A stretch of 64,000 nucleotides of DNA from Phycisphaerae bacterium (lineage in GTDB: Bacteria; Planctomycetota; Phycisphaerae; UBA1845; Fen-1342), in contig JAGNKU010000002.1 in NCBI GenBank assembly GCA_017999985.1, positions 186,001 to 250,000 on the forward strand, written 5' to 3'. A program made the position numbers and the translations under genes. Under the pieces are notes generated by a model. The model saw only the letters and a list, made by a program, of their open reading frames with translations. It did not search any database and was not told the origin of the DNA. Positions 1 to 64,000 of this stretch are shown one piece after another; within the stretch, counting starts at the first letter, position 1, and each line of letters opens with the position of its first letter.

Positions 1-551
1 CGGAACTATGGATCGACGTGGAGACGCGCCTGCCGCTGAGGTTCCTGCTCCACACGCGGCCCGGCCCGGGCGGCCAGCCGTTCCAGATGGCGTACGACCA
101 GTTCCAGTGGGACGTGCCGCTGGAAGCGAGTGCATTTGAGCCGAATCTGCCGGCGGACTACACGAAGATTGATGCCAAGCTCGCCCTGCCGACCGAAACG
201 GCGCTCATCAACGCGCTGCGTCGGATCGGCGACCTGACGAACGGGCGCTATCCGACCGCGCTGGATGGCGTCTCTGTGCTCACGCAGCTGCATGGGATGA
301 TCCCGCCCGAGAACTTCACCAAGTTCGACGAGCTGGGCACCGCGGGCGTGACGCAACTGGGCCTGGAAATCGGCAGCGGCGCCATGTTCTACATGAAGCT
401 CGTCCGCGACGGTTGCGAGCCCGAGTACTTTGGCGACGAAGTCACTGCCGCCGATGCCGACCAAGTGCTTGTGCGGTGGAAGCAGGACGACGGGCGGATG
501 CGCGTGATCTACGGCGATTTGCACGCGGAGACGCTCCCGGCTGAGCAGTGA
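1..551 (+). CDS. C-terminal part of a LolA-like/planctomycetal secreted protein (5' truncated)
   Basis: The reading frame is open from the left edge and ends at TGA 549-551, so the start lies outside the window. The visible part begins ELWID..., then holds a strand-rich stretch with RLPLRFLL and a YDQFQWDVPL motif. Planctomycete outer-membrane lipoprotein carrier-like (LolA/LolB fold) proteins commonly look like this. It is followed by a segment with NGRYPTAL. A GTG at 18 could act as a start, but the frame reads through upstream of it. I infer a cell-envelope or lipid-binding role from overall resemblance only. It converges with lpxB, 19 nt from that gene's stop codon. Confidence 0.55.
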   Translation, partial: ELWIDVETRLPLRFLLHTRPGPGGQPFQMAYDQFQWDVPLEASAFEPNLPADYTKIDAKLALPTETALINALRRIGDLTNGRYPTALDGVSVLTQLHGMIPPENFTKFDELGTAGVTQLGLEIGSGAMFYMKLVRDGCEPEYFGDEVTAADADQVLVRWKQDDGRMRVIYGDLHAETLPAEQ

Positions 552-570
552 CCACGCCGAGCGACACAGT

Positions 571-1842
571 TCACGCGAGCAGTCGGCCAACGGGCTGGCT
601 GCTCGCTGCGTGTTCGCCCCCCATTGCCGCGATCAGCTCTTCGATCAGCTCACACACGCGGGCGCTTGCAGTGCCCTGCTCCAGCGGCCGCACGATCTCG
701 TCGAGTTGCCGCGTCATCAGTGCGCGCCAGGTCGTATCGGTGAGCAATTGACGCGCCACCCCCGCGATTTCATCGACGTCCCGCACAAAGGGCATGAACT
801 CCGGCACGATCCGTGCGCCCGCGAGGATGTTCATGAGCGACAAGTGCGGCGTCGTCACCAGCCAGCGCCGGAGCAGGCGATACGGCCAATACACCAGCCG
901 GCCGGCGTCGTACATCACCACCATCGGCCTGCGGTAGTACGCCACGTGCAGCGTCGCCGTGCCGGACGCCACGAGCACCAGGTCGGCGGCGGTCAGCAGG
1001 CTGGCGTTGTCCGCAACGAGAATGTCAACCTTGCCCTCGCCGTCGGCCGCCCGCAGACCTTCGATGCGCTCGCGCTGTTCCGCGGACACGCACGAGATGA
1101 CCGCGTGCACATCCTGTCCGGCAGCGCGGAGTCGCCGCACGACGGCCAATTGCAGCGGCAGCATCGTGTCAATCACGTGACCGCGCGATCCTGGCAGCAG
1201 CGCGACGAGCGGTCGCCCGGCCGCCTGCGTGCGCAAGCCGGCGACAGTCGCGGCGTCTGGGTGCTCCTGCCGCAACGTCTCAAATAGCGGATGACCAACA
1301 AACTCCGCGCGGAATCCCTCGTTCCCTTGATCCCTTGATCCCTTGATGCCTGCGAAGTACCCCTCTTCAAACGGCAAGATGCACGCCAGCCGATCGATGT
1401 CGCGAACGATCTGCCGGTTGCGATACGCGCGCGACGCCCAGGTCTGCGGCGCGATGTAGTACAGCACCGGAATGCCGAGCGCACGCGCGCGCCGGGCGAA
1501 CTTCAGGTGCAGCTCGGGGGAATCGAGGAGTACAACCACATCCGGGCGTTGCGCCCGCCAGGAGCGCTCGACGACGCGCAGGGCGGCGTACGCCCGCCCG
1601 AGCACGCCCAGCACGCCGCTGAGCATAGCTGCGTGCGATGCGAAGTCATAGACCGTCTCAACCCCCAGCGCCCGCAGCCGCGGCCCGGTCAGCCCATAGA
1701 ACACAGCCCGCGGCAATTGCTCGCGCGCCGCCCGCACCAGGGCTGCCGCGTGCACGTCGGCCGAGGCCTCGCAGACGGAGATGAAGATGCGCCCGCCCGC
1801 ACTCCCTCGCAAGTCCGTCGCGGCCGTGGCGTCACCGGTCAT
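571..1842 (-). CDS. lpxB: Lipid-A-disaccharide synthase LpxB
   Basis: This is a 423-residue GT19-family enzyme that condenses UDP-2,3-diacylglucosamine with lipid X to form the lipid A disaccharide, at the inner face of the cytoplasmic membrane. The family pattern is clear: an N-terminal ASADVH region (EASGD in many homologues), YYIAPQTWA, LPFEEGYF, a VGHPL motif, LLPGSRG, VASGTATL and SLMNILAG. The ATG at 1842 overlaps the stop of the upstream HEPN frame as ATGA, so translation is probably coupled. The codons at 1312-1351 form an octanucleotide repeat array that encodes an unusual Gly/Arg/Asp-rich loop after GYFAG. No other lpx gene is in the window. Confidence 0.93.
   Translation of the reverse strand: MTGDATAATDLRGSAGGRIFISVCEASADVHAAALVRAAREQLPRAVFYGLTGPRLRALGVETVYDFASHAAMLSGVLGVLGRAYAALRVVERSWRAQRPDVVVLLDSPELHLKFARRARALGIPVLYYIAPQTWASRAYRNRQIVRDIDRLACILPFEEGYFAGIKGSRDQGNEGFRAEFVGHPLFETLRQEHPDAATVAGLRTQAAGRPLVALLPGSRGHVIDTMLPLQLAVVRRLRAAGQDVHAVISCVSAEQRERIEGLRAADGEGKVDILVADNASLLTAADLVLVASGTATLHVAYYRRPMVVMYDAGRLVYWPYRLLRRWLVTTPHLSLMNILAGARIVPEFMPFVRDVDEIAGVARQLLTDTTWRALMTRQLDEIVRPLEQGTASARVCELIEELIAAMGGEHAASSQPVGRLLA
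1312..1351. repeat. Octanucleotide tandem repeat inside lpxB (5 units)
   Basis: Five successive 8-bp units read on the plus strand as GAATCCCT, CGTTCCCT, TGATCCCT, TGATCCCT and TGATGCCT. They lie inside the lpxB coding sequence and encode the GIKGSRDQGNEG loop. The unit length is not a multiple of three, so single-unit changes would shift the frame. Confidence 0.8.
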
Positions 1843-2225
1843 CGAACGTGTTGTCCCACGTGCGCATGCAGCCTTCGCACCACGTCGGCGGCCGCAGCCC
1901 GATCGAGGCGTTGCGCCGCCGCCAGATCCTCGTAGCAGAACACCGTCCCGTACGGCGTCAGCGCATCCAACCCGTGCAGTCCGGGTGGCAGCGCGTGGCC
2001 GGTGTCGGTGACGAGGTCCATAAGTTAGCGCAGGTTGTGTGTCCGCGGAAACGCGACACCCAACTCTGACAACAGAGCTTTCAGCAGCTTCTCGGCCGCC
2101 TGCTGGCAATGAAACCCGATGATTTCATCCGTGACGCGCGCGGAGTCGAGCACTTCACCCAGCAGCGCCAGATCGTCCGCGGCCTTCTGCCGGAACAACA
2201 GCGCCTGCTCATGCAGTCTGCTCAT
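1839..2225 (-). pseudogene. HEPN-domain protein of an MNT-HEPN pair, interrupted by an in-frame TAA
   Basis: The frame from ATG 2225 encodes a typical small HEPN protein: KAADDLALLGEVL, then FHCQQAAEKLLKALL, then FPRTHNLR. TAA at 2027-2025 stops it after 66 residues. The same frame continues directly with LMDLVTDTG... LTPYGTVFCYEDL and ends at TGA 1841-1839, where a normal HEPN protein of about 128 residues would end. One transition (CAA to TAA) explains the break. The start overlaps the MNT gene by 17 nt and the end overlaps lpxB by ATGA. HEPN partners of MNT proteins act as toxins in characterised pairs. I see no clear RX4-6H motif in the part after the stop. Recent inactivation and a sequencing error are both possible. 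Confidence 0.8.
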
Positions 2226-2538
2226 ACAGCACCTTGCCCTCCGCCGCCGCCGTCGAGTAGATGTTGCCGGGCGTGTCACGCCAGTGGCGAAACTGGTCCG
2301 CCGTCGCAACCAGCAGGTCCACCGGGAGCCGCAGCGGGCTGAGCACGCGATTGAGCCGCACCATCTCCGCCATGCGGTCGCAACTCTGCGGCACCACAAC
2401 CAGCAGATCGATGTCGCTGTCGGTCCGCGCATCGCCGCGCGCGTGCGATCCAAACAGGATGATCCGCGTCGGCTGCGCGGACTGGCACAGCAACCGCGTC
2501 ACGTTCGCCAGCAATAATTCGTCAACGGCCCGCACCAT
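2209..2538 (-). CDS. MNT-domain nucleotidyltransferase (antitoxin-type)
   Basis: This 109-residue protein has the minimal nucleotidyltransferase signature FGSHARGD followed by SDIDLLV (GSx10DxD) at residues 29-48. Known homologues in MNT-HEPN pairs adenylylate or otherwise neutralise the HEPN toxin. It starts at ATG 2538, 8-9 nt after a GGAGAAGG ribosome-binding site, and overlaps the downstream HEPN frame by 17 nt. That overlap is the usual architecture of these toxin-antitoxin operons. It is first in the transcription unit that leads into lpxB, so its promoter probably also drives lpxB. Confidence 0.85.
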   Translation of the reverse strand: MVRAVDELLLANVTRLLCQSAQPTRIILFGSHARGDARTDSDIDLLVVVPQSCDRMAEMVRLNRVLSPLRLPVDLLVATADQFRHWRDTPGNIYSTAAAEGKVLYEQTA

Positions 2539-2556
2539 GGACCTTCTCCGGTCACC

Positions 2557-2562
2557 AGTATA
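2557..2562 (-). promoter_or_regulatory. Possible -10 box for the MNT-HEPN-lpxB unit
   Basis: Minus-strand TATACT lies 19 nt upstream of the MNT ATG, just ahead of the GGAGAAGG ribosome-binding site. No convincing -35 box is seen at 16-18 nt, so this is tentative. Confidence 0.3.
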
Positions 2563-2621
2563 CTCATCTCGCGGACGCGGAACGCATGGTCTGCGCTCCT
2601 GCGCCGCTGAGCGACACGCGG

Positions 2622-3596
2622 CTATTTCTGCTCCAGCTTCACTTCCTCCCCACCCTTCTCCACATTCTCTTTCGTGTACACGCGCGTCGGCAGCGTGATC
2701 CGCTTTTCCACCTTCTCGCCCGCGAGAATCTTCATCGCGATATCCAGCCCCGTCTCGCCCGGCGTTGGATAGAGCAGTGTCGCCGTCAGCTCGCCGCCCT
2801 GCACCCAGCGCTGCCCTTCATCCGGCAGTGCGTCGATGCCGACGAACTTCATCTCGCGCTCCCGGCCGGCGGCTTTTGCCGCCAGGAACGCACCATGCGC
2901 CATTGGATCGTTGTGCGCGTACACCAGGTCGAGCTGCGGGTTCGCTTTCAACGCGTCCTGCATGACCGAATGCGCCTTGTCCTTTTTCCAGTCGCAGTCG
3001 AGGCCACCCAGCACCTTGATCCCCGGTTCTTTGTCCACCACCTCGTGGAACCCGTCGCGGCGTTCCTGCCCCGGCGTCGACGCCAATCCGCCGCAGATCT
3101 CGAAGATGATCCCCTTCGCCTTGCCCGGTCCGCCGAGCATGTCCACGGCGACCTTGCCGGCAGCGCGGCCGATGACCTTGTTGTCGCCGCCGATGAAGCA
3201 GGCGTAGCCCTTGTAGTTCACGTCGCGGTCCAGCACGATCACCGGGATGCCGGCCTCGGTCGCTTCCTTCACGACGCTGGTCAGGCCCGCCGACTCTTTC
3301 GGGCTGATGAGGATCGCGTCCACGCCCCGGCGGATGAACGTCTTCACATCGCCGACCTGCTTCTCGGTCTTGTCGTCCGCGTCGAGCATGTCGAGCTGCA
3401 CATTGGGATACTTCTTCTCGGCGTGCTCCTTGAGCCGGCGGTTGAACTCGACTCGCCAGGGCTCCTTGACGGTGCACTGCGAAAAGCCAATGACGTACTT
3501 CTCTTTCGCGGGCGGCTTGGGGGTGTCCTGAGCCGGGGCCGCCGACACGAAACCCAGACCCAGCACAAAACCGGTGACGCAGACGAGACGGTGCAT
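2622..3596 (-). CDS. Periplasmic sugar-binding protein of an ABC transporter (ribose/galactose-binding type)
   Basis: This 324-residue protein starts with a Sec signal peptide (hydrophobic [15 protein letters not shown], cleavage near APAQ). A type I periplasmic-binding fold of the ribose/galactose family follows: [13 protein letters not shown], then [31 protein letters not shown] and [11 protein letters not shown]. It should bind a sugar or related solute for import. The start at 3596 is fixed by a strong AAGGAGGAA ribosome-binding site, and the longer upstream frame has no signal peptide. No ABC ATPase or permease gene adjoins it, so its partners lie elsewhere. It is divergent from metK. 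Confidence 0.9.
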
Positions 3597-3786
3597 GCGG
3601 TTCCTCCTTGGTTCACGGCGGCCGGCGTCCAGGTGTGCCGGCCAGAGCCTGACCACGACAAGGTATCGCCGCCCGCGGCAACCCGCCAGCGGCGCGCGTG
3701 CACGCTTGTCCGCCGCGCCTGGGCGGCCTAACATATCGGGTTCGAGGTTCGGTCTCATGGCGCCTACTGCGAAGAAGGAGAGACAC

Positions 3787-4947
3787 TTGCCCGGCACCAA
3801 GCACCATAAGCACCTGTTCACATCCGAGTCCGTCAGCATGGGCCACCCCGACAAGGTCGCCGACCAGATCTCGGACGCCATCCTGGATGCCATGCTCGCC
3901 CAGGACAAGTACTCCCGTGTCGCCTGCGAGACCCTCGTATCCACTGGCATGGCCGTCGTCGCCGGCGAGGTGACCACCAAGGCCTACGTCGAAATCCCCG
4001 ACGTCGTCCGCGACACGATCAAGGAGATCGGCTACACGTCCGGCGATATGGCCTTCGACTACGAGTCGTGCGCGGTCTTGACCTCCATCAAGCGACAATC
4101 CCCCGACATCGCGATGGGCGTCGATCGGGACGGCGCCGGCGACCAGGGCATGATGTTCGGCTTCGCCTGCCGCGAGACACCCCAGCTCATGCCGCTGCCG
4201 ATCCAGCTTGCGCACCGGCTGGTCGAGCACCACGTCGGCGTGCGGCGCGAGGAGCTGATCCCCGGTCTGCGCCCGGACGCGAAATCGCAGGTCACCGTCG
4301 AGTATGAAGACGGCAAGCCCGTGCGGATCGACACCGTCGTCCTCTCCACGCAGCACGCCCCGTCCTGGAACGACCGGCAGAAGGAGCTCGGCGAGGCGGT
4401 CAAAGCTGAGATCATCAAGCCCGTGCTCGGCGACTGGTGGAACCCCAAGATCACCATCCACGTGAATCCCACCGGCCGCTTTGAGATCGGCGGCCCGCAC
4501 GGCGACACCGGCGTCACCGGGCGCAAGATCATCGTCGACACCTACGGCGGCCGCGGCCGGCACGGCGGCGGCGCGTTCTCGGGCAAGGACCCGACCAAGG
4601 TGGACCGCTCCGCCGCGTACATGGCCCGCCACATTGCGAAGAACATCGTCGCCGCCGGCCTCGCGGACGTCTGCGAAGTGCAACTCTCCTACGCGATCGG
4701 CATCGCCGAGCCGACGAGCGTGCTGGTCAGCACCGAAGGCACTGGCCGGATCGACGAGGACAAGATCAGCAAGCTCGTGCGCGAGCATTTCCCGCTTACG
4801 CCACGGGCAATCATCGAGTATCTGGACCTGCGCCGGCCGATCTATCGCGAGACCGCCCGGCATGGGCACTTCGGCCGCGAGCTGCCGACGTTCACGTGGG
4901 AGAAGACGGACAAGGCGGCGGCGCTGAAGAGGGCCGCCGGCGGGTGA
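3787..4947 (+). CDS. metK: S-adenosylmethionine synthetase
   Basis: MetK makes S-adenosylmethionine from methionine and ATP in the cytoplasm. The 386-residue product has [16 protein letters not shown] near the N-terminus, [23 protein letters not shown], and the phosphate-binding loop [16 protein letters not shown]. All are family hallmarks. The start is ambiguous. TTG 3787 sits 6 nt after a perfect AAGGAG and gives an N-terminus close to the family norm. ATG 3757 would add ten residues but has a poorer ribosome-binding site. I prefer TTG. The 190-bp leader shared with the divergent sugar-binding gene shows no SAM riboswitch I can recognise. Confidence 0.95.
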
Positions 4948-4971
4948 CGTGCGGCGCAGTCGGACCTGACG

Positions 4972-5010
4972 CTCTCCCTGCCCTGCCCCTGCGATGGGGA
5001 GGGGTGCTGG
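4972..5010. repeat. Dispersed GC hairpin (CCCTGCCC/GGGGAGGGG family), single copy
   Basis: The spacer between metK and prfB contains CTCCCTGCCCTGCCCC, a short loop, and GGGGAGGGG. It is a degenerate copy of the 48-bp unit found in tandem at 9173-9316. Confidence 0.5.
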
Positions 5011-5034
5011 ATCGGCCACTGTTGGAAATCTGTG

Positions 5035-6157
5035 ATGGCCACCAAGGTATATGAAGACCCCGCCGGAGCCCTCCGGGAGCTCACATCCCGGATCCACGCG
5101 ATCCGGGACTCTCTTTGACCTGCCCGCGAAGACCGCGCGGTTGACCGAGCTCGAGACCCGCATGCAGCAGCCGGGCTTCTGGGACAGCCAGGAAGCCGCC
5201 CAGAAGGTCGTGGCGGAGCTGAAGGCCCTGCGTGCCAAGATCGACCCGGTGCAGGAACTGCTGCGCCGGGCGGACGACGCGCACGTGCTCGTCGAGCTGG
5301 CCGCGGAGCAGGCCGATGACGAATCGCGTGCCGAGGTGCAACGCGAGCTGGAGCAGATGACCGCTCGCACCGACCAGGTCGAGCTGCTGACGCTGCTGTC
5401 CGGCGAGAACGATGCCCGCAACTGCTTCTTCAGCCTACAGGCGGGGGCGGGCGGCGTGGACGCGTGCGACTTCGCCGAGATGCTGTTGCGCATGTACCTG
5501 ATGTACTTCGAGTCGGCCGGCTTTCGCGCGTCCGAGGTCGATCGTCGCGTCGGCGAAGAGGCCGGCATCCAGTCGGTCACGCTCTACGTCGAAGGCCCCT
5601 ACGCGTACGGATACCTATCGTGTGAGGTCGGCGTGCACCGGCTTGTGCGGCTGAGCCCGTTCAATGCCCAGAGCAAGCGCCAGACGTCCTTTGTCGCGGT
5701 CGATTGCCTGCCCGAGTTCGAAGAATCCAAGATCGACATTGCCGAGGGGGACCTCGACATCGAAACCTTCCGGCGCGCATCGGGGGCCGGTGGGCAGAAT
5801 GTCAACAAGGTCGCGACGGCGGTGCGCATTCGGCACAAGCCGACCGGCATCATGGTCGAGTGCGTGAACGAGCGCAGCCAGGCGCAGAACAAGCGCGTGG
5901 CTCTGAGCATGCTGCAATCCAAGCTGGAGCAGATCGAGGAGGCGAAGCACGACGCCGAGCTGGCGAAGATCTACAGCGAGAAAGGCGACATTGCCTGGGG
6001 CAACCAGATCCGCAGCTACGTCATCCACGGCTCGACGATCCACGTCAAGGACCACCGCACGAACCTCGCGATCGGCGACGTGCAGCGCGTCCTCAACGGC
6101 GACATCCAGCCCTACATCGACGCCCGCCTGCGCCAGCGGCTCAAGGGCGGCAAGTAG
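5035..6157 (+). CDS. prfB: Peptide chain release factor 2, with programmed +1 frameshift
   Basis: RF2 reads UGA and UAA stop codons and triggers peptide release. The frame starting at ATG 5035 runs [11 protein letters not shown]... AIRDSL and meets TGA at 5116-5118 in the context CTT TGA C, the classic prfB frameshift site. A +1 shift continues at GAC 5117 with [13 protein letters not shown], exactly where RF2 proteins continue. The product is 373 residues. Family hallmarks are the stop-codon-recognising tripeptide in RLSPFNAQ and the catalytic GGQ in GAGGQNVNK. Low RF2 favours the shift, giving autoregulation as in other bacteria. The upstream CGGGA is only a weak internal Shine-Dalgarno. 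The 3' end overlaps the convergent gene by 17 nt. Confidence 0.95.
5113..5119 (+). promoter_or_regulatory. prfB: prfB programmed +1 frameshift site CTTTGAC
   Basis: CTT (5113-5115) is a slippery Leu codon before the in-frame TGA (5116-5118) and C. The protein homology continues only in the +1 frame after this point. Confidence 0.9.
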
Positions 6158-6656
6158 CCGGGGTGCTGCGAACCACGTTCGTCGATATGAATGCGCGGCC
6201 GCATTCCGGACAGCGCGGTTCGGTCAGGCCCGCCAGGGGATAGCCGCAGTGGATACATTCGCCGCGCCGTCGGCGCCGGGCGCGCCGCCGCGGTCCGCGG
6301 CGATAGGCGATGACCGCCGCACTCAGCACGCCGCCGGCCAGGAACCAGAACGGCAGCCCGACACCGAACGCCCCCGTGCCGCCATAGGTCACTTGGCGGA
6401 AATAGAACCACGCCAATTCCTGCCGGGATTCACTCGGCACGTTCAACTGCGGCGCGCTGTAGACCATGTGCAAGATGCCGCTGACGAGCGCGGCTCGGAG
6501 CTGCGGGGCGCGTTCGTCGCCGGTGATCCAGATGGTGTCCACCGGCACGCCTTGCCAATAGCTGATGCCACCCAGGACCAGGATGGCCAATCCGCCGATC
6601 AGGAAGCCCGCGGCGACGAGCCATTCGCGCGTGCTGCGCAGCCTGTCCGACTTCAT
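6141..6656 (-). CDS. Membrane protein with C-terminal zinc ribbon, planctomycete type
   Basis: This 171-residue protein has a membrane helix at about residues 13-34 ([17 protein letters not shown]), a loop of about 70 residues, and a second helix near 108-125 ([15 protein letters not shown]). A basic stretch [10 protein letters not shown] follows, then a zinc ribbon [11 protein letters not shown]...CPECGRAF. Short two-helix proteins with a cytoplasmic CxxCGYxLxGL tail are common in planctomycetes, and their function is unknown. It lies 9 nt after the radical SAM gene and probably ends that operon. Its 3' end overlaps prfB tail to tail. Confidence 0.75.
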
Positions 6657-6665
6657 GTCATCGCC

Positions 6666-7799
6666 CTACTTCTTCAGAAGCGTGTCTTCCAATAGCGACA
6701 GCACCGGATACGCCGCGTTGTAGTGCTTGTGCAGGAACAGCGGGTCACGTTTGCGATAGAGCACATTGCCCACGCGGTCCGCAATCGGCGTCAGCATCTG
6801 CTCGTAGCGGCACAGCACCGGCGAAATCCCGTTGATCGTTCCGGTCGTCTGCCAGTTCAGGCAGCCGCAGGTGTTGTGGCAGCGCTCTTTGAGGGTGCAT
6901 TCGCGGCAGAAGGCTTTCTCCGCCTCGGACTCGTCGTGAATACGCCGGCGGGCGTCGTCGTCGATGCCGCGCGACACGTGGCCGATGCACCAGCGGCTGT
7001 CCGGCCCGGCCCGCGGGAACTGCACACAGGGAAACAGGTAGCCCTGCGGATCGACCGAGAGTTGTCGCTCGGCGAGTTCGCAGCGCTCCTTGCGCCAGCA
7101 ATGCTGGTTGATGTGCGAGGAGAGCTTGACCTCGAACGGGCTGAGGTAGAACTTGCGGCCGGCCCGCGTCCATTGCACGTACAGCTTGCCGAGTCGCTTG
7201 AACTGCTTGCCGAGCACGCGGAAATCTGCTTCCTGCCAGTCCGCCGCGTAGTTGAGCGACACGATCAGGTAGCGGCAGCCAAGATCCAGCAGAAACGCGA
7301 CGGAATCCGCCAGATAGCGCGCCGTGTCCGGGTTCACGGCCATCAGCACGCTCGAATATGGCCGGACGGACAGCAGCATCTTCAGGCGTTCCACGAGCAC
7401 GTCAAACGTCGGTCCGCCGCCCGCGAGCCGACGATGCTGGTCGTGGGCTTGGCGGACCCCGTCGAGGCTCATGGCGATGAGGATGTCGTTGCGAACGGCG
7501 AATTCGAGGAAGGCGGCGTCGAGCAGCAGGCCGTTCGTGGTGATCTTGAAGTGGAAGCGGCCGGCGCGGTTGTGCTCCAGGTGCCGGGCATACGCGACGA
7601 GCGACGCGATGCGGTCTTTGCAGAGCAGCGGCTCCCCGCCGAAGAAGACGACGCCGCACGAGTCTGACGTGAGGCGCGCGGCGAGGTCGAGCGCCTGGCG
7701 GCCAATCTCGTCACTCATCGGCGCACCGTCATGCGGCGGCGCGTAGCAGTACGAGCAGCGCATATTGCAGGCGGTGGTCAGATGGAGCGTCAGGTGCAT
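6666..7799 (-). CDS. Radical SAM/SPASM protein (peptide- or protein-modifying type)
   Basis: This 377-residue enzyme carries the radical SAM cluster motif CNMRCSYC at residues 11-18, FFGGEPLL near 55, and a TTNG motif. The C-terminal SPASM-type region has many cysteines, including a CRECTLKERC...CGC cluster near residues 293-309 and a late Cys in PVLCRYEQ. SPASM enzymes typically hold two auxiliary 4Fe-4S clusters and modify ribosomal peptides or proteins (sactipeptide, PQQ and anSME-like groups). It starts 1 nt after the stop of the downstream copy of two tandem lipoprotein-like paralogues. Strong translational coupling suggests those proteins as its substrate or partner. The reaction is unknown. 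Confidence 0.92.
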   Translation of the reverse strand: MHLTLHLTTACNMRCSYCYAPPHDGAPMSDEIGRQALDLAARLTSDSCGVVFFGGEPLLCKDRIASLVAYARHLEHNRAGRFHFKITTNGLLLDAAFLEFAVRNDILIAMSLDGVRQAHDQHRRLAGGGPTFDVLVERLKMLLSVRPYSSVLMAVNPDTARYLADSVAFLLDLGCRYLIVSLNYAADWQEADFRVLGKQFKRLGKLYVQWTRAGRKFYLSPFEVKLSSHINQHCWRKERCELAERQLSVDPQGYLFPCVQFPRAGPDSRWCIGHVSRGIDDDARRRIHDESEAEKAFCRECTLKERCHNTCGCLNWQTTGTINGISPVLCRYEQMLTPIADRVGNVLYRKRDPLFLHKHYNAAYPVLSLLEDTLLKK

Positions 7800-7800
7800 A

Positions 7801-8430
7801 TCAGATCACACCCTGGGCCTTGAGCCAGTCGATGAAGTCCTTAACCTGTTCGCGGAGCTGGTTTTCCGCCTTCGCTTGATACTTAGCAACATCGCCAGTC
7901 GGCACGTTCGGCGCGCGCAGCGCGCGAAAATGGACGTTGGGTGCCTGCGCTGCGACACGCGCGGTCAACCGCGCATCCGTATCGCCAGTCCCGGCGGGTA
8001 AGCGCGCCTCCAAGCGCCGCAGGTCGTCGCGGGCAACGTATTCGAGCGCCCACTTCCATTTGGGATCCGAGAGGTCCACGACGAAGGGCTCGGCTTCGCC
8101 GGACGCCGAGGCGAGCGTCACGCCCGGCAAGGCAGCTTCCTCGACGATCGCGACGACGCCACGGTGACCGAGTTCGTCCCGGATGATCTGCCTGGCGCTG
8201 GATTCTGAAAAGGCTTCAACGACCGCCGGCGCGCCGAAGACACACCCGGACGTCGTCCCCAGCGTCGTGACACTGAGCAGCACTCCCGCGGCGGTCGCGA
8301 TCTCACGGCGCCACAGCCACGCCGACGGTACGTACTGTTGTAGCAGGTCCGGTTTTGCCAGCACCGCCGTTCGAGTCGGATAGCACGGCGCGGGATAGGA
8401 CCGCAGCACACGCGGACCACGCTTGGCCAT
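7801..8430 (-). CDS. Lipoprotein-like protein, paralogue 2, paired with the radical SAM enzyme
   Basis: I do not recognise this family. The 209-residue product has an N-terminal region with CYPTR and VPSAWLWRREI, a hydrophobic stretch with a lipobox-like TTSGC, then VVEAFSES, LPGVTLASASG and FVVDLSDPKWKWALEYV. It ends in VKDFIDWLKAQGVI. It matches the upstream gene over its whole length, at about half to two thirds identity by eye, and the two are equally long. The start at 8430 overlaps the upstream stop as ATGA; the longer start at 8457 would break the symmetry. It ends 1 nt before the radical SAM start. A candidate substrate or partner of that enzyme. Confidence 0.8.
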   Translation of the reverse strand: MAKRGPRVLRSYPAPCYPTRTAVLAKPDLLQQYVPSAWLWRREIATAAGVLLSVTTLGTTSGCVFGAPAVVEAFSESSARQIIRDELGHRGVVAIVEEAALPGVTLASASGEAEPFVVDLSDPKWKWALEYVARDDLRRLEARLPAGTGDTDARLTARVAAQAPNVHFRALRAPNVPTGDVAKYQAKAENQLREQVKDFIDWLKAQGVI

Positions 8431-9059
8431 CAGATCACTCCCTGAGCCTTCAGCCAATCGACGAAGTCCTTGACCTGCGCGCGCAGTTGACTCTCGGCTT
8501 CGGGCTGCGGCGTGTTGATGTCGCCAGTGGTCGAGTAGGGTGCACGCAGAGCTTGAAAGTGGACGTCTTCCGCCTGCGCAGCGACATAGTCTGTCAACCT
8601 TGCCGCGAGGTCACCAGTGCCGGTCGGCAGTCCCGCTTCGAGCGCGATGTAATCGTCATACGTGACGTACTCCAGGGCCCACTTCCATTCCGGATCCGAC
8701 AGATCGACGACCAGGGGCTCGGCCCCGCCGGACGCCGTGGCCAGTGTGACACCCGGCAGCTCCGCCTCGGAGGCAATCGCCGCCAAGCCCTGGAGCCGCA
8801 GCTCATCCCGGATGATCTCCAGCGCGGTCGCCTCCGAAAAAGCCTCCACCGCCGCCGGTATGCCAGGGGTCACGAGCGGAGGACAACCCATGGTTCCGAC
8901 CACGAGCAGCGCCCCCGCCGCCGCCGCGATCTCGCGCTGCGCGAGCCATGCCGAAGGCACATGCTGCCGCAAGAGCGTCGGGTCGGCGGCAATAGAGAGC
9001 TTGGTCGGGTAGGCGGGCACCCCGTAGCGCCGCACCGGCTGAAATGTCAGATTCCCCAT
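8430..9059 (-). CDS. Lipoprotein-like protein, paralogue 1, first gene of the radical SAM operon
   Basis: This 209-residue paralogue of the next gene shares YPTK/R, LLRQHVPSAWLAQREIA, the hydrophobic segment ending in a lipobox-like GTMGC, LPGVTLATASGG, VVDLSDPEWKWALEYV, VHFQALRAP and the C-terminal DFVDWLKAQGVI. About 40 residues precede the hydrophobic segment, which is long for a lipoprotein signal peptide. Membrane anchoring is therefore inference. The start at 9059 has GGAGGT about 7 nt upstream. A minus-strand TATAAT about 50 nt upstream makes this the likely first gene of a four-gene operon. The function is unknown. Confidence 0.8.
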   Translation of the reverse strand: MGNLTFQPVRRYGVPAYPTKLSIAADPTLLRQHVPSAWLAQREIAAAAGALLVVGTMGCPPLVTPGIPAAVEAFSEATALEIIRDELRLQGLAAIASEAELPGVTLATASGGAEPLVVDLSDPEWKWALEYVTYDDYIALEAGLPTGTGDLAARLTDYVAAQAEDVHFQALRAPYSTTGDINTPQPEAESQLRAQVKDFVDWLKAQGVI

Positions 9060-9108
9060 GGCACGACCTCCGCCGCCGAGTTAGACGCACTCAGCGGGCA
9101 GTCGTTCC

Positions 9109-9139
9109 ATTATACGAGAACACCAGGAGGCGGATTCAA
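9109..9139 (-). promoter_or_regulatory. Probable promoter of the radical SAM/lipoprotein operon
   Basis: The minus strand has a perfect -10 TATAAT (9114-9109). A TTGAAT -35-like box (9139-9134) stands 19 nt upstream; reading it as TGAATC gives an 18-nt spacer. The leader to ATG 9059 would be about 40 nt. Confidence 0.5.
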
Positions 9140-9172
9140 TAAGGCGGGAGGTTGGTGCAGCTCGGAATCTCT

Positions 9173-9316
9173 ACCCCCACCCTGCCCTCCCCGCAACAGG
9201 GGGAGGGGTTGAACGCGATCACCCTCACCCTGCCCTCCCCCTGCAAGGGGGAGGGGTTGAAGGCAGTCACCCCCACCCTGTCCGCCTCCTGGGAGAGGGA
9301 AAGGTTGGAGCGTCGT
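9173..9316. repeat. Three tandem copies of a 48-bp GC hairpin unit
   Basis: Units begin at 9173, 9221 and 9269. Each runs ACCC(C/T)CACCCTG, then a C-rich arm, a short loop, a G-rich arm and GGTTG(A/G)A. Units 1 and 2 are nearly identical and unit 3 is degenerate. The C-rich and G-rich arms (CCCTCCCC/GGGGAGGGG) can pair. Single relatives lie at 4972, 36951, 42496, 46543 and 52718. The array sits between the 5' end of the radical SAM operon and the 3' end of the next minus-strand gene. Confidence 0.85.
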
Positions 9317-11607
9317 CAATTCGGTCCCGCGGCCTCGGCGCGAGCACTGCCGGCCGTTGCGGACTCGAAACGCTTGAGTGCCTTCTCCATATCCGCGAGA
9401 CCCGCGCCGCCGTTACGCTGTTTCGACAGCTCGATCGCCTTCTTCTCCAGCGCGATGGCCTGCTCCACGTTGCCCGTCTCGAACTCGGCCAGCGCCAGCG
9501 TGTCGAGATATGCCCAGTTTTCGTGCTTGGTCAGCTCGTTCGAACGGCGCGCGGCATGCAGGGCCACCTCGGTGTACTCCTTGCCGTACTGCTCTTCCGT
9601 CAGGAGCGCCCACGCAAAGCTGTTGAGCTCGTCGGCATCATCGTTCAACGCCGCGCACAGCCCCTCCGCCGCCACCAGCGCCGCCGCGTGGTCCTTCTGC
9701 CCCGTCGCGAGCACATCGAATTTCTTCCGGAGCAGACCGGCGTCCGCCGGCGACCGTGCGAGCCGCCGGTCCAACAGCGTCAACGCGCGGCCGGGGTCCC
9801 GGCCCTTCATCGCCCGCGTCAGCTCGCGATCACCCGTTTGCCGCTGCCGTTCTTCGGTCAGCTTCTGGTTCACGAGGTTACCGATGTTCGGCACACCCGT
9901 CACCGCCGCCGAGCAGCGCAGCAGCCGGTCCGAATGGTCCACCGTCACCAGTGCCGCTGTGTTCGTCAGCGTCGCGATGATCGGCTCCAGTTCGGCCGCT
10001 TCGTCCGGCGGCATGAACGGCCGCGCAATCGCCGCACAACGCGCGGCATGCGCCAGCACCGCCAGCGTCGTTTGCGGACCCACGTGCGAGAGCGGCGCCG
10101 CGAAGTCCGCATCGTCCAGGATCGACTTGCCGCCGCGCACCGGCTCCAGCGCCCGTGCGAGCGCCTGCTCGTTCGACGCAATCAGCAGCCGATGCCCGAC
10201 CGTCGTCACGTAGACCGTCACGCCCTTCTCGAAGCGGTAGCTCCGCGCCGCCACGCCACCCACCTGGCGCGGTTCACCTTCAATCGTGGGCCCGCCAGAC
10301 GCGAGGCTCGCGATGCCAAGCATCTCCGTCCACAGGGCCTGCGACTTAGCCGGATCATTCACGGTGATGGCAGCCACGATGTCTGGCACGACGTCCTTGC
10401 TCGGCGCACCGGCCGTGGGCGGCAGCACGTACACGGCAACGCCATTGATGTTCGCGAACACTTCGCGGCCAAGGTCGAGCGCGGTGACGACCGGCGGCGT
10501 CGCCGGCTGACCCGGCGGGACATCGCCGTACTTCGTCGGTGCTTCGTTCATGGCCAGGGCCAGTAGAGCGGCCGCACCCGACGGCACGGAGCGCAGCGTC
10601 TCTCTGTCGATCGCCGGGCGACGCAGGAAGTTGTAGACGAGATTGCGGTGCCCCTCGTCCAGCCGCAGCGTTACCTCGAGCACGAATCCCTCGTCGCTCA
10701 GATCCAGCCGGCCGGTGAGCGCGCGGAAACTCTTCGGATCAAGCAGCCCTTGCGCGATCGCGAACTCACGCGACTGCGACGCGCCGGCCGCCATCATGAC
10801 ATCCATCAGCGGCAGGAGCGGCTTCGGGTTCACGCAGAAGAAGAGAAGCTCGCCGCGGCGGTCTTTGAGCACGTCGGCCAGCTGTGGATCGGTGGCGAGC
10901 GACTCGGCCTGGTCATCCTTCATCCGGTCGAGCACGCCCTCGATCTCGATCGGACTGGAGCCGGCGATGACGAGCCGCGAAGTCAGCGTGATGTACACGT
11001 CTTCCAGTTCGTACGTCGCGTAGCCGGCGATCGGCTCGACGACGCTCGCGCCGGCGGGCAGGCCGGTTTCGATGAGGCCGCGCACGACGTCCATGTCGCC
11101 GGGGTGGAGTACGGCAACACCGGACGGGCGCTGCGCGCTCGGGTCAAAGCCGGTGACGGCCAGCGCGGCGCCGCGCATGCCCAGCACGGCGTCGACGAGT
11201 GCCGGGCTGATCGCGAGGCGATTCTGACCGACCACGGGTTTCTGGCCGTCCTTCGCAAGCAGGCCGAGCTGATCCAGCAGCTTGCGGACGCGCTCGCCGG
11301 GCCGATTGAGCTCGACGTATCCGAGCACGTTCGGCGGCATGAGCCGCGCGAAATCGGTGGTAGCCAGCTCCTCGCGGCAACTGGCGAGGCGCACACGCGC
11401 GGCGGCCTGCAGATTGGCCTCGGCCCCCTTCGCCTGCACGACTTCGGCGTACAGCTTCGCAGCGCCGGCGTAGTCGCGCTGGTCACGTTCGAGGTAGTAG
11501 GCGCGGTAGAACTTGTCGGCGACGTCTGCGGCGCGGGTGGCAGCGGTGCTCGTGAACAGCAGCAGCGCAGCGATCATGAGTCGAGAGATGAGACCAGCGG
11601 GCATCAT
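9316..11607 (-). CDS. Large secreted protein with TPR-like ends (planctomycetal DUF3352-like)
   Basis: This 763-residue protein has a signal peptide (LMIAALLLFTSTAATRAA) followed by a TPR-like segment (YRAYYLERDQRDYAGAAKLYAEV). A long central part has alternating strand and helix character, with phrases such as VLGYVELNRPGERV, FFCVNPKPLLPLM and VDHSDRLLRCSAAV. TPR-like repeats near the C-terminus include NWAYLDTLALAEFETGNVEQ. The central part resembles the DUF3352-type envelope proteins of planctomycetes and has no known enzyme motif. The start is set by a GGAGG 8 nt upstream. The gene at 13669-15954 has a similar plan and is probably a distant relative. A periplasmic or outer-envelope location is inferred. 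Confidence 0.75.
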   Translation of the reverse strand: MMPAGLISRLMIAALLLFTSTAATRAADVADKFYRAYYLERDQRDYAGAAKLYAEVVQAKGAEANLQAAARVRLASCREELATTDFARLMPPNVLGYVELNRPGERVRKLLDQLGLLAKDGQKPVVGQNRLAISPALVDAVLGMRGAALAVTGFDPSAQRPSGVAVLHPGDMDVVRGLIETGLPAGASVVEPIAGYATYELEDVYITLTSRLVIAGSSPIEIEGVLDRMKDDQAESLATDPQLADVLKDRRGELLFFCVNPKPLLPLMDVMMAAGASQSREFAIAQGLLDPKSFRALTGRLDLSDEGFVLEVTLRLDEGHRNLVYNFLRRPAIDRETLRSVPSGAAALLALAMNEAPTKYGDVPPGQPATPPVVTALDLGREVFANINGVAVYVLPPTAGAPSKDVVPDIVAAITVNDPAKSQALWTEMLGIASLASGGPTIEGEPRQVGGVAARSYRFEKGVTVYVTTVGHRLLIASNEQALARALEPVRGGKSILDDADFAAPLSHVGPQTTLAVLAHAARCAAIARPFMPPDEAAELEPIIATLTNTAALVTVDHSDRLLRCSAAVTGVPNIGNLVNQKLTEERQRQTGDRELTRAMKGRDPGRALTLLDRRLARSPADAGLLRKKFDVLATGQKDHAAALVAAEGLCAALNDDADELNSFAWALLTEEQYGKEYTEVALHAARRSNELTKHENWAYLDTLALAEFETGNVEQAIALEKKAIELSKQRNGGAGLADMEKALKRFESATAGSARAEAAGPN

Positions 11608-11784
11608 GGCGATTCCTCCGTAGTGACGCCGGCGATGACGACGCGGCCTGACCGCGTGCGGCGCAGCGCCACATGGGCGCGTCGCACTCCGGGGCGCATG
11701 GTTTACCGGCCGCTGGTATTCGCGCAGGAGCGCGCGTTATTCGGAGCTGTGCAGGGGATGGCTCGCGGACGCCGCAACCGCCCT

Positions 11785-12252
11785 TCAGTGCCGCCGGCGG
11801 AGTTCCCGATCCATGTCACGGCGGTCGTCACGTTTTCGGATGTCGGCCCGCCGGTCGGCGTGGGTCTTGCCGCGGGCGAGGCCGAGGCTGACCTTGGCGA
11901 GGCCACGTTCGTTGAAGTAGATGGCCAGCGGGACGACCGTCAGGCCGCGCTGCATGACCTTCGCCTGCCACTTATGAATCTCGCGGCGGTGAAGCAGCAG
12001 TTTGCGAGGCCGGGTCGGCTCGTGCTGCGCGTAACCTGCCATCGGGTAAGGAGATATGTTGCAGTCGCGCAGAAAGAGCTCGCCGGTGCGGATGAACGCG
12101 TACGCCTCATCGAGGGAGGCCTTGCCCGCGCGCAGGCTCTTGACCTCGCTGCCGGTGAGGGCGATACCGGCCTCAACCGTCTCGAGGATTTCGAAGTTAT
12201 ACCGGACCTTCTTGTTGAGTATCCGGGGGCTGGCGGGTGGACCTTTGGCCAT
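11785..12252 (-). CDS. smpB: SsrA-binding protein SmpB
   Basis: SmpB delivers tmRNA to stalled ribosomes for trans-translation. The 155-residue product has ILNKKVRYNFEILETVEAGI, GSEVKSLRAGKASLDEAYA, RPRKLLLHRREI and the C-terminal GLARGKTHADRR tail followed by a basic helix that enters the mRNA channel. The start at 12252 gives the family length, and the longer frame upstream has no homology. No ssrA gene is visible nearby. It is divergent from the ECF sigma gene across 74 bp. Confidence 0.95.
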   Translation of the reverse strand: MAKGPPASPRILNKKVRYNFEILETVEAGIALTGSEVKSLRAGKASLDEAYAFIRTGELFLRDCNISPYPMAGYAQHEPTRPRKLLLHRREIHKWQAKVMQRGLTVVPLAIYFNERGLAKVSLGLARGKTHADRRADIRKRDDRRDMDRELRRRH

Positions 12253-12326
12253 CTTGACGCTAAATTTAAACGGGCCGGTATGTTGCTGCAACTGCACGGC
12301 AGCACGCTGGTACAAGGTGGTGTGAA

Positions 12327-12962
12327 GTGGGTGAACTGAGGCCCGACGCGGCGAAGACGGCCATGCCCCGCAGCGAGGAGACGCGGCTGGTAAACCGTGC
12401 CAAGCGCGGTAATGCCGAGGCATTCCGCGCCCTCGTGGACGCGTACAAAGAGCGCCTGTTCGCGTTCATCTGGCGGATGGTTCGCAACCACCACGAGGCT
12501 GAGGACATCAGCCAGGCGGCGTTCGTGAAGGCTTACGAAGCTCTGGATACGTATTCCGAGCAATATGCCTTCAGCACCTGGCTCTTCACGATCGCGTACC
12601 GCATGTGCCTGAACCACCTCCGGCGGCGCAAGGCTTACGCGGGCGACGTGGACTTCAGCCGGATCGGGCGCGAGGAAGACGACGCGCCCCGCACGCTGGC
12701 GAACACCGAAGAAGCCCGCCGGCTGCGCAGAGTAATCTGGGCCGCGGTGGATCAGTTGAAGGCGCCGCAGAAGTCCGCGGTGCTGCTGTTCTACCGGGAA
12801 GGGCGCAGTTGCGAGGAAATCGGTCGGGCCCTCGAGATGCCGACCGTCACCGTCAAGAGTCACTTACACCGGGCCCGCGCGAAACTGCGCGACGCACTCA
12901 GCGCGGAGCTGGTCGACGATTGGATGGCCATTGAGTTCCTGAGCGATTCTCATTACGCATGA
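12327..12962 (+). CDS. ECF-family RNA polymerase sigma factor
   Basis: This 211-residue sigma-70 family protein has region 2 (RAKRGNAEAFRALVDAY, RNHHEAEDISQAAFVKAY, FSTWLFTIAYRMCLNHLRRR) and region 4 (LKAPQKSAVLLFYREGRSCEEIGRALEMP, then VKSHLHRARAKLRDAL). It should direct RNA polymerase to a small regulon. The GTG start at 12327 follows AAGGTGG; an ATG at 12363 is an alternative. The anti-sigma gene starts 9 nt downstream and the large PDZ protein gene follows, so all three are probably co-transcribed. Confidence 0.93.
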   Translation: MGELRPDAAKTAMPRSEETRLVNRAKRGNAEAFRALVDAYKERLFAFIWRMVRNHHEAEDISQAAFVKAYEALDTYSEQYAFSTWLFTIAYRMCLNHLRRRKAYAGDVDFSRIGREEDDAPRTLANTEEARRLRRVIWAAVDQLKAPQKSAVLLFYREGRSCEEIGRALEMPTVTVKSHLHRARAKLRDALSAELVDDWMAIEFLSDSHYA

Positions 12963-12971
12963 GCGGATGCC

Positions 12972-13631
12972 ATGAACTGCTGCGAATGCGAACAACTCTT
13001 TGACGCGTATCTGGACGGCGGCCTCGCCGGGTCGCTGCGGCTCGAATTCGACGCGCACCGGTTGCGGTGCCGTCGCTGCCAGCAGACGCTCGCCATGCTG
13101 GAGACGGTCGGGCACGTCATCGCCTCGGATCCGCAGATGCCGGCCCTGTCGGACGACTTCACCGATCGCGTTATGCACAAGATCGTTCGCACGCCAAAGC
13201 ACACCACGCGCATCCCGCTGCGGCGGGTCGCGGTGGTCGGCGCGGCGGTGCTGCAGGCCGCGGCCGTGTTGACGTTCGCGCTGCTCTGGACGGGGCGTCC
13301 GGCGGATGATGTGACGCCCGCGCCGGCCCCGGTGGTCAACGTGGCCGGCGAGTGGGACCGCGGCGACCCCGGCTACGACGCCGTGCTCGGCGAGATCATC
13401 GAGGGCGTTGAAGACCAACTGTGGGACATGCACGCGGCGGGCACGAAGCTGACCGCGGAAGTCGCCGGGCTGGCGCGCTACCTGAACATCACGGTGCCCG
13501 AGGACGTGATGCGCGCGTCACAGAAGGTGACGCGGGTCAATCCGTGGCAGAGCGTGTGGGACGTGTTCAATCCTCCCGCGGAAGACGAGCCTCAGCCGGC
13601 CGGTCCTGCCAGCGACGTACACTCGATCTAG
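12972..13631 (+). CDS. Anti-sigma factor with zinc-binding N-terminus and one membrane helix
   Basis: This 219-residue protein begins MNCCECEQLFDAYLDGGL and has H-x3-C-x2-C (HRLRCRRC) at about residues 31-37, matching the ZAS-type zinc anti-sigma domain. A membrane helix follows near residues 83-103 (VVGAAVLQAAAVLTFALL), then an extracytoplasmic part of about 110 residues. It should sequester the sigma factor encoded just upstream at the cytoplasmic membrane. The outer domain holds no recognised sensor fold. Confidence 0.85.
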   Translation: MNCCECEQLFDAYLDGGLAGSLRLEFDAHRLRCRRCQQTLAMLETVGHVIASDPQMPALSDDFTDRVMHKIVRTPKHTTRIPLRRVAVVGAAVLQAAAVLTFALLWTGRPADDVTPAPAPVVNVAGEWDRGDPGYDAVLGEIIEGVEDQLWDMHAAGTKLTAEVAGLARYLNITVPEDVMRASQKVTRVNPWQSVWDVFNPPAEDEPQPAGPASDVHSI

Positions 13632-13668
13632 CCGGGCCGTCTAACCGCGCTTCAGGTCGCCTATTTTC

Positions 13669-15954
13669 GTGAGACATCCAACCATCATCGTCAACGCCGT
13701 ATCGGACCGTATCCGCCGCGGTCTGATCGTTCTGGCTGTCGCGCTGGCCGGCAGCGTAGTGGTCGCGGCGGATGATTCGCTCGCGCGAGCCGTGCCCGCC
13801 GACGTGGGCCTGTTCCTGGAACTGCGCAAGGCGGATGATCTGCTCGTGCCGCTGGTGGAGCCGCAGGTGTGGCTCACGCTGGCCGACCTGGCGGGCCAGC
13901 CGGCGGCACTCCGTGAGACCGAGCAATGGGAGCAGCGCATCCGGCAAACGGTCAACATGTCGTCGCGCGAGGCCATCCGCACGCTGTTTTCGCAGCGGGT
14001 GGCGTTCGTGGCTGAAGGCTTGCGCAGCACCCAGGAGTCGGTGATCCTCTGCCGACCCGCCATTGACGCACGCCAGTTGCTGAAGCGCTGGCCGGCGCAG
14101 CCACTGCCGACCGCCGGCCAGACGTCCGTCTACCGCCTACCGAACAACGTCAGCCTCGGCCTGCGCAACGAACTGCTCATCTTCGGTGACCAGGCCGCGC
14201 GCAGCCTGTTCGACCGCGTGCTGAAGCAATCGGAACCCAAGGCGCCAGTCGCGCTCGCGGACGACCCGACCTTCCAGTACTTGTTGGCACGCGTGCCGGC
14301 CGATCCCGACGGCGTGTTCCTGTTGCGCCTGGCCAACCCACCCGGGGCGGCCACCCCCACGACAACGGCATCCGCGCCGGCGGCGGTCAGTCGGCCCGCG
14401 TCGCCGCAGCGCGTCCCCGAATTGCCCGCGCTGCTGCGCGACTCGTCCAACGTCCTGTTCGCGCTGCACCGCGAGGGCCAGCTCCTGCACATCAGCGCGG
14501 TCGGCGACGCCCCCGGCACGACGACCCCGCCGGACGGCCTGCTCGACGAGCTGGTCGGCACGCTACCGCAACAGACGCTGGCGGTGTGGGCGGGACACGT
14601 GGATTATCCGCGCCTGGCACGCCTCGCCGCCGCGTTGCCGGAGCGGAACGTGTTCCGGGTCGCCGAGCAGATCCATGAGCGGGCGGGGACGCTGCAGCGT
14701 CTGACGGATGCCCTGCACCCCGCGACGTGTCTCGCACTCGGGACCGTGATGCCTGAAGCGCGCACCCTGCCGGCCCCGCCGATTCCAGCCGTCGCGATCC
14801 TGGTGACCTCACGCGACGGCGCCACCGTCGCCGCCGAATGGGCCGACATCTTCCACGCCACCCTGGCGCTCTACAAGTTGCTGTCGCTCAAGCTCGCCCA
14901 ACCGCCGCCGCTGCCGCCACTGGAGGCGCTCACCGTCGCGGGCGTCGACGCTGAACAACTCGATCTCAGCGGGCTACTCGGCCCGCTGCCGCAGGAGACG
15001 CCGATCGGCGAGCTGCACCTGAGTTGGGCGCGGGATGGCAACGTCCTGATCATTGCATCACACACCGAGTGGCTGCGCCAGGTGCTCGAAGCGCGCCACG
15101 GCAACGGACCGCGTTTAGCCACCGTGCTCGACATGTCCCGGCGGCCGGCATCGCCTCACCGCGACACCATCTTCGTCGCGCAGACCGGCCCGCTGGCCGA
15201 CCTGGGGAGCTTCTGGCTGCACTACTTCGAACGTTTTCGGCCGCAGGTGCTCGACGAGGACTGGTGGCGCGACTACCAGCCCGGGGGCGCCAACATACGG
15301 CTGGGCGCCCAGGTCACACAGGATCCCGAGGGCCGCCGGCTGATCGTGCAGTCCATTACGCCGGGCAGCCCGACCGACGGGATCCTGAAAGTGGACGACG
15401 AAATCATCGGCTGCAATCGCCGGCGGTTCGCCACGTCGCAGCCGGTGGAAGAGATTGTGCGCGGCGTGGCGCGGCGTCCGAACGCGCGGTGGGTCGATTT
15501 GCTGATCGAGCGCGAGCGCGTGGTGCGCGTGAAGCGTGTGCCGTTGCCGTTCGTGGATCCGATCGAGCTCCTGCGGCGGTCCACGGCCATCGGGCGCGTG
15601 TTGCAGCGCGTCGTGTACGTGGATGACGCACCCGACGCGGAGGGACCGCGCGGGTATCTCACGCTGGAACTGCGGACGGACCAGAAACCACTGTACGAAT
15701 TCCCGACGAGCGCCCCCAGCACGGCAACGGCCGCACCACCCGCGCCGCCGCCCCCCGCACCGCCCGCGGCCGAGACTCAGCCCGCACCCCCGCCGGTGAG
15801 CGCACCGGCACCCGCGGCGAAGCCGGAACCGGCACCGGCCAGCGCGCCGGCGCCCCCGGTGGAATCCGCGCCGGTTGCCCCCACCACGCAACCCGCGGTC
15901 ATCTCCGAGCCGGCACCGGAATCGCAGCCGACGACGACAGCACCCGCGGAGTGA
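13669..15954 (+). CDS. Large secreted protein with PDZ domain and Pro/Ala-rich tail
   Basis: This 761-residue protein starts at GTG 13669 with a signal peptide (GLIVLAVALAGSVVVAA). Residues of about 30-530 resemble the DUF3352-like plan of the 9316-11607 gene: DVGLFLELRKADDLL, then VLFALHREGQLLHI. A PDZ domain covers about residues 540-630 (LIVQSITPGSPTDG, LKVDDEIIGCNRR, EEIVRGVA). The last roughly 80 residues are a Pro/Ala/Thr-rich low-complexity tail. No protease catalytic triad is visible. It follows the sigma and anti-sigma genes by 37 nt and may be their envelope output or signal sensor, which is inference. Confidence 0.75.
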   Translation: MRHPTIIVNAVSDRIRRGLIVLAVALAGSVVVAADDSLARAVPADVGLFLELRKADDLLVPLVEPQVWLTLADLAGQPAALRETEQWEQRIRQTVNMSSREAIRTLFSQRVAFVAEGLRSTQESVILCRPAIDARQLLKRWPAQPLPTAGQTSVYRLPNNVSLGLRNELLIFGDQAARSLFDRVLKQSEPKAPVALADDPTFQYLLARVPADPDGVFLLRLANPPGAATPTTTASAPAAVSRPASPQRVPELPALLRDSSNVLFALHREGQLLHISAVGDAPGTTTPPDGLLDELVGTLPQQTLAVWAGHVDYPRLARLAAALPERNVFRVAEQIHERAGTLQRLTDALHPATCLALGTVMPEARTLPAPPIPAVAILVTSRDGATVAAEWADIFHATLALYKLLSLKLAQPPPLPPLEALTVAGVDAEQLDLSGLLGPLPQETPIGELHLSWARDGNVLIIASHTEWLRQVLEARHGNGPRLATVLDMSRRPASPHRDTIFVAQTGPLADLGSFWLHYFERFRPQVLDEDWWRDYQPGGANIRLGAQVTQDPEGRRLIVQSITPGSPTDGILKVDDEIIGCNRRRFATSQPVEEIVRGVARRPNARWVDLLIERERVVRVKRVPLPFVDPIELLRRSTAIGRVLQRVVYVDDAPDAEGPRGYLTLELRTDQKPLYEFPTSAPSTATAAPPAPPPPAPPAAETQPAPPPVSAPAPAAKPEPAPASAPAPPVESAPVAPTTQPAVISEPAPESQPTTTAPAE

Positions 15955-16047
15955 GTGGGTAGCCGCGTTCGCTTCACCCGCCGAGGGAGCCACGCGGCCC
16001 CCCGTGGTCGCCCGGCTGGGGAAGACCCGAGCTGTGCCTTCCCCGAA

Positions 16048-16503
16048 TCAGCGCCTGGTCGCGAATGACAGCAGCGCGGCCACATCCAGGCCCAGCGCGG
16101 CTGCAATCCGCTTCATGGTGCGCAGCGTCGTGTGATCGGGATGCTTCTCGATGCGCGAAATCTGCGATTGCGGGACGCCGACCCGCTCGGCGAGTTGCTT
16201 CTGCGTCAACCCGGCCCGCTGGCGGGCGGCCGCGATCCAGCTTCCTGCGAACTCCACGGCCGCCGTGCGGGCCGGCACCCACTGGGCGGTCGGGTCCTCG
16301 AGCCGCGCTACGACCTGCTGCACTTCGGCGCCGTTGACGAGCTCTTGATACTCATCGATCGGCACCAGCACGTGCGTCGGGCGGTTGTTCCGCATGACGT
16401 AGAGCGGCTTTGAGGCTGCACGCCGCCGCGCGACCGCTACGGAGGCGCGGCTGTGTCCGGACCGGGGGGCCGGCGTGTTTTTCGGGGTCTTGCTCGTCGG
16501 CAT
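16048..16503 (-). CDS. Antitoxin: Phd/YefM-like N-terminus fused to an XRE helix-turn-helix
   Basis: This 151-residue protein has a Phd/YefM-like stretch near residues 33-57 (LYVMRNNRPTHVLVPIDEYQEL) and a linker. An XRE-type HTH follows at about 92-148 (AGLTQKQLAERVGVPQSQISRIEK, then RIAAALGLDVAALL). The HTH should bind the operator at 16891-16907 and autorepress. It starts at 16503, inside the upstream toxin gene, with a 67-nt overlap. The toxin-first order matches higBA-type modules. The fusion of a Phd-like part with an XRE part is uncommon. Confidence 0.8.
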   Translation of the reverse strand: MPTSKTPKNTPAPRSGHSRASVAVARRRAASKPLYVMRNNRPTHVLVPIDEYQELVNGAEVQQVVARLEDPTAQWVPARTAAVEFAGSWIAAARQRAGLTQKQLAERVGVPQSQISRIEKHPDHTTLRTMKRIAAALGLDVAALLSFATRR

Positions 16504-16751
16504 TTCAACACTCGCACAAGACGGCCGTCGTAATAAAAGATGGCAATCTTCCCGACGCCACCGCCAAACGAAAACCACCGCAGGGCATATCGGCTGACCG
16601 TCGGGTCACAAAACAGCTCCGAATGCCGGATCGGATCGGTGCAGACGTGCGCCAGTGCGCGGTAGAAATCCGCAACTTCCGCCGGCGGGCACGCGTGCCG
16701 CAGCTCCGCGATCACTTCCGGGTGCAGGTCTGCGCTGACGCGCATGCACAT
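16437..16751 (-). CDS. RelE/HigB-like toxin
   Basis: This 104-residue protein begins MCMRVSADLHPEVIAELRHAC and has an ALRWFSFGGGVGKIAIFYYDG core with paired strands, ending in a basic C-terminal tail. Size, strand order and basic character fit a RelE/ParE-superfamily toxin, which usually cleaves mRNA on the ribosome or blocks gyrase. It precedes and overlaps an XRE antitoxin by 67 nt, and the pair has its own promoter. The exact subfamily is not clear from sequence alone. Confidence 0.65.
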   Translation of the reverse strand: MCMRVSADLHPEVIAELRHACPPAEVADFYRALAHVCTDPIRHSELFCDPTVSRYALRWFSFGGGVGKIAIFYYDGRLVRVLKCRRARPRKTRRPPGPDTAAPP

Positions 16752-16882
16752 GCCTCCCCGGAAACTCCCGTTTTCACGTGTGTCAGACCGTCAGCGCGAA
16801 CCACACTGCTCGCTTTCGCCCCGGCCGACCCCGCCCCGGGCCGGGCCGGGCCGGAGAACGTATTTCGTCTCATACCAATAAT

Positions 16883-16910
16883 AGTATATAACACATTTGA
16901 TATGTGTCAA
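16883..16910 (-). promoter_or_regulatory. Sigma-70-like promoter with palindromic operator for the toxin-antitoxin operon
   Basis: The minus strand reads TTGACA (16910-16905), a 16-nt spacer, then TATACT (16888-16883). This is close to consensus. The spacer and the end of the -35 box hold a perfect palindrome ACACAT-N5-ATGTGT (16891-16907), placed where a bound HTH antitoxin would block RNA polymerase. The patch is strikingly AT-rich for this genome. The leader to the toxin ATG is about 125 nt and includes a GGCCC/CCGGG-rich run. Confidence 0.8.
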
Positions 16911-16922
16911 GCTCGCGCCGAC

Positions 16923-17384
16923 CTATTTGCCCGAGACCGCCACGATGAGCTGATCGTCGCCGTCCAGCGACAGCCCGCCGAAGAGCTGAAACTGCCGGGC
17001 CTTGATCGTCACCGTCGCATTGACCTGCTGCTTGTCCCCCTTCAGCACTTCCACCGCCAGCGTCACCCGCTTGTCGTCGGCCTTCTGCGGCGTGACCTTG
17101 GCTTTGTAGCTGCCGGGCAGCGCGGTCGCGTAGGCCTCGCCGACCTTGGTCGTGCCGGCCGCGCGCTGCTCCAGCTTGAACCCGGTGAACTTGGACTCGC
17201 GCTTCAGCTTGTCTGCAATCTCGCGCAGCTCAGGCGAGATGTCCTTATTCTTGGTCGTCGCGCGGATCGACCAGACCTGCAGGTCCACCGTCTTCGGCGG
17301 GTCCTTCGGCTGAGCGGCCGCCAGCAGCGCGCCGGCGTACACCACCATCAACCCCCAGGCCCAGCGGGACTGTAAACGTGTCAT
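16923..17384 (-). CDS. Small secreted protein of unknown function
   Basis: The family is not recognised. This 153-residue protein has a signal peptide (WGLMVVYAGALLAAAQ) and a mature part with DLQVWSIRATTKNKDISPEL, FTGFKLEQRAAG and a C-terminal strand-rich segment. The start at 17384 is set by an AGGAGGAA ribosome-binding site. It follows the sigma and anti-sigma pair on the same strand with an 88-bp gap, so it may belong to that unit. A periplasmic location is inferred. Confidence 0.7.
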   Translation of the reverse strand: MTRLQSRWAWGLMVVYAGALLAAAQPKDPPKTVDLQVWSIRATTKNKDISPELREIADKLKRESKFTGFKLEQRAAGTTKVGEAYATALPGSYKAKVTPQKADDKRVTLAVEVLKGDKQQVNATVTIKARQFQLFGGLSLDGDDQLIVAVSGK

Positions 17385-17472
17385 GTCGGTTCCTCCTGGC
17401 CTGTACCGCACACCGCGCCCGCGATCCACCCCGGCGGCCTTCCGTCCTGGGGCGGACACGCAGCGCCGGCTT

Positions 17473-17991
17473 TCAGCTCTCATCCGGCAAGATCCAGATC
17501 AGTTTGTAATTGTCATCGCCGCCCGCGACGATGAGCGACGTCATGCCGTCGGGCACCTCCAACGAATCAATCTGCACGTCCGTGGCCAACTGCATCGGCC
17601 AAGCGTCCTCAGTGGGTGATGACGTCGTGCGCCACATGACGGCCAACATCAGGCAGGCCGCGGCCGCGACCAGGGGCTGCCACAGCCGGATCAGACGCCC
17701 GGCGATGCCAGCGTGCGCGCGGCGCTGCGTCAGGGGCGCGGCTGCATCAATGCGCTGCCAGGTAAGATCCCACCTCTGCGCTGGTGGCAGCGCGGCCTGC
17801 TCCGCCGCCTGGAGGGCCGTGGCCAGCTTCGGCTCGGGCGCAGGCGTGCATGCGGCCAACCGCGCGGCGACCCCCGGCTCGTCGTTCAGTACGCGCTCCA
17901 GACGAGCAACCTGCTCGGGAGTGAGTGCGTCGAGATTACCGGCGGCCACCGCCCGCAGCGCCTCGTCCAGGTTGTCGTAATCGCGGCTCAT
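17473..17991 (-). CDS. Putative anti-sigma factor with one membrane helix
   Basis: This 172-residue protein starts MSRDYDNLDEALRAVAAGNLDALTPEQVARLE. Its N-terminal half is helical with DEPGVAARLAAC, a single membrane helix near 110-128 (LVAAAACLMLAVMW) follows, and the tail is short (LIVAGGDDNYKLIWILP). This layout is typical of planctomycete anti-sigma proteins, although no zinc motif is seen. It lies directly downstream of an ECF sigma gene on the same strand. A TTG start at 18036 is also possible. Confidence 0.65.
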   Translation of the reverse strand: MSRDYDNLDEALRAVAAGNLDALTPEQVARLERVLNDEPGVAARLAACTPAPEPKLATALQAAEQAALPPAQRWDLTWQRIDAAAPLTQRRAHAGIAGRLIRLWQPLVAAAACLMLAVMWRTTSSPTEDAWPMQLATDVQIDSLEVPDGMTSLIVAGGDDNYKLIWILPDES

Positions 17992-18058
17992 CCGCTCTCT
18001 CGAATTGGGCACCCGCGACACGCCCGGGGTGCTCAAGTGGCTGGACGGCCCAGCCGCG

Positions 18059-18673
18059 CTAACTATTCTCGCCCTTGCGAGTTACCGGCGCAAGGTCTGG
18101 TAACATATCGTGCAACCTTCGCCGAGCGTGATATAAGCGACTCATCACGGTCCCGATCGGCACGCCCAGCATCTCGGCAATCTCTCCATACGTCACATCA
18201 CCGGTTGCGTAGAGCGCGAATACGGCGCGCTGGTCCGGTGGCAGCGCCTCGATCGCCCGCCGGAGCCGCTCGGCGAGTTCGCCGCGTTCCAGGTCATGCC
18301 CCGGCACGGTCGCCCGGTCGGTGGCCACGGGCTCCGGGCGACGATCCTCGTCATCCCCGGCGAGGGGCACGGCCACTCGCACACGGCGAGCCCGCAGGAC
18401 ATCGAGCGCCCGATTGCTGACGATCCGCAGGAGCCAGGTCTGGAACCCGGACTCTCGTTGGAATTCGCCCAGCCGGTCGAAAGCCCGGATGAAGCTGTCC
18501 TGTACGACATCGAGCGCGTCTTCGGGCCGGCCGGTGATACGGAGCGCCACGCGGTAGGCCGGCTCGCGAAAGCGCTCGAACAGCGTGCGGCGGGCGTCGC
18601 GGTCACCCGCAGCCGCCCGGTCCACAATTTCAGGTTGCGACGTATCGACGAACAGACGATTCACGCTATTCAC
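18059..18673 (-). CDS. ECF-family RNA polymerase sigma factor
   Basis: Region 2 is visible as DRAAAGDRDARRTLFERF, GRPEDALDVVQDSFIRAFDRL and FQTWLLRIVSNRALDVLRARR. Region 4 is visible as IEALPPDQRAVFALYATGDVTYGEIAEMLGVPIGTVMSRLYHARRRL. It is about 204 residues from a GTG at 18673. GTG 18664 is equally possible, since no clear ribosome-binding site chooses between them. The frame extends much further upstream, but that part has no sigma homology. The anti-sigma gene follows, and the secreted repeat protein gene diverges from the other side. Confidence 0.9.
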   Translation of the reverse strand: MNSVNRLFVDTSQPEIVDRAAAGDRDARRTLFERFREPAYRVALRITGRPEDALDVVQDSFIRAFDRLGEFQRESGFQTWLLRIVSNRALDVLRARRVRVAVPLAGDDEDRRPEPVATDRATVPGHDLERGELAERLRRAIEALPPDQRAVFALYATGDVTYGEIAEMLGVPIGTVMSRLYHARRRLHDMLPDLAPVTRKGENS

Positions 18674-18831
18674 GAAAATCCAGAAAAATCGGCGCGCCAC
18701 ACAATACCCGCTCCGGCCGTTGATTTCCCGTCCCCCGGGGGTTGAATAACCGGCCGCCACCCGCCGTCCAATCCCGCGACGAAGGCTCCGGCAACGACGC
18801 ACGGAACCGTGAAGCGAAAAGGAGAAACACC

Positions 18832-19551
18832 ATGAAACGCTCCCTGGCACTTACTGCGGCACTGGCCATCCTGCTCCCCGTGGCCGCCCTCGCTGGCGAC
18901 GCGATCGCCGTCGCGACGAGTTCCAACGGCGGGAGCGCTTCTGCCACGGCGACCGCGGTCGGCAATGCTGACTCGATCGCGATCGCCGGCGCGACCAACG
19001 GCGGTCGCGCGGTGGCCAACAGCACGGCTATCGGCGAACGGAACGGCTACGCCAACAGCCGGGCAGTCGCGACCGCGGATCGGGGCGTGGCGCTCAGCAA
19101 CTCGCTGGCAGACGCGCGCGGCCTCTTTGGCGGCAGCGCCATCGCGGACAGCGAGAGCATCGCCGCGGCGCTGGGCGGCCTGGCAATCAGCAACAGCGCC
19201 GCCATCGCGCAGGGCACGTTGTTCGGGCAGGCCCGCAGCCGATCGACCTCGACCGCGCTGGGCATCTACGGCACGGCGCTGAGCGACAGCCACGCAGGCA
19301 GCCACGGGTACCTTGGCGGCCGCGCGAACAGCAACAGCGATTCCATCGCGACGACCTCGGGCGGTTTCTCGGACAGCCGGACCCGCGTGATCAGCGACGC
19401 CGGCTACCGGGCGAGCGCGATGGCCAATGGCACGGGTATCAGCTCCAGCGGCCGCTGGCGGTACAGCAAGGCCGGTGTGCGGGCCGAAAGCCGTGCGATC
19501 CGCGGCGGTCACAGCGACTCGAACGCGGTGCAGATTCGGATTGAGCCGTAA
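18832..19551 (+). CDS. Secreted Ala/Ser/Asn-rich repetitive protein
   Basis: This 239-residue protein has a signal peptide (LALTAALAILLPVAALA). The mature chain is built almost wholly of short alternating motifs such as SIAIAG, NSTAIGERNG, ALSNSLAD, AISNSAAI and RANSNSDSIA. The alternation of small residues with Ser/Asn every second or third position recalls the head repeats of trimeric autotransporters, or a beta-helix. No membrane anchor or autotransporter barrel is present. The start is set by AAAAGGAG 7 nt upstream. It diverges from the ECF sigma operon, and a strong terminator stands 73 nt downstream of its stop. Function unknown; a surface or extracellular structural protein is likely. 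Confidence 0.75.
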   Translation: MKRSLALTAALAILLPVAALAGDAIAVATSSNGGSASATATAVGNADSIAIAGATNGGRAVANSTAIGERNGYANSRAVATADRGVALSNSLADARGLFGGSAIADSESIAAALGGLAISNSAAIAQGTLFGQARSRSTSTALGIYGTALSDSHAGSHGYLGGRANSNSDSIATTSGGFSDSRTRVISDAGYRASAMANGTGISSSGRWRYSKAGVRAESRAIRGGHSDSNAVQIRIEP

Positions 19552-19624
19552 CACGCCCGGCCGGAGGGCAGCCCGGCGGCAGTGTGTCGCCGGGGCCCTC
19601 CGCGGGGCGCGTCCATAGGTAGAG

Positions 19625-19665
19625 AAAAGCGAGCGTCGGATCCTGGTCCGACGCTCGCGTCTTTT
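19625..19665. terminator. Bidirectional intrinsic terminator
   Basis: A perfect 12-bp stem, GCGAGCGTCGGA (19629-19640) with its complement (19647-19658), has a 6-nt loop. AAAA precedes it and TCTTTT follows. It serves both the plus-strand repeat-protein gene and the convergent minus-strand dehydrogenase gene. Confidence 0.9.
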
Positions 19666-19692
19666 GGGTATCGTGAGAGCGGTCGGCGGGAC

Positions 19693-20496
19693 CTACTTGC
19701 GCTGATTCATGGACTGAAATTCATCGTTGCGCTGCAGGCAGGCCGCCATGAACTTCGGCTCATAGTCGCGCTGCCGGCAGGAATGCACGATCGCATTGCA
19801 GTCCTTCGGCAGGCACTTGCCGGAGAAGCCACGGTTGTCGGGATAGACGAACGTGTGATCGCGGCTGATGCGCGTGTCCGCCAGCCACAGCTCGCGGAGG
19901 ACGTTGAAATCGACGCCGTGCACGCGGGCGATATCGTAGAACTCGTTCACGAATGTGACCTTCACGGCGTAGAACGCGTTCTCCATGTACTTACAGACCT
20001 CGGCGGTGGTCGCATCGGAAAAAAACATGTGGACCATCGAGTTGTAGTAGTGCTTGTAGAAGTCGGCCGCCTTCGACACGTCCTCCGGCGTGCCGCCCAG
20101 CACGAGGAAATCGCGCTCCGCCATGTTGCCGAAGACGTGGGCCGTCGTCTCGCCGAGGTACTCCGGCTGGAAGACGATGTGCTTGTTGTATTGCTTGCAG
20201 AGGCGGTCGGTCGTGCCGGGGGCAACGGTCGAGCGGATGATCATCAGCGGGGCCTGCACCCAGGCGACCGCCTCTTCGACGATGCTCGTGTCGCAGTGGC
20301 CGTCCTCGGCCATCGGCGTGGGGACGCAGATGAAGACGACATCGCAGCGGTTGATCGCGTCCCTGTTGTTGGCCAGTTCCTTCTTGTACGGGTCGTAGAC
20401 GATCGTGTCCGGGCCGCAAAGCTTGACCGTCGCCCCACCGACGACGCCGCCACCAACCACACCAACCTTGGGTTTCGCCACAGGTACACTCTCCAC
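19693..20496 (-). CDS. UDP-glucose/GDP-mannose dehydrogenase-like protein, short form
   Basis: This 267-residue protein has an N-terminal Rossmann domain (KVGVVGGGVVGGATV, VFICVPTPM, STVAPGTTD, FQPEYLGE). The central domain has AEVCKYMENAFYAVKVTFVNE and the catalytic-cysteine motif GKCLPKD. Full-length family members are about 430 residues, and the C-terminal UDP-binding domain is absent. The gene ends at a proper stop followed by a strong terminator, so this looks like a genuine short form and not a break. It would oxidise a nucleotide sugar to a uronate if a partner supplied the missing site. Substrate not predictable. Confidence 0.85.
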   Translation of the reverse strand: MESVPVAKPKVGVVGGGVVGGATVKLCGPDTIVYDPYKKELANNRDAINRCDVVFICVPTPMAEDGHCDTSIVEEAVAWVQAPLMIIRSTVAPGTTDRLCKQYNKHIVFQPEYLGETTAHVFGNMAERDFLVLGGTPEDVSKAADFYKHYYNSMVHMFFSDATTAEVCKYMENAFYAVKVTFVNEFYDIARVHGVDFNVLRELWLADTRISRDHTFVYPDNRGFSGKCLPKDCNAIVHSCRQRDYEPKFMAACLQRNDEFQSMNQRK

Positions 20497-20659
20497 TCAG
20501 CCTACACGGGAAGCGTCCAGCGCACTCGCACACCAGTCCTGACGCCCGCAGGAACCCATTTCGATATCCGTTTCGGCGCGCGCGGTCAACCCCGGCGGGT
20601 CTGAATCGCGTGCCGGGCGTCGCGGGGGCGTGTCGGACGAGCCCAACTGGGCGGGCGCG

Positions 20660-21304
20660 CTACGTGTAGACCGGCGGCGGCGGCGGGAGCGGCGTGAAGT
20701 GAGCTGCGCAGCGTGGCTCGTATTCGCGCGGGCCCCCTACCATCTGTCCGCCGACGACCGGAACCATGCGCTGCGAGAACCGGGCCGGCACACCGCACTG
20801 GGTGCACGACACCGTCAGCAATTCCACCTCGTCCGCGAAATCCCGCAATTCCGGCAGCGGCGGAAAATCCTGGCCCCACGCGTCATGGTCGATGCCAGCG
20901 ACGATGACCAGCGTGCCGGTGGCGAGGAGTTGTCGACACACAGGTACCAGCGCCCGCCCGAAGAACTGGGCTTCATCGATGGCGATGACCGGTGGCGTAC
21001 TCCCGACCGTCCCCCGTGCTAAGCGAAATTCCTCCCCCCGCCCGCTCCCTGCGTGGCCGGGGAGTATGCTCGCGGCCAGCTCTGCTGCCTCGCTGACGGG
21101 TGTAGACGGAAATGACCGCCCGTCGTGGGTCATCAGGCGATACGGATCGTACCGCACGTCAAGACGGTGCTTGAACACGCGAACGTCCGCGCCCGCCGCC
21201 GTTGCCGCCAGCGCACGGTCAATCAGCCGCGCGGTCTTGCCAGCAAACATGCAGCCACAGATGACGACGAGGCGTCCGGGATGCTGCGCCGCGTGGTTCG
21301 ACAT
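20660..21304 (-). CDS. tdk: Thymidine kinase (type II)
   Basis: This 214-residue enzyme phosphorylates thymidine for DNA precursor salvage. It has a P-loop (CGCMFAGKT), the DEAQFF motif, a lasso-type substrate loop, and CTQCG as half of the structural zinc site, with a late Cys in RCAAHF. The start at 21304 overlaps the stop of the upstream BtpA-like gene as ATGA. The C-terminus ends in a Pro-rich PLPPPPPVYT tail. Confidence 0.9.
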   Translation of the reverse strand: MSNHAAQHPGRLVVICGCMFAGKTARLIDRALAATAAGADVRVFKHRLDVRYDPYRLMTHDGRSFPSTPVSEAAELAASILPGHAGSGRGEEFRLARGTVGSTPPVIAIDEAQFFGRALVPVCRQLLATGTLVIVAGIDHDAWGQDFPPLPELRDFADEVELLTVSCTQCGVPARFSQRMVPVVGGQMVGGPREYEPRCAAHFTPLPPPPPVYT

Positions 21305-22134
21305 CAGGCATCGCCCCGTCGGACCTGATCGCGCAACAAGGCCACGGCGTCCAGGAACCGGGCCACGCGTGCTGGGTCGATCTCGTTCGCCCAGAGGCCA
21401 CCGGCCTTGAAGTACGAGCCGACGATGAACACGTCCGCGTGGGGCCAGAGAGCGGGCAGATTCTCCGGCGTCAGGCCGGAGCCGATGCACACCGGCAGAC
21501 GGACCGCGTGCCGCACGGTCTCCACGTCGCTGACCGCCGTCGGCTGGCCGGTGGCCGCGCCAGTCACGACGATGCCGTCGGCGCCGAAGAACTCCGTCGT
21601 TTTCGCCGCCTCGGCCAGCGAGACATCCGCGGTGATCGCATGGCTCGAGTGCTTCTTCTTCACGTCCGCGACGAGGCCAATGTGCTCGGCGCCGATCTGC
21701 CGGCGATAACGCAGCAACGGCCCCGCCTCTGCCGTTGGCATCAAGCCTTCGTCAGCGACATGCGCGTACGCGAAGTTCTCGACGCGGGCATACGACGCCC
21801 CGCACGCCAGCGCGACCGCCAGGGCTTCGCGATTGGCCGCGGCGAGGATTTGCACGCCCAGCGGCAGCGGGCTTTCGCGGCGGACGGCGAGTCCGACAGC
21901 GGTCAGCGCAGCGGTGATCTCCGGACCGACCTGGCCACAGAGGTACGGCACGTCGTGCATGTTCTCGATCAGCAGGCCGTCGACGCCGGCGCGCGTGTAC
22001 AGGGCCGCCTCGGCAACGGCGCGCGCAACGATCTGCTCCATCGACTCGCCGTGCCGGGGCGTGCCGGGCAGGGCGTGCACGTGAATCATGCCGACGATCG
22101 CCTGGGGTTGCTGGAACAGCGCGCGCAGGTCCAC
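21304..22134 (-). CDS. BtpA/SgcQ-family TIM-barrel protein
   Basis: This 276-residue protein has VGMIHVHALPGTPRH, GVDGLLIENMHDVPYL, ARVENFAYAHVADEG, ADVKKKHSSHAI and DGIVVTGAATGQPT, all typical of the BtpA/SgcQ family. BtpA is linked to photosystem I stability in cyanobacteria. In other bacteria the family is of uncertain function and may act on nucleosides or sugar phosphates. Translational coupling to tdk hints at a nucleoside-related role here, which is inference. Confidence 0.88.
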   Translation of the reverse strand: MDLRALFQQPQAIVGMIHVHALPGTPRHGESMEQIVARAVAEAALYTRAGVDGLLIENMHDVPYLCGQVGPEITAALTAVGLAVRRESPLPLGVQILAAANREALAVALACGASYARVENFAYAHVADEGLMPTAEAGPLLRYRRQIGAEHIGLVADVKKKHSSHAITADVSLAEAAKTTEFFGADGIVVTGAATGQPTAVSDVETVRHAVRLPVCIGSGLTPENLPALWPHADVFIVGSYFKAGGLWANEIDPARVARFLDAVALLRDQVRRGDA

Positions 22135-22248
22135 GGGGTCTCCTTGACAGAGGGTCCAGCGCCTCAGCGTAGTGCCTCGGGGCCGATCCGCAAGCGGTAC
22201 GGCTGGTGCGCCGGCTTATTGAAAGTCCGTCATAAGAGGCTTGGTGTG

Positions 22249-22295
22249 GGCGTCCCGCCCGTCGCAAGAGCGGGCCAGATGCGCGTACCACCCAT
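22249..22295. repeat. Dispersed repeat copy (GGCGTCCCGCCCGTCG ... CGTACCACCCAT)
   Basis: This copy shares GGCGTCCCGCCCGTCG, then a variable loop, then AGATGCNCGTACCACCC with the region at 39966-40035. It lies in the 300-bp spacer between the BtpA-like gene and the lipoprotein gene. The rest of that spacer holds no gene I can support. Confidence 0.7.
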
Positions 22296-22370
22296 GTCGG
22301 AGTCATTGTGCGGCGCCATGCTCGCGCGGCCGGACGGTCGGGAGGGCCCCCATCCTCCGCGTGTCGAGTG

Positions 22371-22398
22371 TGTCTAAAACGGTATATTGGGGTATACT
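22371..22398 (+). promoter_or_regulatory. Possible promoter of the lipoprotein gene
   Basis: TGTCTA (22371-22376) and TATACT (22393-22398) are separated by 16 nt. The -10 box is good and the -35 is weak. Confidence 0.4.
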
Positions 22399-22435
22399 GC
22401 CGACGGCTGAGCTGGCCGGCACAGGAGCATTGTGC

Positions 22436-22798
22436 ATGAAACTGCGAGTCTTGGGTGTTCTCGTCGGTCTGGGTGTGCTCGTCGCCGCCACCGCCTGCAC
22501 ACGCGCATTCACGAAGGACCGGTTCGAGCTGATCCAGGTGGGCGTGGACGACCGCACGGATGTGCGTGAGATCCTCGGGAAACCCACCGCGGACCTGAAC
22601 GACCAGTGGTTCTTCGACGACGTCGATCGGCACTACTCCGCCGTCGTTTTCTTCGATCCAAACGGGCGCGTGAGCGGCAAGGAATGGATGGACGCCCGCA
22701 GCGGTGCCTGGGAAGGCCGCAACCCCAACGCCAATGAGCCGCCGCAGGGCGACGTCCGCGAGCGGACCACGAAGACCCGCCGGATCGACGACGACTAG
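22436..22798 (+). CDS. Small lipoprotein, SmpA/BamE-like fold
   Basis: This 120-residue protein has a lipoprotein signal (LGVLVGLGVLVAATAC, lipobox AATAC). A short domain follows (FELIQVGVDDRTDVREILGKPT, then WFFDDVDRHYSAVVFFDPNGRV) that matches the pattern of the SmpA/OmlA (BamE) fold: a helix ending in a G-x-P turn and then three strands. BamE belongs to the outer-membrane protein assembly machine, but many proteins share the fold and no other bam gene is here. The ribosome-binding site is AGGAGC. Confidence 0.65.
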   Translation: MKLRVLGVLVGLGVLVAATACTRAFTKDRFELIQVGVDDRTDVREILGKPTADLNDQWFFDDVDRHYSAVVFFDPNGRVSGKEWMDARSGAWEGRNPNANEPPQGDVRERTTKTRRIDDD

Positions 22799-22825
22799 GC
22801 GGCGGCCCGATAGCGCACGTACGTC

Positions 22826-24094
22826 ATGACGACGTCGCATCTGGACCGCGTTCGCGACTTCTTCGGCCTGCGCCGCGGCATTGTCGGGCTGCTGGCCATG
22901 GTCATCCTCGTCGGACTCGGCGAGAAGATGGCCGAGCGGTTTCTGCCGGTCTACCTCATTGCACTGGGCGGGGGCGTCCTGTCGGTTGGGCTCCTTAACG
23001 GGCTCGATAACCTGCTATCGGCGTTGTACTCCCTGCCGGGCGGATATCTGTCCGACCGCTACGGCACCAAACGCGCCCTGCTGCTCTTCAACCTGCTCGC
23101 GATGGCCGGGTTTCTCGTCGTGATCCTCATTCCGGCCTGGCCAGCCGTGATCGGCGCGTCGTTCCTGTTCCTGTCGTGGACGGCCATCTCGCTGCCGGCA
23201 AGCATGAGCCTGGTCGCGCAGGCCGTGCCCGCGACGAAACGCACGATGGGCGTGTCGATGCACTCGCTCGTCCGCCGCGTGCCAATGGCGCTCGGCCCCG
23301 TCATTGGCGGGCTGTTCATCGACCAGTGGGGCGAGACGACCGGCGTGCGGCTGGCGTTCATCGCCGCGCTGGTACTGGCCGGCGTCGCGATCTTGCTCCA
23401 ACAGGCATTGATTCCGGCCGATGCGCCTGCGGCCAGCGGCAGCCCGGCCGCGCCGCACCATCCACTCCGCGTCCTGCGCGCGATGCATCCCGACCTGCGC
23501 AATCTGCTCGTGTCCGACATCCTGATTCGCTTCTGCGAGCAGATCCCCTACGCGTTTGTCGTGATCTGGTGCCTGAAGACGATCGCCGACCCCGTCGGCG
23601 CGCTCGAGTTCGGTCTGCTCACGACGGTCGAGATGGTCACGGCGATGCTGGTCTACATCCCGGTCGCATACCTCGCCGACCACAGCGCGAAGAAGCCCTA
23701 CGTCCTGATGACCTTCGTGTTCTTCACACTCTTTCCGCTCGCGCTGCTGTTGTGCCAGTCGTTCTGGCCGCTGGTGGCCGCGTTCGTGCTGCGCGGCTTG
23801 AAGGAATTCGGCGAGGCCCCGCGCAAGGCGCTGATCATGGACCTCGCCCCCGAGGACCAGAAGGCACTCACGTTCGGCGTGTACTACCTGGTTCGCGACT
23901 CCATCGTCGCGCTGGCCGCGTTCGCCGGCGGCCTGCTCTGGATGCACAGCCCGGAGGCCAACTTCCTGACCGCGTTCGGATGCGGGGCTGTGGGCACTCT
24001 GTGGTTTGCGCTGCGCGGGGGGCGCGCTCGGATCACGCGGGACACACGCGCGCCGCGCGCCGCGGAGTCAGGCCCGGCGTCGCATTCTTCGTAG
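22826..24094 (+). CDS. MFS transporter
   Basis: This 422-residue protein has about 12 membrane helices and the MFS loop 2-3 signature DRYGTKRALL after GGYLS. RRVPMALGPVIGGLFIDQWG is a second typical stretch. It is probably a drug or metabolite exporter; the substrate is not predictable. It follows the lipoprotein gene by 27 nt and is likely co-transcribed. The C-terminal tail after residue 400 is basic and Ala/Arg-rich. Confidence 0.9.
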   Translation: MTTSHLDRVRDFFGLRRGIVGLLAMVILVGLGEKMAERFLPVYLIALGGGVLSVGLLNGLDNLLSALYSLPGGYLSDRYGTKRALLLFNLLAMAGFLVVILIPAWPAVIGASFLFLSWTAISLPASMSLVAQAVPATKRTMGVSMHSLVRRVPMALGPVIGGLFIDQWGETTGVRLAFIAALVLAGVAILLQQALIPADAPAASGSPAAPHHPLRVLRAMHPDLRNLLVSDILIRFCEQIPYAFVVIWCLKTIADPVGALEFGLLTTVEMVTAMLVYIPVAYLADHSAKKPYVLMTFVFFTLFPLALLLCQSFWPLVAAFVLRGLKEFGEAPRKALIMDLAPEDQKALTFGVYYLVRDSIVALAAFAGGLLWMHSPEANFLTAFGCGAVGTLWFALRGGRARITRDTRAPRAAESGPASHSS

Positions 24095-24199
24095 GGCGGT
24101 CATGCCGGGCGACGACCTCCTCCATGACACGAAATTGCGGTGCAGGCCGCGTCGCCGGTCCGGCCTCTCGACGCCCCCGGACCGCGTTCACCCCGCGCC

Positions 24200-25399
24200 T
24201 TACGGCTTGGCCTGGGTAACGCGCGCGTACTCGCCACCATCAAAGAAGTCCGGGGGCAGCTCGAGCACTTCCGCCGCGTGACGGATGCGGCCCCACGCAA
24301 TCTGGGCGTCATGGGCCAGGCGTTCGAGGGCCTGGGCACGGGTGATTTCACCGCTGCGAACGACGTTGGCCACGTAAGCGTCCGTGTACGACGCCCCCAT
24401 CGTCTTGAGGAACATGAAGTTCTTCAACTCGGCAAACGAGCAGTCGGCACGCCAGTCCGTGATGCAGTCCGGCGGACGCTCCCAGCCCAGCTCCCGACGG
24501 ATGATGTCCATGCATTGCGCTTCGTCGTAATCCATCAGGAAAAAGTAGTCCACGCACTGCACGTCGCGGTAGCGGAGCTGCAGGTAATTGGTGTGCGGCG
24601 TTATGTAGAGCAGCGCTGCTTTGGCACCCACGGGCACGTGGCGGAGAACGCGTGGGCACTTGAGCAGCAGTGACATCCCGCGCTGAAAGACACGCAGCAT
24701 CTTGCGCCCTTGCGCCATGAAGCTGTGCGCGGCCGCGGTTTCGTCGCTGGCCGTGTACGCCGGCAGAAACTGCACTTCCTCGTGCTTCGTGCCGCCCAAC
24801 ACGATCGTGGGCACCCGGTGGTCCCGCGCCACGCGGAAGAGTTCCCGATGGACCAGCTTGCACACGGCGCAGGAAAGATTGATCAGTTCAGACGTCGGAT
24901 GCCGGCGCCAAAGCAGTGTGCAGTCGCGCGCGACCCGCACATGGTGTGCCTGGCTGATGTCGGCCTCAACCAGCGTCGCACCAACGATCTTCACGGCCCG
25001 CCGCACGTTGGCGTCAATTACGTCCGACGTGAACGGCGTGCGGTAGTAGACGACCAGGCAGCGCAGCCCGTGCTCGCGCGCCAGCTTGTACAGCAGGTAC
25101 GTGCTGTCACGTCCGCCGCTCAGACCCACCACACAATCGTGGGAGCAACCGGCCGCCCGGGCGCGGATGTCGGCCAGCCAGTCCGCCAGCGAGACCGGCG
25201 GACGATCGTCGCTCTTGTGTTGCACCGAAGCGGCCGGACCCGCCCTGCATACGCCACAGCGGCCCTGCGCATCGAACTCGATCCCCCGGAGTGTCCGCGG
25301 CAGGACACACGCCGTGCACCGGCCTAACGTCTCCGGCTGATAGGTGGACAAGTCGTGCAACTGCAGATTGCCCAGCGATTCTGATGTGGCGCCAGCCAA
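24200..25399 (-). CDS. N-acetyl sugar amidotransferase-like PP-loop protein
   Basis: This protein of about 399 residues has a zinc-knuckle start (RCTACVLPRT, then GRCGVC) and the ATP-pyrophosphatase loop GLSGGRDSTYLLYKLA. INLSCAVCKLVHREL, GGTKHEEVQFLP and a long helical C-terminus follow. This matches the WbpG/PseA-type amidotransferases that turn a nucleotide-sugar carboxyl or acetamido group into an amide or amidine in O-antigen or flagellin glycan synthesis. The start is uncertain. TTG 25399 after an AGGTG site gives the family-like N-terminus; ATG 25603 would add 68 unrelated residues. No other nonulosonate gene adjoins it. Confidence 0.82.
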   Translation of the reverse strand: MAGATSESLGNLQLHDLSTYQPETLGRCTACVLPRTLRGIEFDAQGRCGVCRAGPAASVQHKSDDRPPVSLADWLADIRARAAGCSHDCVVGLSGGRDSTYLLYKLAREHGLRCLVVYYRTPFTSDVIDANVRRAVKIVGATLVEADISQAHHVRVARDCTLLWRRHPTSELINLSCAVCKLVHRELFRVARDHRVPTIVLGGTKHEEVQFLPAYTASDETAAAHSFMAQGRKMLRVFQRGMSLLLKCPRVLRHVPVGAKAALLYITPHTNYLQLRYRDVQCVDYFFLMDYDEAQCMDIIRRELGWERPPDCITDWRADCSFAELKNFMFLKTMGASYTDAYVANVVRSGEITRAQALERLAHDAQIAWGRIRHAAEVLELPPDFFDGGEYARVTQAKP

Positions 25400-25879
25400 G
25401 ATCGCACCTGGCCCCCGTCTAGCCGAACCGGCCCGCGGCAACCCACGGGAGAGGTCATGGCACCTCGCCGGGGTAATCGACCTCACCAACGCTGGCGTGT
25501 CTGCAACAACCGCGGGAACTGACTGTTGAAGCCCAGTATGCCGGAATGTCACCCGCGCTGCAACCCGATTTGCGGTCTCCCCGCCGGGCGACCGACGCCG
25601 CACCGTTCGCGGGTCGCGCGGACCCCCTATTCGGCGAAATTATCGCTGCCTGGACCGAACGCCGCCCGGTGTTCCCGTTTAGTCGCGCGCCCCCGAACAA
25701 CAGCACTCCCGGACCGACAGGCCGGTTCAAACACTTCAAGAGTCGCTGGTGTTTGTACGCACGCCGTTGCTGAGGTGCGGCATCGGCGGGCTCGCCAGCC
25801 TCGCGCAGACGTTGGCGCCGCGCCCTGCGGCCGCCCCGTGGTCGGTCCCCGACGCCGGCCGTCCCCCCTTTCGCCGGGA
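25400..25879. other. 480-bp spacer without a supported gene
   Basis: I see no convincing coding frame, RNA gene, promoter consensus or strong hairpin here. The short frames have no ribosome-binding sites. Part of it, up to 25603, could be the 5' end of the PP-loop gene if the distant ATG is used. Confidence 0.4.
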
Positions 25880-26701
25880 CTACGCCGCGGGGATGTCCCG
25901 GCGGCCGAAGTGCCAGAGCCCGGCGCTCCAGGCACCGAGGCCAATCGCAAGCAGCACGGCGATGTCACCCGCGGGGAATTCTCCGCTGCGCACGACCGGC
26001 AACAGCCGGTAGTAGTGCAGAAAGCCAAGAAAGCTGAAAGGACGCACCGACTCCCAGAACTGCGACAGAAAGTTCATCAGGTCCGATGCCAGCAGCCCCG
26101 CGAGCAAGATTCCCACCGCCGTTCCGCGCCTCGAAACCAGGCTCGACACGAGCATGGTTACGGCACCGACGCTCAGGTTAAGCGCCAGGAAATTCACGGC
26201 CAGCGGCCACAAACGCCGCAGCGCCAACGGTTCGTGCAACGGGCACAGGCGCTCGCCCAGCCAGAGCCCCAGCATGGGCGCGAAGCTGACGAGCACGGCG
26301 GCGACGACCCACGCCACTGACGTGCTGACGTAGATCTGCGCGCGGGAGACCGGCAGTGTCAGCAGCAGGTCCGCCGTCCCGCGATCAATCTCGCCCGCGA
26401 TCACGCCGCTGCCGATCGTGAGCAGGAGCGTCCAGGCGAAGGCGTAGAGCAGCGGGTGGCCGAGCCCAAAGGTCGCCATCGTGGTCGGCGTAAGATCCCC
26501 CAGTATGTCCGCCCCCATGGCGATGCGAAGCAGGTCGCGGATCAGTGGCAACTCGAGCCAGCGGCGCAGTTGCTCCACGTCGCCGCCGATCTCGCGCAGC
26601 ATGCGGACGATCGCCATCTCCAGCCCGACCGTCGCGAGCGTCAGCACTACGACCAGCGGCAGCGCGTCGCGCAGCGTCTTGAGGAGGACCGCGCGGCTCA
26701 T
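25880..26701 (-). CDS. ABC-2 type transporter permease
   Basis: This 273-residue membrane protein has about six helices. It includes LLYAFAWTLLLTIGSGVIAGEIDRGTADLLLTLPVSR, the conserved ABC-2 stretch in which the permease contacts its ATPase. The start at 26701 overlaps the ATPase stop as ATGA. It probably exports a lipid, drug or polymer; the substrate is unknown. Confidence 0.9.
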   Translation of the reverse strand: MSRAVLLKTLRDALPLVVVLTLATVGLEMAIVRMLREIGGDVEQLRRWLELPLIRDLLRIAMGADILGDLTPTTMATFGLGHPLLYAFAWTLLLTIGSGVIAGEIDRGTADLLLTLPVSRAQIYVSTSVAWVVAAVLVSFAPMLGLWLGERLCPLHEPLALRRLWPLAVNFLALNLSVGAVTMLVSSLVSRRGTAVGILLAGLLASDLMNFLSQFWESVRPFSFLGFLHYYRLLPVVRSGEFPAGDIAVLLAIGLGAWSAGLWHFGRRDIPAA

Positions 26702-27603
26702 GCCGACACCGCCGGAGGATCGGAATAGTACGCCAGGAACAGGTCGTCCAGGTCCGGCGGCGCGATCGTCACGTCGTCCACCGGGCACTGTGCCAGCCAG
26801 GCCAGGAGCGGCGCCGGCGGGCCGGTCCAGGTCCCGCGCCACTGTCCGCCGGTGCGGTCCACCAGTTCGAAGCCGGCGGGCGGCGGTGGGACAACCGCTC
26901 CATCGCGCAAGCGCAGTTCCACGTGTCGCAGGGCCCGCGCCCGCAGAACGTCGATCCGTTCCTGCTCCACCAGCCGCCCGGCCCGCAGGATCGCGACTTC
27001 GTCGCAGAGCTCCTCGACCTCCGCCAGCGTGTGGCTGGAGAACAGGACCGTGCGGCCGGAGGCAACAACGGCGCGCAGCTCGTCGTACAGTGCCGCGCGC
27101 ATGAGTGGATCAAGCGCGGTCGTGGGCTCGTCCAGGATCAGGAGCCGGGGTCGATGCATCAGCGCGGCGATCAGCCCCAGCTTCTGCTTCATGCCACGCG
27201 AGTAGTCACGCACGCGCCGGTCCAGGTCCAGGTCGAAGCGCGCGACGAGGCGCGGCAACTCGTCACCGGCGCGATGTCCCCGCGCGGCGTCGAGAAATGC
27301 CAGCGTCGCGCGGCCCGTGAGCCAGCCGTAGAAGCGCACGTCGCCCGGCAGGTAGCCGACCTCGGCCCGCAGGGCCGGTCCGGCGCGCCAGGCGTCGCGG
27401 CCGAGGACTTCGGCACGGCCGCGCGTCGGGCGCAGCAGGCCCAGCAGCAGGCGGAGCATCGTGGTCTTGCCCGCACCGTTGGGGCCGAGAAATCCGAAGA
27501 GTCTGCCGGCCGGGACGTGAAAGCTGAGGTCGCGCAGCGCGGCCTGCGCCCCGTAGCACTTGGTCAGCCCAACCGTCGCGACTGCGTTCATGGCGCCGGT
27601 CAC
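26698..27603 (-). CDS. ABC transporter ATPase (ABC-2/CcmA-type)
   Basis: This 301-residue ATPase has Walker A GPNGAGKTT, an atypical Q-loop region (GYLPGDVRFYGWLTG), the signature YSRGMKQKLGL, Walker B LLILDEPTTALDP and the H-loop SSHTL. A C-terminal domain of about 80 residues ends DDLFLAYYSD. The GTG start at 27603 overlaps the upstream stop as GTGA; ATG 27591 is an alternative. It energises the permease encoded directly downstream. Confidence 0.93.
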   Translation of the reverse strand: MTGAMNAVATVGLTKCYGAQAALRDLSFHVPAGRLFGFLGPNGAGKTTMLRLLLGLLRPTRGRAEVLGRDAWRAGPALRAEVGYLPGDVRFYGWLTGRATLAFLDAARGHRAGDELPRLVARFDLDLDRRVRDYSRGMKQKLGLIAALMHRPRLLILDEPTTALDPLMRAALYDELRAVVASGRTVLFSSHTLAEVEELCDEVAILRAGRLVEQERIDVLRARALRHVELRLRDGAVVPPPPAGFELVDRTGGQWRGTWTGPPAPLLAWLAQCPVDDVTIAPPDLDDLFLAYYSDPPAVSA

Positions 27604-28997
27604 AGGCCCAGATGAAAGCCGCGCTGCGCGATGGCCACCTCGCGGAAGCCGAGCGCGCGGGCCTTGTCCGCCAGCACCGTCGATTGGTCCGGCTCACCGT
27701 GCACGAGCACCAGCCGCTTCGCGGTGCCGACGCATTTCCCGAGCATCCGCAGCAACTCGGCCTGGTCCGCGTGGCCGCTGAAGCCGTGGATCTGCACGAC
27801 CTCCGCCTGGACCTCGTATTCCTCGTGAAAGAGCGTGATCATCTTGGCGCCGTCGGCGATTCTCCGCCCGAGCGTGTTGGCCGCCTGGTAGCCCGGGATC
27901 AGGATGGTGTTGCGCGGGTTGGTGATGTTGTTCTTCAGGTGGTGGCGGATGCGGCCGGCTTCGCACATGCCACTGGCCGAGATGATGATGCACGGTTCCT
28001 TGCGCAGATGCAGGGCCTTGCTCTCCTCCACGTTGCGGATGTACGTGCAGCACCCGCTGCCCAGGATGTCGCCCGTCACGCGGTGAAAGGCCCGCGCCTC
28101 AGCGTCGTAGCACTCCGGGTGCAGCTTGAAAACCTCCGTCGCGTTCACCGCCAGCGGGCTGTCCACGTACACTGGAATCCGCGGGAGAGCCCCCGTCACC
28201 ATCTGCTCGTGCAGGTAGTACACAATCGTCTGCGTTCGTCCCACCGCGAAGGACGGGATGATCACTTTCCCACCCCGGCGAAGCGTGCGGCTGATCACCG
28301 CGCGCATCATGTCACGGGCATCATCCACCGCCTCGTTGATCCGCGCCCCATAGGTGCTTTCCATCAGAATCGTGTCGTCCTCCGGCAGCGGCGCCGGATC
28401 CCGCAGGATCGGCTTGTCCGGCCGGCCCATGTCGCCGCTGTAGAAGAGGGACGGCGTGTCGCCGTTGCGCTTGCCGAACGCCAGCCGAATGCCCGCCGAG
28501 CCAAGCATGTGCCCAGCCTCGGAAAAGCTCGCGAGCAGCCCCGGAACGACCGGGAACCAGCGCCCATACGGGATGCTGTGGATCAGGGTCACGGCAGCCA
28601 GCGCGTCTTCGTAATCGTACAGCGGCTCGATGGGCGGCAGCCCCTTCCGCTTGCGCCGCTTGCTGACGTAGTACACGTCTTCCTCTTGCACGTGCGCCGA
28701 GTCCGGCAGCATGATCGCGCACAGGTCGCGCGTCGCCGGCGTCGCGTAGACCGGGCCGTCGAAACCCTCTTTCACCAGCAGCGGCAGCCGGCCGGAATGA
28801 TCGATGTGCGCGTGCGACAGCACCACGGCGGCGATGTCCTTCGGCGACACGGGCCACTGCCGGTTCTTCTCTTCCGCCTCCGCCCGCTTGCCCTGGTACA
28901 TCCCGCAGTCGAGGGCCACCCATTGCCCGTCCACGCGGACTGCGTGCATCGACCCGGTGACCTCTTCCGCCGCACCGTGAAACAGAATTTCGGCCAT
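27600..28997 (-). CDS. Metallo-beta-lactamase/beta-CASP RNA-processing exonuclease family protein
   Basis: This 465-residue protein has the metal-binding HAHIDHSGRLP, EAGHMLGS, FYSGDMG and STYG motifs. A beta-CASP insertion follows with FAVGRTQ, SASGMCEAGR and GFSGHADQAEL. The family resembles archaeal CPSF-like nucleases and bacterial RNase J relatives, so a cytoplasmic RNase role is likely but unproven. ATG 28997, 7 nt after GGAGAG, is preferred over ATG 29003, which would have only one spacer base. It precedes the ABC exporter genes in the same unit. Confidence 0.92.
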   Translation of the reverse strand: MAEILFHGAAEEVTGSMHAVRVDGQWVALDCGMYQGKRAEAEEKNRQWPVSPKDIAAVVLSHAHIDHSGRLPLLVKEGFDGPVYATPATRDLCAIMLPDSAHVQEEDVYYVSKRRKRKGLPPIEPLYDYEDALAAVTLIHSIPYGRWFPVVPGLLASFSEAGHMLGSAGIRLAFGKRNGDTPSLFYSGDMGRPDKPILRDPAPLPEDDTILMESTYGARINEAVDDARDMMRAVISRTLRRGGKVIIPSFAVGRTQTIVYYLHEQMVTGALPRIPVYVDSPLAVNATEVFKLHPECYDAEARAFHRVTGDILGSGCCTYIRNVEESKALHLRKEPCIIISASGMCEAGRIRHHLKNNITNPRNTILIPGYQAANTLGRRIADGAKMITLFHEEYEVQAEVVQIHGFSGHADQAELLRMLGKCVGTAKRLVLVHGEPDQSTVLADKARALGFREVAIAQRGFHLGL

Positions 28998-29046
28998 ACA
29001 CATGCTCTCCGACTCAGGTTGTGCGAATGCTACGGCGGGGCCGTGC

Positions 29047-30063
29047 TTACGGCAAACCGAGTGCCTTTACGACGGCGGCCGGCGCGAGGCCCCAGTCGCC
29101 CGCTGCGGCTCGCGGGTCGCCCGACAAGACGCGGACGTCCGCTCCCAGCGGCCGCCAGACCGACGAGGCCGTGGGTCCGAAAATCACGACCGTCCGCGCG
29201 CCCAGCAGGGCCGCGAGATGGCTCGGGCCCGCATCGTTGCCAATCAAGGCCGTGGCTCCAGCGATCACCGCAACAAGTTCATCGGGCGACGGCGACCGCA
29301 GAATGGGGAATTCGTCCGCGAGGACGGCAAGCTGCGTGTCGTCCCAGCGCTCCAATTCAACAGGGCCGACGAGGAAGAAGACACCCACATTTGCCTTACT
29401 CAGACGGCGTGCGACATTGACAAAGCACGCGAGTGGCCAGCATTTCGACGCACCGCCGCTGCCAGGGTGAACGAGCACGCGCGTTCCATCAGAACCCCGA
29501 GCGGCAGCAAGCGGGTCAGATGCGGATGCGGTGTTAGCGCCCGCACGTGCTACGCATTCCGCCAGCAACTGCCGCCCGCGTGCCCGCAGCTCCTCCGGCA
29601 CGCCTAGCCCGCGCTGTGCCGGCCGCTGATGCACGCACTTCGGCACGAGCAACCCCTGCTCCTCGAGCTGCGTCTGCCATTGTTGCGTAACGTGGCGGTC
29701 GACGCCGTCGCGCGGCCGGGGATCGATGCTGTACAGCGCGGCGGGCGCCAGGGCGTCGAGTCGATGGTGCGTGATCGTGTGCGCACCGCCCAGGGCACTC
29801 AGCACGCGGGCCCCGCCGATCAGCGCCCGCAACCGCTCCGGCGGCGGTTCAGCCTGGTCGCCGAAGAGCCAGTGCAGGCCGAGGCCCTCCGACGATCGCC
29901 GGACGATGCTCGGCCGGCAGGCGGACAGATCGCCGGGGTCGGTGCGTGAGACCACGCGTACGCCTTCGCTTTCCGCGACACCCGGCAGCCGCAGTGCGAG
30001 CTGGAGCGTGAGCAGCAAATCGCCCAGTGCGCCGGCGTGCAGGATGAGCCAGTCGTCAGCCAC
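29047..30063 (-). CDS. Glycosyltransferase family 9 (heptosyltransferase-like)
   Basis: This 338-residue protein has the GT9 N-terminus LILHAGALGDLLLTLQLAL. The C-terminal nucleotide-sugar domain has VLVHPGSGGASKCWP, LIGNDAGPSHLAALLG and TVVIFGPT. GT9 enzymes add heptose or related sugars in LPS core synthesis, which fits with an lpxB elsewhere in the window. The start is GTG 30063 after AAGGGA. It lies 20 nt downstream of the DinB-like gene. Confidence 0.9.
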   Translation of the reverse strand: MADDWLILHAGALGDLLLTLQLALRLPGVAESEGVRVVSRTDPGDLSACRPSIVRRSSEGLGLHWLFGDQAEPPPERLRALIGGARVLSALGGAHTITHHRLDALAPAALYSIDPRPRDGVDRHVTQQWQTQLEEQGLLVPKCVHQRPAQRGLGVPEELRARGRQLLAECVARAGANTASASDPLAAARGSDGTRVLVHPGSGGASKCWPLACFVNVARRLSKANVGVFFLVGPVELERWDDTQLAVLADEFPILRSPSPDELVAVIAGATALIGNDAGPSHLAALLGARTVVIFGPTASSVWRPLGADVRVLSGDPRAAAGDWGLAPAAVVKALGLP

Positions 30064-30083
30064 TTATGGTCCCTTACCCATCG

Positions 30084-30581
30084 CTACGCCTGGGCGGCCT
30101 TCGCGATGCCCTTGATCAATTGGATCTGGCCAGCGTGATAGACGTCGTGCAACGCGACGCCATGCAGCAAGGCGAGGTTGCTCACTTTGCTGCCGCCGGG
30201 CTTGGCGTCAATCTGCGTCGCCGGCAACTCCGCCACGGCGGCCTGCAGCGCCCGTTGCTCACTGTCGAGCAGCGCGACGTACTGCTTCCAGTGTGCCTCA
30301 TCCAATGGCTCGGGCAGCGCGAACCAGTTGCTGCCCTTCAGCGCGAACGAGCCGCGCTTTTCGTTGCGCAGCCGGCGGCGGACGGTGTATTTCCAGTATG
30401 CGCAGTGGACGACAATTTGCGCGATGCTGTGCTTGCCGGCGCGAAATGCCGCCTGCGTGGCCGACATCCCGCGGATCGAGCCGCGCAGGTTCGTACCGTG
30501 CCACGATTTCTTGTTGTACGCTTCATCGATGAGGTGCGCCACAGGCCCGAGATCGAGACTACACCTGCCTGACTTCGTCAT
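30084..30581 (-). CDS. DinB/YfiT-like putative metalloenzyme
   Basis: This 165-residue four-helix-bundle protein has three candidate metal-binding histidines: one in HSIAQIVVHCAYW and two in HDVYHAGQIQLIKG. That is the DinB/YfiT pattern. Characterised relatives are thiol-dependent S-transferases such as bacillithiol or mycothiol transferases, but most are uncharacterised. The start overlaps the mnmA stop as ATGA. Confidence 0.85.
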   Translation of the reverse strand: MTKSGRCSLDLGPVAHLIDEAYNKKSWHGTNLRGSIRGMSATQAAFRAGKHSIAQIVVHCAYWKYTVRRRLRNEKRGSFALKGSNWFALPEPLDEAHWKQYVALLDSEQRALQAAVAELPATQIDAKPGGSKVSNLALLHGVALHDVYHAGQIQLIKGIAKAAQA

Positions 30582-31879
30582 CGCTGCTCCCTCCGGCTGG
30601 CCGTCGCATCTCCACCTGTCACGCGTCCCTGCGGCGACGCGTGCGCGATCCAGCCACCGCCCAGTACGAACTCGCCATCGCAGAACACGGCTGCCTGGCC
30701 CGGCGTGACGGCGGCCTGCGGCTCGTCGAAGCGAGCCTCGACGCACGATTCGGGCAGCGTCGTGTTCGCCTCACACGGCCCGGCTGCGCCGGACCGTGCC
30801 ACCCATCCTGCTACGCGGATCGCGCCACTCGCCGGCGTGTGCGTGTGGCGGATCTTGATCGTCGCGGGTCGCCACTCCCCTGCCGCCGGCGGATCGGTCA
30901 GCCAGTTCACGCGCTCGGCGACCAGGCCACCGCTGAGCAGCTCCTCGCGCGAACCGACCGTCACCGTGTTGTCGAGGACGTTCAGGCGCGTCACGTAGAT
31001 CGGTGCGCCGGTCGCAATGCCCAGTCCGCGGCGCTGGCCGACCGTGAAATTCGCCACGCCATCGTGCGTGCCCAGTACGTGACCGGCGGCATCACGCACC
31101 TCGCCCGGGCGCTGTGTCTCCGGCCGGCGGGCGCGAACCAGTTCCTTGTAGTCGCCATCCGGAACGAAGCAGATCTCCTGGCTGTCCGGCTTGTCGTGAA
31201 CTTTGAGCCCGAGGTCGGCCGCGATCCGCCGGACCTCGGCCTTGTCGGCGATCTCGCCGATGGGGAACAGGCAGCGCGGGAGGTCGGCCCGCTGGATGCC
31301 GAAGAGCACGTAGGACTGGTCCTTTGCGCGGTTGAGTGAGCGTGCCAGGCGCGGCTGCCCTTGATGCTGCAACACACGGGCATAGTGCCCGGTCGCGACG
31401 AACTGGGCATCAAGCGTGTCGGCGTAGCGCAGCAGCTTGCCGAATTTCAGGTGGATGTTGCAGAGGACGCAGGGATTCGGCGTGCGGGCCTGCGCATATT
31501 CGTCCACGAAGTAACTGATGATCGCGTCGAAATCGCGTTCGAAGTTGAGCACGTACAACGGAATCCCGAGCCGCCCGGCGATGGCGCGCGCGTCGAGGGC
31601 GTCGGCTACGGAACAGCAGCCATGCTTGAGACGCGTGGGAACGTGCGAAGGTGGGAACGCGGGAACGTGGTAGCGTGAGCGCGTGGGAACGGGCTCTCCC
31701 TCCGTGGCTTCGTGGCTTCGTGGCTCCGTCGCTTCGTCGCTTCGTCGCTTCGTCGCTTCCAGCCCCACCCGCATGAACACGCCGACGCAGTCGTAGCCCT
31801 GCTCCTTGAGCAGACACGCGGCGACGGACGAATCCACGCCGCCGGATATCGCGACGATGACCTTACCGTTGCGGGACAT
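30578..31879 (-). CDS. mnmA: tRNA-specific 2-thiouridylase MnmA
   Basis: MnmA puts sulfur at uridine 34 of tRNA-Lys, -Glu and -Gln. The 433-residue product has the PP-loop AISGGVDSSV, the catalytic cysteine in NPCVLCN, TGHYAR, the second catalytic cysteine in SQEICFVPDGDY, and the C-terminal AVTPGQAAVFCDGE. It is longer than the usual 360-380 residues. About 45 extra residues between VGVFMRVG and GCCSVADAL are encoded by two octanucleotide arrays (31635-31759). The reading frame remains open through them. It is probably first in a long minus-strand unit. Confidence 0.95.
   Translation of the reverse strand: MSRNGKVIVAISGGVDSSVAACLLKEQGYDCVGVFMRVGLEATKRRSDEATEPRSHEATEGEPVPTRSRYHVPAFPPSHVPTRLKHGCCSVADALDARAIAGRLGIPLYVLNFERDFDAIISYFVDEYAQARTPNPCVLCNIHLKFGKLLRYADTLDAQFVATGHYARVLQHQGQPRLARSLNRAKDQSYVLFGIQRADLPRCLFPIGEIADKAEVRRIAADLGLKVHDKPDSQEICFVPDGDYKELVRARRPETQRPGEVRDAAGHVLGTHDGVANFTVGQRRGLGIATGAPIYVTRLNVLDNTVTVGSREELLSGGLVAERVNWLTDPPAAGEWRPATIKIRHTHTPASGAIRVAGWVARSGAAGPCEANTTLPESCVEARFDEPQAAVTPGQAAVFCDGEFVLGGGWIAHASPQGRVTGGDATASRREQR
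31635..31759. repeat. Two 7-unit octanucleotide arrays inside mnmA
   Basis: The first array (31635-31690) has seven units related to GTGGGAAC. After a 13-nt spacer, the second array (31704-31759) has seven units: three of the GTGGCTTC type and four identical GTCGCTTC. They encode the low-complexity insert EATKRRSDEATEPRSHEATEG and the Pro/Arg/His-rich stretch after it. The insert lies in the mnmA reading frame without breaking it. Confidence 0.92.
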
Positions 31880-31943
31880 CGCCCTATCTTAGCACGTGGC
31901 TGCCCGTACCGCGTTTGTCGCTCCGGTGCAGGCACCCAAAGCC

Positions 31944-31972
31944 ACGGCCTCGGGCGAATACTCCGAGGCCGT
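31944..31972 (-). terminator. Hairpin downstream of the ALDH gene, possible terminator
   Basis: A perfect 10-bp stem, ACGGCCTCGG/CCGAGGCCGT, has a 9-nt loop. It lies between the ALDH stop and mnmA. On the minus strand only GGCTTTGGG follows, so the U tract is poor. Confidence 0.5.
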
Positions 31973-32004
31973 AACGGTGCTCGTACGTTAGCGGGGAGCG
32001 CGGC

Positions 32005-33561
<1,557 letters not shown>

Positions 33562-33813
33562 GGGTACACCTGTTCGACAATGTGGGGTCTAACCCTGCCA
33601 CACAGCCGACGCCTGGGTCAGCCACCGGGTAAATTCGCGAGATCACAGTCTAGCGGCGTAATGTCGCGGGGCCAAGGCCGTTCGGCCGTTGGACGGCGGT
33701 GAATCGCCGGTTATCATTTGGTGCTGGATTTGCAGGCCCGGGTTGGCTGTGCAGGCCGCCCTCTGCCGCCGGCGCCTGGGTCCAACGTGCAGGCTCTCAA
33801 GGAAGGACGATTC

Positions 33814-35010
33814 GTGCGCATCGTGGCGACGATCATCGTTGTGCTGGCGTTGACCACGGCGGGTTGGTACGGCTATCGGACGTGGCTGTTGCCCACCGCG
33901 CCGGTGACCTACAAGACCGCGGAGGTGAAGCGCGGGACAGTCGTCTCCACGGTCTCGGCGACAGGCACGGTGGAGCCGCTGCTGAAGGTGCTGGTCGGGT
34001 CACAGGTCAGCGGCACCGTGACGCGCTGGTACGCCGACTTCAATGACAAGGTCGCGAAGGACTTCGTGCTCGCCGAGCTCGACCAGGACCGCTTCAAGGC
34101 GCAGCTCGAACAGCGCAAAGCAGCCGTGTCGGTCGCCCGGGCCCGCGTGGAGGAGCAGCGCGCCCTGCTCTCCACCGCGACGCTCGAGCGCGAACGGATC
34201 GAGCAGGCCTTCACCCGCAACGCGGCCTCGGAATACGAGGTGCAATCGACCAAGGCGGCCGAGGCCGCCGCGACGGCGTCCCTGCATGCCGCCGAGGCCC
34301 AACTGGAAGCCGCGGAAGCGGACGCCCGCATGGCGGCGATCGAGCTCGAAAAAACGATTATCAAGTCGCCGATCGACGGGGTGGTGATCTCGCGGGACGT
34401 GGACGCGGGACAGACGGTGGCGGCGTCGCTGTCGGCCCCGACGCTGTTCACGATCGCCAACGACCTGACGAAGATGCGGGTAAACGCGAACGTCAGCGAA
34501 ACCGATATCGGCAACGTGCGCGAGGGGATGGCGGCCGAGTTTCGCGTGGATGCCTTCCCGGGGCGGCGATTCCGCGGCACAGTGTCGCAGGTGCGCTACG
34601 CGGAAACCGTGGTGGACAATGTGGTCACGTACACCACGCTCATCGACGTCGAGAACCCCGATCTTTCACTGCGGCCGGGCATGACCGCGACCATCCTGTT
34701 CGAGGTGGCCAAGGCCGACGACGTGCTCATGGTGCCCAATGCCGCCCTGCGCTTCAATCCGCAGGCCGCGGCGGAGGCGGCGCAGGTGGATTGGCGCCGC
34801 CCGGGGCGCGGCCAGCCGATTCAGCCGCGGGTCTTCCGCCTGGAGGGTGCGCAGCCGGTCGAGGTCGCGGTCGAGCTGGGCCTCAACGACGGCAGCTTCA
34901 CCGAGGTGAAAGCGGAGGGGTTGAAGGAAGGCGACGCTCTGGTCGTCGAGCAGGTGCTGAACGCGAAGGCCCGCCTGCCGGCCGCCACACAGCGGATGCC
35001 GAGGATGTAG
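33814..35010 (+). CDS. Efflux periplasmic adaptor, MacA-like
   Basis: This 398-residue membrane-fusion protein has one N-terminal helix (VRIVATIIVVLALTTAGW), a lipoyl-like half (VVSTVSATGTVEP, GSQVSGTV), a long alpha-hairpin rich in Ala/Glu at about 75-180, and the second lipoyl half IIKSPIDGVVISRDVDAGQTV. It links an inner-membrane MacB transporter to an outer-membrane channel. The GTG start at 33814 follows AAGGAAGGA with ideal spacing; upstream starts at 33718 or 33787 lack this. No TolC gene is seen. Confidence 0.9.
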   Translation: MRIVATIIVVLALTTAGWYGYRTWLLPTAPVTYKTAEVKRGTVVSTVSATGTVEPLLKVLVGSQVSGTVTRWYADFNDKVAKDFVLAELDQDRFKAQLEQRKAAVSVARARVEEQRALLSTATLERERIEQAFTRNAASEYEVQSTKAAEAAATASLHAAEAQLEAAEADARMAAIELEKTIIKSPIDGVVISRDVDAGQTVAASLSAPTLFTIANDLTKMRVNANVSETDIGNVREGMAAEFRVDAFPGRRFRGTVSQVRYAETVVDNVVTYTTLIDVENPDLSLRPGMTATILFEVAKADDVLMVPNAALRFNPQAAAEAAQVDWRRPGRGQPIQPRVFRLEGAQPVEVAVELGLNDGSFTEVKAEGLKEGDALVVEQVLNAKARLPAATQRMPRM

Positions 35011-35717
35011 TGGACACGCCCCTGATCGACATTCGCGACGCGTGGAAATCGTACCACATCGAGGAGGTGGAGATCCCCGCGGTGCGCGGCGTGTCGCTCG
35101 CCATTCCAACCAGCCAGTTTGTGGCCGTCACCGGCGCGAGCGGCTCCGGGAAATCCACGTTTATGCACCTGGTCGGCTGTCTCGACCAGCTCGACCGCGG
35201 GCAGTACTTCTTCGAAGGCCAGCCGATCGAGCGCCTGTCGCGACGGCAACTCGCGGCGCTGCGCAATCGGCGCATCGGGTTTGTCTTCCAGAGCTTCAAC
35301 CTGCTGGCGCGCACGTCCATCGTGGACAACGTGGCTTTGCCGCTCGCGTACCAGGGCATCGGGCGGCGTGAGCGCCGCCGCCGGGCCACCGAGGTACTCG
35401 AACGCGTCGGCCTGGGCGACCGGTTGAAGCACCATCCGAATCAGCTTTCCGGCGGGCAGCAGCAGCGCGTGGCCGTCGCGCGGGCGCTGGTCACGCGGCC
35501 CGCGGTCGTGCTCGCGGACGAGCCGACCGGGAACCTGGACAGCCGTACCAGCCTGGAGCTCATGACGCTCCTCCAGACGATGAACCGCGAGCAGGGCATC
35601 AGCATCGTGCTGGTCACGCATGAAGCGGACATCGCCGCGTTTGGCGAGCGGCAGGTCGTGTTTCGTGACGGTTGCATCGTCCGTGACAGCCACAACCCGG
35701 TAGGCGAGGCGGCGTAG
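35010..35717 (+). CDS. MacB-type ABC transporter ATPase
   Basis: This 235-residue ATPase has Walker A GASGSGKST, Q-loop FVFQSFNLL, signature QLSGGQQQRVAVARAL, Walker B VVLADEPTGNLDS and H-loop THE. It belongs to the LolD/MacB class. The GTG start at 35010 shares one base with the TAG stop of the adaptor gene. The permease is a separate gene 3 nt downstream, not fused as in E. coli MacB. Confidence 0.93.
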   Translation: MDTPLIDIRDAWKSYHIEEVEIPAVRGVSLAIPTSQFVAVTGASGSGKSTFMHLVGCLDQLDRGQYFFEGQPIERLSRRQLAALRNRRIGFVFQSFNLLARTSIVDNVALPLAYQGIGRRERRRRATEVLERVGLGDRLKHHPNQLSGGQQQRVAVARALVTRPAVVLADEPTGNLDSRTSLELMTLLQTMNREQGISIVLVTHEADIAAFGERQVVFRDGCIVRDSHNPVGEAA

Positions 35718-35720
35718 ACC

Positions 35721-36938
35721 ATGAGCCCACTGACCGTCATCGCCGAATCGCTGCACAGCCTGGGCAAGAACAAGGTCCGCACCGCACTCTCGATCCTCGG
35801 CATCGTGATCGGGATCGGGGCGGTCATCGCCATGGTCGCCGTCGCGACCGGCGCGCAGCGCAAGGTCGAGCGCGAGATCGCCGCCATCGGCGACGACTGG
35901 CTCACGATCTGGTACATGGGCGAGACGCGCGGCGGCGTGCATCGCGACCAGGCGACGCCGCTGAACATGACCCGCGACGATGCCGAGGCCATCGTGCGCG
36001 AGTGCCCCGCCGTGCGGGCGGCCTCGCCGACCAACCGCGTCCCCGCACAAGTGATCTCCCAGTATGGCAACTACCGCTCCGGCGTGATGGGCGTCTACCC
36101 GAGCTTCTTCGACATCCGCCGCTGGAATTGCTCCGTCGGCCGCTGCTTCGACTACGAAGAGATGGCCATGAACGCGAAGGTCTGCTGCATCGGGTCGACG
36201 GCCGCGCGCGAGCTGTTCGGCGCGGTGCCGCCGGTGGGGCAGACGATTCGCGTGAACCGCGTCGCGTTCGAGGTGATCGGACTGTTGGAGTCGAAGGGCG
36301 TCGGCAGCGACGGCCGCGACTTCGACGACATCATCCTCTTCCCGTTCACGTCGTTTCAACGCCTGATTGCGGGCAACGAGCCTTCGGGCACGCTCTTCGC
36401 GGCGGCGAAGCCCGGGGTGCCCCTCGCGGAGGCCAAGAAGCAGATCCGCGATCTGCTGCGGCAGCGCCGCCGGCTCGGGGACACGGACGAAGACACCTTT
36501 CGGATCATGGACCGGTCGCTGATGGCCCAGGCCAACGCCGAAGCCACCCGGACCTTCAACCTGCTGCTGACGTCCATCGCGTCGATCTCGTTGATCGTCG
36601 GCGGCGTCGGCATCATGAACATCATGCTCGTGTCGGTGACGGAGCGCACGCGCGAAATCGGGTTGCGCATGGCAATCGGCGCCAACGGGCTGCACGTCCT
36701 CGGGCAGTTCCTGTGCGAGGCGGTCGTGCTCTGCGCGATCGGCGGACTGTTCGGCTTCGCCGCCGGCTGGGGCGTGGCCAACGTCGTGTCGCAGCGGCTG
36801 GGCTGGGAGACCGAGGTGTCGTACTGGATGGCCGCGGTGGCGATCGCCTTTGCGACCGGTGTCGGGCTGTTCTTCGGGTTCTATCCAGCCTGGCGCGCCA
36901 GCCGGCTGAATCCCATCGACGCGCTGCGGTTCGAGTAA
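35721..36938 (+). CDS. MacB-type ABC permease (FtsX/MacB_PCD family)
   Basis: This 405-residue permease has an N-terminal helix (TALSILGIVIGIGAVIAMV), a large periplasmic domain of about 220 residues, and three C-terminal helices. They begin at TSIASISLIVGGVGIMNIMLVSVTERTREIG and end in the MacB-typical ARASRLNPIDALRFE. With the ATPase and adaptor it forms a tripartite exporter of drugs, peptides or lipids. The substrate cannot be told from sequence. Confidence 0.93.
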   Translation: MSPLTVIAESLHSLGKNKVRTALSILGIVIGIGAVIAMVAVATGAQRKVEREIAAIGDDWLTIWYMGETRGGVHRDQATPLNMTRDDAEAIVRECPAVRAASPTNRVPAQVISQYGNYRSGVMGVYPSFFDIRRWNCSVGRCFDYEEMAMNAKVCCIGSTAARELFGAVPPVGQTIRVNRVAFEVIGLLESKGVGSDGRDFDDIILFPFTSFQRLIAGNEPSGTLFAAAKPGVPLAEAKKQIRDLLRQRRRLGDTDEDTFRIMDRSLMAQANAEATRTFNLLLTSIASISLIVGGVGIMNIMLVSVTERTREIGLRMAIGANGLHVLGQFLCEAVVLCAIGGLFGFAAGWGVANVVSQRLGWETEVSYWMAAVAIAFATGVGLFFGFYPAWRASRLNPIDALRFE

Positions 36939-36950
36939 TGCGCCACGCTC

Positions 36951-36990
36951 GACCCTCCCCCCGCCCCCTCGCTGCGAGGGAGCGGAGTTC
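36951..36990. repeat. Dispersed GC hairpin copy between convergent genes
   Basis: CCCTCCCCCCGCCCCCTCGC, a short turn, then GCGAGGGAGCGG. It is related to the 48-bp unit at 9173. CTCGC/GCGAG can pair and might terminate either convergent gene. Confidence 0.45.
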
Positions 36991-38092
36991 ATCCGAGCAC
37001 GCGGCAAACTTCGTCTTCCGTGGTGAGGTTCGCATCGACCAGGCGCTGCGCGTCGGCGCGCAATGAGCCCGGGGACAACGCCGGCTGGGCCAGTGCCGCT
37101 ACGTCCGCGCCGTCCAGGATCGCCTGCCGCAGCGCCGCCGACAGCGTCACGCAGTGCCCGATCGCGGTCCGCCCGGCATAGCCGCTGCCGAGACAGCGTG
37201 GGCAATCCATCCGCCCCGCCCTACCGACGCAATCGGGGCACACAGTGCGCAGCAACCGTTGCGCCAGCACCGCGTGCAGCGTGCTGGTGATCTGGTACGC
37301 CGGCAGGCCCATCTCGCGCAGCCGCACGATCGCTTCCGCCGGCGAGCCACTGTGCATCGTGGACAGCAGGAGGTGGCCCGTGAGCGCCGCCTCGACGACC
37401 AGCCGGGCCGTCTCGGCGTCGCGGACCTCGCCGATCATCAACACCTGCGGGTCCTGGCGGAGCAGGCTGCGCAGCGCCACCGGGTATGTCAGCCCGCGCT
37501 CCGGCTGCACCTCGACCTGCGTGATCCCATCCAGCCGAATCTCGACCGGATCCTCCAGCGAGATGATGCTCACCCCCGGCCGCTGGGCCAGGATGCGCTG
37601 CAGCAAGGCATGCAACGTCGTGGTCTTGCCGCTGCCCGCCGGGCCACAAACGAGCAGCAGCCCCTGCGGTTGCGACAGCAGCGCCTCCAACCGGGCAATC
37701 AGGGCCAGCGCGTGCCCCAACTCATCCAGCGTCCGCGCGCGCACCGTCTCGCCCAGCAAGCGCAGCACCACGCGCTCGCCGTAGATCGTCGGAAACGTCG
37801 CCACGCGAATATCGCACCGCGGCAGACCCGGCACGTTGGCGATGCTCCCCTCCTGCGGCAGATCGGACCGGTACGTCAACAGGCCGGCCATGACTTTCAG
37901 CCGGGCGACAACGTTGGGCGCGATCGCCGCCGGCACATCCTCAACGTCGGTCAGCAGCGCATCGACCCGAAACCGCACGCGCAACCCGGTCCGCCCCGGC
38001 TCGAAGTGCACGTCGCTTGCCCGGGCCGCCAGCGCCCGCCGCAGCAGCTCATTAACCAGCTCAACCACGCCCTCGGCAGGAGTCTGTGCCAT
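36989..38092 (-). CDS. GspE/PilB-like secretion ATPase lacking the N-terminal domain
   Basis: This 367-residue ATPase has ASDVHFEPG, RVRFRVDA, Walker A CGPAGSGKTTTLHALL, SLEDPVEIRLDGITQVEV, the Walker B-like QDPQVLMIGEVRDAETA, a HLLLSTMHSG histidine box and a tetracysteine zinc site CPDCVG...CPRCLG. Full GspE/PilB proteins also carry an N-terminal N1E domain of about 150 residues, which is absent here. No other type II secretion or pilus gene is nearby. The start at 38092 sits at the N-terminus of the core domain. Confidence 0.88.
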   Translation of the reverse strand: MAQTPAEGVVELVNELLRRALAARASDVHFEPGRTGLRVRFRVDALLTDVEDVPAAIAPNVVARLKVMAGLLTYRSDLPQEGSIANVPGLPRCDIRVATFPTIYGERVVLRLLGETVRARTLDELGHALALIARLEALLSQPQGLLLVCGPAGSGKTTTLHALLQRILAQRPGVSIISLEDPVEIRLDGITQVEVQPERGLTYPVALRSLLRQDPQVLMIGEVRDAETARLVVEAALTGHLLLSTMHSGSPAEAIVRLREMGLPAYQITSTLHAVLAQRLLRTVCPDCVGRAGRMDCPRCLGSGYAGRTAIGHCVTLSAALRQAILDGADVAALAQPALSPGSLRADAQRLVDANLTTEDEVCRVLG

Positions 38093-38143
38093 CGGTATTC
38101 CGTGACCTCCGGCGGCCGCGCGCCGGCGCACGCCGCCACAGAG

Positions 38144-39868
38144 TTATACGCGAAACAGCGCGCCGAGACGTTTTCCGAGCGCCAAAGATGCACCGATGAT
38201 GGTCGCCGTCAGGATGATCATGCCCCACACGCCCAACGCCGCCGCCATCTGCAGTCCGACTTCGGGATTGTCGGTGATGTCGTAGATCGCCTTGGTCATG
38301 GGGTAGGCGCCCTTGTCGAACGCCAGAATCAGGCTGTCCGAGACCTCCAGCATGGAGCGGCTGAACACCAGCAACCCGCCCGCGATGAAGTTCGCCGTCA
38401 GCAGCGGCACCGTGATCCGCAGCATGGTCCGCAGCGGCCCGGCCCCGAGGTTGATCGCCGCTTCTTCCAGCGCTTCCGATGCCTGCTCCAGCCCCGCCGC
38501 GCACGACCGGACCTGGAACGGCAGCCGGCGGACCGCGTACGCGATCACCAGCAGCGGCGTCGGATCGTGCTTGAGGGGGTTGAGGAACTCGAGCGGCGTT
38601 TCGCCCTGGGTCATCACGAAATAGCCGAACGCCATCACGAGCCCCGGCACCGCCAACGGCAGCATCGCCAGGCTGTCGAGCAGCGCGGTCAGCCACGAAC
38701 GTCGGCGAACAACGAGGTACGCGATCGCGAAGCCGAGCACCAGGTCGACCACCGTCGCGATGATCGAGTACTTGAAGCTGTTGACGACGCTGACCGCGGC
38801 CATGCCGCGCCCGGGCTCGCCCAGTGCCACGACGTCGTGCAGCAGCGTGGCGTGGAAGCGCCAGGTGAGTTTTTCCGGTGAGAGCTCGATGACGCCGGTC
38901 GAGGTGAGGCTGCCGAGCACGACCGCGATGTGCGGCAGAACGGCGACGACGAACACCAGCGCGAACGGCAGCGTGACGAGCAGTGTGCCTCGCCAGCCCA
39001 GCCGCTGCGGCGCGCTCGCGACCGTCGCCTTCGCCATCATCCCTGGCACCGGTCGACCGAGGATGAGCTTCCCGACCAGGTAGAGGACGACGCTGACAAC
39101 CAGCATGACGGTGACGAGGGCGTAGGCCTCGCCGGTCGGGTTGGTCGTGCTCAACTGGTCGAAGACCTGCACGGCGGTCACGTCGCGGTAGCCTACCATG
39201 AGCGGCGTGCCCAACTCGGTGAAGGCCCAGATGAAGACGATCGTCGAACCGGCGAAGATGCCCGGGCGCATCAGCGGCAACGTGATCCGCCAGAAACGCC
39301 GCCAGCCGCCGGAGCCGAGGTTGCGAGCGGCCTCGTCGAGCGCGGGGTCGATGTTCGCCAGGGCCGCCTGGACGTTCAGGAATGTAATTGGGTACAGATA
39401 AAGGGCTTCCAGCACGACGCAGGACCAGAACGGGTACTGGAGCCAGTCGATCGGGTTGCCTGGGTCGATCCAGCCCCAGTGCGCCAGCAGCAGGTTGAGA
39501 CCGCCGTTACGCGAGAGCAGCCCCTTCATCCCGATGGCCCCGACGAACGGCGGCAGGATCATCGGCACCTGGACCAGGGCGAGCCACCAGCGCTTGCCGG
39601 CGAAGTTGAAACGCTCGGCCAGCATCACCAGCGGAATTGAAATGACCAGGCATAGTAGGGTTGAGAAGCCCGCCAGCCAGACGCTGTTCCAGAGCCCCTC
39701 CATGTACGCCGAGTAGCTGAAAACATCCTCGAACCACACGAGCGTGAAGCCCCCCGCGTCGTCCTCGAACCCTGCCCGCACGACGGCCCAGATGGGCGCA
39801 AGCAGCACGGCGGCCAGCACGGCCAGGAGCAGCAGTGTCAGACTCAGGGACGGCAACCGACGGCGCAT
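38144..39868 (-). CDS. Fused ABC permease, iron(III)-transport (FbpB) type
   Basis: This 574-residue protein has about 12 membrane helices in two BPD_transp_1 halves. Each half has an ATPase-contacting EAA loop: DEAARNLGSGGWRRFWRITLP in the first and EEAAINLGAGPLRTMLRITVP in the second. The double-length form is typical of FbpB-like iron(III) or 2-aminoethylphosphonate permeases. The ATPase and binding protein are not adjacent. The gene lies 51 nt upstream of the GspE-like gene on the same strand. Confidence 0.88.
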   Translation of the reverse strand: MRRRLPSLSLTLLLLAVLAAVLLAPIWAVVRAGFEDDAGGFTLVWFEDVFSYSAYMEGLWNSVWLAGFSTLLCLVISIPLVMLAERFNFAGKRWWLALVQVPMILPPFVGAIGMKGLLSRNGGLNLLLAHWGWIDPGNPIDWLQYPFWSCVVLEALYLYPITFLNVQAALANIDPALDEAARNLGSGGWRRFWRITLPLMRPGIFAGSTIVFIWAFTELGTPLMVGYRDVTAVQVFDQLSTTNPTGEAYALVTVMLVVSVVLYLVGKLILGRPVPGMMAKATVASAPQRLGWRGTLLVTLPFALVFVVAVLPHIAVVLGSLTSTGVIELSPEKLTWRFHATLLHDVVALGEPGRGMAAVSVVNSFKYSIIATVVDLVLGFAIAYLVVRRRSWLTALLDSLAMLPLAVPGLVMAFGYFVMTQGETPLEFLNPLKHDPTPLLVIAYAVRRLPFQVRSCAAGLEQASEALEEAAINLGAGPLRTMLRITVPLLTANFIAGGLLVFSRSMLEVSDSLILAFDKGAYPMTKAIYDITDNPEVGLQMAAALGVWGMIILTATIIGASLALGKRLGALFRV

Positions 39869-39965
39869 CGCGGGCGGATTTCCTCAGGTGCGCGGACACA
39901 TAAACGGGGGGTCACTATAGAGGATGCAATCCGAGTTGTCCCGCCAGTACACACCGGGTGGTTTA

Positions 39966-40035
39966 GGCGTCCCGCCCGTCGAACGGACGGACAAGATGCC
40001 CGTACCACCCGATTGAGGATGCCCGTACCACCCAT
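39966..40035. repeat. Dispersed repeat copy with duplicated CCCGTACCACCC core
   Basis: GGCGTCCCGCCCGTCG (39966-39981) is followed by two GATGCCCGTACCACCC cores. It matches the copy at 22249-22295. It occupies most of the 215-bp spacer between the iron-type permease and the next minus-strand gene. Confidence 0.7.
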
Positions 40036-40083
40036 TTCGGGATCGCCGTACCATGCGTCCGGCGACCGTCCGCGGACATCAGA

Positions 40084-40548
40084 CTATGTCGGCGTCGGCG
40101 GCAGAGCCGTCCCTGGAGGGATACTCGGCGGCATGCCGGGGCCTTGGGGTCGGACCCACACCTGGAACCGGCGTCGACCCAGCAACTCCCCCCCACTCAG
40201 CAGCTCGAATGCGTACTGCCCGGCCTCGGGGATTTTCACGCCCTGCATGGCAAAGAGCAGGTCCACGACCGCCAGCGGGTCCGGGGCCTCTACCGCGCCC
40301 TTGCCGCTGAACAGCACGGCATCGTCGGAGTCGCGCACGAGCCGGATTTCCAGCTCCACCCGGCCCACGATTTCCGTCACCGAAGCGAGGATCGCCAACT
40401 GGTGAATCGCCATGGGCACCTTCGGCACGAGGATCGTGTTGAAGATGCCGATGGCGCTCTTCTTGTTGCTCAGCTTGTCATCGATAACCTGGTCGCAGAC
40501 CAGGATCGAGACCAGCGTTGGGACCGCAGCCGGTTTGTGTTCGGTCAT
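40084..40548 (-). CDS. Conserved hypothetical protein (DUF6941-like)
   Basis: This 154-residue soluble protein has VSILVCDQVIDDKLSNKKSAIGIFNTILVPKVPM, a strand-rich middle (VELEIRLVRDSDDAVLF) and GQYAFELLSGGELLGRR. The pattern of an N-terminal LVCD and a GIFN motif with a C-terminal sandwich resembles the DUF6941 proteins, function unknown. It ends in a Pro-rich tail. The ribosome-binding site is GGGAGAA. It is divergent from the BatD gene. Confidence 0.6.
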   Translation of the reverse strand: MTEHKPAAVPTLVSILVCDQVIDDKLSNKKSAIGIFNTILVPKVPMAIHQLAILASVTEIVGRVELEIRLVRDSDDAVLFSGKGAVEAPDPLAVVDLLFAMQGVKIPEAGQYAFELLSGGELLGRRRFQVWVRPQGPGMPPSIPPGTALPPTPT

Positions 40549-40720
40549 GGCGTTCTCCCACGTCCATGTATGATAACGGGTCGGCGGCAGCGCGCCTGCC
40601 GCGCGGGTGGGTTCACCGGCGCGCGCTGGCCGCGTACAATGTTGTGCTCCGCCGCGCCACGGAGGCGTGGCGCCGAACTGGGTCCGAACCCGGCCCGCCC
40701 GTGGGGCCGTACTACCGGTC

Positions 40721-42466
40721 ATGAGGCGATACGCACCTGGCATCCGCTGGACGCTTGGACTGCTCGTGCTGGCGTGCGCGCCGGCGCTCGTCGCCCAGCC
40801 GAGTGTCGAACTGAAGGTCAACAGTCGCGAGCAGCATGCCGGGGAGGCGTTCACTGTCGCGATCGAAATCACCAACTTCCAGTCCTGCGAGCCGCCGAAG
40901 CTGCCGGAACTGGCCAACGCCACCGTCCGCGATCTGGGCGGCGCGTCCGACTTCGAGCAGACGTCCATCATCAATGGCCGCGTGACGCACTCGCGCTCCC
41001 GCACGTATTCGTTTGAGGTCACCCCGACAGCCGTGGGCGAACTTGTCATCCCCGCCGTCCCCGTCACGGTGGATGGCCAGGCGTTCAGGACGCGCCCCGT
41101 GACGCTGACCGTCCGGCCCAGCGATGCCGGCCAGCTCTGCCTCGCCGACATCGTGACCGGCCGCAGCCGCCTGTACGTCGGGCAGCGGGTGCCCATCACG
41201 CTCACCCTCTGGATCAAGCCCGCCCGCTACGGCAACCAGATCCTCGACGCCGGCACCATGCTCCGCCAGATCCGGCCGATCGAGTTTGGCCCGTTCCCGC
41301 TGCAGATCAGCAACGACCCGCGCCGCGCGCGGCCGCGTCCCGGGGGTGACCCGCAAGAGCTCTTTTATGCGTACGAATTCACGATCCAGTTCGTCGCCGA
41401 ACGACCGGGTCCGCTGACCTTCGACAACATTGAGATCGGCGTCGATTACCCGACGCGCGGTGGCATTCGCAACCTCCGCATCCGGCCAACCATCGAGTCC
41501 GTCGAAGTGCTACCGGTTCCCATGGAGGGCCGCCCCGCGGACTTCAACGGCGCAGTTGGACTATTCGACATCCGGGTGGGGGCCCAGCCGCGGACCGTTC
41601 GCGTGGGTGATCCCATCGAAGTGACCGTCGATCTGCTCGGAGAAGGCCCTGTCGAGACGCTGCCCCCGCCGCTGCTCAGCAGCAACGCCGCGCTCGTCGA
41701 GGGCTTCCGCCTGCCCACCGAGCTGTTGACAGGCGAGGTGTTCGAGGGCCGGCGGCGGTTTCGCTTCACCGTCCGCGCCAAGCGGGATGATGTGCGTGAG
41801 ATTCCGTCCATCGCCTACCCCTATTTCGATCCGGACGCGGAGCGCTTCGTGGTCGCCCGCAGCAAGCCGATCGCGCTCGAAGTGCTGCCGTCGGCGGAAG
41901 TCTCCGCCCCGGATGTCGCCGTGCCGCGTGCGCCGACTCCCGCGCCGGACGCGACGAATCTGCAGGCACTCGACGGCCTGCGCGACGTCGAGACCAGCGA
42001 ACTGGCGTTGCTGAGCAGCCCGGCGATCATCACGCCGCGCGCGGTTGCCATCGCTGCGTTCGCGCCGCCGGCCATCGCCTTCGCCGCCTGGGCCGGCCTG
42101 GTGTTCGTGCAACGCCGGTCGGCGGACCCCGCCCGGCTGCGGCGCCGCGCGGCCCTGCGTACCGCCCGCCGGCGCATAGACCAGGCGCGCAGCTACGCCG
42201 GCCCCGCGCTCGCCAGCGAAATCACAGCGGCGCTCGCCGGCTACCTGGCCGACCGCTTCAACGAGCCCCCGGCCCGTTTCGCGGGGGCCGCGGCGCTTGA
42301 ATTCCTGCAGGGTTGTGGCGTCCGGACCCAGCTGCTTGCGCAGTGGTCGGCGGTAATTCAGCGTTGCGAAGAAGCCGCGTTTGCCGGCGCCGCCCCGGCG
42401 GCCGGCGATGAGTTATGCACCCAGGCGGTTGCCTGTCTCCGGGCGTTGGAGCGGGAGCGACTATGA
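40721..42466 (+). CDS. batD: BatD-like protein (aerotolerance operon)
   Basis: This 581-residue protein has a signal peptide (LGLLVLACAPALVAQ) and repeated Ig-like strand domains: VNSREQHAGEAFTVAIEITN, SRLYVGQRVPITLTLWI, TVRVGDPIEVTVDLLGEGP. A C-terminal membrane helix follows (AVAIAAFAPPAIAFAAWAGLVFV), then a cytoplasmic helical tail. This is the BatD layout. Bat proteins form an envelope complex first linked to oxygen tolerance in Bacteroides. It overlaps the BatE-like gene as ATGA. BatA/BatB are not present. Confidence 0.85.
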   Translation: MRRYAPGIRWTLGLLVLACAPALVAQPSVELKVNSREQHAGEAFTVAIEITNFQSCEPPKLPELANATVRDLGGASDFEQTSIINGRVTHSRSRTYSFEVTPTAVGELVIPAVPVTVDGQAFRTRPVTLTVRPSDAGQLCLADIVTGRSRLYVGQRVPITLTLWIKPARYGNQILDAGTMLRQIRPIEFGPFPLQISNDPRRARPRPGGDPQELFYAYEFTIQFVAERPGPLTFDNIEIGVDYPTRGGIRNLRIRPTIESVEVLPVPMEGRPADFNGAVGLFDIRVGAQPRTVRVGDPIEVTVDLLGEGPVETLPPPLLSSNAALVEGFRLPTELLTGEVFEGRRRFRFTVRAKRDDVREIPSIAYPYFDPDAERFVVARSKPIALEVLPSAEVSAPDVAVPRAPTPAPDATNLQALDGLRDVETSELALLSSPAIITPRAVAIAAFAPPAIAFAAWAGLVFVQRRSADPARLRRRAALRTARRRIDQARSYAGPALASEITAALAGYLADRFNEPPARFAGAAALEFLQGCGVRTQLLAQWSAVIQRCEEAAFAGAAPAAGDELCTQAVACLRALERERL

Positions 42467-43362
42467 CGGGCTGCGCGAGCGTGGTTCCAGGTAGCGTCTG
42501 CCAACTTCCCTCCTTCCCTGGGAGGGGGCAGGGGAAACGTTTGATCTCCCGGCATCTCGCGTGCGTCGGGCTTCTCGCGTTGCTCGTCGTCACCCTGTTC
42601 GTTTCCCCCGTTCAGGCGGACTCACTCCCCCCGGCCCGCCAGCGCGAAATCCTCCGCGACGCCTTGCAGGCCTACGACCAGGCTGTCGCCATTGCTCGCC
42701 AAGATCCCACGCAGGCCGCTGACCTGTATCGCCAGTCCGCCGACGGGTTCCAGGCGCTCCGCGACGCCGGCCTGTGCAACGCCGGCCTAGAGTACAACCT
42801 CGGTAATGTCTACTTCCGCCTCGGCGATGTCGGGCGTGCAATTGTGCATTACCGCCGCGCCGTCGCGCTCGACCCCGGCGACGAGCGACTGGCCGCGAAC
42901 CTTCGCTATGCCCGCGACCGCGTGGAGCCGCGCATCACGGCCAGCGGCGAGACACGCCTCGCGCGGCAGATCCTCTTCTGGCACTACAACACGTCTGCGA
43001 CCGGCCGCTTCTGGGCATTGTCGCTGCTGTCCATCCTCGGTTGGCCACTTTTGTTCGCCGGCGTCCACTGGCGGAAACGCACACTCTGGATTCCCGGCGC
43101 GCTGGCTGCGGCGTTCGCACTCGCCGCGGCGGCGTCACTGAGCTGGCAGATTCACGACGAGGGCGTGCGTCCGCCGGCGGTGGTCGTCGCGGAAACGCAC
43201 CTGCGACTGGGTCGTGGCGAAGGTTCCGATCTCGCGTTGAAGCAGCCGCTCGGCCGGGGTGTCGAGCTGCGCATCCTCCAGCAAGTTGGCGATTGGGCGG
43301 AAGTCCGGTTGCCCAACGATCAGACCGGCTGGGTGCAGGCGGGCGCGCTCGAACGCGTCTAG
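42463..43362 (+). CDS. BatE-like TPR protein with SH3 domain
   Basis: This 299-residue protein (from ATG 42463) has a signal segment (LACVGLLALLVVTLFVSPVQA) and TPR repeats at about 70-150 (AADLYRQSADGFQALRDAGL, NLGNVYFRLGDVGRAIVHYRRAVALDPGDE). Two membrane helices come next, then a bacterial SH3 domain (LRLGRGEGSDLALKQPLGRGVELRIL, WAEVRLPNDQTGWV). The first 26 residues come from a dispersed GC hairpin repeat. TTG 42541 after AGGGG gives a cleaner N-terminus and may be the true start. It acts with BatD in the envelope. Confidence 0.8.
   Translation: MTGCASVVPGSVCQLPSFPGRGQGKRLISRHLACVGLLALLVVTLFVSPVQADSLPPARQREILRDALQAYDQAVAIARQDPTQAADLYRQSADGFQALRDAGLCNAGLEYNLGNVYFRLGDVGRAIVHYRRAVALDPGDERLAANLRYARDRVEPRITASGETRLARQILFWHYNTSATGRFWALSLLSILGWPLLFAGVHWRKRTLWIPGALAAAFALAAAASLSWQIHDEGVRPPAVVVAETHLRLGRGEGSDLALKQPLGRGVELRILQQVGDWAEVRLPNDQTGWVQAGALERV
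42496..42537. repeat. Dispersed GC hairpin copy at the start of the BatE-like gene
   Basis: CTTCCCTCCTTCCCT, a short turn, then GGGAGGGGGCAGGGG. It is related to the 9173 unit and lies between ATG 42463 and TTG 42541. Confidence 0.5.
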
Positions 43363-43374
43363 TCGCTGCGCCGC

Positions 43375-43524
43375 GTAACAAGGGAACGGGGTAACAAGGT
43401 GATAATGCGGGCCACTTCGCGCCCGTTGAGGGTGATTCATGCCGCCCGCCGTGCGCAGGGCGTGAATCTGCGCACGGGGCACACTTTGTTACGTTGTTGC
43501 CTTGTCACCTTGTCACGTTGTTGC
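43375..43524. repeat. Inverted pair of octanucleotide arrays flanking a 10-bp hairpin
   Basis: A four-unit array (43375-43406: GTAACAAG, GGAACGGG, GTAACAAG, GTGATAAT) and a five-unit array in the opposite sense (43485-43524: TTTGTTAC, GTTGTTGC, CTTGTCAC twice, GTTGTTGC) flank a perfect stem CCGTGCGCAG (43449-43458)/CTGCGCACGG (43468-43477). The hairpin and the T-rich array after it may terminate the BatE-like gene. The hslU stop lies 6 nt beyond. Confidence 0.8.
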
Positions 43525-43529
43525 GCCCG

Positions 43530-44870
43530 CTACAGCTCGTATTGGCTCCGCTCCTCGTCCGCGAGGATGTCCGCGAGCCGCATACGGACGTAGTCCACGT
43601 CGATCGTGACGTCCTTGTTCGCCGCATCGGACGCGTTGAAAGCGATCTCCTCAACGACCTTTTCGACAATCGTGTACAGCCGGCGGGCGCCGATGTTCTC
43701 CAGGATCTGGTTCGCGCGGAACGCCATCTGCGCCATCTCGACGATCGCCTCGTCGGTGAACTTCAGCGTCACACCCTCGGCCTGCATCAGCGCGACCTGC
43801 TGCTTGATCAGCGCGTTCTCCGGCTCCGTCAGGATGCGGTAGTAGTCCTCCGCGGCCAGGTCGGACAGCTCGACGCGGAGCGGAAACCGACCCTGCAGCT
43901 CGGGCATCAGGTCGCTCGGACGTGCCTGCGTGAACGCCCCCGCCGCGATGAAGAGGATGTGATCGGTCCGCACCATGCCGTAGCGCGTGCTGATGCTGGT
44001 CCCCTCGACCAGCGGCAGCAAATCGCGCTGCACGCCGCTGCGTGAAACCTCCGGCCCGGAGCCTTCCGTCAGCCCACTGCCGCAGATCTTGTCCAGCTCA
44101 TCCAGGAAGACCATGCCCGACTCTTCGCAGTGCCGGATCGCGCCGTGGTGCAGCGCATCCTGGTCGATCAGCCGGTCGATCTCCTGCTGCGTCATCAGCT
44201 CGAGCGCCTCGGGCACGGACATCCGCCGGCGGTGGCCGCGCGACGGGATGATCTTCTCCAGGAAGTGATCGAACTCCGGTCCCATCTGGTCGAGCCCCAT
44301 CGTGGCCATCACGTGCGACGGCACCATGCGCTCGTCCACGTGCACGTCCACGCTGCGCTCCGCCAGCCCGCCCGCCTGAAGCTGCTGCCGCAGCTTCTCG
44401 CGTGTCCGCTGCCGACGTTCAGCCTGCTCATCGCCGCCACCCTCGCCGGCATCCATGCCCGGCAGCAACTGGTCGAGAACGCGGTCTTCCGCCGCCTGCA
44501 CGGCCCGCTCGCGGACGCTGCGGGCGGCGCGCTCGCGTTCCATCGCCACCGCCCGCTCGACCAGGTCGCGGACGATGCTATCCACGTCGCGGCCGACATA
44601 GCCCACTTCAGTGAACTTCGTCGCCTCGACCTTGATGAACGGTGCGGCGACGAGCTGCGCCAGCCGCCGCGCAATCTCCGTCTTGCCGACGCCGGTCGGG
44701 CCAATCATCAGGATGTTCTTCGGGCAGACGTCGTTGCGCAGGGACTTCGGCAGTTGGAGGCGGCGCCAGCGGTTGCGGATCGCAATCGCCACGGCGCGCT
44801 TCGCGTCCTCCTGGCCGATGATGTACCGGTCGAGGGCGGCCACGATCTGGCGGGGTGTCAGCTCAGTCAT
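43530..44870 (-). CDS. hslU: ATP-dependent protease ATPase subunit HslU
   Basis: This 446-residue AAA+ unfoldase begins TPRQIVAALDRYIIGQEDAKRAVAIAIRNRWRR. It has Walker A GPTGVGKTEIARRLA, the EVGYVGRDVDSIVRDL pore region, an inserted I-domain, Walker B MVFLDELDKI and the C-terminal DEERSQYEL. HslU docks on the HslV peptidase. hslV usually lies just upstream, but here the upstream side is occupied by a divergent aminotransferase gene, so hslV must be elsewhere or absent. Confidence 0.95.
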   Translation of the reverse strand: MTELTPRQIVAALDRYIIGQEDAKRAVAIAIRNRWRRLQLPKSLRNDVCPKNILMIGPTGVGKTEIARRLAQLVAAPFIKVEATKFTEVGYVGRDVDSIVRDLVERAVAMERERAARSVRERAVQAAEDRVLDQLLPGMDAGEGGGDEQAERRQRTREKLRQQLQAGGLAERSVDVHVDERMVPSHVMATMGLDQMGPEFDHFLEKIIPSRGHRRRMSVPEALELMTQQEIDRLIDQDALHHGAIRHCEESGMVFLDELDKICGSGLTEGSGPEVSRSGVQRDLLPLVEGTSISTRYGMVRTDHILFIAAGAFTQARPSDLMPELQGRFPLRVELSDLAAEDYYRILTEPENALIKQQVALMQAEGVTLKFTDEAIVEMAQMAFRANQILENIGARRLYTIVEKVVEEIAFNASDAANKDVTIDVDYVRMRLADILADEERSQYEL

Positions 44871-45046
44871 CCGGGTTGCTTTCTGTCGGCGGTGCACGGC
44901 TCGTGCCGGCCCAACGCCCGGAGCTTATCATAGCCCGCCGCGCCATCGGCCGCCAATTCGCGCGCGGCCCCGCGACAGGTTTGCCCGCCGGCCGTACAAT
45001 ACGATGCTCGGCGGCGCGTCGTGCGCCACGGCAGGGACGTTGCAGC

Positions 45047-46174
45047 ATGGCACTCGAAGACATCCGTTCGAAGTTTCCGATCACGCGGCGGTACAACTTC
45101 CAGGACCACGCGGGAGTGGCCCCGCTGTCCGGACCGGCCGCGGACGCGCTGGCGGCGTACGCCCGCGAGCTGTCCGAGTCGGCGTACCTCCACGGGACGT
45201 ACTACCGCGCCCTCGACCACGTGCGCCAGGCGGCGGCCCGGCTGATCAACGCCCACGCCGATGAAATCACTTTCATCAAGAACACGTGCGAGGGCATCAA
45301 CTACGTCGCCAACGGCATCCCGTGGGTTACCGGCGACAACGTCGTGTCGAACACGATGGAGTTCCCGGCCAACGTCTACCCGTGGATGAACCTCGAGCAC
45401 CGCGGCGTCGGCATGAAGATCGTCTCGGAGGAGGACGGCCGCGTGCCGTTCGACCGCCTGGCGGCCGCGATCGACAAGCGGACGCGGGTGGTGGCCGTGT
45501 CCGCGGTCCAGTGGAGCAACGGCTTCCGGACGGACCTGACGCGGCTGGGCGAACTTTGCAAGAACAAGGGCGTACTGCTGTGTGTGGACGCCATCCAGGC
45601 GCTCGGCGTGCACCCGCTCGACGTCCGGGCGATGAACATCGACTTCCTGGCCGCCGACGGGCACAAGTGGCTGTGTGGCCCCGACGGCGCCGGACTCTTC
45701 TATTGCCGCCGCGAACTGATCGGCCACCTGCGCCCCAGCGAACCGGGTTACCTCTGCATGAAGCAGGATTTTGACACCCGCGAGCGCAAGATTGATTACC
45801 GCGACGACGCCCGGCGATTCGACAGCGGCGCGTACAACGTGGCCGGCATCTGTGCCCTGGGCGCGTCACTGAACCTGCTGCTGGAAACGGGCATCGAAGA
45901 GATACAACGCCGGATTAAGCAGCTCACGGACCAGCTCGTCGAGGGTCTGCGGCGCAAGGGGTGGAAGATCGCCAGCCCGCGGACGCCCAGCGAGTGGAGC
46001 GGCATTGTCTCCTTTGCGTCGGATAAGCACGATATGGTCATGCTGCAGCGGCACTTGCGCGAGGAGTTCAAGATTGTCGTCGCCCGCCGATTGGGACGGC
46101 TGCGCGCGAGCCCGCACTTTTACAACTCGGCCGAGGAGGTCGAGCAACTGGTGGCCGCGCTGCCTGGGCACTAG
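45047..46174 (+). CDS. Class V aminotransferase (cysteine desulfurase-like fold)
   Basis: This 375-residue PLP enzyme has FQDHAGVAPLSGPA, TFIKNTCEGINYVANG and CVDAIQALGVHPLDV. The PLP-binding lysine is in ADGHKWLCGPDGAG, and RFDSGAYNV comes later. It lacks the mobile loop cysteine of typical IscS/SufS proteins in a clear context, so the donor substrate is open: a desulfurase, an isopenicillin epimerase-like enzyme or another class V enzyme. The start at 45047 is preferred because the upstream frame is shadow. Confidence 0.85.
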   Translation: MALEDIRSKFPITRRYNFQDHAGVAPLSGPAADALAAYARELSESAYLHGTYYRALDHVRQAAARLINAHADEITFIKNTCEGINYVANGIPWVTGDNVVSNTMEFPANVYPWMNLEHRGVGMKIVSEEDGRVPFDRLAAAIDKRTRVVAVSAVQWSNGFRTDLTRLGELCKNKGVLLCVDAIQALGVHPLDVRAMNIDFLAADGHKWLCGPDGAGLFYCRRELIGHLRPSEPGYLCMKQDFDTRERKIDYRDDARRFDSGAYNVAGICALGASLNLLLETGIEEIQRRIKQLTDQLVEGLRRKGWKIASPRTPSEWSGIVSFASDKHDMVMLQRHLREEFKIVVARRLGRLRASPHFYNSAEEVEQLVAALPGH

Positions 46175-46211
46175 GCGCGGGGCAAAAACTATCGGCTGTT
46201 GCCGCCCCCGC

Positions 46212-46242
46212 TTGAAAAGTCATGGGGGTCGATAGGTATAAT
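46212..46242 (+). promoter_or_regulatory. Probable promoter of the small hypothetical gene
   Basis: TTGAAA (46212-46217) and a perfect TATAAT (46237-46242) are separated by 19 nt in an AT-rich patch. The downstream ATG is 49 nt away. Confidence 0.5.
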
Positions 46243-46290
46243 TAATTAGCGGCGACGTTTGTGCTGGGTAAGTCGCCCCGGAATGAAGCG

Positions 46291-46539
46291 ATGAAGAAGA
46301 CCGCCCTCATGATCCGCTGTGTGCCCCGCTACGGCTACGCGAACACGGAAGTTCGCACGATCGACCTCGACATCCCGCGCGACGCCGAGGAAACGGTCCT
46401 GCGTGACGCCCTGACGTTCTACTTCGCCTCCCGCGGGATCAGCGACGCGCTGTACGACATCAGCGTGGATGACGACGGGTTCTTCGCCGTGATCAATGAC
46501 GAGGCGTACGAGACGCCCTGGGGTCGCCCGCTGCTGTAG
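46291..46539 (+). CDS. Small conserved-looking hypothetical protein
   Basis: The family is not recognised. This 82-residue protein begins MKKTALMIRCVPRYGYANTE and has an acidic core (DLDIPRDAEETVLRDALTFYF, then YDISVDDDGFFAVINDEAYE). Codon use is like its neighbours, and it has a good promoter of its own. It is soluble with no membrane segment. ATG 46261 would add ten residues. Confidence 0.65.
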   Translation: MKKTALMIRCVPRYGYANTEVRTIDLDIPRDAEETVLRDALTFYFASRGISDALYDISVDDDGFFAVINDEAYETPWGRPLL

Positions 46540-46542
46540 GTC

Positions 46543-46577
46543 CAACTCCCCTCCTCTTCGAGAGGGGAAAGGGGTGT
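46543..46577. repeat. Dispersed GC hairpin copy
   Basis: CTCCCCTCCTCTTCGAGAGGGGAAAGGGG follows the small gene directly. CCCCTC-N6-GAGGGG pairs. It is related to the 9173 unit. Confidence 0.5.
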
Positions 46578-46749
46578 GTCAAACCGCGGTCGCATCCGCC
46601 CGGCTTGGCTTGCGCTGACCCGGCCCCGTCGGTCACCTTGCGGCCCCGTCGCCCTTCCGCCGTATTCCCTTTAGAATCTCGTCCGGCTCGCGGCTCCGGC
46701 ACGGCGGTTGCGCCTGTGCCCCCCGCGCGGCGGAAAGGCGGAGAGACAC

Positions 46750-47766
46750 ATGGCGAGCAGCGGCGTCCAGGTCGAGCAGCAGGTCGCGGAGTTCCGGGAT
46801 GAGTTCAAGAAGCTGCGCGACGAAGTCGGCAAGATGATCGTCGGGCAGCAGGAGATCGTCGAGGGCGTGCTCGCATGCCTCTTCGCTGGCGGACACGCGC
46901 TGCTCGAAGGCGTGCCCGGCCTCGGCAAGACCCTGCTCATCCGCACGCTATCCGAAGCGCTGAGTCTCGAATTCGCGCGCATCCAGTTCACGCCGGACCT
47001 GATGCCGGCCGACATTATCGGCACGAACATCATCACCGAAGACCCGGCGACCGGGCGGCGCGGTTTCCAGTTTCAGCGCGGGCCGCTGTTCGGGCAGATG
47101 ATCCTCGCCGACGAGATCAACCGCGCCACGCCGAAGACGCAATCCGCGCTGCTCGAAGCGATGCAGGAACACACGGTCACGTCCGGCGGCACGAAATACA
47201 CGCTGAAGGAGCCATTCTTCGTGCTCGCCACGCAGAACCCGATCGAGCAGGAAGGCACGTATCCGCTGCCCGAGGCGCAGCTCGACCGCTTCTTCTTCAA
47301 GCTGCTCGTCGGTTACTCCGACCGCGACGAGCTGAAGACAATCCTCGACCGCACGACGTCCGGCTACAAGCCGCAGATTCAGCCGGTGCTCACCGGCGAG
47401 CGCATCATCGCCGGGCAGGAGCTGGTCAAGCGCGTGGTGGTCGCGCCGCACGTGCAGGATTACGCAATCCGGCTGGTGCTGGCGACGCATCCGAACGGCC
47501 AGTTCGCGCCGCCGAGCGTGAACAAGTACGTGCGTTGGGGGAGCAGCCCGCGCGGGGCCCAGGCGGTGACGCTGGCGGCGAAGATCTACGCAATGCTCGA
47601 TGGCCGGTACAACGTGAGCTTCGACGACGTGAAAAAGGCCGCCCTGCCGGCGATGCGCCATCGCCTGCTGCTGAACTTCGAAGGCGAGGCGGAGGGGCTG
47701 AGCACAGACTTCGTCCTGAACGACATCCTCACCGCCCTGCCGACCGCAGCCGACAAGGCGGCGTAG
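46750..47766 (+). CDS. MoxR-family AAA+ ATPase
   Basis: This 338-residue ATPase has VGQQEIVEGVLACLFAGGHALLEGVPGLGKT (Walker A), TPDLMPADIIGTNI, LADEINRATPKTQSALLEAMQE (Walker B and sensor), and FVLATQNPIEQEGTYPLPEAQLDRF. MoxR ATPases act as chaperones with Bat or VWA-domain proteins. BatD and BatE-like genes lie 3.4 kb upstream on the same strand, with hslU and the aminotransferase gene in between. Confidence 0.93.
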   Translation: MASSGVQVEQQVAEFRDEFKKLRDEVGKMIVGQQEIVEGVLACLFAGGHALLEGVPGLGKTLLIRTLSEALSLEFARIQFTPDLMPADIIGTNIITEDPATGRRGFQFQRGPLFGQMILADEINRATPKTQSALLEAMQEHTVTSGGTKYTLKEPFFVLATQNPIEQEGTYPLPEAQLDRFFFKLLVGYSDRDELKTILDRTTSGYKPQIQPVLTGERIIAGQELVKRVVVAPHVQDYAIRLVLATHPNGQFAPPSVNKYVRWGSSPRGAQAVTLAAKIYAMLDGRYNVSFDDVKKAALPAMRHRLLLNFEGEAEGLSTDFVLNDILTALPTAADKAA

Positions 47767-47794
47767 CGCTGGAGAATCCGTCAACGTGCCCTGT

Positions 47795-48035
47795 GGGGGA
47801 CCGACCTCTGGTCGGTTCGCGCTAAGGACAGGGGGACCGACCTCTGGTCGGTTAGTGATGAGCCGTGCATCACTTGGTCGGCTTCAGCCGACCGGCGTTT
47901 GCCACCAACTTCAGTTCGTGGGGTATAGGCTGAGGTGCTTGATCGTCCTCCTCTCCGCCGGGCTCTTCGAGCCCGGCGGAGAGGAAAGAAAAAGACAGAG
48001 GAGTGAGCGGCCTCCTTCCACCGGCTGAAGCCGGT
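47795..48035. repeat. Cluster of perfect palindromes between convergent genes
   Basis: Two direct copies of GGGGGACCGACCTCTGGTCGGTT (47795-47817, 47831-47853) each form a 7-bp hairpin. Then come GGTCGGCT-TC-AGCCGACC (47876-47893), a perfect 17-bp stem with TTC loop (47949-47965/47969-47985), and ACCGGCT-GA-AGCCGGT (48020-48035). None has a good U tract. A related hairpin, CCGACC-GGA-GGTCGG, lies near 55637. Confidence 0.9.
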
Positions 48036-48040
48036 CACGG

Positions 48041-48967
48041 CTAGCCGAGCAGGTCCTCGTCGCTCAGGGGTGGCGTCGGGGCCGTCGAGAGCAGGGCCCA
48101 CCACAGTCGTTCGAGCTTCTCCGCCCGCTTCCGCACGGCTCCGAATGGGAGCACATCCCGCTGTTCGCCGCGCAGCAGCGTCACCGTGACGTTCTGCTTC
48201 TCGCCCTTGAAGACCACGACAGTGCCAGCCTCCATCGGATAGCTGCGGATCACCGGCTTCCGACCTCGCAGGCCATATTCGATGATCTGCACGATGCCCG
48301 GCGCGAGTCGCACATACGTCGGCCGGAAACCACTCTTCCAGACCCACGCGATGCCCGTCCCGATGCCGATGGCGATGACATATGTGAACGAGCCCAGGTT
48401 GAACACACGGCCGGGAATGACGTGTACGACCTGCAGCAGCCACACCGTGAGCAGCGCCAGGGCGAACGGCAGCACAAGCAGGCGTCGCCATAGCAGTTCA
48501 GTGGCCGTGATAATGTATGGTTCGAATCGGAGGTCACCCACGTCCGGCGGCTCGATCAGCGCGGCGCAGATGATCTGCGCGGAGACCGGCCGGGTGCCGT
48601 CAGCACGACCAAGCGCCTCCAGCAGCACGCCCGCCGCGGGCACTTTGCCACGCACGAGATTAACGACGGCGTTGACGCACTGGTCACGATGACAGTCCGG
48701 ATGCCTGGCGAAAAACTCGGCGCGCACGCGCCGACTTCGAGCTGTCACCCACCAGAACCCAAGCAATAAACCGGCTGCAACGCCAATCATGAGCATAACG
48801 ACCAGCCAGTTGGCCGGTGCGGGCAAGGTCAGTCCCAGCCCCGCGATCAACGCCGCGAGCACCACAATGACCAGCACCAACCATGGCGAAGTCCGTTTCA
48901 CCTCCGGCGGCGGTAGCTGAATGACCCGCGGCGCAGCGCGCGTGGTTGTTGGCTCGCTCGCACTCAT
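48041..48967 (-). CDS. Membrane protein with PH-like C-terminal domain, unknown function
   Basis: This 308-residue protein has two N-terminal membrane helices (WLVLVIVVLAALIAGLGL and WLVVMLMIGVAAGLLLGFWW). A helical segment with HPDCHRDQCVNAVVNLV follows, then two more helices (LVLPFALALLTVWLLQVV, FTYVIAIGIGTGIAWVW). The C-terminal domain (RLAPGIVQIIEYGLRG, VVVFKGEKQNVTVTLL) resembles bacterial PH domains. The start overlaps the upstream GT39 stop as ATGA, so the two are coupled. Confidence 0.65.
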   Translation of the reverse strand: MSASEPTTTRAAPRVIQLPPPEVKRTSPWLVLVIVVLAALIAGLGLTLPAPANWLVVMLMIGVAAGLLLGFWWVTARSRRVRAEFFARHPDCHRDQCVNAVVNLVRGKVPAAGVLLEALGRADGTRPVSAQIICAALIEPPDVGDLRFEPYIITATELLWRRLLVLPFALALLTVWLLQVVHVIPGRVFNLGSFTYVIAIGIGTGIAWVWKSGFRPTYVRLAPGIVQIIEYGLRGRKPVIRSYPMEAGTVVVFKGEKQNVTVTLLRGEQRDVLPFGAVRKRAEKLERLWWALLSTAPTPPLSDEDLLG

Positions 48968-50661
48968 AGCCGCGCCTCGTAGATCTCGAGCGCCGTGTAC
49001 TCGCCAAACCACTGAATCCGGTGAATCCGCTCACCGATGACCGGCTCGCCGGGACGCACCAGGAGCAGCACCCGCTGCTCGCGTCCATCGGCGCGCCACG
49101 CGTCCAGCAGGGCCGCCCGCTCGGCCGCACCGGCGAAATACAGCTTCCCGTATCGCGACCAATGGTCCCAGACCTCGCCAGCCTCCCATACACGCGGCTC
49201 GGCGAACCACTGCTCCGGGCTGTACCCGAGCGCTACGACCGTAATGACGTACGGCTGATTGAAGCCCTCCGTTGTGCAGACCACCGCATCGACGTCCGCG
49301 AGTCTCGAACGCAGCCATGCACACGCGGCAACCAAATCCGCGTGATTCGCACGCCGCACCAGCACGTCCCGGCTGCGCTCCACCGCGTAGGCACGCCAGA
49401 ACTGCCGGCCCTCCATCGTCGCCAGCGCGAGCAGCGCGACGCCGCCCACCAATGCGTACGCCGTCAATCGCTGCCGCCGGAGCCAACCCACAGTCCCGCT
49501 GATACCCAGCGCCGCCAGCAGCACGAGCGCCCACAGCCCCGCCGAACTCCGCAGCGCCTGCAGGCTGACGTGCCAGTTGAGGCAGTCGGCCACGGGGTAC
49601 AGCAGCACCGCCGCGAGCAGCACACTCGCCGCCCGGCCCCGTCCCAGTCGTGCCCCGCACACCGCCGCGCCCGCGATCAGCAGCGGCAGCGTGTACCGCG
49701 GCATGAAGCCGGTCCTCGGCGTCCAGACGCGGTCGTACTCATCGCCGCGCCAGAACAGCACATCGGGGCTGAAGTGGCTGATGTAGCGTACCAGCACGGC
49801 CGCGACGCGCGTCGCCGGCGGATCATCGTCCAGCCACGCCCAGGTCACATCGCCCCGGCGGGCGATCTTGTGCGGCTCCGCCACGTGCACATACGCCAGT
49901 GGCCCGAACGTCACGACGAAGCCGACCACCCAGGCGAGAACCGCCAGCCGGCCACGCCGCTCGCGCAGCAGCGGCCACCATCCTCGCCACGTCACCGCCG
50001 CTACGGCGAGCAGAAACACCGGCACGAACAGCCGCACCGCCGGATAGCCGTAGCAGCACACGCCGGTTAGCAACCCCGCGAGCAGCGCCCGTAGGATGCC
50101 CCGCGTCGCCGGGGAGGGGGCCGGGGTTGCGGGCCACAGCCCGGCCCAGAGCAGCCCCGCCAGTGGCAGCAATGTCAGCAACGGCGTTAGCGACGCTTCG
50201 TGTCCCCACCGCGTCATCTGAATATGGATCGGATTGGCCGCCAGCAGCGCCGCCGCCGCGAGCCCCGTCCCGCGGTCGAACAGCCGCGCACCCACCCAGT
50301 ACATTAGCAGGATCGTCAGCAGCCCACCCGCCGCCGCCGGGAGACGTGTCGCCCAGATGCTCAAGCCGCACACCGCCTGAAACGGTCGCATCCAGTACAG
50401 AAACAACGTGCTGCGATTCTCCCCCAGCGCCCGCGTATAGAAGATCGGCCACGGCACGCCGAACTGGTCGCGGCCGGTCTTCAGCAGGCAGTACGCATTC
50501 CACGCGTTACAGGCTTCGTCCTGGTTCAGCCCCGGCGGCACGGTGTCGAGCGCCGGCAAGCGCAGCGCGCCCGCCCCGATGAGAATGAGCACGAGCGCGA
50601 ACAGTGTCGCCCGCGCCGTGGCGCGCGATTGCCCAGGACCCGCCTCGATCTCGCTCGGCAT
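48964..50661 (-). CDS. GT39/ArnT-like membrane glycosyltransferase
   Basis: This 565-residue protein has about 11 membrane helices. The first outer loop holds the acidic pair of the PMT/ArnT family in PPGLNQDEACNAW. LYWMRPFQAVCGLSIWATRLPAAAGG and HIQMTRWGHEASLTP are family-like, and a soluble C-terminal domain follows. These enzymes move a sugar from a polyprenyl phosphate to protein or lipid outside the cytoplasmic membrane. It starts 9 nt after the corrinoid-activation-like gene. Confidence 0.85.
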   Translation of the reverse strand: MPSEIEAGPGQSRATARATLFALVLILIGAGALRLPALDTVPPGLNQDEACNAWNAYCLLKTGRDQFGVPWPIFYTRALGENRSTLFLYWMRPFQAVCGLSIWATRLPAAAGGLLTILLMYWVGARLFDRGTGLAAAALLAANPIHIQMTRWGHEASLTPLLTLLPLAGLLWAGLWPATPAPSPATRGILRALLAGLLTGVCCYGYPAVRLFVPVFLLAVAAVTWRGWWPLLRERRGRLAVLAWVVGFVVTFGPLAYVHVAEPHKIARRGDVTWAWLDDDPPATRVAAVLVRYISHFSPDVLFWRGDEYDRVWTPRTGFMPRYTLPLLIAGAAVCGARLGRGRAASVLLAAVLLYPVADCLNWHVSLQALRSSAGLWALVLLAALGISGTVGWLRRQRLTAYALVGGVALLALATMEGRQFWRAYAVERSRDVLVRRANHADLVAACAWLRSRLADVDAVVCTTEGFNQPYVITVVALGYSPEQWFAEPRVWEAGEVWDHWSRYGKLYFAGAAERAALLDAWRADGREQRVLLLVRPGEPVIGERIHRIQWFGEYTALEIYEARL

Positions 50662-50670
50662 GCCGGGATG

Positions 50671-51471
50671 CTACGCGCCCGGCGGTGGCGGGCAAGTCTC
50701 ATCGGCGGTCCCCCAGTTCTGTCCACGCAGCTCCGGCCGCAGTGGCGCGCGACGCTGCATGCAATCCGGGTGTGTGCACGCCTCGCACGGGTAGCCATGC
50801 GGGCTGACCAGGTCCGCCGGGCCGATGCCGATCAGCCCGGAAATCGACTTCACGGGCACCATCAGGCAGCTCGGCGTGAGCTGCACGTTGATGGCCTGCG
50901 TCGGCAGGCTCGCGAACAGCGGCACCTGCTGGCACACCGTCATGCCGCAGTAGCCGGGGCTGTACGGCGGCGTGATGTCCATGCCGCGTGACCGGGCCCA
51001 GTGCCGCACTTCGTCGTTCAGTCGCTGCGCCGTCGCCTCCACGGCCTCCGACGCAATCGCATCCGCGATGGTCCCCGGCATGACTTTGCCCGCCCGCAGC
51101 CAGCCGCGACTGAGCCGCTCGACGCCCGAGCCGATCGTCACGACGAACGTGGCCATCAGGCGCGAGTGTGCCAGGAAGCTGCTGATGGCCCCGTCGAACA
51201 CCGCCCCCGACGCGAGCGTGATCCGCCGCGTTTGCAGCGACGCGACCTCGTCGATGCGAAACACGCCCCGCGGCCGCATGAGCCGCGGCAGGGTCGCCAG
51301 CAATTCATCGATCAAATCGAACCAGCGGCGGTGATTGTCGCGCCCCGGCTGGAGGTGCACCAGCCGCGCGATCTGCTCACGGTCCGGCTCGACACACGCG
51401 AAGCGCATGACACGCGGCGCCGCCACCGGCGTGGTGGAGTGCGATGCGGACGAACTTGCGGGGGCATCCAT
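50671..51471 (-). CDS. Stand-alone MetH-activation-like (vitamin B12-dependent methionine synthase activation) domain protein
   Basis: This 266-residue protein has SPGYCGMTVCQQVPLFASL and LTPSCLMVPVKSISGLIGIG. The latter matches the AdoMet-binding activation domain of MetH (LT-S-MMLPEKSVSGxIG). The tail has CEACTHPDCMQRR, a four-cysteine pattern not found in MetH. Such proteins, encoded beside corrinoid methyltransferases, are thought to reactivate the oxidised cobalt. It is divergent from a URO-D methyltransferase gene across 84 bp and near a B12-binding protein, which supports that role. The cysteines could carry an Fe-S cluster or zinc (inference). Confidence 0.82.
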   Translation of the reverse strand: MDAPASSSASHSTTPVAAPRVMRFACVEPDREQIARLVHLQPGRDNHRRWFDLIDELLATLPRLMRPRGVFRIDEVASLQTRRITLASGAVFDGAISSFLAHSRLMATFVVTIGSGVERLSRGWLRAGKVMPGTIADAIASEAVEATAQRLNDEVRHWARSRGMDITPPYSPGYCGMTVCQQVPLFASLPTQAINVQLTPSCLMVPVKSISGLIGIGPADLVSPHGYPCEACTHPDCMQRRAPLRPELRGQNWGTADETCPPPPGA

Positions 51472-51555
51472 GCAACCTGCTCCGTCGCCGGGGCACGGCC
51501 TGGGCCTGCCCGCGGGGTCGGTTGACCGGCTCGCGACCAGGCTGCATCATAACGC

Positions 51556-52701
51556 ATGGCCGGGGGCTACTTCGACCGTTCGATGCACGCCCCGGCGCGT
51601 CCGCGTGGCGGGTCGGCGGCGCGCGAGGAACGGACGGACGTGGAGCGTAGTTATTACCTGGAGCTGGCGGCACGGGGGCTCCGCATGCCCATCGGGGCCC
51701 ACCTCGTCCTGCACGAGCAGCCCGACCCCGACGCGATCATCGTGGACGGCGAACGCCTCGGCGCTGTCGTGGCGGCGACGGCCCGTCGGTACCGCACGCC
51801 GCTGGCCGTGCCATTGATGGACCTCACGGTTGAAAAAACCGCGCTGCTGGAGATGCTCGCGATCCCCGCCGACCAGATCGACAACTACCACTTCGCGAGT
51901 TGGAGCGGTCCCGAGGTGCTGGAGCGTCTGCAACAGGCGCTGCCGCGCCATCGCAACGCCCGCGTTAACGCGACCTGTGCTGCGATCACCCATGTCGCCC
52001 GGCAGACCGACCTGGTGCCCCTGGGGATGGTCATCGGCCCGCTTTCGCTGGTCGTGAAGCTGCTCGCCGATCCGATTACCGCGCTGTTCATGGCCGGTCG
52101 TGGGCGGACCGCAGCCGAGAACCCGCAGGTCGCCTTGCTCGAGGGCGTGTTCGAGCTGGCCACGCAGACCGTCCTGTGGTCCATCGAGAAGCAGCTCGAC
52201 GCGGGCGCCCAAGCGATCCTCATCTGCGAGCCCGCGGCCAGCACGGCGTACATCTCGCCGCGCCAGCTCGCCGCCGGCGCGAACCTGTTGGAGCGTTTCG
52301 TCCTTGCGCCGCACCGGCGAATCAAGGCCCGGCTCACGGCGGCCGGCTGCGACCTCATCTTCCACTGCTGCGGCGAGCTGACGGCCGATTTCGTGCGGAC
52401 CTTTGTGCAGCTCGATCCGGTCATGCTGAGCCTGGGCAGCTCGCGCGTGCTCTGGGAGGATGCCGCGCTGGTGCCGAAGAATATCGTGCTGTACGGCAAC
52501 CTGCCGACCCGGTCGTTCTATTCCGACGAGGCTTGCCCGCTGGCAGCGGTTGAAGCCCAGGCGGTGCGGCTGCTGCGCGAGATGTCCGCGATCGGGCACC
52601 CGTTCATCCTGGGTTCAGAGTGCGACGTGCTGAGCGTGCCGGGGGCACATGAGACGATTGCACGCAAGGTCGACGCGTTCATGAATGTGCCGTACCCATA
52701 G
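51556..52701 (+). CDS. URO-D family corrinoid methyltransferase
   Basis: This 381-residue protein of the uroporphyrinogen decarboxylase fold has PLAVPLMDLTVEKTALLEML and LGMVIGPLSLVVKLLADP. DAGAQAILICEPAAS, DLIFHCCGELTADFV and FILGSECDVLSVPG, with His, Cys and Cys in place for zinc as in MtaA/MtbA, come later. It should transfer a methyl group to or from a corrinoid protein. The true start may be later than ATG 51556, because the first 30 residues are low in homology and no good ribosome-binding site is seen. Confidence 0.85.
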   Translation: MAGGYFDRSMHAPARPRGGSAAREERTDVERSYYLELAARGLRMPIGAHLVLHEQPDPDAIIVDGERLGAVVAATARRYRTPLAVPLMDLTVEKTALLEMLAIPADQIDNYHFASWSGPEVLERLQQALPRHRNARVNATCAAITHVARQTDLVPLGMVIGPLSLVVKLLADPITALFMAGRGRTAAENPQVALLEGVFELATQTVLWSIEKQLDAGAQAILICEPAASTAYISPRQLAAGANLLERFVLAPHRRIKARLTAAGCDLIFHCCGELTADFVRTFVQLDPVMLSLGSSRVLWEDAALVPKNIVLYGNLPTRSFYSDEACPLAAVEAQAVRLLREMSAIGHPFILGSECDVLSVPGAHETIARKVDAFMNVPYP

Positions 52702-52717
52702 ACCACGCAGCGCGACC

Positions 52718-52746
52718 GCCCCCTGTTCCAGGGGAAGGGGCTGTGC
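52718..52746. repeat. Dispersed GC hairpin copy after the URO-D gene
   Basis: CCCCCTGTTCCAGGGGAAGGGG. CCCCTG-TTC-CAGGGG is a 6-bp stem. It is related to the 9173 unit. Confidence 0.45.
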
Positions 52747-52775
52747 TTCGCACGACCCGGCGGTTCTGTTATAGT
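52747..52775 (+). promoter_or_regulatory. Possible promoter of the corrinoid protein gene
   Basis: TTCGCA (52747-52752) and TATAGT (52770-52775) have a 17-nt spacer and lie 59 nt upstream of the ATG. Confidence 0.4.
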
Positions 52776-52834
52776 GGTTGGGCCGTGTAAGTTTGCCCGC
52801 GGACACCAACGGCCTGTCCGCCGTGGAGTATGTC

Positions 52835-53470
52835 ATGTCGCTTTTGGAGCAGATCGCACAAGCGGTCATCAACGGGGATGAGGTCCTCACGCCGAAGCTC
52901 GTGACGGACGCCGTCGCCGCCGGCACGCCCGCCGCCGACGTGCTCAACGTCGGCCTGCTGAAGGGCATGACCGAGGTCGGCCGGCTGTTCCGCGAGGGCG
53001 AGTACTTCGTGCCCGAGGTGCTGATCGCCGCCGAGGCCATGAAGGCCGGCACGTCGCTGTTGAAGCCGCACCTGGCAAAAGCCGGCGTCCGGCCGGAACG
53101 CACCGCGATCATCGGGACTGTGCGTGGCGACCTGCACGACATCGGCAAGAACCTGGTGGCGACGATGCTGGAAGGGGCTGGGTTCGAGGTCGTGGACCTG
53201 GGCGTGGACGTGCCGCCGGAGAAGTTCATCGCAGCCTGCCGCGAGCGCAAGGCGCACGTCGTCGCGCTCAGCGCCCTGCTGACGACGACGATGCCGATGA
53301 TGGAAACGTCGATCAAGCAGATGAAGGCCGAGCTCAACCCGATGCCGATCGTCCTGGTCGGCGGCGCCCCGCTGACGCAGGAATACGCCGACAAGATCGG
53401 CGCCGACGGTTACGGCCGCGACGCGGCGACCGGGGCGGAGCTGGCCAAGCAGCTCTGCAAGGCGCGCTGA
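52835..53470 (+). CDS. Corrinoid (B12-binding) methyl-carrier protein
   Basis: This 211-residue protein has the N-terminal helical cap of MtaC/MtbC-type proteins (AVINGDEVLTPKLVTDAV, FREGEYFVPEVLIAAEAMKAG). The cobalamin-binding Rossmann domain has the cobalt ligand histidine in RGDLHDIGKNLV and the SALLTTTMPMM and VLVGGAPLTQEYA motifs. It carries the methyl group between the URO-D proteins encoded on either side and an acceptor. ATG 52835 follows GGAGTATG. Confidence 0.95.
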   Translation: MSLLEQIAQAVINGDEVLTPKLVTDAVAAGTPAADVLNVGLLKGMTEVGRLFREGEYFVPEVLIAAEAMKAGTSLLKPHLAKAGVRPERTAIIGTVRGDLHDIGKNLVATMLEGAGFEVVDLGVDVPPEKFIAACRERKAHVVALSALLTTTMPMMETSIKQMKAELNPMPIVLVGGAPLTQEYADKIGADGYGRDAATGAELAKQLCKAR

Positions 53471-53532
53471 ACTGCACCGAGGCTGGGTCGAGTCAGGAGC
53501 CCAGCGATGGACGACGGGAGCGCAGGTCTGAG

Positions 53533-54249
53533 ATGACCTCGACGCCTGACGACACGAGTCAGTCTCCACCACTCGCGGCGTTGGACTCTGGCGCTTCTGA
53601 GTTGCCGAGAGCGCGCCGGTGGTTTGCGTCGCCTCCGCAGACACTACTCATCGTGTTCACGCTGCTGGTCGGCGCGTTGTACTTGGAGGGGCGCAGCCAA
53701 CCGTCCGGAATCAGTTTCTCGTCCCTTGTAGCGTGTGTGTTTCTCCCGGCGTCGGTCTGCGTTATGTGGCCATGCGGCGCGGCGCTGCTTGCGATTTACT
53801 TGCTCAAGATTCTCGGATGCTTCGCCAGGCGAACTTCCGCCTGGCACGACTGGCGCTGGTATGTGCTGCCTGCCGTTTTCGCCATCGTATTACACGCGGG
53901 ATACACACGCTGGCCGCTGATTGCGAGGTTCGAGCACAGCCGCACGGACTTCCAGCAGCAAGCCGCAGCTTTGCTGACCAGCCCTCCGGCCACTAATCCG
54001 AGCTTGCCGTCTGAGGCACAATCCCAGCCGCGCTTCGCGCTCCACGGATTCAGCCAGCGCGTTGGTCTGTACTACGTGTATAGTGTGGCAGTGTACCCCG
54101 ATCTTCAGTGCGTCTACTTTGTCGTCAACGATGGCAGCGTATTCGCCGGATTCCTGTATTCGCCCACAGGCGCGGAACCGAGGCCTTCGCACAAGCGCCC
54201 GCTCGGCGGTGGCTGGTTTACATTCCAGTATCCGCTCGGCTGGTCCTGA
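53533..54249 (+). CDS. Membrane protein of unknown function
   Basis: The family is not recognised. This 238-residue protein has a polar N-terminus, membrane helices at about 36-52, 65-95 (one or two) and 108-124, and an extracytoplasmic part (QRVGLYYVYSVAVYPDLQCVYFVVNDG). It lies between the corrinoid protein and second URO-D genes on the same strand. Its base composition is slightly less GC-rich than theirs. It may be an insertion into the methyltransferase cluster. Confidence 0.6.
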   Translation: MTSTPDDTSQSPPLAALDSGASELPRARRWFASPPQTLLIVFTLLVGALYLEGRSQPSGISFSSLVACVFLPASVCVMWPCGAALLAIYLLKILGCFARRTSAWHDWRWYVLPAVFAIVLHAGYTRWPLIARFEHSRTDFQQQAAALLTSPPATNPSLPSEAQSQPRFALHGFSQRVGLYYVYSVAVYPDLQCVYFVVNDGSVFAGFLYSPTGAEPRPSHKRPLGGGWFTFQYPLGWS

Positions 54250-54334
54250 ATGCGCAGTGAGGCCGCTGCGACGGCGTGCGTGCCTGTGACGTGTGACTGT
54301 GGTTAGATTGAGTTCTGTCGAGTCGAGAATCACC

Positions 54335-55462
54335 ATGCCCAGCTCGCTCAGCAGTAAGGAACGTGTCGCTCGTTGCCTGGCACGGCAGCCGCATGACCGC
54401 GTGCCGATGTTTGATTGGTACTGGGCCGAGGTCGAGGCTGCCTACGTTGCCGAGATCAACGATCCCAATCTCGGCTGCGGCATCCACGCCTTCGCCCGCG
54501 AGCCGCGCCCGGACCGCCTCTCGCTCTGGGAGTACTTCGATTTCGACCTCATGCAGGTCGCCTGGCCGGACCAGCGGCTGCGCATGGTCGAGCCGGAGGT
54601 CGTCGACCAGTCCGACGAATGGGTCCTCCTCCGCGACGGCAACGACGCCGTGCTGCGCTGGTGGAAGCACAAGATGGGCACGCCGGAGCACGTGTCCTTC
54701 GGCATCGATACGCCGGAGAAATGGGCGCGCGTCAAGCCGCTGCTCGCCGCGTCGCGCGACCGCATCCGCTGGCACGAGTTCTGGCCGCGGTACAAGCGTG
54801 CGAAGGAACGCGACAAGTTCATCTGCTTCGCCGGCGTGGAGATCATCGAATCGGTGAAAGACGTGCTCGGGCACGAGCGGATGCTCAAGGCCATGCTGAA
54901 GCAGCCCGACTGGCTCCGCGACGTCTTCGCGACCTACACGCAGTTCGAGATCGACATGCTCGCCCTGTGCGAGGCCGAGGGCATGGTCTGCGACGGGGCG
55001 TTCATCTACGGCGACATCGCCTACAAGAACGGGCCGTTCATGTCGCCGCGGCACTACCGCGAGTTCGTCTACCCGTGCCACAGGCGGCTGTTCGACGAGT
55101 TCCACCGGCGGAAGATGCCGGTGATTCTGCACTCGGACGGCGACATCCGGCTGCTGCTGCCACATTTCATCGACGCCGGCGTGGACATGATCAACCCCAT
55201 GGAGAGCCGCGCGGGGATGGATGTGCGCGAGCTGGCGCCACAGTTCGGCGATCGGCTCGGCTTCTGCGGGAACATCGATGTGACGGTGCTGGCGACGAAC
55301 GACCGCGCGCGGATTCTGGCGGAATTGCACAGCAAGATGGCGGCGGCGATGCAGTGCCGCGGGTACATGTACCACTCGGATCATTCGATTCCGCCGGGGG
55401 TGACGCTGGAGACGTACCGCTGGCTGCTGGAAGAGGTCAGGCGGGCGGGGACGTACGAGTGA
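54335..55462 (+). CDS. Second URO-D family methyltransferase-like protein
   Basis: This 375-residue URO-D-fold protein has RVPMFDWYWAEVEAAYV, ALCEAEGMVCDGAFIYGDIAY, SPRHYREFVYPCHRRLFDEFH, VILHSDGDIRLLL and GFCGNIDVTVLATND. It belongs to a URO-D branch different from the gene at 51556, lacking the HCCGE pattern. The substrate is unknown. Its place with the corrinoid protein suggests methyl transfer, not porphyrin synthesis. Confidence 0.82.
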   Translation: MPSSLSSKERVARCLARQPHDRVPMFDWYWAEVEAAYVAEINDPNLGCGIHAFAREPRPDRLSLWEYFDFDLMQVAWPDQRLRMVEPEVVDQSDEWVLLRDGNDAVLRWWKHKMGTPEHVSFGIDTPEKWARVKPLLAASRDRIRWHEFWPRYKRAKERDKFICFAGVEIIESVKDVLGHERMLKAMLKQPDWLRDVFATYTQFEIDMLALCEAEGMVCDGAFIYGDIAYKNGPFMSPRHYREFVYPCHRRLFDEFHRRKMPVILHSDGDIRLLLPHFIDAGVDMINPMESRAGMDVRELAPQFGDRLGFCGNIDVTVLATNDRARILAELHSKMAAAMQCRGYMYHSDHSIPPGVTLETYRWLLEEVRRAGTYE

Positions 55463-55782
55463 GAAGGTGAAAACCCGGCAACTGGGCGGCGCGGTGACCG
55501 GCCGGAGACACGGGGGGGATGTAACAAGGTAACAAAGTGACAAGGTGACAAAGTGGGCGGTCGGCGCGCTGGACGCCGGCACACGAGGAACGACACGGGC
55601 TGGTCGAACGGTGGAGCCCCGGTCGCTACCTGACCGACCGGAGGTCGGCCGCCCCAAACGAGGGCGCCCCGCGGCCGCGCGGGCTTGCGGGCGCCGCCTG
55701 AATCACGGAGAATCGCCCAGCCACACAGGCGGCGCGTGGCGCGCACCGCCCGCCAGTCTGGCATCGGCACAGGGATGTAGCC
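55463..55782. other. 320-bp spacer with an octanucleotide array and hairpin
   Basis: GTAACAAG, GTAACAAA, GTGACAAG, GTGACAAA and GTGGGCGG follow one another at 55521-55560. A CCGACC-GGA-GGTCGG hairpin lies near 55637. The plus-strand frame through here is a shadow that runs into the phosphorylase gene. No other gene is seen. Confidence 0.7.
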
Positions 55783-58374
55783 ATGAGCAAACGTACGGCC
55801 CCGACCCCCCCCGCCGCCAATCCCGCTTCCGACGTGGACACCCTGGTGGACCGCTTCCTGCATCACCTGCGTTTCACGCAGGGCGAGAGCTGGGAAACCG
55901 CGCAGCCTTACGATCACTTCGTCAGCCTGGCGCTGGCGGTGCGCGACCAGATCGTCGGCCGGATGATTGCGACGCAGTCTACCTATCACGAGCGCGACGT
56001 GAAGCGCGTCTACTACCTCTCGCTCGAATACCTGCTCGGGCGTCAACTGCGCAACAACCTGGTGTGTCTTGGACTCTACGATGCCTGCCGGCACCGGCTC
56101 GAGCGGCTGGGCCTGGACCTCGACCACATCTGCGGCCTGGAACCGGACGCGGGCCTGGGCAACGGCGGCCTTGGGCGGCTGGCGGCCTGCTACCTCGACT
56201 CGGCCACGACGCTCGCCTTGCCATTCTACGGCTATGGGCTGCGCTACGAATACGGCATCTTTCAGCAGGAGATCGTGCAGGGCTGGCAGGTCGAGCGGCC
56301 CGATTACTGGCTGCGATTCGGCTCGCCGTGGGAAATTCCGCGCCCGGAATTCGCGTGCCCGGTGCGTCTGTACGGGCACGTCGAAGGGCAGCAGGATGCG
56401 CGCGGCCGCTACCGGCCGACGTGGCGCGGCTATCGCATGGTAATCGGCCTGCCCTACGACATCCCCGCGGTGGCGTACGGCTCGAACACCGTGAACATCC
56501 TGCGGCTGTGGTCGGCGCGGGCCTCGGAGAACTTCGATCTGGCGGCGTTCAACCGCGGCGGCTACGTCGAGGCGGTGCGCGAGCAAGCCCTGAGCGAGAC
56601 CATCACCAAGGTGCTCTATCCAAGCGATGAGACCGATGCGGGCCGCGAACTCCGACTAGCACAGCAGTACTTCTTCGTCGCGTGCACGTTGAGCGACGTC
56701 ATTCGTCGGTACGAGAAGACGCACGACACCTTCGACGACTTCCCCGACAAGGTGGCGATCCAGCTCAACGACACGCATCCGGCGCTGGCGATCGCCGAAC
56801 TGATGGCGATCCTGGTGGATGAGCGCGGGCTGCCGTGGGAGCGGGCCTGGGAGCTGACGCGCGCGACGTTCGCATACACCAACCACACGCTGCTGCCGGA
56901 GGCGCTGGAGAAATGGCCGGTGCCGTTGATGGCACGCGTGCTGCCGCGTCACCTGCAGATCATCTTCGAGATCAACCAGCGCTTCCTGGACGGCGAGGTC
57001 CGGCAGCGCTGGCCGGACGACACGGGCCGGCGGCAAAACCTTTCGCTTGTCCAGGAGGGCGGCGTCCAGGCGATCCAGATGGCGCACCTCGCCATCGTCG
57101 GCAGCCACAACGTCAACGGCGTGGCGGCGCTGCACACCGACCTGCTGCGCACGCGCGTCGTACCCGACTTCGCCGCCCTCTGGCCGGAGAAATTCCTCAA
57201 CGTCACGAACGGCGTGACGCCACGCCGCTGGCTGCTGGCGTGCAACCCCGGGCTGGCGGCGGCCATCACGCAGCGGATCGGCAGCGGCTGGGTCGCGGAT
57301 CTGGACCAGCTCCGTCGGCTCGAGCGCTACGCCGACGATGCCGATTTCCAGGCCGAGCTGCGGGCGGTGAAACGCGCCAACAAGCAGCGGCTGGCGGGGG
57401 CACTGCAGAAGCGCATGGGCGTCGCGCTGTCGCCGGACGCCCTGTTCGACGTGCAGGTCAAGCGCTTGCACGAGTACAAGCGGCAACTGCTAAACCTGCT
57501 GCACGTGATCATCCGCTACCACGCGCTGCTGGACGGCGCCGAGCTGACGCCGCGCGTGGTCATCTTCGGGGCCAAGGCGGCCCCGGCGTATTCGCGCGCC
57601 AAGCTCATCATCAAGCTCATCAACGACGTGGCCAAGACGGTCAACCACGACAAGCGGATCGGCGACCGCCTGCGGGTCGTGTTCGTGCCCAACTACGGCG
57701 TGTCGCTGGCTGAGCAGATCATCCCGGCGGCGGACCTGTCCGAGCAGATCTCGACCGCCGGCACAGAAGCATCCGGCACCGGCAACATGAAGTTCGCCCT
57801 GAACGGGGCGCTCACCATCGGGACGCTCGACGGCGCGAACATCGAGATCCGCGACGCCGTCGGGCCCGAGCACTTCTTCCTGTTCGGGCTGACCGCGGAC
57901 GAAGTCGCGGCGCGGCGGCCATTCCACAACCCGTGGCAGACGTACTATGACCATGCCGGCGTGCACAAGGCGCTGAACGCCCTGGCCGACGGGCAGTTCT
58001 CCGGGCAGACCCCGACGCTGTTCCGGCCGGTCCTGGAGTGGCTCACGCACGAGCGCGACTACTACATGCTCATGGCGGACATCGAGTCCTACCTTCAGGC
58101 GCAGCAGCAGGTGGATGCGCTGTGGAGCACGCCGGCGGCCTGGGATCGCGCGACCATCCTCAACATCGCGCGCGTCGGGTACTTCTCGAGCGATCGCGCG
58201 GTGCGTGACTACGCGGAGAAAATCTGGCACGTGACCCCGACGCCAATCACGCTGCCGCAGAGCACGCTGGGGCGGACCGAGCCGCCGTCACGGCGGCGCC
58301 AGCCGGCCGGCGCGAAGAAGACCGGGAGCCGTGCGCCTGCCACCGCAGGGACGCGCACGCGCGCGAAGCGCTGA
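55783..58374 (+). CDS. glgP: Glycogen/maltodextrin phosphorylase
   Basis: This 863-residue GT35 enzyme releases glucose-1-phosphate from alpha-1,4-glucans. It shows LEYLLGRQLRNNL, EPDAGLGNGGLGRLAACYLDS, QLNDTHPALAIAELM, FDVQVKRLHEYKRQLLN and the PLP-lysine motif EASGTGNMKFALNGALTIGTLDGAN. The length is normal. A basic low-complexity tail (SRRRQPAGAKKTG...) follows the last helix. The ribosome-binding site is AGGGATG. No other glycogen gene adjoins it. Confidence 0.96.
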   Translation: MSKRTAPTPPAANPASDVDTLVDRFLHHLRFTQGESWETAQPYDHFVSLALAVRDQIVGRMIATQSTYHERDVKRVYYLSLEYLLGRQLRNNLVCLGLYDACRHRLERLGLDLDHICGLEPDAGLGNGGLGRLAACYLDSATTLALPFYGYGLRYEYGIFQQEIVQGWQVERPDYWLRFGSPWEIPRPEFACPVRLYGHVEGQQDARGRYRPTWRGYRMVIGLPYDIPAVAYGSNTVNILRLWSARASENFDLAAFNRGGYVEAVREQALSETITKVLYPSDETDAGRELRLAQQYFFVACTLSDVIRRYEKTHDTFDDFPDKVAIQLNDTHPALAIAELMAILVDERGLPWERAWELTRATFAYTNHTLLPEALEKWPVPLMARVLPRHLQIIFEINQRFLDGEVRQRWPDDTGRRQNLSLVQEGGVQAIQMAHLAIVGSHNVNGVAALHTDLLRTRVVPDFAALWPEKFLNVTNGVTPRRWLLACNPGLAAAITQRIGSGWVADLDQLRRLERYADDADFQAELRAVKRANKQRLAGALQKRMGVALSPDALFDVQVKRLHEYKRQLLNLLHVIIRYHALLDGAELTPRVVIFGAKAAPAYSRAKLIIKLINDVAKTVNHDKRIGDRLRVVFVPNYGVSLAEQIIPAADLSEQISTAGTEASGTGNMKFALNGALTIGTLDGANIEIRDAVGPEHFFLFGLTADEVAARRPFHNPWQTYYDHAGVHKALNALADGQFSGQTPTLFRPVLEWLTHERDYYMLMADIESYLQAQQQVDALWSTPAAWDRATILNIARVGYFSSDRAVRDYAEKIWHVTPTPITLPQSTLGRTEPPSRRRQPAGAKKTGSRAPATAGTRTRAKR

Positions 58375-58383
58375 TGCGGCCGG

Positions 58384-59865
58384 TCACGGGCGCGGCGTTC
58401 GGAGGCGGTCGAGCGCCGGCAGGACGTCGGCGGAACGCAAGCCGGGCGGCAGCGCGCCGAGCGTAGTCAGCGCGAACGTCGTTGAATTGCGGGCGTTGAG
58501 CGCGCCATGCGTGCTGGCGACGCGACCGCCCACCATGGCGTAGAAGAACCCGGAGCCATGACAGGCCCCATCGCGGAGATTCGCGATCACGTCGGGCGGG
58601 TTCTCGACCTGGTCATGGAATGCACGCCAGAGTCGGGCGAGCGGGTCGGGATAGTAGTGCTTCAGCGTGGCCTGAAATAGGGCCTGGTCGTCGATGTCGC
58701 CGGCTGGGGTAACGTGTCCGTCGCGCTGCAAACGCGCGATGATGCCGTTGAGGCGCAGCGGATCGCCGACGCCCGGCTCGTACCGCCAGCCGCCGGCACC
58801 ACGCGCGAGGCGCGCCGTACCGGCCCGATCGACGATCTCGACCACGTCGCCGGCGAGATAGGCAGCGAACTCGACGCTGTCGTCCTGCACGAGGCAGCGG
58901 GCCACACCCGGGGCGTCCGTCGTGTGAAACCCGGCGTACATGACCAGGCCATAGGCAATGGGAACGACGTCGCGCGGCCCGTGCAGCGCGCGGGCGACCC
59001 GATAGCCGGCCGCGCGCAGCCGCCGCTCGAACGACACCCGCTGATTCGCAACCAGGTTGTGTCCGTGGTCCGCGGTCAGCGTGAGCTTGACACGGCCCCG
59101 CCGCTCGAACACCAGTTGCTCACACAGGCGGTCGATCGCGAGCAGGTACTTCTCAATCGCGGGGCGGCCGCCGCGCGTGCCGAGGCCGGCCGTGCCGACG
59201 GAATACGCGTACGCCGCGCCCGACTGCACGCCGCGAAACGTGCGCAGCATCCCTTGCACTTCATGAGCGAACACCGGCCGCGGGTTCAGGTACACGAGCA
59301 CGTCCCACCACAACGAGCAGCGGTAGCTCATCTTGGCGAGCCAGGGCGAACTGCGCCCGCTGAGATACACGGCGCTGCTGTCGCTCAGGCGGTTGGCGGC
59401 CCGGTCGAAATACAGCGCTTCGTAGCCGGGACACGGCCCCGCATGGAACAGCTCCGCCAGGGCCAGATCGGTCATGGACGGGTAGCAGCAGACCACGCGT
59501 GCCGGCGGCCGGAACAGGCGAAAGTGTCCCTGCTGCCAGAGGTCGGCGACGACGTCAAACGGCACGCCATCCAGCGCGATCAGCAGGTGCGGGCAATCCG
59601 TGGCCGGCTGGTCGTCGAGGTTGATGCGCGGGCCCGGCGTGGCCGTGCCGGGCAAAGCGTACGCGAGCGCGGTTTTACGGCCGTCCGCGCCGGCGAATTG
59701 CCAATAATCAGGGCGACCGTCTCCATCGGTGTCGAACGCCAGGGTGCGTTCGGCGTCAATCTGTTGCGTCGACAGCGGGGCCGGAAAGCGCACAACGCCA
59801 GCACAGCCCGCACAGAGCGCCAGGCATGCGGCCAGCGCCAGCTCGAACCGTCGCCCCGCGATCAT
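58384..59865 (-). CDS. Alkaline phosphatase-superfamily lipoprotein
   Basis: This 493-residue protein has a lipoprotein signal (LALAACLALCAGC). A short D-x-D-x-D-G stretch (FDTDGDGRPDYW) resembling a calcium loop is next, then a phosphodiesterase/phosphatase-like fold with LLIALDGVPFDVV, CYPSMTDLAL, LTADHGHN and STHGALNARNSTTFALT. The first Asp and the ADHGH motif fit the alkaline phosphatase superfamily metal sites. It is probably an envelope hydrolase; the substrate is unknown. The start overlaps the upstream giant gene's stop as ATGA. Confidence 0.78.
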   Translation of the reverse strand: MIAGRRFELALAACLALCAGCAGVVRFPAPLSTQQIDAERTLAFDTDGDGRPDYWQFAGADGRKTALAYALPGTATPGPRINLDDQPATDCPHLLIALDGVPFDVVADLWQQGHFRLFRPPARVVCCYPSMTDLALAELFHAGPCPGYEALYFDRAANRLSDSSAVYLSGRSSPWLAKMSYRCSLWWDVLVYLNPRPVFAHEVQGMLRTFRGVQSGAAYAYSVGTAGLGTRGGRPAIEKYLLAIDRLCEQLVFERRGRVKLTLTADHGHNLVANQRVSFERRLRAAGYRVARALHGPRDVVPIAYGLVMYAGFHTTDAPGVARCLVQDDSVEFAAYLAGDVVEIVDRAGTARLARGAGGWRYEPGVGDPLRLNGIIARLQRDGHVTPAGDIDDQALFQATLKHYYPDPLARLWRAFHDQVENPPDVIANLRDGACHGSGFFYAMVGGRVASTHGALNARNSTTFALTTLGALPPGLRSADVLPALDRLRTPRP

Positions 59866-62800
59866 GGTCCGCCGCCCGCCTCCGCGGGCGTCGCGGCGGC
59901 CATGGCTTCCTCCCGGGCTGCCAAGCCGGCAACTTCAAGCAGATCGCGGGCGACGTCCAGCGCGCCGTTGCGCGGCACAAGCGCCAGCGCGCTGGCGCGC
60001 ATGGCGCGTGCGGCGTCCTCGTCCAGGGCCGCGTGGAGCGCCGGCTCAAGTTCGTCCATGCTTAGAACGACGCGGGCCGCACCGGCCGCGGCCGCCGTCT
60101 GCGCCCGGGCCACCTGGTCATCGGTCACCGTCTCCTGGTTCGGGATCAGCACCGACGGCACGCCGAAGTGCATGAGTTCGTGGTACGTGTTGTAGCCCGC
60201 GGCGGTGATGGCCAGGTCGAAGGCGTTGAAAAACAGCGAGTTTGGATATTGGCGCAAGAGGTGCAGCCCGGGGCGTGCCCCGTCCGCGTGTTCGGCGATG
60301 GGCGACTCGGCGAGCACGACCTCGACGTCCGGGCGCGCGTGCAGCAGCGTCAGCGCGTGCTCGACCCAGGGGACCGTGTTGTTGATGTTGCCCGCCCCGA
60401 GCTGGATGTAGACCGCCTTCTTGTCCGGCGCGATGTTCAAGTTACGGCGGGCTTCGTCGCGCGGCAGCAGCTCGTCCGGGTCGAGGTAAATGATCGGATC
60501 GACCACGTGGTGCGGCAGCGGGGCGAACTCGGCGGGCACCTCGACGCCGGCTTCACCCGGGAAGATCAGTTCGTTGAAGAGCGCCAACTGATCGAGCCAC
60601 TGTCCGAGCCGGTTGTGCTTGTGGCGTAAACGCAGGATCATCGCCGTGTGCGCGAAGGGCAGCTCGGCCAACGCGCGCGTCAGTCCTGCATAAGGGGTCA
60701 CGCCGTCGTACACCAGGGTCGCCGGCCGATGCAGGTCCACGAGCAGGCGGAACTGCTGCAAGAGCAGATTGTTCCACAGGCTGGCCTCGTAGTTGGCACC
60801 ATAAACGTTGCGCGGCGGAATGTGGTAGGGCACGAAGCCCTCGCGCGAGATGAGACCCAGTGCCTGGCTCGACGACAGGAAATACAGCGGGGTATCCGGG
60901 TCCAGCCGGCGCACGCGCCGCGCGATCGCCAGGGCCCGCGTGACATGGCCCAACCCGGCCCCGTTGACACAGTAGAACAGGAAGCCGCTTGACGGGCGAC
61001 CGCCGCCACTCCGCTCCCTGGCCGGCCGCCGACGACGCGGCGGTGGACGCGCCGGCATCGGCGGCGGCGCCGTGACGGCCTCGGGCATGGGCTCTGCCAG
61101 CGTCGGCACACGCTCGACGCACGGCGCACCGCTGTCGTCAGCGAGCATGGCCAGGTCGAGCCGCAGGCCGCTGCCCACCTCCTCCGGCGCACCCAGCTCA
61201 TCCGCGGCCTGTGCCGCGCGCGGATCGCGCCCACCGGCGACGAAGTTATAGCGGTCCGCGGCGTAGATGCCGACACCCTGGCGGCGACACGCAGCCACGA
61301 AGCGCACGCACGGCTCCTCGGGCCCCGTCTCGAAGCGGATTTTGCGCGCCACGTCTGCATCGGCCATTACCGTGCCGGGGTGGATGCATTCGACGTCGAG
61401 CTGCTCGCACCCGCGGCCGTGCAGGACGGTCGCGTTGCGGTCGGCACGATAGCTGTAGACGCAGGCCTTGCCGACCACGCCCGCGCCCGCGAAGCGGAAC
61501 GGAAGCAGCATGTCGACCAGATAGTGTGCCCCGTAGTGATGCGCGGGATCGAACACCGCGACATAGCGGCCTCGACACTGCTCCACGGCGAAATTCAGGC
61601 AGGCACCCGGGCTTTCCTGGGCCGGGCGCGTCCAGATGCGCACGTCCGGCAGCTCGGCGACGCCGCGCTCAACATCGGTGGCACGCAGTTCGTCGCCCTG
61701 CAGCACCAGCACCCATTCGCGCGGCGCGTAGACCTGCGCCTGGTAATTCCGGATGGCGGCATCCAGGTCGGCCCGCGCGCGCAGGATCGTGACGACGCTC
61801 ACGCACGGGTCCGTGCCGAGCCCGACGTCCAGCCCCAGTGCGCGCACGATCGTGGCCAAGCGGTGCCGGTAGGTGTGCTGGGTCATGACGCGCCGGTACC
61901 CAAGGTGGGTGAAGCGCTGCCGCCACTCCGCGTCGCCCAACAGCTGGTGAATGTGAAAGAGCGTCTCGTCGGGCAGCGTCGCGATGGGCACCAGGTCGCC
62001 GAGCATCTGTCGGATGCCCGCCGACTCGCTCGAGATGACGGCCGTCTGGCACGCCAGGAGCTCGAACACCCGCCGCGAGAACATCGTCGGGCTGGTCGAG
62101 ACCGAGTTGACGTTCAGGAAGACGCGGTAGGCGCGGTACGCCGACAGCATGCGGTCGTACTCGAGCGATCCGCGAATCGCCGGCTGGTAGATCTCCGGAA
62201 AGCGCCGGTGCGTATTGTCGGCGAAATTCGCGCAGCGGTCGAAGATGTGCAGGTTCAGGCGCAGCGCGGGCTCAAGCACGGTGCGCATGTCGCCCTGCCG
62301 CTCCGGGTGCTTGTTGTCGTGCCAGGAGCCGGCGAAGCAGATGTCATGGCGCCGCAGCTCGTGCGCGCCAACTGGGTTGTGAATGACGGGCTGCGCCGCG
62401 AAGGGGAGCGCGTAGACGCGTTCGTGGCCCAGGTCGCGATGGTACCGAGGGATGCAGTCGGCGTCGGTTGTGAACACGTGGTCAAAATCGCGCGCCACAT
62501 CGAGGAAGACGGAGTAATTCGGCGGATCCTCCTTGTTCCACAGCACCGTCGGCAGCCCCTGCGCACGGCACCAGTGCAACAGTGCCCGCAGCGGGTTGTC
62601 CGGAATGCGGGCGTACTTGCGGAACAACCCGAACCACTCGTCGTTGTTCCCGTGCCACGCCGACTCCGCGAAGAAGAACGCCGGGCGCCCGGCCTCGAGT
62701 TCCGCCTGCCAGCCCGCCTTCGTCACCGGCAGCAGGTCCAGTTCGTAGGCAAAGCAGGCGTGGCTGAAGTTGTCGAGGATCGATGCGACGCGCGGCGTCG

Positions 62801-64000
62801 GGCCGCGGGGGACCGCGCGCGGCTGAAACGGCGGGAACGTGAGCGACGCGGCAGGCTGTGCGGGCGTGCTTGCGCGCGGTGGCGCGACAGGCTCGACGGG
62901 CTTTGTGGCCTGGCGCACCGGGCTTTGCGCTGACGCGCCCTCAGCGCCGTCCGTTGGGCGCGGCTCCGGCGGCTCCGCCGCGGGCGCGCTACTGGCGTCA
63001 GACAGAGCCTCGGTCGGCGCCGGTCGCGGCAGGACTGGCTGGCGGGCGCGCTCGCGTTGGCGGCGCAGTCCGTCGCGGAAAAGCTCCAGCAGCCGGAACG
63101 GCAGCAGCAGGGTCGCTTTCGACGGCCGGGCGGCCTGCACCAACGCATCGCCGAGTCGGTAGCGAACCTCTCCGCGCCGCCGTTCAAGTTCGGCCTCATA
63201 GTACCGGATGTGCTCGACGAGCCGCCGGATGCGCGCCTCCGCGCGCCCCCGGGCGGCGCGGTCCCGCTCGCGCCCCCGACGGTCGGCGCGCAGCTTCTGA
63301 CTGGCGCTGGTCAGCTCGGCGTCCTTGCGCCGCAGCTCGGCGCGTACACGGGCCAGCTCGTCCCGTACCGGCTGCAATGCCCGGGCGGCTTCGCTCGCGG
63401 CGGTTTCCCAGCGCGCCTGTTCAGCACGGCTCGCGGCCAGCGCGTTGTCGAGGTCCTGAAGTTTCGCCTGCGCCTCCGCGAGTTGCTGCGCGAACGCGGC
63501 CTGTTGCTGGGCCTGGCGCGACACGCGCTTGAGCTCCAAGCGCAGCGCGCTCAGGGCCGCGCGCAATTCCACGACGGTTGCGTGATCTTCACGCCAGCGG
63601 GTATGCATGTCCCGCTCCGCCTGCTCCTGCGCATTCTCCACCAGGCGCTGCCAGCGCTGCAGCAGCTCGGGCGCCGGCGCCGCCGGGGCTTCCGCGCACG
63701 GCTTGACCGCGACCGCGCAGAGATAGCGGTGCTCGATCACGTCCACCTCGACCGTCGTGAAACGGTGGCCCAGCAGCTCCAGCAGGCCCGCCAGGTAGAA
63801 CGTGTGCTTGTGATCGTGATGCGGCATGTAACCCAGGGGCGTGCTGACGACCACCCGTCCCCCCGGTGTCAACCACTCGGCCACGCGGTCCAGGAGCACC
63901 TCCGGCGACGCGAGATGCTCGATGACTTCGCCCAGGATGATCGAATCGAAGGACGCCGGCGCCAACTCGACACGGAAGGCGTCGGCCACCTCGAAGCGGA
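59862..64000 (-). CDS. Giant fusion: methyltransferase + coiled coil + CgeB-like + GT2-like + MurG-like glycosyltransferases (5' truncated by window)
   Basis: The frame is open to the right edge (RFEVADAF... continues beyond GTG 63989), so at least 1378 residues are encoded. Counted from 63989, the order is as follows. The end of a SAM methyltransferase (about 1-95) has SIILGEVIEHLASPEVLLDRV. A Glu/Arg/Gln-rich coiled coil covers about 105-275, followed by a Pro/Ala linker. A CgeB/spore-maturation-type glycosyltransferase (396-726) has AESAWHGNNDEWFGLF and SRRVFELLACQTAVI. A GT2-like domain (730-920) and a short Pro/Arg linker follow. A MurG/GT28-like domain (1001-1350) has VNGAGLGHVTRALAIARR and ITAAGYNTYHELMHFGVP. 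It probably assembles a surface glycan. It is translationally coupled to a phosphatase-like lipoprotein. Confidence 0.85.
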   Translation of the reverse strand, partial: RFEVADAFRVELAPASFDSIILGEVIEHLASPEVLLDRVAEWLTPGGRVVVSTPLGYMPHHDHKHTFYLAGLLELLGHRFTTVEVDVIEHRYLCAVAVKPCAEAPAAPAPELLQRWQRLVENAQEQAERDMHTRWREDHATVVELRAALSALRLELKRVSRQAQQQAAFAQQLAEAQAKLQDLDNALAASRAEQARWETAASEAARALQPVRDELARVRAELRRKDAELTSASQKLRADRRGRERDRAARGRAEARIRRLVEHIRYYEAELERRRGEVRYRLGDALVQAARPSKATLLLPFRLLELFRDGLRRQRERARQPVLPRPAPTEALSDASSAPAAEPPEPRPTDGAEGASAQSPVRQATKPVEPVAPPRASTPAQPAASLTFPPFQPRAVPRGPTPRVASILDNFSHACFAYELDLLPVTKAGWQAELEAGRPAFFFAESAWHGNNDEWFGLFRKYARIPDNPLRALLHWCRAQGLPTVLWNKEDPPNYSVFLDVARDFDHVFTTDADCIPRYHRDLGHERVYALPFAAQPVIHNPVGAHELRRHDICFAGSWHDNKHPERQGDMRTVLEPALRLNLHIFDRCANFADNTHRRFPEIYQPAIRGSLEYDRMLSAYRAYRVFLNVNSVSTSPTMFSRRVFELLACQTAVISSESAGIRQMLGDLVPIATLPDETLFHIHQLLGDAEWRQRFTHLGYRRVMTQHTYRHRLATIVRALGLDVGLGTDPCVSVVTILRARADLDAAIRNYQAQVYAPREWVLVLQGDELRATDVERGVAELPDVRIWTRPAQESPGACLNFAVEQCRGRYVAVFDPAHHYGAHYLVDMLLPFRFAGAGVVGKACVYSYRADRNATVLHGRGCEQLDVECIHPGTVMADADVARKIRFETGPEEPCVRFVAACRRQGVGIYAADRYNFVAGGRDPRAAQAADELGAPEEVGSGLRLDLAMLADDSGAPCVERVPTLAEPMPEAVTAPPPMPARPPPRRRRPARERSGGGRPSSGFLFYCVNGAGLGHVTRALAIARRVRRLDPDTPLYFLSSSQALGLISREGFVPYHIPPRNVYGANYEASLWNNLLLQQFRLLVDLHRPATLVYDGVTPYAGLTRALAELPFAHTAMILRLRHKHNRLGQWLDQLALFNELIFPGEAGVEVPAEFAPLPHHVVDPIIYLDPDELLPRDEARRNLNIAPDKKAVYIQLGAGNINNTVPWVEHALTLLHARPDVEVVLAESPIAEHADGARPGLHLLRQYPNSLFFNAFDLAITAAGYNTYHELMHFGVPSVLIPNQETVTDDQVARAQTAAAAGAARVVLSMDELEPALHAALDEDAARAMRASALALVPRNGALDVARDLLEVAGLAAREEAMAAATPAEAGGGP

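Follow-up and report, generated by a model that had tools for sequence, protein, structure and literature searches.

The DNA analysed here, a 64,000-nucleotide stretch from a Phycisphaerae bacterium (the window), carries three genes packed together on the minus strand from 9059 to 6666, two of them encoding 209-residue paralogues and the third a 377-residue radical SAM/SPASM enzyme. These genes, the gene that follows them and the signals that precede them are listed below.

9109 to 9114, minus strand: TATAAT, a possible -10 element, seen in the sequence with no -35 found
9067 to 9071, minus strand: GGAGG ribosome-binding site 5' of paralogue 1, seen in the sequence
8430 to 9059 (8433 to 9059 without the stop codon), minus strand: putative substrate paralogue 1 (P0010), 209 residues plus stop, from its open reading frame and homology
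7801 to 8430 (7804 to 8430 without the stop codon), minus strand: putative substrate paralogue 2 (P0011), 209 residues plus stop, from its open reading frame
6666 to 7799, minus strand: putative radical SAM/SPASM maturase (P0009), 377 residues plus stop, from Pfam, NCBIfam and conserved cysteines
6141 to 6656, minus strand: gene for a zinc-ribbon protein with a transmembrane segment, from its open reading frame

An earlier note on this DNA had given the gene coordinates correctly, along with the spacing of 1 nt between paralogue 2 and the radical SAM gene and of 9 nt between the latter and the zinc-ribbon gene. Both of its 209-codon reading frames were confirmed, and they are paralogous as it had described, with 201 residues aligning free of gaps at 64% identity (E 4e-88). 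The stop codon of the first gene and the start codon of the second do overlap, by 1 nt, but the junction reads TGATG and not the ATGA that had been reported. Likewise, the TATAAT, described as a good one, does precede the first gene, but a promoter scan found no sigma-70-type -35/-10 pair.

The enzyme P0009 matches Pfam Radical_SAM (E 2.3e-16), and its closest solved structure by sequence is 5wgg (E 2.5e-31). Two sets of cysteines, both conserved in the clade of related enzymes described below, can be placed in it.

7746 to 7769, minus strand: radical SAM CxxxCxxC cluster motif, C11, C15 and C18
6810 to 7082, minus strand: SPASM cysteines C240 to C330, CX12GX4C ... CX2CX5CX3CXCX16C

P0009 looks intact and functional because all of these cluster and SPASM cysteines are present and are conserved over 29 clade sequences. 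It thus shows the cysteine pattern of a radical SAM/SPASM maturase, and a cognate putative substrate gene lies nearby. The nearest curated NCBIfam model is that of PapB (NF047865), against which P0009 scores 215 bits and three relatives that were scanned score 186 to 236 bits. Since the cut-off of this model is 340 bits, the curated rule places P0009 outside PapB, and by this measure it is a PapB-like enzyme of a separate clade. TIGR04133 was absent from the 25 best NCBIfam matches of P0009, and a search of the window's genome with that model (E 1e-20) gave a sole match at a different locus, at 95 bits.

In an initial scan, homologues of the 209-residue proteins adjoined a similar enzyme in contigs labelled Victivallales and Clostridia. 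Enzyme-first searches of whole genomes then recovered the clade enzyme from 17 of 392 genomes of the window's phylum, 2 of 195 genomes of the phylum of the Victivallales-labelled genome, and 9 of 245 Clostridia genomes (10 loci), giving 29 loci in total. The thresholds of these searches were strict, and the clade may have more distant members that lack substrates. At 26 of the 29 loci a protein with a hydrophobic anchor and a leader at its N-terminus (YxxPxYP or a variant) is encoded by a gene that adjoins the enzyme or lies no more than two genes from it, on either side. The remaining three loci are all interrupted by contig ends: one contig (G145) starts about 60 bases ahead of the enzyme, another (G602) holds only the C-terminus of a substrate, and in the third genome (G037) tandem leader-bearing genes lie on another contig, whose end carries apparently the same HEAT-repeat gene as lies ahead of the enzyme. 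A purely chance co-location of enzyme and anchored-protein genes, with no functional link between them, is hardly credible given adjacency at 26 of 29 loci, no exception with intact flanks, two gene orders and divergent substrate types.

Searches that began from the substrates gave a similar picture and did not refute the earlier note, whose test was whether homologues of the window proteins occur mostly without a radical SAM neighbour. In the window's phylum the enzyme was adjacent in five of six genomes (in one of them, G131, as just a fragment at a contig end), and the sixth had neither leader nor enzyme; in Clostridia the enzyme was present in all six genomes with a match. Two leader-bearing copies (G763:C8 and G685:C5) lie away from the enzyme, yet their genomes encode it. 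Among 18 pattern matches in viral contigs there were no relatives. The zinc-ribbon gene, which the earlier note had counted as a functional member of a four-gene operon, does not share this pattern. Its product has 46 further matches within the same genome, and the gene was not seen beside the clade enzyme in the other loci whose neighbourhoods were read. We have rejected it as a component of the system, and by these comparisons it is an incidental neighbour.

The feature that unites the putative substrates is an N-terminal YxxPxYP signature, or a near variant of it, followed by a hydrophobic stretch. In the window pair it is found as follows.

9006 to 9026, minus strand: leader signature of paralogue 1, Y12 to P18 (YGVPAYP), common to the substrates of other loci
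8377 to 8397, minus strand: leader signature of paralogue 2, Y12 to P18 (YPAPCYP), from sequence comparison

Four main types of substrate can be distinguished. Group A consists of long relatives of the window pair, whose leader extends beyond YxxPxYP as P...VPxxW, and group B of four proteins (L036, L073, L074 and L075). Group C (L078 to L083) has a twin-arginine-like DRRxFL and Gly-containing repeats, and group D (L091 and L092) is short, also with repeats; group D and some other substrates have merely a variant of the leader signature. Scans of the substrate proteins against Pfam and NCBIfam gave no family over the cut-off. Of the 39 substrates, 17 contain the pattern Y..P.YP within their first 60 residues and 28 contain P.YP there, as against 0 and 3 of 1363 control ORFs; these counts are a contrast and not an independent test, because the signature was chosen from the sequences and then counted, and the controls come from the retrieved loci and not from a whole genome.

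Relatives of the window proteins that lack the leader are informative here. A homologue in genome G025 has the same C-terminal domain behind an ordinary lipoprotein signal, without the leader, and no clade enzyme was detected in that genome at the search threshold used. In genome G011 one contig carries leader-bearing copies adjoining the clade enzyme, and a second contig carries two leaderless lipoprotein copies next to a TIGR04133-like enzyme (357 bits, against a cut-off of 425). The leader thus tracks the clade enzyme, because the leaderless copies of the domain in both genomes have no clade enzyme beside them. Because domain relatives without the leader are also without the clade enzyme, the leader, as far as sequence comparison can tell, marks the substrates of that enzyme and provides a signature by which further substrates can be searched. 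Both this co-variation and recurrence in distant bacteria strongly support the suggestion of the earlier note that the gene coupling joins an enzyme to its substrate, and it is likely that the two anchored proteins are substrates of the radical SAM/SPASM enzyme, which would recognise them by their leader.

Behind the leader each window protein has a hydrophobic segment that could anchor it in the membrane.

8886 to 8930, minus strand: hydrophobic anchor of paralogue 1, residues 44 to 58, from a hydropathy scan (mean Kyte-Doolittle 1.97)
8257 to 8301, minus strand: hydrophobic anchor of paralogue 2, residues 44 to 58, from a hydropathy scan (mean Kyte-Doolittle 1.73)

The candidate lipobox cysteines, Cys59 in paralogue 1 and Cys63 in paralogue 2, are displaced well away from the N-terminus by an extension of about 40 residues. 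A conserved lipobox-like cysteine had been claimed for the pair; both proteins do fit a loose core of the PS00013 type (GALLVVGTMGC and SVTTLGTTSGC), but the cysteines are not at the same position, and neither protein matches the strict lipobox [LVI][ASTVI][GAS]C. Several relatives do match the strict pattern, the proteins of groups B and C are mostly without that cysteine, and for substrates with no cysteine at all lipidation would be impossible. The idea that these are membrane-anchored lipoproteins is therefore upheld as to anchoring, which appears general among the substrates; lipidation, supported in many relatives, does not appear to be general and is borderline for the window pair.

The remainder of each protein is a predicted folded domain.

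8433 to 8852, minus strand: C-terminal domain of paralogue 1, residues 70 to 209, from an AlphaFold2 model and structural alignment
7804 to 8211, minus strand: C-terminal domain of paralogue 2, residues 74 to 209, from alignment to paralogue 1 and homologues

AlphaFold2, supplied with five sequences, modelled the window protein at pTM 0.60 and a longer homologue at 0.63. In structural alignment the best match of the window model was I-Bth0305I (3r3p_B; Z 8.0, rmsd 3.4, 95 aligned residues), and NGO0050 (6.7), BpuSI, PvuRts1I, AbaSI and Vsr were also among the top matches, where nuclease-like entries were frequent. The matches of the longer homologue were weaker than those of the window model, and by Foldseek alone it had no significant match. 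The domain thus probably has a PD-(D/E)XK-like fold, resembling that of the PD-(D/E)XK and Vsr-like nucleases I-Bth0305I, NGO0050, PvuRts1I, AbaSI and Vsr. It differs from these nucleases in being membrane-anchored and in its active-site residues. The catalytic D...(D/E)xK is incomplete, with D119 and E130 present and valine at the position of the lysine (E130-Y-V), and in one substrate (L084) the Glu of the motif is itself replaced. Nuclease activity is unlikely, because the catalytic lysine is a valine and the Glu is not always kept, and the domain is probably non-catalytic.

The two segments that the earlier note had put forward as recognition or modification sites, WKWALEYV and DWLKAQGVI, correspond to a central strand and to the final helix of this domain. 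They appear to be elements of the fold, and since their equivalents persist in homologues without the leader and the clade enzyme, the proposed role in recognition or modification finds no support and is disfavoured. It could still be imagined that the enzyme acts on the folded domain instead of the linker, perhaps in the vicinity of Asp119 or Glu130 or on the C-terminal helix, and thereby tunes a binding or nuclease-like function. Conservation within group A is among the highest at Asp119, at Asp136 and along the C-terminal helix, and the predicted fold does resemble PD-(D/E)XK proteins, but the domain is retained in homologues without the clade enzyme, and we consider this quite improbable. 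The domain could not in any case be the general target, because substrates of this clade in groups C and D do not contain it.

We are thus drawn to the short linker that joins anchor and domain.

8853 to 8885, minus strand: linker of paralogue 1 (Cys59 to residue 69), candidate site of modification, from comparison with homologues
8212 to 8244, minus strand: linker of paralogue 2 (Cys63, in SGCVFGAP, to residue 73), candidate site of modification, from the alignment

The linker of paralogue 1 occupies the same place as the HGEGRGxxGC...PP segment of the long homologues, and MAFFT aligns the GC of the paralogue 2 linker with the GC of HGEGRGxxGC. Most long relatives have HGEGRGxxGC in this position and the G025 homologue has APVFDHGIGYASTP, so that the segment differs in a homologue without the clade enzyme. 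The two kinds of G011 proteins also differ here, with YGVAPAYGVP in the leaderless copies and CGTPGCVRQLPP in those with the leader, the latter linkers containing CGTPGC or CPGC. Genome G011 therefore offers a natural comparison, in which one domain occurs with two different enzymes and two different linkers. Because the linker changes along with the leader between the two kinds of relatives, it may be the module that is modified, and we take it as the likeliest site, a judgement in which we are evenly balanced. The window pair is where the placement of the site is weakest, because its linkers belong to a short and divergent form that lacks the HGEGRG part and is hard to align. Linker sequences also vary among the substrate groups, and group B matches no part of the glycine motif.

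What the modification might be can be approached from related enzymes. PapB links Cys to Asp or Glu and tolerates various spacings (PMC9413430), and a ranthipeptide-type thioether of the PapB/QhpD kind could join C59 or C63 of the linker to Asp or Glu, so that the protein would be cross-linked and not lipidated. In favour of this, no curated family is nearer than PapB (215 bits), PapB accepts Cys-Xn-Asp with n = 0 to 6 (PMC9413430), and in many long homologues the linker contains GxxGC with Glu or Asp nearby. Against this, the score of the enzyme is far under the PapB cut-off, neither window protein contains CX3[DE], and five substrates beside clade enzymes (L073, L074, L078, L079 and L082) have no cysteine at all. 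Because of these five, a PapB-type thioether was rejected as the chemistry of the whole clade; it persists as a rival for the window pair, where we think it unlikely.

A cysteine-independent chemistry on aliphatic residues or the backbone, such as epimerisation or formation of a C-C bond at Val, Ile, Leu or Gly in linker or repeat segments of the [V/A]x[L/I/V]xG type, is another candidate. The motif is abundant in groups C and D, which often lack Cys (23 occurrences where shuffled sequences have 2.5, and 10 where they have 0.5), although the motif was derived from the same sequences in which it was counted. The radical SAM enzyme TvgB makes cyclopropylglycine from Val of TVGG repeats (PMC9062424), but it comes from another type of gene cluster and is a precedent only. 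Long group A proteins show mild enrichment; the window pair and group B show none, and the motif was accordingly discarded as a universal target. Such a chemistry is a real possibility that falls a little short of an even call.

Returning to the linker as the modified segment, a possible course of maturation would be as follows. The enzyme would recognise the N-terminal leader of about 40 residues (YxxPxYP ... P ... VPxxW) common to both anchored proteins and would install a radical modification in the cytoplasm, most likely within the short linker that separates the membrane anchor from the folded domain. After that, the protein would be inserted or lipidated at the anchor, and the PD-(D/E)XK-like, probably non-catalytic domain would be displayed on the cell surface or in the periplasm. 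Leader recognition, the linker as site and modification ahead of export are steps that we infer, and the domain fold and the anchor were computed, with moderate confidence. Radical SAM chemistry is best known for small secreted peptides. The putative product here is anchored in the envelope, and no peptidase or exporter was consistently found beside the enzyme in the loci read, suggesting a structural or surface role and not a diffusible natural product. The genes thus form a compact recurrent unit of an enzyme and its anchored putative substrates, found across distant bacteria, for which no curated family was found.

Several known systems resemble parts of this arrangement. QhpD, which acts on QhpC of quinohemoprotein amine dehydrogenase (TIGR03906), is a radical SAM enzyme whose target carries a leader and is modified in the cytoplasm ahead of its transfer to the periplasm, a precedent for modification before export (PMC7876137); that system differs in its multiple Cys-Asp/Glu bonds and its dedicated protease, transporter and oxygenase genes, none of which were seen here. 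The TvgB/TvgA poly-cyclopropylglycine pathway likewise uses a radical SAM enzyme, on aliphatic residues of Gly-rich repeats and with no need for Cys (PMC9062424), but its substrate is a repeat peptide and it has oxidase, peptidase and transporter genes. Searches of the literature for TIGR04133/TIGR04134, lipoprotein plus ranthipeptide, and lipobox plus radical SAM returned no account of the system. TIGR04133 (rSAM_w_lipo), a family named for its lipoprotein partner, is similar in that a radical SAM/SPASM enzyme adjoins a lipoprotein, and in G011 such an enzyme even adjoins leaderless homologues of the window pair's domain. The enzyme family is nevertheless different, and at that G011 locus there is no YxxPxYP leader and the linker is YG-rich. 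PapB/PapA (NF047865) is the best curated match to the enzyme, of SPASM type and guided by a leader, but the substrates here are anchored, about 100 to 400 residues long and mostly without CX3D/E, and some are free of cysteine. What is new, within the libraries and papers searched, is thus a proposed radical SAM maturation of envelope proteins with a shared leader, belonging to a wider family that is undescribed there. Tentatively, and with doubt slightly the stronger, we propose that the clade may represent an undescribed trans-phylum class of maturation, in which a YxxPxYP leader directs one clade of enzymes to modify envelope-anchored proteins, in their linker or repeats, independently of cysteine. 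If so, it is the juxtamembrane segment itself that would be chemically altered.

The gene that follows the window's radical SAM/SPASM enzyme gene encodes a membrane protein and is listed as follows.
Window 6141-6656: zinc-ribbon membrane protein gene.
This protein has 46 other matches in its own genome, and the 3' end of its gene overlaps by 17 bases with a convergent prfB-like gene (end 6157). The intergenic DNA ahead of paralogue 1 (window about 9170-9310) holds repeated palindromic segments, CCCTCCCC...GGGGAGGGG, noticed by eye.

Among the relatives, similar small multi-pass membrane protein genes adjoin the group B substrate at both L036 and L074, which suggests that this membrane protein is a third component in group B. 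Two genes downstream from the enzyme gene, the Clostridia locus L020 has a clostripain-like (C11) peptidase-like gene (9014-10213). The group C substrates (L078-L083), which contain Gly-containing repeats, carry a twin-arginine-like DRRxFL motif preceding the anchor, hinting that they may be exported by Tat after folding or modification.

The C-terminal domain of the paralogues, predicted to be PD-(D/E)XK-like, is also found without the N-terminal YxxPxYP leader, at two loci.
L034 (G025:C2), about 6680-7400, minus strand: ordinary lipoprotein version of the domain, without leader.
L118 (G011:C152), minus strand: radical SAM (rSAM) enzyme and two leaderless lipoproteins.
In genome G025, no enzyme of the window's rSAM/SPASM clade was detected at the threshold used. 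Genome G011 encodes, besides the leaderless copies of L118, a leader-bearing pair next to a window-type enzyme. At L118 itself, the leaderless copies, with a YGVAPAYGVP-type linker, adjoin an enzyme that is TIGR04133-like (357 bits; cut-off 425 bits), TIGR04133 (rSAM_w_lipo) being a different rSAM family named for its lipoprotein partner.

Follow-up and report, generated by a model that had tools for sequence, protein, structure and literature searches.

A candidate corrinoid methyl-transfer cluster with a stand-alone MetH-activation-like protein in a Phycisphaerae bacterium

Gene content of the locus

The window analyzed in this work is a stretch of 64,000 nucleotides from the genome of a Phycisphaerae bacterium (5.23 Mb, 31 contigs, 98.65% complete). 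Four genes located within 5 kb of it, at positions 50671-55462, encode a stand-alone protein similar to the activation domain of MetH (Act), two unlike URO-D proteins (UroD1 and UroD2), and a B12-binding carrier (CorP), an inventory proposed in a first-pass annotation and confirmed here both in gene content and in placement (Table 1). Act lies on the strand opposite to its three partners and is read away from them. The ORF of CorP (52778-53470) opens with TTG at 52778 and that of UroD2 (54293-55462) with GTG at 54293; by comparison with relatives, the translation starts are probably ATG 52835 and ATG 54335, respectively. GC content by codon position (0.67/0.55/0.88 for Act, 0.71/0.47/0.86 for UroD1, 0.68/0.43/0.91 for CorP, and 0.63/0.41/0.89 for UroD2) identifies all four as genuine coding sequences. 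A gene that we take from sequence recognition to be a glycogen phosphorylase flanks the cluster, and no other glycoside-processing gene does.

Table 1. Features of the cluster, in window coordinates
Feature	Coordinates	Strand	Description
Act	50671..51471	-	266 aa, MetH-activation-domain-like, stand-alone, putative corrinoid reactivator, CxxCx4C tail
Intergenic region Act/UroD1	51472..51555		84 bp, divergent
UroD1	51556..52701	+	MtaA-like URO-D methyltransferase, His-Cys-Cys zinc triad; PF01208
CorP	52835..53470	+	Corrinoid (methyl-B12) carrier, 211 aa from ATG 52835; PF02607+PF02310
ORF, no assigned function	53533..54249	+	Between CorP and UroD2; probably bystander
UroD2	54335..55462	+	URO-D methyltransferase-like, His-Asp-His at zinc-site columns; PF01208

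The whole set is kept in an uncultured Phycisphaerae bacterium (locus L084), where Act, UroD1, CorP, and UroD2 are 64, 70, 80, and 83% identical to their counterparts, and therefore the four genes are not a chance assembly. The earlier description of the locus, as clustered corrinoid methyltransferase genes with a MetH-activation-like protein of their own, is supported; its planctomycete setting was likewise upheld, as the relatives belong to Phycisphaerae/Planctomycetota. The ORF at 53533-54249 has no match in Pfam or NCBIfam and none in the 80 best of the 308 Act loci considered below, is missing from the corresponding place in L084, and has a GC3 of 0.72 vs 0.86-0.91 in its neighbors.

Functional assignment of CorP, UroD1, and UroD2

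CorP combines the domains PF02310 and PF02607 with the corrinoid motif DLHDIG, and its best match in PDB is 1y80 (E 4.7e-54). With its B12-binding_2 and B12-binding domains and the DxHxxG signature, CorP falls among the small methyl-corrinoid carriers of the MtaC/MtgC/1y80 type; its scores against the named NCBIfam corrinoid subfamilies are all below their cut-offs.

Both URO-D proteins match PF01208 (51.1 bits for UroD1 and 76.6 bits for UroD2). The profile of UroD1 relatives has its best PDB match in MtaA (4ay7, E 1.5e-35; HemE, 9.4e-30), the methylcobalamin:CoM methyltransferase that is the nearest solved structure to UroD1. Alignment to 4ay7 demonstrated that the zinc triad of MtaA, His-x-Cys...Cys, is kept in UroD1, where H270/C272/C356 are invariant in all ten aligned proteins. 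At the zinc-site columns UroD2 has His-Asp-His, and the MtaA-type pattern was not found; as aligned, UroD1 and UroD2 are thus of different zinc-site types. The profile of UroD2 matches both HemE and MtaA, and its AF2 model (pLDDT 87.8), which has the URO-D fold, does not separate the two either (Z 29.0 to HemE and 26.6 to MtaA). Misannotation of HemE, related to one of the outcomes that the first-pass annotation had named as refuting its reading, is excluded by family scores and not by the UroD2 fold: at E<=0.001 UroD1 does not match hemE at all, UroD2 scores 29 bits against TIGR01464 (cut-off 302.95), and no protein in the genome exceeds this cut-off (best, 87 bits). Scores against the MtaA/CmuA family TIGR01463 (24.5 bits for UroD1 and 32.8 bits for UroD2) are also below its cut-off of 235.4.

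The genome encodes eight URO-D proteins. In the URO-D tree, from which ORFs shorter than 250 aa were left out, as they were from the triad table, UroD1 forms a clade with proteins of L084 and L117, and UroD2 with those of L084, L086, and L088 (support 100/100 in both cases); long branches and weak deep forks make this tree usable for such near groupings only. In L084, L086, and L088 UroD2 lies directly downstream of CorP (83, 61, and 71% identity), and in a sample of the phylum UroD1 relatives were found in its own genome only (1/294).

In the portions of Kountz and Balskus (PMC10418091) that we drew on, a His-Cys-Cys triad marks S/Se methyltransferases, and its substitution by a carboxylate marks O-methyltransferases. 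Applied to the window proteins, this rule would assign an O-methyl donor to UroD2 and to UroD1 a thiol or selenol, and the donor/acceptor split proposed below depends on it. The triads are no proof of substrate, since the URO-D protein CdmB (chloromethane) functions without zinc, according to excerpts of PMC13222342. As to the methyl donors suggested in the first-pass annotation, methoxylated aromatics are no more than conceivable, and methylamines or betaine-like compounds are unsupported, with no MttB-type gene within the cluster.

The stand-alone activation protein

Act scores 34.3 bits against PF02965 (cut-off 25), although the match covers only positions 122-247 of the 273 in the profile, and it detects 1j6r in PDB with E 1.8e-5 as a single sequence and 1.6e-22 with a profile. 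Its AF2 model (mean pLDDT 87) has TM0269 (1j6r) as the best structural match (Z 20.7, rmsd 2.3, 192 residues), followed at Z 17.4-19.4 by the activation domains of MetH; no unrelated row exceeds Z 7.0. Judged from this model and from the PF02965 score above the curated cut-off, Act is a protein of the MetH reactivation fold.

In Act, E145 and Y174 occupy the aligned positions of Glu1097 and Tyr1139 in the MetH of E. coli, and the Arg of the RxxxGY motif (Arg1134) is replaced by P169; we take Glu1097 and Arg1134 to be AdoMet/reactivation residues. AdoMet binding by Act is therefore doubtful, and the proposal of AdoMet-type reactivation finds partial support, in the fold and in the Glu and Tyr equivalents but not at this Arg. 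Tyr1139 is reported to be important for reactivation in the available part of PMC10567725.

The extra cysteine tail noticed earlier is present at the C-terminus as C229-x2-C232-x4-C237 (CxxCx4C). This tail is found in 80/80 Act relatives (the best 80 of 308) and in 14 of 19 Act loci of the phylum sample, the other five being without it, and in the alignment it is absent from both references, MetH and TM0269. A four-cysteine cluster requiring the Cys of SPGYCG was rejected: 8/19 phylum loci carry the tail and no PGYCG motif, so the motif and the tail are not strictly coupled.

Elsewhere the genome encodes a full-length MetH that includes an activation domain; Act is thus not needed for completing MetH. 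That Act services only this enzyme, with its position being incidental, would agree with the fold of Act and with the presence of MetH, but it is very improbable given that MetH already carries an activation domain and that Act stands beside CorP in 61 of the best 80 of 308 loci.

Genomic neighborhoods of Act

Scanning 84,980 species genomes yielded 308 loci with Act relatives, of which the best 80 were analyzed. The search pattern for these loci includes the fixed part [RP][YL]SPGYCG[WM], and conservation inside it is not evidence. Within 4 kb of Act, local profiles identified CorP in 61/80 loci, where about 0.2% is expected by chance for one CorP in 5 Mb. Over the same distance and in the same best 80 of 308 loci, URO-D genes were found in 48, homocysteine S-methyltransferase (HMT) genes in 28, and MtaB and pterin methyltransferase genes in 11 each. 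A methyltransferase gene of the URO-D, MtaB, HMT, or pterin type is present in 60 of the 61 CorP-bearing loci; among the 19 loci without CorP, several end at a contig end (627 bases of room in L082 and 297 in L083). As a control, linkage was also computed for the phylum sample, which was not chosen by motif: CorP lies within 4 kb for 5/6 Acts with PG[YL]CG and for 1/13 Acts without it. The two sets overlap at L112 and L046, which are apparently one genome (identical URO-D). A scan of viral contigs gave one pattern match, which is no relative of Act.

The RACo/RamA-type activator (PF14574) has no match in the window's genome, with a positive Methanosarcina control, in agreement with the first-pass annotation, and it is absent within 4 kb of Act from all of the best 80 of 308 loci. 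A RACo survey covered the genomes of 50 loci out of these 80, with 30 left out, L112 among them: 39/50 lack RACo, and 11/50 have it somewhere. At locus L053 a single cluster holds an Act-like gene together with RACo, CorP, and MttB, and Act may therefore do something other than, or beyond, replacing RACo.

Also computed for the window's genome were the absence of MtaB (PF12176, 0 matches), of MCH of the H4MPT route, and of a second pterin methyltransferase, the only pterin-binding proteins being MetH and one that we presume from its size and score to be FolP. Methanol via MtaB, a link to an H4MPT-dependent C1 route, and folate as an acceptor via a second pterin methyltransferase were accordingly rejected.

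Some relatives carry the MtaB (methanol) homolog that is missing here. In L084 an MtaB-like gene accompanies the complete four-gene set, in L086 and L088 CorP, UroD2, MtaB, and Act occur together, and in L087 MtaB and Act are joined by a UroD2-related URO-D (31%); two of these MtaB-like genes were tested and score 472-489 bits against PF12176. Since in all four loci the MtaB-like gene is immediately upstream of Act, the window cluster might be a decayed, MtaABC-like methanol system that has lost MtaB. This is quite improbable: the remaining genes are all intact with a strong coding signature, UroD1 keeps its catalytic triad, and relatives with URO-Ds but without MtaB are common.

Removal of O-methyl groups from methylated glycans is another explanation, one that we consider improbable. 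URO-D paralogs of the same genome adjoin rhamnosidase/GH95-like and GH38 genes, a rhamnosidase or GH38 gene stands beside CorP and Act in L085 and L089, and a gene of L048 resembles GH38 by eye. However, glycoside hydrolases are common in planctomycetes, the window cluster is flanked by nothing of the kind save the glycogen phosphorylase gene, and among the best 80 of 308 Act loci a rhamnosidase is found in only four and a GH38 match in two, so that the glycan link is weak across these loci.

Comparison with known systems

In the covered parts of PMC10418091, type 1 mlp clusters resemble the window cluster in having several MtaA-type URO-Ds, a small corrinoid protein, an activator, and no folate methyltransferase. 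They differ in that the activator is Ram/RACo and not Act, the genes are co-directional whereas Act is divergent, and the Mlps (except several Mlps1) have His-Cys-Cys; at least two Mlps of this type define such clusters, whereas here UroD1 has His-Cys-Cys and UroD2 His-Asp-His. The MtaABC methanol system shares an MtaC-like carrier and an MtaA-like protein (UroD1), and also MtaB with the close relatives, whereas the window's genome lacks MtaB and RamA and has the extra UroD2. The Mto/Odm/Vdm/Cdm O-demethylase and dehalogenase systems likewise combine a URO-D-fold MTI with a small corrinoid protein; as far as the excerpts of PMC8630106 and PMC13222342 go, they depend on an activating enzyme that requires ATP and on a pterin MTII, both missing here. 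Because these defining features fail, the cluster is not a member of the mlp, MtaABC, or Mto/Odm families, and we consider that it works like MtaA/MtaC-type systems.

Separate activators of MetH provide a second comparison. Thermotoga TM0269/TM0268 includes a stand-alone activation-domain protein with the solved fold nearest to Act, but TM0269 serves methionine synthase, has no CxxCx4C tail, and keeps the Arg. In the split MetH of Phaeobacter (Price 2018, the part of PMC5764234 used here), the methyl carrier and the reactivator are also separate proteins, but the reactivator is RamA-like and no PF02965 protein is involved. The window cluster contains no HMT or pterin-binding partner: HMTs are encoded elsewhere, and a pterin domain is found only in the FolP-like protein and MetH.

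Proposed mechanism and its alternatives

We estimate at roughly 0.6 the probability that these genes make up a hub of corrinoid-dependent methyl transfer that is reactivated by Act in the MetH manner and independently of RACo. From the computed gene content, folds, zinc triads, and linkage of Act with CorP and methyltransferases, we infer the direction of transfer, the donor and acceptor classes, the action of Act on CorP, and the electron source as follows. CorP would carry the methyl group on B12; UroD2 (His-Asp-His) would most likely load it from an O-methyl compound, and the MtaA-like UroD1 (His-Cys-Cys) would move the methyl between methyl-CorP and a thiol or selenol. Once the cob(I)alamin of CorP is oxidized, Act would dock on CorP as the activation domain of MetH does on its B12 domain, and would support CorP reduction and possibly remethylation by AdoMet, standing in for the RACo/RamA ATPase of known systems. 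Homocysteine is a plausible final acceptor, via an HMT encoded elsewhere in the genome. Several observations count against the hub: Act is divergent and thus not in one operon with the other genes, it has Pro for the Arg of RxxxGY, RACo occurs in 11/50 Act genomes, L053 has RACo plus an Act-like gene, the fold of UroD2 is as close to HemE as to MtaA or closer, and the zinc-free CdmB weakens any deduction of substrate from the triads.

The homocysteine acceptor is also the strongest specific rival, or an extension, of the hub. CorP and Act could be pieces of a split MetH in folate-independent methionine formation, with the methyl passing from the URO-D donor to homocysteine through a separate HMT, which is a less probable but substantial alternative. 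HMT genes are near Act in the 28 loci counted above, L047-L050 combine CorP, HMT, and Act with a URO-D or MttB gene, and the genome lacks a second pterin methyltransferase. Furthermore, one of its three stand-alone HMT-like proteins (C3:121192) groups with Act-linked HMTs (support 91/85), although its end branch is long (1.05). A precedent for a stand-alone Act reactivating a MetH exists in TM0269/TM0268 (Huang 2007, by its title as cited in the accessible part of PMC7857596). Against this explanation, MetH is present in the genome at full length, activation domain included, the window cluster contains no HMT, and HMT accompanies an HCC-type URO-D in 11/61 CorP loci; because the two often co-occur in relatives, UroD1 is not simply an HMT substitute.

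Returning to the hub, the 'unusual one-carbon system' of the first-pass annotation is better regarded as an example of a widespread variant, of which no description was found in the literature searched. Nor did the same literature yield an earlier report of clusters of this kind with an Act-type activator; the part of PMC5764234 considered comes closest, with the statements that PF02965 may occur as a separate protein and that B12 is reactivated by RamA-like proteins in bacteria. A broader and tentative proposal, which we hold to be rather less likely than not to be correct, is that Act is the founding member of a second class of corrinoid activases, one that does not depend on RACo. The cysteines of the CxxCx4C tail, joined in this clade by the SPGYCG Cys beside the cobalamin-facing Tyr, would bind an Fe-S or other metal center feeding electrons to B12, and the class would serve a modular network of URO-D, MtaB, MttB, HMT, and pterin proteins across Planctomycetota, Bacteroidota, Ignavibacteriota, Verrucomicrobiota, Chloroflexota, and Acidobacteriota.

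Characterized non-MetH corrinoid methyltransferase systems in the literature covered have an ATP-driven RACo/RamA activator. If the proposal is true, a MetH-type reactivator that stands alone and is linked, in many uncultured phyla, with modules for methanol, URO-D, MttB, and homocysteine would explain such chemistry in organisms without RACo, and PGYCG plus CxxCx4C would be a search handle for methyl metabolism among genes that current annotation labels 'uroporphyrinogen decarboxylase' or 'methionine synthase activation domain'.

Act-associated methyltransferase clusters in other genomes

Two genomes of the same phylum encode a cluster in which MttB and homocysteine methyltransferase accompany Act, the putative corrinoid reactivator, and CorP, the small corrinoid carrier (L049, L050), and these clusters are candidates for folate-independent methionine synthesis with a quaternary or tertiary amine as the donor. 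In L053, a single cluster combines two MttB and two CorP genes with genes for RACo, the ATP-driven corrinoid activator, and for a pterin methyltransferase; the Act-like protein encoded there is devoid of the PGYCG motif. CorP, pterin methyltransferase and Act also lie in proximity in 11 Bacteroidota loci (L107, L113, L126, L129, L134, L138, L139, L147, L148, L149 and L155), which look like split MetH sets.

URO-D paralogues in the own genome

The top URO-D Pfam match of the genome is an MtaA/CmuA-like protein rather than HemE; it possesses the His-Cys-Cys triad and scores 151 bits against MtaA/CmuA, under the cut-off of 235. No HemE above cut-off was found in this genome (98.65% complete). Its gene adjoins a GH38 gene (L074), and rhamnosidase-like, GH95-like and GH38 genes surround the L067 and L074 paralogues, hinting at demethylation of methylated glycans. 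The C5 paralogue carries Tyr-Glu-Ala at the zinc columns and is akin to a URO-D that other genomes encode between their CorP and Act genes. It is adjoined by genes for RnfC and an RnfD-like protein, which might provide low-potential electrons. In the window, an ORF with odd codon make-up (GC3 0.72) and no Pfam match is, relative to L084, an insertion separating CorP from UroD2.

Coordinates of the features discussed
Feature	Location
MttB-Act-CorP-homocysteine methyltransferase cluster	L049:327-4077
MttB-Act-CorP-homocysteine methyltransferase cluster	L050:8318-12050
MttB/RACo cluster	L053:1141-10102
URO-D paralogue with RnfC/RnfD-like genes	G000:C5, L066:4740-9184
MtaA/CmuA-like URO-D gene	G000:C3:251207-252178 (L074:8184-9188)
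ORF between CorP and UroD2	window 53533-54249
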